Virus record (IMG/VR): IMGVR_UViG_3300009705_000172
Location: 1-20,332 of that record
DNA from: a virus
DNA length: 20,332 bases
Strand: one strand, 5' to 3'
In this document: positions 1-20,332 of the stretch, in pieces
Numbering within the stretch: position 1 is the first letter of the stretch
Layout of the letters: every line of letters begins with the position of its first letter
Notes under the pieces: generated by a model
What the model was told of the DNA's origin: nothing
The model's database searches: none
Seen by the model: the letters and a program-made list of their open reading frames with translations, nothing else
Program-made: the position numbers and the translations under genes

Positions 1-601
1 CCCACTCCATTAACTCATGGGTTTGTAGGGGGATGCTCCATAGCCCACGCTTAACATTGTATGAGTTAGGCACACGAATCAATGAAGCCAAATCAAATGT
101 CACCGTTGGGTCAATGCAGTTCATTGATAACAAGTCAGCCCACCTACGGACTGTGTGACGACCAGCACCTTTCAGTATAGAACTATCCATACCAGTGGTC
201 GGAAGGTGTGTCTTAGATAACTTAACCCACACATGGAATCCACCACCGGAAAACCATATGCCATGCAGTATGTCTAATTCCAATAGGTGTTGATGCAACC
301 TACGAACCTCATGGTGAGGCACTGAAGGTGGCACATCAACCCGTCTGCCACCAACAATAGATGTGCAATCAAAATCAAGAACGAAGTGCGGAACAATAGC
401 AGTCTGATAATCTCCCCGTCTGTAGTTGGGGGATTTCAATTCACGGAATCCATACACTGTGGTGTACGCATCCGAAGAGTTCTCCAGACTTGACCACCAC
501 TTGGTGAACTGTTCCTTGTCATGCACGACGCGTCTAAACAGATTAACCTCACGAGGGTAATCAAATGTCAACAACGCTTTGCTTGTTCCACTTCGTTCCA
601 T
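1..601 (-). CDS. Archaeo-eukaryotic primase (AEP), 3' end cut off
   Basis: The visible 200 residues carry the AEP catalytic signatures in order. There is an Asp-x-Asp metal site in FVLDFD (D76, D78), the nucleotide-binding SGGGFH (118-123), and a third motif TFD (D170) followed by RVPNS (176-180). Known AEP enzymes use these residues to make RNA or DNA primers, so the likely role is priming viral DNA replication. The C-terminal part, which might carry a zinc stem or a helicase domain, lies beyond the left edge. The ATG at 601 follows a GGTGGTGA Shine-Dalgarno-like stretch and overlaps the upstream gene by 34 bases; no better in-frame ATG is seen. It is the last visible gene of the replication operon. 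A primase-polymerase with a longer C-terminal domain cannot be excluded. Confidence 0.88.
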   Translation of the reverse strand, partial: MERSGTSKALLTFDYPREVNLFRRVVHDKEQFTKWWSSLENSSDAYTTVYGFRELKSPNYRRGDYQTAIVPHFVLDFDCTSIVGGRRVDVPPSVPHHEVRRLHQHLLELDILHGIWFSGGGFHVWVKLSKTHLPTTGMDSSILKGAGRHTVRRWADLLSMNCIDPTVTFDLASLIRVPNSYNVKRGLWSIPLQTHELMEW

Positions 602-828
602 TTCACCACCCACTTGTTTAATCGTTCTAATAATTCGTGTGTCTCTTTAGGGTCTTGGATATACATTTGGTCAACAACGAATCGTATCTCCCTTTCGTCA
701 TGCACCGCATCAAACCCTCTAGCCTTCTCCGCTTCTCCCATATACACAGACACAGTTCCACCGATTATTTGTCGTTGGAGAAACCATTCAGTTGCTACCG
801 TGAATGCATTGACTTCTAATCCTTTCAT
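568..828 (-). CDS. Small hypothetical protein between nuclease and primase
   Basis: This 86-residue protein has no family I recognise. It starts with an ATG that shares ATGA with the stop of the nuclease gene and has a strong GGGGGAT ribosome site just upstream, so translation is probably coupled. The sequence looks like a small alpha/beta fold: a predicted strand near residues 22-30 and an amphipathic, charged C-terminal helix (about 62-82). It has no signal peptide and no membrane segment. Its position inside the replication operon suggests an accessory role in DNA replication or repair, but that is only inference from context. Confidence 0.7.
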   Translation of the reverse strand: MKGLEVNAFTVATEWFLQRQIIGGTVSVYMGEAEKARGFDAVHDEREIRFVVDQMYIQDPKETHELLERLNKWVVKWNEVEQAKRC

Positions 829-1745
829 TGCACATCCCCCTCTAGGTATATTGCTTCAGCACCATTAGCCACTTCAATGGGATTAGCATACGGTGTGTAC
901 TTGGGGCAAAATGACATGTAATCACAGAACCCACACTTGAACTCCTGACCCTTCGGAACAGTAGCGAAATCCTCTTCTAGATATGACTTAACTAACTTGG
1001 CTAATCGTTTCTTCATGGCAGTGATGGATACTTTCTTTGCTTCCAGTATATCCCAGTGGTCTGCCTTAGGGAATCTCCATCCCCAATGGGTGACAGGTCC
1101 TAAGTCATTGTCCGACACATCAAGAACATATGCGTAGTACGCCATCTCACCTTTCATCTGTGGTAGTTTGTATGTGTTCCACTTGCCCGTTTTCAATTCC
1201 ATCAACGCAACACCATCTTCAGTCTTGAACACACGGTCAATGATACCACGCAGATGTATCTGTTGTTTGCCGTATCCTTCCACCTCCACTTCAACGATAG
1301 CGTCAAGGTCTATTTCATTCGCTACAGGAAGGAAGTCTTCCGGTTTAACACAGTGCTTCAAACGCCTCACATCATTACGAACCATCCAGTCTTGGTTGTC
1401 TTGTTCGCGGTCTGCGTATTCACCTTCAGCATCTGGGAACAACGACCTCAACAACTCATAGCATTTCTTATCGTTGCCTAAGTGTGCATTGTCAATAGCA
1501 TCCTGAATGACTTCGGGTGAGTCTGCACCGTTGATGTAGTACTGTTCCGTACGGTCATGCACATTGCTACCAATGGTGAGGTAGTCATGTGTCTGTTCTT
1601 CTTGTGGACATACCTTGCTGAGCCATAGTTGTTGTTGACACCAGTTGGAGTATGAATCCAGTGTTGATTTACTAACACGAATCATCTTATCATCACCGAT
1701 GATTGGAGTCCACGAGTATGTTGACCCTTCATTCAACACACCCAT
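825..1745 (-). CDS. Cas4/RecB-like PD-(D/E)XK nuclease with Fe-S cysteines
   Basis: This 306-residue protein has the RecB-family nuclease motifs: a GxxxH-type site (G59, H63), the metal-binding Asp in RGIID (D170), E-x-K in MELKTGK (E183, K185), and a following Q/Y motif region (QMKGEMAYYAY, 196-206). One N-terminal Cys (C36) and a C-terminal C-x2-C-x5-C (C271, C274, C280) match the split four-Cys iron-sulfur site known in Cas4 and AddB. The expected activity is exonuclease or endonuclease processing of DNA ends, in recombination, replication or host-DNA breakdown. No cas1, cas2 or CRISPR array is nearby, so an adaptation role is unlikely. The ATG at 1745 forms TGATG with the upstream stop. 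An internal ATG at 1685, preceded by GGTGATGAT, is an alternative start that keeps all motifs. Confidence 0.87.
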   Translation of the reverse strand: MGVLNEGSTYSWTPIIGDDKMIRVSKSTLDSYSNWCQQQLWLSKVCPQEEQTHDYLTIGSNVHDRTEQYYINGADSPEVIQDAIDNAHLGNDKKCYELLRSLFPDAEGEYADREQDNQDWMVRNDVRRLKHCVKPEDFLPVANEIDLDAIVEVEVEGYGKQQIHLRGIIDRVFKTEDGVALMELKTGKWNTYKLPQMKGEMAYYAYVLDVSDNDLGPVTHWGWRFPKADHWDILEAKKVSITAMKKRLAKLVKSYLEEDFATVPKGQEFKCGFCDYMSFCPKYTPYANPIEVANGAEAIYLEGDVQ

Positions 1746-2059
1746 CAGAAATCACCTGGTAGATACTTGTTGCTGTCAACCTTGTAGGTGGCTGCCGGTT
1801 GGTCATCCCCACCCACTTCCGTCACCTGGTATCTGCTGTCGGGTATCGCAACAACGGCTGCATTAACATGTTCATCCTTAACCACTTCAATCTGAGTTTC
1901 AGGTACTGTGTCACTCGGGGCAGGTGCCTTGTTAATTATGTCATCCACAATCGTTGTCAGTTGTGTGAGCGTGTCTCTAATTAGATGCACATCTACTAAC
2001 GACTTCCTTAATTGTTCTAGTTCTTCATTCATCTGTTTCACTTGTTCTATTATATTCAT
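1745..2059 (-). CDS. Hypothetical protein with N-terminal coiled coil
   Basis: I place the start at the ATG at 2059. It forms ATGA with the upstream stop and has GGAAGTGA about seven bases before it; the longer frame to 2101 would run into the neighbouring gene. The resulting 104-residue protein begins with a heptad-like, Leu/Ile-rich helix (about 1-45). A Pro/Ala/Ser-rich linker (about 46-56) and a short acidic tail region ending in YLPGDF follow. No catalytic motif is seen. The coiled coil suggests an oligomerising or adaptor protein. It sits between a zinc-type small protein and the Cas4-like nuclease in the replication operon. Confidence 0.65.
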   Translation of the reverse strand: MNIIEQVKQMNEELEQLRKSLVDVHLIRDTLTQLTTIVDDIINKAPAPSDTVPETQIEVVKDEHVNAAVVAIPDSRYQVTEVGGDDQPAATYKVDSNKYLPGDF

Positions 2060-2268
2060 TGTTTCACTTCCAGTTGTATAATGTGGGCACACACAGGACA
2101 CTGTAAAATGTCAGGTCTGTCACTCACGAGTAATGTTTCGGGTTCGTTGTCTATACGAATTGATAAACAATCTGCTCGCTGCCATGCTGAGCATCCATTC
2201 TTACTTGGACTCCCTTTCGGCAGCGTTCCGTATGCTGTTTCACTTAATGTTCTTGATTTGTTTGTCAT
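2056..2268 (-). CDS. Small Cys-containing protein, possible zinc binder
   Basis: The preferred start is the ATG at 2268, six bases after the polymerase stop, with GGTGATT as ribosome site. An earlier in-frame start at 2325 would lie inside the polymerase gene. The 70-residue product has four cysteines (C26, C34, C57, C60), the last two in a CPVC knuckle, so one zinc ion could be held. The N-terminal 25 residues are basic and rich in Thr/Ser. I do not recognise a family. The context directly after polB suggests a replication-associated accessory protein. Confidence 0.62.
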   Translation of the reverse strand: MTNKSRTLSETAYGTLPKGSPSKNGCSAWQRADCLSIRIDNEPETLLVSDRPDILQCPVCAHIIQLEVKQ

Positions 2269-2273
2269 TGTAA

Positions 2274-4598
2274 TCACCAGTATGTTTTCGGTTGGTGCAA
2301 GTCTATTGCACGCTTGAGGTCCCATCCCATCACATCGTAAATCAGTCTCAATTTCTTACGGACTTGCTTATCAACGATGTGTTCAGCATTCATTGTGAAC
2401 CCGTCTAGTTCAGCGGGGTCACGGTATGCAATAACATCGGTAGTCGGCATTCCTTGTGGCACACCAGCCACATATGTCCACAGCACGCTATCACCTTTGG
2501 CATATGGTTCATCAGGATTCATGTGCCAATTGTAATACCTCGCTGACTTCGCATACCCACCAGATGTTTTGGGGTAATGTTTGTCTGAACGATGTGATGC
2601 ATCAGGTGATGACTCAATCGCTTTGGACAATCGTGTGCGGGTTGATATGTTCTCAACCGCCACATCATTATTGCGAAGCCTAACCACTTCACCCTTGACG
2701 AATGAAGTGATGTCGTTTTCATTATCATTACCACCTAACATGATGAGGACTTGTTTCTGCAAGTCACGAATGAATGGTGGTGTAGAACTGTGCTTCATCT
2801 CAAAGCCAGACACTTTTAATTTACCAGCGTCTTCCTCAGGCCATGATATGATACCTGCATATCTATTCTTAACATCAGCACAGAACCAATACGGCATCCA
2901 CACTTCAGGTTCAGCAATCAATTTTGGATTGCCCGTTTCCTTTTGAATGATGTCAGTGAGTTTGGCTGACACATCATGCAACTCATCCAATGGACACTGG
3001 ACAAAACAACTGTCCGTGTGTCCGAACAACACAGGGTATCCCATGTCTTCGCATTGAGTCCGCAACGAATCCAATGCTGAGCGACCTTGTGATAGAATGG
3101 TTTCGCCAATGATTGTGTCAGCCATGCCGTGACCTAGCGACTCAGTCACCAGACCATACAGCGAAGCCATCACACGCTTGACCGCTTTCTCTAGAATCTT
3201 ATCACCACTGTCCTTTAACTTCTGTCGTTCCGTGAACAGATACTCAATGACAACCGGCAACACACCTTGTTCTTCTTGTTCCCAGTGCGTTCCGTTGGCC
3301 ATTGTTCGTGTAGTTTCAGACGGATTATCTCTTTGAGTAGTCCAACACAAATTGTCGCCCAACATAATTGAAGGATACAAACCTTTAAAATCTAATACTG
3401 CTACCCCCTCGTGGCGACCAGGTGTAGGTGTCATCACAGTCGCACCTTGAACATCACCGCGCTCACGACGACGGTTTCTATGACGAGTAGCGAACTTGTC
3501 ATCCGTGATTCGGCACACCAGACCTCGTGCGAACTTGCCCACTTCAAATGTGGATGTGAATGACACACCGCAGAAACCTACCATGCTTGTGAAGAAATCA
3601 GTAGCCCGTAGATGCTGGTCAATGTTCATCATCAACCTCACATCCTGCACACAATAGTCAGTCAACCGATAGAAATTATCTGTCCAATCATTTGTTAAGT
3701 CAACAGTATCTTTCTTACCTAGTTTCAAATGCTCACCGATGTCACCCAACTTACGGGATGGGAACTGTCCGTTCCCGCTATCCATCCACACACGCTCAAA
3801 CCCAGAACCATCTGAACCTCGGCATGCAGTATCAAACACCCAACGACCTTTGATTGGTTGGTCGGTATGACGGTATCCATCAAACCCTTCACGAACCTTT
3901 GAGACCTGTCCGAGTGGTGACAACCGACGGAAGTTCTTGAACCGTCTAACCATGTGTGGTATGTCAGCCCACATTGCAGCGTGAGCAATCAACATATCAA
4001 AATCCATCTCCTCAATGTATTGAAGGACACCTTCATGCAATGCTTCTTCACTACGATATATGTGTAGTGTGTATCCATCACGGTCTTCACACTGATATGA
4101 TGTCTGGTTCTCACGCCATGCAAAACAAACAGCATCTTCTGTGAAAGAATCAATCGCTGCCCAACACTGTGTGAAGTCATTACCATCAACAGGATTCCAC
4201 TCAATATCAAACCAACACTTGCGAACATTCCATTGAGGAACCTTCGCAGGGTATGTGTCAATCATCCATTGGTCTATGATAGGAACATCTGCTTCGTATG
4301 TTTCGGTAAAGTACTTGCTCATGCTAACCAAATGATATGGATTGACGCATGATATTTTCATAACTTCTTTACCCTTAATGCTCTTAGCGATTTCATCACT
4401 CTCAACTTGTGCGTCGGGGAACTCAATATAGAACGACTCCCAATTGATGTCGGCTTCATCAGTGTTCACCCACATGTAAGGGCGGATGTCTGTGTGAGTA
4501 TGCTGAACCAACACATCATCATCATCCCGATGACGAGTATATATCCCAACACCTTCAGACCCTTTAGGCCAGTAGGTATCAACCAACACGGCAATCAC
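2274..4598 (-). CDS. polB: Family B DNA polymerase with 3'-5' exonuclease
   Basis: This 774-residue protein is about the length of archaeal and viral PolB enzymes. The exonuclease motifs are present: ExoI FDIEW (D131, E133), a diverged ExoII ending in D212 (the usual Asn is Ala207), and ExoIII YCVQD (Y315, D319). The polymerase motifs are motif A LDFKGLYPSI (402-411, D403), motif B KRVMASLYG (474-482, usual Asn replaced by A478), motif C FGHTDS (525-530, D529) and KNRY (577-580). Motif C has His527 where nearly all family B enzymes have Asp. The two metal-binding Asp equivalents, D403 and D529, are kept, so activity is expected. The ATG at 4598 forms ATGA with the clamp gene stop, which fits coupled synthesis of polymerase and clamp. 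It is the likely replicative polymerase of the virus. Confidence 0.95.
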   Translation of the reverse strand: MIAVLVDTYWPKGSEGVGIYTRHRDDDDVLVQHTHTDIRPYMWVNTDEADINWESFYIEFPDAQVESDEIAKSIKGKEVMKISCVNPYHLVSMSKYFTETYEADVPIIDQWMIDTYPAKVPQWNVRKCWFDIEWNPVDGNDFTQCWAAIDSFTEDAVCFAWRENQTSYQCEDRDGYTLHIYRSEEALHEGVLQYIEEMDFDMLIAHAAMWADIPHMVRRFKNFRRLSPLGQVSKVREGFDGYRHTDQPIKGRWVFDTACRGSDGSGFERVWMDSGNGQFPSRKLGDIGEHLKLGKKDTVDLTNDWTDNFYRLTDYCVQDVRLMMNIDQHLRATDFFTSMVGFCGVSFTSTFEVGKFARGLVCRITDDKFATRHRNRRRERGDVQGATVMTPTPGRHEGVAVLDFKGLYPSIMLGDNLCWTTQRDNPSETTRTMANGTHWEQEEQGVLPVVIEYLFTERQKLKDSGDKILEKAVKRVMASLYGLVTESLGHGMADTIIGETILSQGRSALDSLRTQCEDMGYPVLFGHTDSCFVQCPLDELHDVSAKLTDIIQKETGNPKLIAEPEVWMPYWFCADVKNRYAGIISWPEEDAGKLKVSGFEMKHSSTPPFIRDLQKQVLIMLGGNDNENDITSFVKGEVVRLRNNDVAVENISTRTRLSKAIESSPDASHRSDKHYPKTSGGYAKSARYYNWHMNPDEPYAKGDSVLWTYVAGVPQGMPTTDVIAYRDPAELDGFTMNAEHIVDKQVRKKLRLIYDVMGWDLKRAIDLHQPKTYW

Positions 4599-5365
4599 TC
4601 GCCAGCGTCTTGGTCAATCACAACAAGCAAACAGTCCTTATCTTGGTGGTTGAATACCAACACAGCACCATCACCAGTATAAATCTCACACTTTCCAGTT
4701 GGCAAACATGCCAACACTTCAGGAAACCACGGTCCGAACTGTGTGTGTACTACTTCGCTGTTTGTTTCTTTAGCATCTCCGATATGGAACTTGTGAAACA
4801 TCTGTCCAGTCACACCAGTACCAGTATGAATGGTACCTTCGTTAGCATTAGGAACGAATGAGAACTTGTATGGTTTGTCAACACCAACCACCTTACCAAG
4901 CGAAGCCACCGAACTTAAGTCGGCAACATCAATCACACCATAGCATGTCAGTTTGTTTTCACCAAACGATTCCCAGTTGTCTTCACCTGCTTTGTTCACG
5001 AGTACGCTTGCCATCTCCAACGACGCTGATGATTTAACTTCACTCGTCGGGGGTAGACTCACCGAACTATTACCACAAGTTATTTTGAAATTGGATGTCT
5101 TCTTGTCCGTGACTTCTTGCTGGATGGATACATTATCATCACTACATGCCCGAAGGAATGCTAACAATTTAGATACATCTGCAACCACCAGTCCACCGGA
5201 CTCCTGTTGCTCAACAGTTATCCGCTTGGTTAAGAAGTGAGTGGACAATGCCACGCCACCAACCAATTGGTCGTTGCTTACATTCAATCTTAGGTCATCC
5301 ACACCAGGGCCAAAGCCCGATATGAAACCGCTCAGTTCTGTTCTCTTCACTATACATTTAGTCAT
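4595..5365 (-). CDS. PCNA-like sliding clamp
   Basis: The 256-residue length matches PCNA (about 245-260). The overall pattern is that of a two-domain beta-rich clamp subunit. The clearest segment is the C-terminal part, FPEVLACLPTG (about 214-224), followed by alternating strands ending in LLVVIDQDAGE, which resembles the last strands of PCNA and T4 gp45-type clamps. Sequence identity to cellular PCNA is low, so the call also rests on the neighbours: PolB follows with an ATGA overlap, and an RFC-type loader is in the same operon. It would encircle DNA and tether the polymerase and other partners. The start at 5365 overlaps the upstream gene by eight bases. Another beta-rich replication protein is the alternative. 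Confidence 0.72.
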   Translation of the reverse strand: MTKCIVKRTELSGFISGFGPGVDDLRLNVSNDQLVGGVALSTHFLTKRITVEQQESGGLVVADVSKLLAFLRACSDDNVSIQQEVTDKKTSNFKITCGNSSVSLPPTSEVKSSASLEMASVLVNKAGEDNWESFGENKLTCYGVIDVADLSSVASLGKVVGVDKPYKFSFVPNANEGTIHTGTGVTGQMFHKFHIGDAKETNSEVVHTQFGPWFPEVLACLPTGKCEIYTGDGAVLVFNHQDKDCLLVVIDQDAGE

Positions 5366-5765
5366 TCTTCCTCACTCCATTTACAAACCATGTCTTACCA
5401 TCGGTCATCTTTATTATTTCGTCTTGAATCTCCACCACTGCACTATATAAATTATCGGATGAATCTCCACCACCGAACTCCAATGTTTGCACCCTATCAA
5501 TTAGGTCTTCAGTGTCGTCTTTAAACACACCCAGTGCTTGAAGTATGTCATAATGATTTGACAACTGTTCACGCATGCGTGTGTTCTCACCCAGCAGATA
5601 CTTAACCTCGGATTCCAATTCCAATAAACGCTCATCTGTTTGAATAGCAAACTTGGTTGCTTCAGTCACCTCAGCGTCTATCCTATCGCCAATGTTCTCA
5701 AGGACATCACGGATGAGAGGAGAGCCATGCTTGCCAGCAAATATGTCTGGTTTGTCTTCACTCAT
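5358..5765 (-). CDS. Coiled-coil protein with N-terminal KPDIF motif
   Basis: This 135-residue, acidic protein lies directly before the clamp gene and is coupled to the ATPase gene by ATGA. Residues about 18-100 are strongly helical with heptad-like Leu/Ile/Val spacing, so a coiled-coil dimer is likely. The N-terminal tail holds KPDIFAG (K5-G11), one of five copies in the window of a KP[DN][LI]F motif. The C-terminal end (TDGKTWFVNGVRK) may be a small strand pair. No enzyme motif is visible. A scaffold or adaptor in the replication complex is a reasonable guess, but only from context. Confidence 0.68.
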   Translation of the reverse strand: MSEDKPDIFAGKHGSPLIRDVLENIGDRIDAEVTEATKFAIQTDERLLELESEVKYLLGENTRMREQLSNHYDILQALGVFKDDTEDLIDRVQTLEFGGGDSSDNLYSAVVEIQDEIIKMTDGKTWFVNGVRKND

Positions 5766-6727
5766 AGCAACCCATCCTTTATCTCACTAAGGCCATACCA
5801 TTCTGGTTCTCCATCCTTTCTTGTGATGGCAATGACACGCTTCTGACCCTGCAATGCGATGTTGGTTTTCTCTTTGAAGAACTCAACGGTGTATTCAGTC
5901 TTGCCTGTCTTCTTCCCATCGTCATCGTTGACGACTTCACGACGACACCATAGAATCTGGTTAAGATTGTTGTCAGTATTCTTTTCCCAGTCTGGTTTCC
6001 AAGAACCCGTTTGTTCGTTGCGGAACACTTCAGGTTTCAGATGTGTCTCCCAGTATACTTCAACACCATGACGCATGAGTTCACGACAGATGGCTGTGAG
6101 TTGGTGGAAACGAGTGGACCGGATACTCCAGTTCCATTGGTTGCCTACCAATCGGTTCGGGTCGGATGCTTCAATGCCATCCTTCGCCTTGCCTAGTTCA
6201 ATCACCTTCATGTTCACGACACATACATTATCCCATTGGTCAACTGCTGTCACTAAGAACTTAGCCAACCTCGGACCTGTGTATCCTTCCTTGTTTTGCT
6301 TGACTGCCTGTGCCACACCGTAGCGACCAATCTCCATGACCCTAGCGTGAGTCGCTGGGTAATCGTATGTTGTTCGGTCTTCCGTAGCCATAACCCAAGG
6401 GCTAAGACAACGGATGTTCGCTGAATTGGCACGGTGGTATGCTGACTTACACGCGGCAGCACCACCATCAAAATCAACGGCCAGTATGTAATCACCATTT
6501 TCTATCTGTTCTTGTGTCAAACTGTCCAACACGATACCAGACTTACCAGCACCTTCAAACCCTACGACACCCGCAAATATGTGCGTGCCACGACTTGGTT
6601 TGGCTGCTTGTTCCATCTCGGCTGCGATGCCACCTGTTAGTACGGGAACGGCTTGCACCAGTTCCTCGGTCACAGGTTCGTCTGCCACTTTGTTTTCTTC
6701 TTTCTTTACTGCATTAAATCCACTCAT
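5762..6727 (-). CDS. RecA-fold ATPase, Sak4/RadA-like
   Basis: This 321-residue protein has a Walker A site GFEGAGKS (56-63) and a Walker B strand FLVTAVD (D163), the layout of the single RecA-core ATPases found in phage recombination and replication modules (Sak4 type, AAA_24-like). About 45 N-terminal residues before the core are acidic and probably disordered. Downstream, a QWNWSIRSTRFHQL segment (about 193-206) and a VYWETH strand (about 222-227) fit the sensor region. Such proteins assist strand annealing or exchange on ssDNA. The adjacent OB-fold candidate upstream would be a natural partner. The start has a textbook GGAGGA site seven bases upstream. A true RadA is less likely because its N-terminal domain and L1/L2 signatures are not evident. 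Confidence 0.75.
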   Translation of the reverse strand: MSGFNAVKKEENKVADEPVTEELVQAVPVLTGGIAAEMEQAAKPSRGTHIFAGVVGFEGAGKSGIVLDSLTQEQIENGDYILAVDFDGGAAACKSAYHRANSANIRCLSPWVMATEDRTTYDYPATHARVMEIGRYGVAQAVKQNKEGYTGPRLAKFLVTAVDQWDNVCVVNMKVIELGKAKDGIEASDPNRLVGNQWNWSIRSTRFHQLTAICRELMRHGVEVYWETHLKPEVFRNEQTGSWKPDWEKNTDNNLNQILWCRREVVNDDDGKKTGKTEYTVEFFKEKTNIALQGQKRVIAITRKDGEPEWYGLSEIKDGLL

Positions 6728-6740
6728 TTTTCATTCCTCC

Positions 6741-8045
6741 TCAATTGTATTGGTCCGTTGATGTGTTGCCGCCTTCTCCTGCTGGCACGACGAATCGTGG
6801 CACAGCATGGATACCGAAGGCAGTTATTTGGGGGACCTCACCATCATTTTCTGTTTGCTTTGCACCTAATCTTCCAAAGATAAGCACGGTTGAGCGTTCA
6901 GCATACGGCTTCCATTGGTCGCCATCCTGATACTCAAACGCATGAAAGTTATCATGTAGTACACCACCGATTCGTGCCTGTAGTTCAGACTTGAAACCAG
7001 TTGGATGTTCCCGTTGTAAATCCCATGATGTGACTCGTAGGTTGTATGTCTTACCAGTCTCATCGTATTCACTCTCCCATCCTTCCTTGAACAATGATGT
7101 GACTTTACCCTTCAGTATAACAAGAGGACCTACGGGGTTGATACCTGGTACTATCTTCATGTTAGCATGGTAATGTTCCAATGTGTCAGTCAATGACACG
7201 AAGTACGGATGGATTGCTGGGTTCACACAGAACTTTTCTGGTGCGAGTTGTGCTTTCAAATCATCCTCAACGAAGTCATTGGTGTACACAATCTCAGTAT
7301 CCCACTTGTTTGGTAGTCGGAATACATCAGCGAAGTCGGGGTTGACTTCTCTATCGGTGCTGTTCGGAACGACCTTGATTCTACATGGTGTGAACATCTT
7401 CGGCGTTGCATCTGGGTTCGGTGAATCCAAACGGAACAACGATACCTTACTACCAAAGTCACTTTCTTTGTTGCCTAGGAAATAGTAATAACGACTCCAC
7501 ATCTCGGGGCGAATTGGGTCTCCCTTGCTAGACCAGTTGCCGGTCTGTAGTAATGCGATTGGTCCTGTTGGTGTGTCCACCTTGAACCAAGGGTCTTTGT
7601 CTGCCGGTTCTTCAGTTGGATGTGTGCCATCTGCTTTAACCAGATTCCAAACACCATTTTCTTTTACAACCTTTGCCACAAGACCTGCTTGTATTGCTTT
7701 GTCTGGTGATGTGTTCCAAGCAGACAGTGCATCAGCACGGACACGCTTTCGCTTGTCTCTAGATTTGGGGTCAACACCTACGATGACTCCTACCCAGTTG
7801 TCTGTCTTGAGTCCGCTGCCACCGCTTCGGCGTTGAACTACCATTCCTTCAGATGCTTCTAATAGAAACTCTTCGTCTTCGTCTTGCCAGTTATCCACGC
7901 TGAACTTGTCGGACAGATACTCAACGAACTTCTGAGTTGCGTCTTCAATGGACAAACCATTGGCATCCGCATACCCTTTCAATCGTTCTAGTACCGAGTC
8001 CGGCAGTGTCGCTTCGCTATTGTTTTTCTTTGGTGCATCAAACAT
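6741..8045 (-). CDS. Candidate OB-fold ssDNA-binding protein
   Basis: This 434-residue protein is not one I can name with certainty. It has an N-terminal helical segment (about 12-45) followed by several beta-rich stretches. Two resemble OB folds: WVGVIVGVDPKSRDKRKRV (84-102) with following strands, and GPLVILKGKVTSLF (near residue 310) with an arm-like insertion and then YNLRVTS. The C-terminal part ends in a polar, Gly-rich tail, as in many SSB/RPA proteins. Position supports the idea: it lies between the clamp loader (eight-base overlap) and the RecA-like ATPase, where viral replication modules often place an ssDNA-binding protein. The start has a GGAGAG site. A structural or unknown replication protein remains possible. 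Confidence 0.45.
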   Translation of the reverse strand: MFDAPKKNNSEATLPDSVLERLKGYADANGLSIEDATQKFVEYLSDKFSVDNWQDEDEEFLLEASEGMVVQRRSGGSGLKTDNWVGVIVGVDPKSRDKRKRVRADALSAWNTSPDKAIQAGLVAKVVKENGVWNLVKADGTHPTEEPADKDPWFKVDTPTGPIALLQTGNWSSKGDPIRPEMWSRYYYFLGNKESDFGSKVSLFRLDSPNPDATPKMFTPCRIKVVPNSTDREVNPDFADVFRLPNKWDTEIVYTNDFVEDDLKAQLAPEKFCVNPAIHPYFVSLTDTLEHYHANMKIVPGINPVGPLVILKGKVTSLFKEGWESEYDETGKTYNLRVTSWDLQREHPTGFKSELQARIGGVLHDNFHAFEYQDGDQWKPYAERSTVLIFGRLGAKQTENDGEVPQITAFGIHAVPRFVVPAGEGGNTSTDQYN

Positions 8046-8994
8046 TTGTATTCTCTCCTTTGTTTTTATCCATCAATGTTGCTACAAAATAATCGTAGTA
8101 AGAGTCATCGCCTGCTGGCCATGTATATACTCTCTCTACAAAATCACCCCATACAACAAGGAAGGAATAGTATTGCTCGGGTGTTAGACCTAGCGAGTAT
8201 GTTTTGTCACGCAACTGTTTCATCACATGTAATCGTGGCAGACCTTTGGTTGCCACCTTGCGTAATTCAGATGCTAATGATGTCCATTCACCTGCAGCGA
8301 TAGACATTGCTGGGTTGGTGAAGTCGGATTGTTCAACCATCAAACGGATACCGAGAGCATCTGGTGTCTGCTGTAATGATTGTAGAATGTCAACGGCTGA
8401 GCGTAGGTCGCCAGCACACACTTGATTCAAGTGTCGGAAGTCAACAAACCATTCTTCGGGTAGTGATTCTCGGTCTGCAATGTGAGAAAACAATTGGTAT
8501 GCTGAATCATCATCGGCAGGTCTAAACATATACACCATGCATCTAGATTTAAGTGCGGGGATGATTGCCGATTCATCATTAGCAGTTAAGATAAACAATG
8601 ATTGGTCAACACATTGCTCCATCGTATTCCTCATGGCTTCTTGTGCTGGCTTCGTTAGACCATCTGCTTCGTCAAATAGAATTGCTTTGCGTGGACATCC
8701 CATGCCACCTTGCTGTGCAGTCCGCTTGACTTCATTCCTAACGAATGCTATGCCTCGGTCATCCGATGCATTGAATTGAATGTAATTGATTGGTGAATAC
8801 ATATCGCCAAGCATTTGACGAGCAATAACACCGGCTGCTGTTGTCTTGCCAGTACCAGGAGGCCCGACCAATAGAATCGCTGCAGGATATTTACCCCGTT
8901 CCCTCCATTCTTCACAGTCAGCACGGAAATCTGGACACCCCACCATTTCTTCAATCGTATTTGGTCGGTATATTTCACGCCATTGTTTTCCCAT
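8038..8994 (-). CDS. rfcS: Replication factor C small subunit (clamp loader)
   Basis: Clear AAA+ clamp loader of 318 residues. It starts WREIYRP, then Walker A GPPGTGKT (44-51), the RFC box FNASDDRG (74-81), Walker B LFDEAD (106-111), sensor 1 LTAND, the SRC arginine-finger motif (150-152), and sensor 2 GDLRSAV (195-201). It would load the viral sliding clamp onto primed DNA, probably as a homo-oligomer or together with host RFC. I choose the ATG at 8994 over the GTG (9003) and ATG (9000). It has GGTGAT at a normal distance and lies 42 bases from the TATA box, the same distance as at the promoter near 19529. It is the first gene of the replication operon. Confidence 0.95.
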   Translation of the reverse strand: MGKQWREIYRPNTIEEMVGCPDFRADCEEWRERGKYPAAILLVGPPGTGKTTAAGVIARQMLGDMYSPINYIQFNASDDRGIAFVRNEVKRTAQQGGMGCPRKAILFDEADGLTKPAQEAMRNTMEQCVDQSLFILTANDESAIIPALKSRCMVYMFRPADDDSAYQLFSHIADRESLPEEWFVDFRHLNQVCAGDLRSAVDILQSLQQTPDALGIRLMVEQSDFTNPAMSIAAGEWTSLASELRKVATKGLPRLHVMKQLRDKTYSLGLTPEQYYSFLVVWGDFVERVYTWPAGDDSYYDYFVATLMDKNKGENTNV

Positions 8995-9000
8995 TTCCAT

Positions 9001-9036
9001 CACCGCATTTTAGGTGGTAATTGAGAGGTATATAAA
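9001..9036 (-). promoter_or_regulatory. Promoter of the replication operon (copy A of shared motif)
   Basis: On the minus strand a TATA box TTTATATA (9036-9029) is followed by CCTCTC, five free bases, and CCACCTA (9017-9011). The same arrangement with the same spacing occurs at 17036 and 19529. A start site roughly 26 bases after the TATA centre would lie near 9006, giving a short leader before the clamp loader. The CACC at 9001-9004 and GGTG at 9013-9016 (plus strand) can be read as a loose inverted repeat. Confidence 0.82.
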
Positions 9037-9049
9037 TGAATCAAACAAA

Positions 9050-9412
9050 TCATTCATCCAATTCATGCAATAAACGCAGCACATCGTCATGTTTCCATCG
9101 TCTTGGGTATGAATTGAGAACATGTTGCATCTGTTCCATGCCATTACTATCACGCACCAACTCTTTGATGGGTGATAGGATGTCAATGACCTGTTGTATA
9201 GTTTCGTTGCGTTGAATCTTGCGAGCGTCTATACCATGACGGGAACGCATCCATTCAATGAACAAAGGTTCAGCGCGTCTCGTTAGTACAACCATACGGT
9301 TGACTTGGTATCCTATTGGTGTGTTGGGTGCAAAGTACACATACACACTGAACTTGGCTTCCCGCGCTAACCATCCGAGCATAATGGCATCTAATAAATC
9401 CTTATTGTCCAT
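9050..9412 (-). CDS. Small LAGLIDADG-like domain protein
   Basis: A 120-residue protein whose layout resembles a single LAGLIDADG homing-endonuclease domain. GWLAREAKFSV (13-23) aligns without gaps to the GLIDADGSFSI-type signature, with E18 at the catalytic acid position but Ala instead of the usual Gly next to it. It is followed by strand-like YQVNRMVVLTRR, a helix (AEPLFIEWMRSRHG), and IQQVIDILSPIKELV like the C-terminal helices of that family. The missing Gly suggests weak or no cutting, perhaps a DNA-binding descendant. The alignment is by eye and unverified. The ATG at 9412 has GGTGAT seven bases upstream. The gene sits alone just upstream of the replication promoter, after a 61-base gap (9413-9473) that is AT-rich and holds only weak TATA-like runs. 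Confidence 0.5.
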   Translation of the reverse strand: MDNKDLLDAIMLGWLAREAKFSVYVYFAPNTPIGYQVNRMVVLTRRAEPLFIEWMRSRHGIDARKIQRNETIQQVIDILSPIKELVRDSNGMEQMQHVLNSYPRRWKHDDVLRLLHELDE

Positions 9413-9473
9413 TGTGTATCACCTATCATCCATACAAATACAATAACAATACCATGTAATATGATACATAATA

Positions 9474-10865
9474 CTATTGATACTCCTCTCTCATTAAGGA
9501 TAACATGTCTGTTAACTGAATCGTGTCACTGAATCCCATTGATGAGTCTATACCTACTAGTAGCGGGTTATCTAGATGGTAGTTCCCACCATTCATATTG
9601 ACACCTACAGCAGTAGCCCATATGATACAACCAACATCATCTATACACACCCACTTGTCCTGTATCTTAGGGCCTATGGTAGCCTGTCCACGAATCTGGT
9701 TGCCCACATCCTGAGAGCATAGAACATCCCCGACATATACACTGGTGTATCCGTCTAGTGCTGCTAATTTGAGTCGGATGCTTTGTCCTTGTTCAGACAC
9801 ATGGGTGATGAGCAAAGGCATTTTCAATGCCTGTTGTTTCAATATGTATCCACCTATGAAGTCATCATCATAGTATGCGGTATCACCTATGAGTCGCACC
9901 ATCTGGTGAGGTTCTAAACCTTGAAGAAGTTCTCTTAAAATGGCCACCGAGCCAATTTGTCGCCCGTGAGTATTTACCCTACCCTTATAATGCTCGTTCA
10001 TAAATGCTTTACGCTGGCTGTATGTTTGTTTCCATATTGGGTCGTCATCATAGAGCAGTACATCGGTTATGGATATGGTTGAAGGGTCGTAGTCATCCGA
10101 GCATTCTATTTCAAGAATAGATGTAGTGTGAGTACTTTCCCAAGATTGCACAAGTTCGCCAGCGCGTGTATATACGATAGCGTCTGTTCCTGTGTAGTGA
10201 AGAAAATGGCGAGGTCTGTCTAAGACCTCAGCGAATGTTTTTTTGAATGGTAGGGATATTTTACTCCATACGGAGTATCTAGCAACAGGATTGATGTGTT
10301 GCCCTGCTTTCATTTTTTTGTCAGTGGGTAAATCACCACTAACTGCTTTTTCAAGCACTTCAATGAATGGTATGTATGCTGATGCCCGTCTTAGTTGTTC
10401 TGTGTCGTAGTCGGTAGCATGAGCCACTGCTCGTATCATATGTCTGCGACTCATAGGTGGTGATTCACCTAGTGCCACTTGCCAAAATAGTGTTGATTCA
10501 CTACGGGATAACACACCCACGATGTTGTCTAGTGACCTCATGTGCATAGATGACAATACATTGTATGTATCGTCTATAGACCATGTGCTGTCTGTATCAG
10601 ATGATTCAGATGCGATGAGAGGAACTATGGGGGTGTTTTTGGTGAGTTCTAACCACTCTTCGGCATGAATGCCAAAATGCTTAGGCACTCGTGCAGTGAA
10701 CCAAGATGTGCTGATACGGGGTTCATTGTCAAACCACAGTATCATGGCCTCTAACCAATCATCGTGCTGTTTGATGAAATCCGATACAGATGCGTACTTC
10801 TCCTTGAGAGAAGGTTGACTACTCCTAAGATAATCTGCTTGACTTGCCGCTACCCACAGTTTCAC
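9474..10865 (-). CDS. ATP-dependent DNA ligase-like protein, catalytic motifs lost
   Basis: The 463 residues follow the plan of archaeal LigB-type ligases: a helical N-terminal domain (about 10-180), INPVA (191-195) like the pre-catalytic PVxPMLA, the nucleotidyl-transfer region, then an OB-like C-terminal part. However, the active-site KYDGxR is replaced by HYTGTD (223-228), so the AMP-accepting Lys is His223 and the Arg is Asp. The EG-x-x-x-K motif appears as IGGYILK (337-343), without Glu. RLKLAALDGYTSVYVGD (364-380) matches the WxKxKP-to-OB transition, but without Trp and the second Lys. As it stands it should not form the ligase-AMP intermediate; a DNA-binding or structural role is possible. 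The start is a GTG preceded by GAGAGGGG, overlapping the upstream gene by 41 bases. The homology call is by pattern only. Confidence 0.55.
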   Translation of the reverse strand: MKLWVAASQADYLRSSQPSLKEKYASVSDFIKQHDDWLEAMILWFDNEPRISTSWFTARVPKHFGIHAEEWLELTKNTPIVPLIASESSDTDSTWSIDDTYNVLSSMHMRSLDNIVGVLSRSESTLFWQVALGESPPMSRRHMIRAVAHATDYDTEQLRRASAYIPFIEVLEKAVSGDLPTDKKMKAGQHINPVARYSVWSKISLPFKKTFAEVLDRPRHFLHYTGTDAIVYTRAGELVQSWESTHTTSILEIECSDDYDPSTISITDVLLYDDDPIWKQTYSQRKAFMNEHYKGRVNTHGRQIGSVAILRELLQGLEPHQMVRLIGDTAYYDDDFIGGYILKQQALKMPLLITHVSEQGQSIRLKLAALDGYTSVYVGDVLCSQDVGNQIRGQATIGPKIQDKWVCIDDVGCIIWATAVGVNMNGGNYHLDNPLLVGIDSSMGFSDTIQLTDMLSLMREEYQ

Positions 10866-11244
10866 CCGATGCCCCTCTCAATGGGAGGTCATGTATCTCG
10901 CACTTTAGCATTGCGCTGATTGTAGGGATGAATGGTACTGCCCACTTGAATGGTTCAGGTCTGATATTGAACCCAAACAACCGTTTGGTGGTATCTTGCA
11001 TGGCTCTTGATGTTATCTTGATGCCTAGTGCATTGCATGTGATGTAGATACAATCAACTACCAACTTGTGGTGTAGCATGGACACATGTGGATACACATG
11101 ATTGAATAATTCAAGGCAATGCGTCATAACAAAATGGGCTGCCCCTTCGTCTTCAACTATGGATGATATGATGTACTGCACCATATCATCGTATGATTCA
11201 AACTGTTGTTTGAAATACGCTGCTGGCTTAGTCTTCTTTGGCAT
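10825..11244 (-). CDS. Helical protein, possible TFB-like cyclin repeat
   Basis: This 139-residue protein is almost all helical. Residues about 61-87 (LVVDCIYITCNALGIKITSR and the helix after it) align without gaps to the TFB/TFIIB cyclin-repeat pattern LVAAALYIASLLEGEKRTQR as I remember it, keeping L, V, Y, I, G, K, T and R. The preceding helices (about 33-55) also fit that fold. There is no N-terminal zinc ribbon, so it would be a single-repeat, truncated TFB relative. The ATG at 11244 has GGAGAG upstream and overlaps the PC4-like gene by 17 bases. The last 20 residues are low-complexity Gly/Ser. The cyclin-fold call is tentative; an unrelated helical protein is possible. Confidence 0.6.
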   Translation of the reverse strand: MPKKTKPAAYFKQQFESYDDMVQYIISSIVEDEGAAHFVMTHCLELFNHVYPHVSMLHHKLVVDCIYITCNALGIKITSRAMQDTTKRLFGFNIRPEPFKWAVPFIPTISAMLKCEIHDLPLRGASGETVGSGKSSRLS

Positions 11245-11494
11245 CTCGCAACTCTCCTAATAGGAGTGCAATCGCTTTTTCCACTTGAAATGCTTGGTCA
11301 AGTGTCATGCGAAGACCTTTACCGGATGGTCTGCCTGTGTTAGACCATACGCGAATGTCCACTTCGTTCCGACTATCATCATCGGTGAATCGTATTCTAT
11401 CCACACGAATGCTAAACTTGTCAGCACCTGAGCCCTTCACTGGGATGGTAGCAATAGTAATGTTCTCTTGATTAGAATAATCTTTTTTAGTCAT
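11228..11494 (-). CDS. PC4/Sub1-like ssDNA-binding transcription cofactor
   Basis: An 88-residue protein that matches the PC4 core pattern: FSIRVDRIRF (27-36) as the first strands, VDIRVW (45-50) as the hallmark VDIR strand, PSGKGLRMTLDQA (56-68) like the PTKKGISLTLEQW segment, then a C-terminal helix (about 66-84). PC4-fold proteins bind ssDNA as dimers and act in transcription, replication or repair. The length suits a single domain with a short polar N-terminal tail. The start shares ATGA with the preceding gene and has a GGTGAGGA site. Neighbours include a possible TFB-like protein and two winged-helix proteins, which suggests a regulatory block. Confidence 0.62.
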   Translation of the reverse strand: MTKKDYSNQENITIATIPVKGSGADKFSIRVDRIRFTDDDSRNEVDIRVWSNTGRPSGKGLRMTLDQAFQVEKAIALLLGELRDAKED

Positions 11495-11676
11495 TCTTCC
11501 TCACCCTCACATTCATTCGGGCATTCTTCTTCATCGTCAAGTTTATCGCCGCAGTATTTACAGGTAGGGCATTCGCAAGCCTCTTCATAACAACCACAGG
11601 ATAGTTTCTCAACACCATCCATGTCTTCTTCACCAAAAGACCATGACGGACAATCATCGGGGTAATTGCTTATCAT
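11491..11676 (-). CDS. Acidic Cys-rich small protein, likely zinc-binding
   Basis: This 61-residue, strongly acidic protein has nine cysteines (C9, 27, 29, 34, 36, 39, 42, 52, 56), with CxC, CxCPTC and CxxC spacing. The spacing suggests one or two zinc (or other metal) sites. There are almost no basic residues, so direct DNA binding is unlikely; a protein-interaction or DNA-mimic role could be considered. It is coupled on both sides by ATGA overlaps. I do not recognise a family. Confidence 0.66.
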   Translation of the reverse strand: MISNYPDDCPSWSFGEEDMDGVEKLSCGCYEEACECPTCKYCGDKLDDEEECPNECEGEEE

Positions 11677-12101
11677 GCTTCCAACGCCCCATGTTCGCTA
11701 CCATCAAAGTCCTCTGGTGTGCCAGCCCAACCGTAGTCGGTCTGTATCTCAATCCCATCAGTATCTATATTGATGATGACATCATAGTGGTATGCTTGAC
11801 CACCAGTAGCCTCATGTGGTATCACATAGATACCGCCTACCTTGTCGCCTTTGAAATGCACTAGAATCTGTGCTGCTAAACAACCAGAACCATTGGCTCG
11901 TTTCCTTGTAGTGTCAACTCGTGTATCGGGATATTCTATACCAACACACAAATCAATGCCTTTCAAAAGGTCTGCAAGTTCTTGACCATGCCCTGTAGGG
12001 TATCCGTCATACTGTCTGTAAAAAGATAGAATTGGTGTTCCGAGCCCTTGCCCATCTCCACCATCATGTTCCCAAATCGTTGTTGTGCTTCTAGTACCCA
12101 T
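11673..12101 (-). CDS. Conserved phage protein of the MGTRST type, function unknown
   Basis: This 142-residue protein belongs to a family I recognise from many tailed phages, starting MGTRST and carrying FYRQYDGYPTGHG (27-39), NGSGCLAAQ (70-78) and GGIYVIP (89-95). As far as I know no function has been assigned. The conserved Gly, His and Asp pattern suggests a small enzyme or ligand-binding fold. The start at 12101 has a GGTGGA site. The end is coupled to the Cys-rich gene by ATGA. Its presence supports a tailed-virus origin for the window. Confidence 0.8.
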   Translation of the reverse strand: MGTRSTTTIWEHDGGDGQGLGTPILSFYRQYDGYPTGHGQELADLLKGIDLCVGIEYPDTRVDTTRKRANGSGCLAAQILVHFKGDKVGGIYVIPHEATGGQAYHYDVIINIDTDGIEIQTDYGWAGTPEDFDGSEHGALEA

Positions 12102-12103
12102 GA

Positions 12104-12412
12104 TTATTCCACCTGTGATGGGTGTCCGTCTCCGCCGACACCTGCGCTGCTGCTTCTCTTGTGAAATCCATGTGGTGTTTCCTTGCTGTCTGCCTTGTAT
12201 CTCTGTATGTTGCTGATACCTGGTGGGTCGGGTGGTGCTTCAGATGAAGTCCATCCCTTGCATACATCCACCCACATCTGTCCTGCTTTCAATCGTTGGC
12301 CTCCGACATTGATTTGGTTGCCTAAGTCACTTGACGACCACTTCCATCCATATCCGCCATCACATTCTTTACCCTTGCATGGGCAATTCATTTCTCTTAC
12401 TGTTTCTTTCAT
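12104..12412 (-). CDS. Hypothetical protein with Cys-rich N-terminus
   Basis: A 102-residue protein with C10, C12 and C17 close to the N-terminus (CPCKGKEC) and C51 later, so a metal site is possible but incomplete by pattern. Residues about 55-102 are rich in Pro, Ser, Gly and Lys and look disordered. The start shares ATGA with the upstream stop. I do not recognise a family. Confidence 0.55.
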   Translation of the reverse strand: MKETVREMNCPCKGKECDGGYGWKWSSSDLGNQINVGGQRLKAGQMWVDVCKGWTSSEAPPDPPGISNIQRYKADSKETPHGFHKRSSSAGVGGDGHPSQVE

Positions 12413-12609
12413 TTTAATCCCTCAAATATATTCGGTTTTTCTTTCTTGGTGTTCATGTTTGTGCATCCCTCACACACAGGTAGTGTTCGTGCGAACTCGT
12501 CACCCATGTATGCTTCAGCCCATGTCTTGCGTTCTTCTCCACATAGATATTCAGTCACACTTGACCTTCGTATGTGAATCATTTTTGGTTTTATACCTCT
12601 TTCACTCAT
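12409..12609 (-). CDS. Small zinc-knuckle protein ending in a KPNIF motif
   Basis: The start is placed at the ATG at 12609, which forms ATGA with the upstream stop and has a GGAGGA site eight bases away; the frame extends to 12627 but without a better site. The 66 residues read IHIRR, then a lone Cys (C23) followed by C46-x2-C49. This resembles a group of small phage proteins in which a CG and a CxxC form a treble-clef-like site. The C-terminus is EKPNIFEGLK, another copy of the KP[DN][LI]F motif placed at the very end. No enzymatic motif is seen. Confidence 0.65.
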   Translation of the reverse strand: MSERGIKPKMIHIRRSSVTEYLCGEERKTWAEAYMGDEFARTLPVCEGCTNMNTKKEKPNIFEGLK

Positions 12610-13451
12610 GCGTTGTCCTCCTCCCAAGTAGTACTATGGGTGTTCACTTGACCGCTGAGTTCAATTGCTAGCGCTCTATTGACAACCATCTCGGTGATGT
12701 TCTGCAATGAGTGGTCATGCAATCCCCACTCCGCTGTACGCTCCCAGTCTAATGCGCCCCATGCGAATCCGCTTGCTAGTATATCCCAGTACCATTCATC
12801 CATGTATGACTGTGCATCTGTATTGCATACAGCATCATCGTCTGTGAATGGTTCAACACCTAGAGTAGCCCATGTTTCCAATGACTCTCTTGCTACCGCT
12901 TCCCAGTACGACAAAGGGCCTTCATCGGCTTCTTCTCCATCATGCATCAGACCAATAAGACGGTCTATGTCAAAGCCACCAAACTCAAGCATGTGTTCTC
13001 CGATAGCAATGATACCTCTTAGCGATGGTAGTTCTGTGACATCAAAGACCTCATCAACAATGTGTTTGGTACTGTGTGTGAGGTAAGCATTAGAAAAGAA
13101 AGGATACACTTTGTTTGATATTATCCGTAGTGATGTTTCACGGATGAAGTGTTCAACTGTTCCTAATGCTGTTGCCTCCATCCATTGAGCCTTGCTGAGG
13201 AAGCATGATTCATCACGAACATAGTATCCTAACTCAATACACATCTGTGTGATAGATTGGTTGTGTGTGACATTTGCCAACTCAGCCAATGAGTACTCCT
13301 TCACCATATCTGATACGGTATTCTCAATGTATTCTTTCAACACTACCTCGGTCAATCCATTGTATGGCTTCTCGTCTTTACGGACACCCATTTTGATGTA
13401 GAGTCTTTCTATGAGTTCCGTCACTAGATTGAATCTGCTATCGTCACTCAT
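12606..13451 (-). CDS. Hypothetical acidic, mostly helical protein
   Basis: A 281-residue protein with a strong GGAGG site and an ATGA overlap with the upstream gene. It is acidic and mostly helical, with several Trp-rich stretches near the C-terminus (about 195-245, for example DEWYWDILASGFAWGALDWE). No signal peptide, membrane segment or catalytic motif was found by eye. I do not recognise the family. It lies between the winged-helix/zinc proteins and a run of small zinc proteins, so it may belong to the regulatory block. Confidence 0.7.
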   Translation of the reverse strand: MSDDSRFNLVTELIERLYIKMGVRKDEKPYNGLTEVVLKEYIENTVSDMVKEYSLAELANVTHNQSITQMCIELGYYVRDESCFLSKAQWMEATALGTVEHFIRETSLRIISNKVYPFFSNAYLTHSTKHIVDEVFDVTELPSLRGIIAIGEHMLEFGGFDIDRLIGLMHDGEEADEGPLSYWEAVARESLETWATLGVEPFTDDDAVCNTDAQSYMDEWYWDILASGFAWGALDWERTAEWGLHDHSLQNITEMVVNRALAIELSGQVNTHSTTWEEDNA

Positions 13452-14176
13452 TCCAAAGCCTCCTTCAAGTTCTTCACTGTTGCTTGACCTGCGATGAAAG
13501 CCTCAACGATAGATTGGAGTTTCGCATATTTTCTTTCCATAACTGGGTCAACTCGTGTTGGTAATTTGATTGTGATGTCCACTTGACCTTCACGCAAGTC
13601 ATCAACAGATGCTGTGATATTGTGTGGTTTGGGTTCAACATAATTTAGTGGGGCATACCGTTCTTGAGGTGCTCCCCAGTTCACTCCATCCGTGCGTGTT
13701 TTCGGAATAGGACTCGGGCGTGGTCTGCCAGTCAAAGAAGCGGGTACTGCTATACCATCACCTAGGTCGGTGTAGCGTTCTTCAATAGGGCCATGATGCA
13801 TACAGTACCCGTTCCTACGGACATATTTTGATGTTGCTTTGCACTGTAATCCTGCCTGTGTTAGACCTTGACACATCATCGCTTTATCAATGATTGTTTC
13901 AACTTCTTTGAACTCTTTATCTGACATCCCCCTTGGTTGGTAGTTGGCTTCAAATGTCCACGCTGCTGCCCCAGTGTTAATTCTAATACGATTCTGTGTT
14001 TTGAGAACACCTAGTGTGACTTGTAGGTTATCGTTGGTCGCCCACCTTATTATCTTCTTCATGTGCTTTCTAGTGCAACATGGGTTCTGTTGTATGAACT
14101 TGAACAAGTGGTTTGCTCTCTCCATCGTTTTCGGCTTCTGTCTATTCAGGTCAACTCTATCTAATATACTTGGCAT
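13448..14176 (-). CDS. Winged-helix protein with CxGxTxxGxxC zinc motif
   Basis: I choose the ATG at 14176 because GGAGGA lies six bases before it; the ATG at 14182 directly abuts that site. The N-terminal 80 residues look like a winged-helix DNA-binding domain (helices about 18-30 and 35-48, recognition helix near 50-62, wing near 63-76). Next comes CQGLTQAGLQC then GYCMHH: C102, C112, C125 and H128, the zinc motif of short viral DUF5763-like proteins. A Pro-rich linker leads to a C-terminal helix, IVEAFIAGQATVKNLKEALE. The next gene upstream has the same order of parts, so the two look like divergent paralogs. Likely a DNA-binding regulator. Confidence 0.7.
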   Translation of the reverse strand: MPSILDRVDLNRQKPKTMERANHLFKFIQQNPCCTRKHMKKIIRWATNDNLQVTLGVLKTQNRIRINTGAAAWTFEANYQPRGMSDKEFKEVETIIDKAMMCQGLTQAGLQCKATSKYVRRNGYCMHHGPIEERYTDLGDGIAVPASLTGRPRPSPIPKTRTDGVNWGAPQERYAPLNYVEPKPHNITASVDDLREGQVDITIKLPTRVDPVMERKYAKLQSIVEAFIAGQATVKNLKEALE

Positions 14177-14178
14177 AA

Positions 14179-15255
14179 TCATTCCTCCTTTGGTACTTGA
14201 GCACCGTTATGTAGTTCCCGCATGGTGATGTCACCAGCGACGAACTGTTCAATTAGTTGCTCAAGGAATAGTATTCTTTTGTGCTTCTCTTTGTTGGAAT
14301 CAGTAGCATATTCGTTGTCAATACGAATCAGCGTGTACTTACCATGTGACTCAATACTGTGGATGTGATGCTGCGGAACAGACACATCTGCAATCAACTC
14401 ATCATTCCCATCAACGGATAGCGAGTCTACTGTGTCATCATCGGCTAGCATTTGCCGTCTAATATGCGAAGGTATGCGAGGCCAAGGAGTCCATGACCAA
14501 AACCATTCAGTGCGTTTTTCACCACTAGCATTCTGTTCACGGGATACGACTATGTCGCGACCAATCAAACTGTCAGGGTGTCCAAACATTCGGTGAAGGA
14601 ATCTGTATCCCCTAGCATACTTCGTAGTACCTGTGTCACCATTGAAACTGAACCGAATGACTGAGTCAACACCTTGAGTTGAATCTTCGTTTCGCACTAT
14701 AGCGAATATGTGGTATCCATCACTGGTCTCACCATATACCCAATGCTTGAACTCTAACTTCACTTGCTTGCCAACAAATGATGGCTTTTCCCATAGGGTG
14801 TATGACTTCTTCCAATCACCTTGTAGTCGCAATGCCTTAGATGGTGACGGTATATGAATGTCAGCACATCTAGAACATAGGTGTAATGTTTGTCTAACGG
14901 CTGATAACATGTTATCATCATCTTTACCTGCTTCTGCAGGGTAGATGACAAAATCATCAACAGGGCTACGACAATAACTACATCCCTTTTCGCCCGAAGG
15001 TATTTTCATTCTACCACTGGTTTCAACGGTTGCCTCCGTTGTGTTGGTAGGGTAATACATAGCACCGCGGCCAGCACCTTCTTGTCTAATCATTTTGTCT
15101 TCCAGCAAATACTTTATCGCTGTTTGACGCTCACCTTTTGAGCAACCCAACTTGTTCGTGTAGAACTTATTGAACATCCCAGGGTTTGCCTTAATCAGTT
15201 CGTACAGTTCGTGGGCTCGGTGCATTACTCTCGTTTGTCTTCCTTTAGTTACCAT
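14179..15255 (-). CDS. Winged-helix protein with CxxC zinc site, paralog of neighbour
   Basis: The start is the ATG at 15255, preceded by GGAGTGAT at good spacing; a GTG at 15264 lies inside that site. The 358 residues begin with a winged-helix-like domain (about 8-68: helix ELYELIKANPG, then TAIKYLLEDKMIRQEG). A zinc site of C92-x2-C95 and C127-x2-C130 follows, and a beta-rich middle section (about 145-330). The C-terminal helix FLEQLIEQFVAGDITMREL resembles the end of the adjacent downstream gene. Shared order (winged helix, zinc site, C-terminal AG helix) suggests a duplication. A transcription regulator is the simplest reading; the large middle domain is unrecognised. Confidence 0.68.
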   Translation of the reverse strand: MVTKGRQTRVMHRAHELYELIKANPGMFNKFYTNKLGCSKGERQTAIKYLLEDKMIRQEGAGRGAMYYPTNTTEATVETSGRMKIPSGEKGCSYCRSPVDDFVIYPAEAGKDDDNMLSAVRQTLHLCSRCADIHIPSPSKALRLQGDWKKSYTLWEKPSFVGKQVKLEFKHWVYGETSDGYHIFAIVRNEDSTQGVDSVIRFSFNGDTGTTKYARGYRFLHRMFGHPDSLIGRDIVVSREQNASGEKRTEWFWSWTPWPRIPSHIRRQMLADDDTVDSLSVDGNDELIADVSVPQHHIHSIESHGKYTLIRIDNEYATDSNKEKHKRILFLEQLIEQFVAGDITMRELHNGAQVPKEE

Positions 15256-15288
15256 TTTTATCACTCCATTATTTTTGTGTCAAACGAC

Positions 15289-16992
15289 TCAAAGGTTTAG
15301 AACCTCGCTTGCCGTTGGAATTGCATTCAGTGTGTGAAGGCCTTCTTCGTTGATGAACGCCTTCATGTCGCTGATGTCGTTTTTCTTAATCTTATCCACA
15401 CCAGATGATTCTTGGTAATCGCCAACTGTTTGGTGTAGGATACCAGTCATCATGTCGTGGACAGTACCGAGACGACGGCTGAGTGTTTCAAACCCAATAG
15501 CACGACCAGACAATTTTTGTTTTCCATCAGTCCATTCTGGCTTGTGTGTCAAAGCACCATTCAAGACATTGTATGCGTGGTAAAGTGTGTTGGATTGGTC
15601 ATCGCTGACATTGACCCAATCACTCTTAGGATTTGTCCACCCATCAAGAGCCAGTCGCCACATGTGACCACCAGTTACTTTTTCGCCAACCACCTTGTTG
15701 TTCACGATTTCAGGTTTCTTGCTAGGCCATGACATCAATCCTTTCTGTTCAGATAATGTGAGCAATCGTTCAAACAATTGAACATCAACTGGTAGGTGTT
15801 GCATAAACTCCATCTCAACAAGTGAACGCTGTGCATCAACAATCACATCATTGATTTTACCAGCGAAGGTATCCCAGTTGCGGTCTTGCATAGCACCTTT
15901 CTTGTGACGAACAGATTGAATCGTTTGTGACCCACCCATTATCGCTAGGTTAGTACAATACACACGAGTAGCCACCGCTTGAACGGACAATGCTTTCGTT
16001 CCATCAAGTGAGTTGTTGACACTGAATCCATATCGGTATAGTCCATCAAGTGACTTCGCTGATTCATTCATCAATCCTAAGTCCAACCATTTGTGTCCAC
16101 CTTCGCTCAATGCTTCTCTTGCTGCTTCTCTTGTCTGTGCTGCTTGTGACACATCACAATCCATTCGTGCCTTAGCACCTTCGTTGTATGCTGTGACTCT
16201 TGCTTTCCATCCATTCTGTGCTGCCAAGTCCAACATCGGGTCATACACTACAGGGTATGCCAATGGGAAGTAATCCTTACCACATGTTGATAGCAATGCA
16301 CCTTCAGGTCTTTGTTCAGATGCGTATGACGGATTGAATACACCGAATGCGATTGCATTACCCTTTGCATCTGCTAGTGGTGCAAAGGTAGGTGCCATTT
16401 CATCGTTATCCATGTGTGCTGTGAACAATGGCTTCATAACTGGAGTGAATCTCCAATCATGTGCTGCCATACCTTCACGACCACCAGCAGTCAAAGCACC
16501 ATCCCAGATTTCATCGTTGCCACCGACATTCATAGTGCCAATGTCAATACCACCTGTGGTAGTAGGCACGACTGTATCATCAAAGTCGTCAGGTTCATCG
16601 TTGTTGGTGCTACCAAAGCCAAACAAGTCCGGTTTGGTTGCTGCCGCTTTCTGTTCCTTAACGAGGAACTTGATGTTGGCAGATGCTAACCCATGTTCTA
16701 ATGCTTCGCATACTTCAATGTGGTGTGGTTCAATAATGACTGCTGCTTTGCCACCGCTGAATTGCTTTTGAGGACTATATGCCCCATGTGTTAATTCAAC
16801 ACCTTGAACAAGGAATGCTGTCAATCCATCTGATGTCTTGGTCTGTGACACAAGAGCATCTCGGGGAATCCAAACGGTTCGTGTTCCTGACACCGCTTCG
16901 TACTGCACCTTAGTTTGCTTGTCGTTGCTTTCTTCTATCATACCAATTATTACCAATCGGTCTTCGCTTATTTTATCATCGTTGTTAAACAT
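15289..16992 (-). CDS. DUF932-like phage protein with internal KPDLF motif
   Basis: The ATG at 16992 follows the promoter and a GGTGGAG site; the longer frame to 17046 would run through the TATA box and is rejected. The 567-residue protein matches DUF932 (phage/plasmid-like TIGR03299 type) in its C-terminal two thirds, with the typical RVYCTN segment (343-348) followed by basic HKK, and long helices beyond. The N-terminal 110 residues form a small beta-rich domain. Between them, an acidic disordered linker carries KPDLFGFG (120-127), a member of the KP[DN][LI]F set. The DUF932 function is unknown. It is the first gene after its own promoter, which suggests strong or early expression. Confidence 0.75.
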   Translation of the reverse strand: MFNNDDKISEDRLVIIGMIEESNDKQTKVQYEAVSGTRTVWIPRDALVSQTKTSDGLTAFLVQGVELTHGAYSPQKQFSGGKAAVIIEPHHIEVCEALEHGLASANIKFLVKEQKAAATKPDLFGFGSTNNDEPDDFDDTVVPTTTGGIDIGTMNVGGNDEIWDGALTAGGREGMAAHDWRFTPVMKPLFTAHMDNDEMAPTFAPLADAKGNAIAFGVFNPSYASEQRPEGALLSTCGKDYFPLAYPVVYDPMLDLAAQNGWKARVTAYNEGAKARMDCDVSQAAQTREAAREALSEGGHKWLDLGLMNESAKSLDGLYRYGFSVNNSLDGTKALSVQAVATRVYCTNLAIMGGSQTIQSVRHKKGAMQDRNWDTFAGKINDVIVDAQRSLVEMEFMQHLPVDVQLFERLLTLSEQKGLMSWPSKKPEIVNNKVVGEKVTGGHMWRLALDGWTNPKSDWVNVSDDQSNTLYHAYNVLNGALTHKPEWTDGKQKLSGRAIGFETLSRRLGTVHDMMTGILHQTVGDYQESSGVDKIKKNDISDMKAFINEEGLHTLNAIPTASEVLNL

Positions 16993-17004
16993 ACAAATCG
17001 TTCT

Positions 17005-17036
17005 CCACCATAGGTGGGTGACGAGAGGTATATAAA
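17005..17036 (-). promoter_or_regulatory. Promoter of the DUF932-like gene (copy B), with operator-like dyad
   Basis: On the minus strand: TTTATATA (17036-17029), CCTCTC, five free bases, CCACCTA (17017-17011), as in the other two copies. Here the plus strand reads CCACC-ATA-GGTGG (17005-17017), a perfect five-base dyad with a three-base centre. With a start site about 26 bases from the TATA centre, the dyad would span roughly -11 to +2, where a repressor could block RNA polymerase. Its right-hand arm on the transcript (GGTGG) is also the ribosome site. Confidence 0.83.
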
Positions 17037-17055
17037 GCCCGTTCAATAATTGGGG

Positions 17056-17118
17056 TTATTCTTCTTCGTTGTTAGCGAGTTCTAATACACAGAATGTGCC
17101 TTGCATGTGCGGAGGCAC
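17056..17118 (-). CDS. Possible 20-residue mini-gene (GTG start)
   Basis: A short frame starts with GTG, five bases after GGAG, and ends TAA, giving a 20-residue acidic peptide ending LANNEEE. The same frame is open for a further 14 codons upstream (to about 17160) without an ATG, and overlaps the end of the neighbouring gene. It could be a mini-gene, or a C-terminal piece of that neighbour separated by a frameshift. No homology is recognised, and it may be chance. Confidence 0.2.
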   Translation of the reverse strand: MPPHMQGTFCVLELANNEEE

Positions 17119-17141
17119 TACTTCTCCATCAATCTTAGAAC

Positions 17142-17783
17142 CTAGAGGATACCATGCCCTCCGCTATCTATGAGAGCAACTGTTTGTTCTCTAGTCAACA
17201 CGCGATAAGATATAGACTCATTGATTCTCCATGTGTAGAACAAGTCTTCTCCTCCTAGATATCCAAAATCTAGAGGGTTCATAGGGATGACTTCGTGACA
17301 CTCGTGACACTTAATGTGTGCCAACCATCTCTCGCTAGTGCCTGTCTCCCCATTTTCAGGGTTGGTGAACTCATGCTCACCATGATTAACCCACTCGCAC
17401 ATGTCTAACGGCATGTCCACGAGTAGTACTTCGCAGCCTTCAGTGGAACAACCCCATCCTGAAACTACATTCTGTATGCGTTCTAGTTCTGCTTGCTGTT
17501 GCCCTGCAATCATCTCGGGTGGCAATTCATGTGCCACGCGCTCAACACTATCATCGGATACAGTCCAGCCCATACTGTCTGCTACGACACATATCCGAGA
17601 GTGCGCTTCAACTGTGCCTTCATGGTGAACCATGCTAACCAATTGTAGCGCACTCTCTCCTGTGCGTTTGTATTCAAGACCATGAGGTGCCCACACCCCA
17701 CCATCCTCATCTAAGGAACTTAGTGCTTCCTTAGTCCATGCTATCTCTTCTTTGCTAGGCTTCCATTCCGTTTGCTCTCTCAT
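17142..17783 (-). CDS. Hypothetical protein with four-Cys site in the C-terminal half
   Basis: I place the start at the ATG at 17783 because GGAGAG lies at a good distance (rc GGAGAGATTGG-ATG). The frame runs on to 17918, but this would nearly cover the preceding gene. The 213 residues hold a helical N-terminal half and two Cys pairs in the C-terminal half: GCSTEGC and a later CHEC, plus another Cys and His between them, so a zinc site is plausible. No family is recognised. The next gene upstream overlaps by 29 bases. See the frame at 17056-17160 for a possible extension. Confidence 0.6.
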   Translation of the reverse strand: MREQTEWKPSKEEIAWTKEALSSLDEDGGVWAPHGLEYKRTGESALQLVSMVHHEGTVEAHSRICVVADSMGWTVSDDSVERVAHELPPEMIAGQQQAELERIQNVVSGWGCSTEGCEVLLVDMPLDMCEWVNHGEHEFTNPENGETGTSERWLAHIKCHECHEVIPMNPLDFGYLGGEDLFYTWRINESISYRVLTREQTVALIDSGGHGIL

Positions 17784-18117
17784 CCAATCTCTCCAATGTG
17801 GTCGCCCCATCACACCAGACCCACTCGCAGTGGCTACATGGGAATACCATGTATGAGCCACATGCGAACAGAGGTCTTGCACTCGGAACATCCACACCAC
17901 ATGAAGGGCAGTACTCAAAGACTTCTATTGCATTTCGTTGAGCAACAACTGGAATCATACGCTTGTCATCGGGAGGTGGCGGTCTTAAGTCCACTCCAAC
18001 AATTGCTTGAGGTACTCCACCGAAGTCAAATGTGCCTTCATCAGACACCTCATCAGACTTGATAGTCCACAGGTATGTGGAGTCAGGACTACGAGCATTA
18101 TGTTTTTTGCCGGTCAT
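17755..18117 (-). CDS. Zinc-ribbon protein, hypothetical
   Basis: This 120-residue protein has CPSC (70-73) and CSHCEWVWC (94-102), with another Cys (C86) between. This is a zinc-ribbon arrangement in its C-terminal half. The N-terminal half is rich in Asp, Pro and Gly, with a Pro run (PPPP at 47-50). The start shares ATGA with the upstream mini-gene. No family is recognised; such zinc ribbons often mediate protein or nucleic-acid contacts. Confidence 0.66.
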   Translation of the reverse strand: MTGKKHNARSPDSTYLWTIKSDEVSDEGTFDFGGVPQAIVGVDLRPPPPDDKRMIPVVAQRNAIEVFEYCPSCGVDVPSARPLFACGSYMVFPCSHCEWVWCDGATTLERLDERANGMEA

Positions 18118-18278
18118 TCCTCTTCATCGGAAGAAACCGATGAGACCTCAACTGGTTGTTCGTTCATTGTTTGCACCATCTTGACTATAGCCATGAGTGA
18201 TTCTTCAAAATCATCCATAGCCTCATTCATCTTAGTTTCGGTTGCATTTATGGCTTCTAATATACTACTGTTTTCCAT
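18114..18278 (-). CDS. 54-residue acidic helical protein
   Basis: A short gene with one of the strongest ribosome sites in the window (CAGGAGGAA, five bases before ATG). It encodes 54 residues: an amphipathic helix with Met/Ile/Leu spacing (about 5-40) and an acidic, Ser-rich tail ending SDEEE. It is coupled to the next gene by ATGA and overlaps the end of the upstream gene by 14 bases. The composition suggests a small dimeric coiled coil. Function unknown. Confidence 0.75.
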   Translation of the reverse strand: MENSSILEAINATETKMNEAMDDFEESLMAIVKMVQTMNEQPVEVSSVSSDEEE

Positions 18279-18477
18279 TTGTATTCCTCCTGTTTGATGC
18301 GCTTACTTCAGGTTGCGTCACACCTGTTCTCGCTTGTCTTGGGCATACTGTATGCCTAATTGAAATGTCGCCCCTTGAGGGTACTGTGATTTTAGAACAT
18401 GTAGGGCACAATCCGCCACCACATCTATCACATTCTGTTGTAGCATCTTCGCTACACTTCATCGCGTCACACATCAT
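18265..18477 (-). CDS. Small B-box/RING-like Cys-rich protein
   Basis: This 70-residue protein starts at ATG 18477, overlapping the upstream stop as ATGA, with GGTGATGA just before; a second ATG follows at once. C3, C8, C16, C19, C24, C27, H42 and C45 give eight possible ligands, spaced like a two-zinc cross-brace of the B-box or RING kind (CDRCGGGLCPTC in the middle). The C-terminal 25 residues are polar and basic. A protein-protein interaction role is plausible; no ligase activity is claimed. Confidence 0.68.
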   Translation of the reverse strand: MMCDAMKCSEDATTECDRCGGGLCPTCSKITVPSRGDISIRHTVCPRQARTGVTQPEVSASNRRNTNGKQ

Positions 18478-19487
18478 TCATCACCAAACAAATTAGGTTT
18501 TGATGATTCCCACTCAAAGGGTCTTGATGTGTGGACTGTGTTAGCATCACTGATAAGTTTATTGTCAGCGGTTAACTGCATATCGCGTGCATCCTGTTTT
18601 TCTTTGCATAGTTTGAGCACAGCGAGTGTGGCTTCCAAATCATCTACTGTGACTCTGCACCAATCTCCATATAATCCATCGCGGATGGTGTCAAGTGCTG
18701 CTGTGAAATGTTTCATATCAGGTAAGCGGGTCTTGTCAGTGAACTCCCACACCCATCCATCTACGCCTTTATGTTGTACAGTCTCAAGGCCCCACGGTAC
18801 TGAATACCAACTGCTATGACTGCGGTTGCTATCCATCTTAACCACCTTTCCATGTGCAAACAAATCTAAGTTAAATTGTATCTTATGAATGCGCCCTGCT
18901 AATCCTATAGATGCGGTGCTGCGATGTGTATTGCTCATCGCCATCAGGTCGTTCTCCACCTTTTTGATGTGTGTCCTACGAGCATTACGGTATGAAATGT
19001 TGTCTTCATCTGGATTGACTATACCGCGCTCAACCAACAAATCCGATAAGTGCTCATCAAAGAACTTAGTTGTGTTATCAATGGATGATGTCTTACCTGC
19101 GATTTTCTTTCGCAGTACTTCATCATCCCAGTTATCATACACTAACCCAGTCCAAGAAGCCGATATTGCATCTTCACCCAAACCTAATTGACCAATGGAT
19201 GTGGCAATACCACGCTTGACTTGTTGCCATAGGTCAGTTGCTTCGTTGAAACACTTCTTACATAGCATCCCTTTGTTTTTCACCGTTGCCTTAGAACTAC
19301 ATTGGTTGTCGCCACCATAGTATCGCCGACCACTTCTCAAACCTAAGCACCGTTTTGCTGCTGGCACTTTTATCTCTTGGTCTGATAGATATACATTCCT
19401 ACCGTCTTCGTTTGTTTCCCAACGAGCATTCACTTCTTTCGTAATGTCACCGCTGCTTTCTCTTTCCAATATGCTTCGTAATCCCAT
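18474..19487 (-). CDS. Zinc-motif protein with C-terminal KPNLF motif
   Basis: First gene after the promoter at 19530, with a GGTGAT site and an ATG 42 bases from the TATA box. The 337 residues include a Cys site, C47 with LGLRSG, C63, and C76-x2-C79. Its spacing resembles the CxGxT...C...C-x2-H motif of the winged-helix protein at 13448. A long helical, charged middle part (about 85-220) follows. The end reads SSKPNLFGDE, the KP[DN][LI]F motif at the extreme C-terminus (K330-F334). I do not recognise the family; a DNA-associated role is inferred only from the zinc site. Confidence 0.7.
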   Translation of the reverse strand: MGLRSILERESSGDITKEVNARWETNEDGRNVYLSDQEIKVPAAKRCLGLRSGRRYYGGDNQCSSKATVKNKGMLCKKCFNEATDLWQQVKRGIATSIGQLGLGEDAISASWTGLVYDNWDDEVLRKKIAGKTSSIDNTTKFFDEHLSDLLVERGIVNPDEDNISYRNARRTHIKKVENDLMAMSNTHRSTASIGLAGRIHKIQFNLDLFAHGKVVKMDSNRSHSSWYSVPWGLETVQHKGVDGWVWEFTDKTRLPDMKHFTAALDTIRDGLYGDWCRVTVDDLEATLAVLKLCKEKQDARDMQLTADNKLISDANTVHTSRPFEWESSKPNLFGDE

Positions 19488-19498
19488 TTAATCACCTT

Positions 19499-19530
19499 CA
19501 CCATAGGTGGATACCGAGAGACATATAAAA
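19499..19530 (-). promoter_or_regulatory. Promoter of the 19487 operon (copy C of shared motif)
   Basis: On the minus strand: TTTTATAT (19530-19523), GTCTCTC, five free bases, CCACCTA (19510-19504). The plus strand CACC-ATA-GGTG (19499-19509) is a four-base dyad in the same position as the dyad of copy B. TATA-to-ATG distance is 42 bases. The promoter sits in the gap after the upstream gene's stop at 19544. Confidence 0.82.
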
Positions 19531-19543
19531 GAATTATACAATG

Positions 19544-20089
19544 TCATGCGTTCAACCCCGTGAATAAGTCAGGCTTCTCGCATGGATACATCCACCAAGG
19601 TACTACTGTTCCTCGTTGCCACTTAGCAATGTCTTTCTTTTCGGTGCTATAGTATCTACGATATGCTTTGACAGCATCATCGTCTTTGCACTCATCAGGC
19701 ATTGCTTGTGCGAATGGAGTCAGCCCGACATCAGGATAATCATTCATAAACAATAACATAGTATGCATTTCGTCAACTGCTTCAACACATGCATGTGTTT
19801 TACCATACCGTTTCTTGAACTCCATGCCAAGACCCATTGCGTGACTCCATAGCCATGTGAAGTTAGATTGGGATTCCATTACCCATCTAGTGCATGGGTG
19901 ATTAGGCCACCCACCACGCCAAGGTTTCTTGGATGTGGCAGTCAATGGCATTTGCTCGTCGGTAGCACCGTAGTGCCGTAAGACTGATGCCATCATTTGT
20001 CCAGATTCTATTATCATTTTCCCAACATGTTTGTCACACATGTAGCGCGCTGCTATTACAGGGTCATTGTCTAACACGAATATATTCAT
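19544..20089 (-). CDS. Conserved phage protein of the MNIFVLD type with C-terminal KPDLF
   Basis: The ATG at 20089 is preferred (GGTGGTGG just upstream; a GTG at 20098 is the longer option). The 181-residue protein belongs to a family I recognise from many marine phages: MNIFVLD, CDKH (18-21), NHPC (63-66), GLTPFAQAMPDE (122-133), AYRRYY (142-147). Its function is not known to me. Conserved His, Cys and Asp residues suggest an enzyme. The C-terminus reads CEKPDLFTGLNA, carrying the KP[DN][LI]F motif as an apparent add-on after the family core. It forms TGATG with the preceding zinc-ribbon gene. Confidence 0.78.
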   Translation of the reverse strand: MNIFVLDNDPVIAARYMCDKHVGKMIIESGQMMASVLRHYGATDEQMPLTATSKKPWRGGWPNHPCTRWVMESQSNFTWLWSHAMGLGMEFKKRYGKTHACVEAVDEMHTMLLFMNDYPDVGLTPFAQAMPDECKDDDAVKAYRRYYSTEKKDIAKWQRGTVVPWWMYPCEKPDLFTGLNA

Positions 20090-20211
20090 CACCACCACCC
20101 CGTTGGTTGCTTATCCCATTCTTTCTTACAGTCCTTACACACATGATGTGAGTCGTCTGCTTGTATGTAGCATGTGGCTTTTGTATCTTTGCAGAACTCG
20201 CACTTAGTCAT
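20089..20211 (-). CDS. 40-residue zinc-ribbon protein
   Basis: A complete short gene: ATG directly after the upstream stop (TGAATG), GAGGTG ribosome site, stop overlapping the next ATG as TGATG. The 40 residues hold C4-x2-C7 and C25-x2-C28, with an extra C14 and His22-His23, a classic small zinc-ribbon layout. Its end is Trp-rich (PTGWW). Likely a zinc-binding protein of unknown partner. Confidence 0.72.
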   Translation of the reverse strand: MTKCEFCKDTKATCYIQADDSHHVCKDCKKEWDKQPTGWW

Positions 20212-20332
20212 TCAAACCACCTCTAAGTAATCCTCAAACACTCTTGTTGAATCATCATCACTTGACATTTCAAGGGCGTATGATATGACATCTTTTGCCT
20301 CTTCCAATTTTGCTTTGAGTTTAGCAATTGCG
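20212..20332 (-). CDS. Partial hypothetical protein, C-terminal 39 residues
   Basis: The frame is open from the right edge to a TGA at 20214-20212 and is followed at once by the next ATG. The visible end begins with a charged, heptad-like helix (IAKLKAKLEEAKDVI) and finishes with an acidic segment ending LEVV. The start lies outside the window. It is probably a coiled-coil protein; nothing more can be said. Confidence 0.6.
   Translation of the reverse strand, partial: AIAKLKAKLEEAKDVISYALEMSSDDDSTRVFEDYLEVV

Follow-up and report, generated by a model that had tools for sequence, protein, structure and literature searches.

The family B DNA polymerase (PolB) of an IMG/VR virus record carries His in place of the first Asp of motif C, and this His marks a wide clade of viral polymerases in which the second Lys of the KKRY motif has been replaced by Asn. 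By analogy with an engineered Pfu polymerase, the two jointly altered positions correspond to the partners of a salt bridge. We consider it fairly probable (about 0.6) that the polymerase is a functional replicase whose minor-groove contact has been rewired.

The sequence analyzed (hereafter, the window) is the 20,332-base linear IMG/VR virus record IMGVR_UViG_3300009705_000172. The features considered here are as follows.

2274..4598, minus strand: PolB of 774 aa with a GTG start, from the ORF and its translation
4200..4208, minus strand: ExoI, DIE; both carboxylates (D131, E133) kept
3951..4001, minus strand: ExoII, FDMLIAHAAMWADIPHM; D212 kept, A207 in place of Asn
3642..3656, minus strand: ExoIII, YCVQD; Y315 and D319 kept
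3366..3392, minus strand: motif A, DFKGLYPSI; metal ligand D403 kept
3213..3227, minus strand: fingers R458 and K462, both kept
3153..3179, minus strand: motif B, KRVMASLYG; K474 and Y481 kept, A478 in place of Asn
3009..3026, minus strand: motif C, FGHTDS; H527 in place of the first Asp, D529 kept (read by codon)
2859..2870, minus strand: KNRY, residues 577-580; N578 in place of the second Lys of KKRY
2-613, minus strand: partial ORF with a weak primase (PriS) match
825-1745, minus strand: PD-(D/E)XK nuclease, from a profile match
8038..9003, minus strand: clamp loader of the RFC small-subunit type, from profile matches; the query that reached the distant relatives
15289-17046, minus strand: DUF932 match (E=2.5e-6); the 110 kb contig of L003 has a similar gene
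19544-20098, minus strand: pyrimidine dimer DNA glycosylase family (PF03013, E=2.3e-6)

The window PolB matched PF00136 with E=2.3e-23 (83.2 bits against a curated cut-off of 23) and phrog_262 with E=6.6e-58, and its match to PF03175 was weak (E=0.086). The family B residues D403, D529 and K474 are present, together with the exonuclease carboxylates D131, E133, D212 and D319. The first Asp of motif C (YxDTD), which is usual though not universal in PolBs, is absent. The minus-strand codons at 3009-3026, TTC GGA CAC ACG GAC AGT, encode F525, G526, H527, T528, D529 and S530, and the CAC codon of H527 lies at 3018-3020. Thus, an earlier note on this DNA, which had read motif C as FGHTDS with His527 for the first Asp, was confirmed codon by codon. 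Its statements that motif B and ExoII lack their Asn (A478 and A207), and that D529 and D403 are retained, were also correct for the window PolB. N578 did not appear among the changes listed there, and it turned out to be the informative partner of H527. Family B polymerases without the first motif C Asp are already described as exceptions in the portion of Kazlauskas et al. that was available (PMC7544198).

An AlphaFold model of the window PolB was predicted from 57 rows (pLDDT 89.8, pTM 0.81); a model from 12 rows (pLDDT 68) was set aside. The predicted model aligned over its whole length with RB69 gp43 (1ig9_A; Z 29.7, 704 residues aligned, 3.2 A) and E. coli Pol II (3k5o_B; Z 28.1, 682 residues aligned, 3.9 A). 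In a Foldseek search with the same model, archaeal PolBs ranked first among the matches listed (TM 0.76-0.79). As far as the model goes, the PolB fold of the window protein is complete, and it has the fold of RB69 gp43 in common.

A scan of the IMG/VR viral contigs gave 12 relatives of the window PolB at 58-70% identity. In the alignment, all 12 possess GHTDS, the motif B Ala and the ExoII Ala. When the viral contigs were searched with a DNA pattern encoding L[FY]GHTDSCF, these 12 were the only ones hit. Together with the window, they form six lineages at <80% identity. All 13 genes use CAC for the His, and thus silent variation is absent at that codon. In the L005/L012 pair, dN was 0.011 and dS was 0.147, which indicates purifying selection on the PolB gene. 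The earlier note had named close relatives with DTDS, and a His arising from a sequencing error or standing as a lone variant, as what would overturn its reading; such relatives were looked for, and the relatives carry GHTDS instead. Since this holds in 12/12 near relatives and in distant loci with His, we rejected a sequencing error or a lone variant. One of the 13 near PolB genes (L004:6548-8824) contains an in-frame TAG where the near-identical L003 has a sense codon; this is either an assembly error or a nonsense variant.

Scans with the PolB reached the window subclade alone, and when haloviruses were included in the query, Asp-type relatives were found; Asp was present in all four motif C sequences read among six relatives from that extended query. 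The clamp-loader scan reached further contigs. A PolB match was obtained in 6 of the 14 that were searched, all outside the window subclade, and motif C contained His in five of these six and Asp in one (L086). The five His-type sequences (L075/L076 and L077/L078/L087) all have GHTDS; their identity to the window is about 26-35%, with L077, L078 and L076 represented in this comparison by the near copies L094 and L075. Thus, the clamp-loader scan led to distant His-type PolBs, and we rejected the idea that the trait is confined to near relatives.

Two large scans were then considered, whose query alignments stop short of motif C, leaving the motif no influence on which sequences were retrieved. 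In the first scan, His was found in 70/70 loci reaching motif C, from the best 80 of 548 relatives with 10 loci that end before the motif set aside. In the second, ranked by the window, it was found in 68/68 such loci, from the best 80 of at least 543 relatives with 12 set aside. The two scans overlap, and the number of loci with a readable motif C, 138, is their sum. Pooled with the other loci, they gave 156 rows, 130 distinct proteins (counted on a fixed-length alignment with insertions removed) and 75 clusters at 90% identity. In contrast, Asp was present at motif C in all 60 outgroup rows, namely 10 phage and halovirus PolBs, L086 and 49 bacterial Pol II sequences; the bacterial rows were collected with a pattern that includes the ExoII residue, where they are biased, and motif C lies outside the pattern. 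The phage PolBs L057:3734-6244, L038 and L086 have an unusual two-Asp motif C, YIDTDG or YIDTDS. A His-type viral PolB was also seen on L174 (NZTP01000016.1), a contig in a MAG named Altibacter and the sole close match of 50 in the genome scan; it is probably a misbinned virus contig.

Trees were built with the trait columns left out. The His rows formed one branch in each: 35 of 54 rows (SH-aLRT 100), 25 of 38 rows (SH-aLRT 100) and, with the polymerase domain only, 17 of 36 rows (support 100/98). A single change between His and Asp suffices on the 54-row and 38-row trees. The suggestion that the substitution may mark a clade is thus strongly supported by the scans and by the placement of the sequence in PolB trees, which the earlier note had asked for, and the clade extends far beyond the near relatives. 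That note had also asked whether H, A and A are fixed together. His is fixed throughout, whereas the Ala residues of motif B and ExoII vary outside the window subclade, and we therefore rejected H, A and A as a single signature. Motif B of the His clade has Asn in 52 of 98 rows, Ala in 43 and gaps in 3. The Ala is confined to the window subclade, the split-PolB branch and L304, with Asn elsewhere, and this pattern needs three changes on the 38-row tree. The ExoII Asn position is Y, F, W or A within the clade.

A search of the 54-row alignment for columns fixed in His rows and rare in Asp rows found 16. The cleanest of these besides 527 was 578, with Asn in 35/35 His rows and Lys in 19/19 Asp rows. 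In the wider set, H527 occurs with N578 in 88/88 readable His rows and in 75/75 of the clusters at 90% identity, and Asp occurs with Lys in 60/60 outgroup rows; no His-clade member with K578 was found among the 88. A profile alignment places Asp and Lys at the two positions in E. coli Pol II, KOD and Pfu. In the 36-row alignment, the Asp group conserves 28 columns of the polymerase domain, and of these 419, 527 and 578 are the only three that the His clade has lost in every row. In the second scan, Asn was present at 578 in 67/67 readable rows despite drift of its neighbors (TGTNKN, ATRNRN, GGKNLY); L335 has His at 527 and a gap at 578. The Tyr of KKRY, the residue that bonds the primer end in RB69, is replaced by Asn (KNRN) in 26 of the 88 readable His rows, which are L075-like and split rows, and the second scan gave the same Asn in the split rows and L075-like rows read, except L304. 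GHTDS or AHTDS together with Asn for Lys is therefore a simple mark for this PolB group.

The pair has a counterpart in a published contact, which comes from a binary complex of an engineered Pfu variant. According to the part of that report available, Lys593 of Pfu-E10 (equivalent to RB69 Lys706 and phi29 Lys498) reaches into the minor groove, where it bonds to O2 of the penultimate primer base, and a salt bridge with Asp541 orients this Lys (PMC3733885). Since the C-motif is numbered 539-544 there with the second invariant Asp at 543, Asp541 is the first motif C Asp, that is, the position of His527. Around this site in RB69, Y708 lies at the primer end, K705 and R707 are on the backbone, and N564 of motif B reaches the beta phosphate through water, as given in sections of PMC3564110. 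Thus, by analogy with Pfu-E10, residues 527 and 578 are the two ends of the salt bridge.

On this analogy, the ancestor of the clade would have changed the first motif C Asp to His and the second KKRY Lys to Asn. In ordinary PolBs, the Asp-Lys salt bridge would hold the Lys in the minor groove next to the penultimate primer base. In the His clade, this acid-base pair would be replaced by His and Asn, presumably in contact with each other. The reading of the freshly made primer end would be changed, and mismatch extension or primer-end discrimination may be altered. Since both metal-binding Asp residues, the fingers Arg and Lys and the four exonuclease carboxylates are kept, the enzyme should, judging from its sequence, both polymerize and proofread. 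The His clade is thus a natural double mutant of the published contact, intact elsewhere, and it can separate the metal role of the first Asp from its minor-groove role, a point on which papers differ.

A functionally neutral swap, in which His-Asn does the job of Asp-Lys and was fixed by descent while fidelity and metal use stayed ordinary, would also leave a single origin with no later variation in the rows read, which is what inheritance alone gives, and the rest of the active site is kept as it would require. Nevertheless, we find it doubtful: the KKRY neighbors drift while N578 and H527 do not, and the pair is thus under constraint, although this shows importance and not a different function. 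Altered metal use, with a preference for Mn2+ or another metal once the first Asp is gone, comes second to the minor-groove reading and is possible but unlikely. In its favor, a phi29 study reportedly names the first motif C Asp a metal ligand in its title, and Dpo2, a PolB2 without this Asp, is more active with Mn2+ than with Mg2+, according to the available part of PMC8764526. However, the same part of that paper has the second motif C Asp coordinating the metal and the first oriented away, and metal binding does not explain the joint change at N578. The earlier note had proposed that metal use could be altered; the metal-ligand Asps that it pointed to are indeed kept, but as the main effect this became less likely in view of the outward orientation (PMC8764526), the salt bridge to Lys (as partly seen in PMC3733885) and the Asn in every readable His row.

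It is very hard to accept that the protein is an inactivated or translesion polymerase, as PolB2 was formerly thought to be. The first Asp is lost as in PolB2, and so is the motif B Asn in the window subclade, but the exonuclease motifs are kept, unlike in PolB2, the gene is under purifying selection, a clamp loader gene is nearby, and the protein is the sole PolB found in the contigs searched. In 13 longer contigs (85-110 kb), a family B search detected one PolB locus each, in one case as two halves, and no second PolB, although the contigs may be incomplete; on this basis we rejected another PolB as the real replicase. A missing first motif C Asp is thus no proof of a dead polymerase.

Tentatively, the His-Asn pair might be an adaptation: through a different minor-groove contact, the penultimate base pair would be checked less strictly with proofreading still active, or the contact would suit a primer or base chemistry peculiar to these viruses. 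If the check were relaxed, mismatched, damaged or odd primer ends would be extended more easily. If the pair were an adaptation, loss of the Asp-Lys bridge would be a repeated route by which family B polymerases alter how they check the new strand, and PolB2 and the His clade would each have followed it independently. A 2-aminoadenine genome, which would change the minor groove, was considered as a cause and set aside, because no adenylosuccinate synthetase was matched in the 13 longer contigs; other modifications are possible.

The longer contigs also bear on the identity of the clade. When 67 of the 104 ORFs listed for the 110 kb contig of L003 were scanned, the matched families listed included terminase, portal and major head. 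The long ORFs of this contig lie mostly on the plus strand for 57 kb, mostly on the minus strand to 100 kb, and on the plus strand again in the last 10 kb; apart from this end, the layout is one of two opposed gene blocks, as expected of magroviruses. The terminase had bacterial phage matches at 20-27% among the matches listed, and the ORF taken for the portal had no match. A chaperonin was found in 7 of the 13 longer contigs. That of the 110 kb contig is of the thermosome type (group II; L064:17598-19265, NF041082 with E=7e-112, below its cut-off), and 15 records matched it with weak similarity. The Cpn60_TCP1 match was far better in the L003 and L075 contigs than in the five other chaperonin contigs. 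From the RFC small subunit, the weak PriS match, the thermosome and the resemblance to magroviruses, the hosts of these marine-type viruses are probably archaea.

A related branch of the clade carries PolB as two ORFs, split between motifs B and C, in 25 loci of the first scan and 30 of the second (L142-L173 and part of L309-L355), and the window subclade is sister to these two-ORF PolBs on the 54-row and 38-row trees. The second ORF begins at a Met that lies one to a few codons ahead of [KRDQE][VI][VI]Y[GA]HTDS. This places the two metal-binding Asp residues on separate chains, and 73-1933 bases separate the ORFs in the 25 loci. One gap ORF (L173:4507-5127) matched MUG113 and T5orf172, which we take to be endonuclease domains of the GIY-YIG type and which hint that a mobile element may be involved. 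Pfam gave no match for four further gap ORFs.

Among known viruses, the magroviruses (Magrovirales, the 'Magro' group of Kazlauskas et al. 2020) are similar to the window clade in having large tailed-virus contigs with their own PolB and clamp loader. ICTV profiles give them 90-110 kb and a virus-encoded replisome (PMC10768690, PMC12999244), and the figure legend for YSH_150918 lists PolB-NTD/CTD (PMC10768690). Thus, a split PolB occurs in this magrovirus and in the related branch of the window clade, whereas the window PolB is one ORF. From contig size, replisome and split PolB, the clade looks magrovirus-like. We found no paper on a motif C His in family B polymerases; the available text of Kazlauskas et al. 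on Magro and histidine is silent, and their Figure 4 logos may show it (PMC7544198).

By sequence, the nearest named relatives are the B5/halovirus (HVTV-1 and HCTV-1 type) and T4-like PolBs, at 20-25% identity to the window. The halovirus and T4-like rows examined all have Asp in motif C, Lys in KKRY and Asn in motif B, from which the window PolB differs. Archaeal PolB2 (Dpo2 of Sulfolobus) is similar to the window PolB in that the first motif C Asp, the second KKRY Lys and the motif B Asn are all lost. However, PolB2 has His at the Tyr position and Ile at the Asp position, where the window has Phe525 and His527, and its exonuclease motifs are lost, whereas ExoI-III are kept in the window. 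As described in the part of PMC8764526 available, PolB2/Dpo2 has HxxxD and no exonuclease, yet its primer extension is comparable to that of the replicase Dpo1, and it extends mismatches strongly. Our PolB2-like set consisted of proteins from four haloarchaeal plasmids that are annotated as type B polymerases and were assigned to PolB2 by their motifs and lost exonuclease motifs. All four have HGIVDS and L-T-[RK]-Y, that is, Ile for Asp, Thr for Lys and Val for the motif B Asn. On the 36-row tree, PolB2 as the sister of the His clade was not rejected (AU p=0.133), and the sharing of lost columns by the two groups was not significant (P=0.28). Thus, the parallel with PolB2 is suggestive only; in the portion of Kazlauskas et al. 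available, PolB2 is assigned to a different major clade (PMC7544198).

In a PF03175 search of 369 genomes, one piPolB-like ORF was found that, aligned by eye, has apparently lost the Asp (to Thr) and kept a Lys. Thus, the coupling between 527 and 578 is not absolute. The first motif C Asp is absent from piPolB and PolB_SITDG as it is from the window PolB, and these are separate lineages, as far as the available part of PMC7544198 describes them. The residue that replaces the Asp differs among them: it is hydrophobic in PolB_SITDG according to the same part of that source, Thr in the one piPolB-like ORF, and His in the window PolB.
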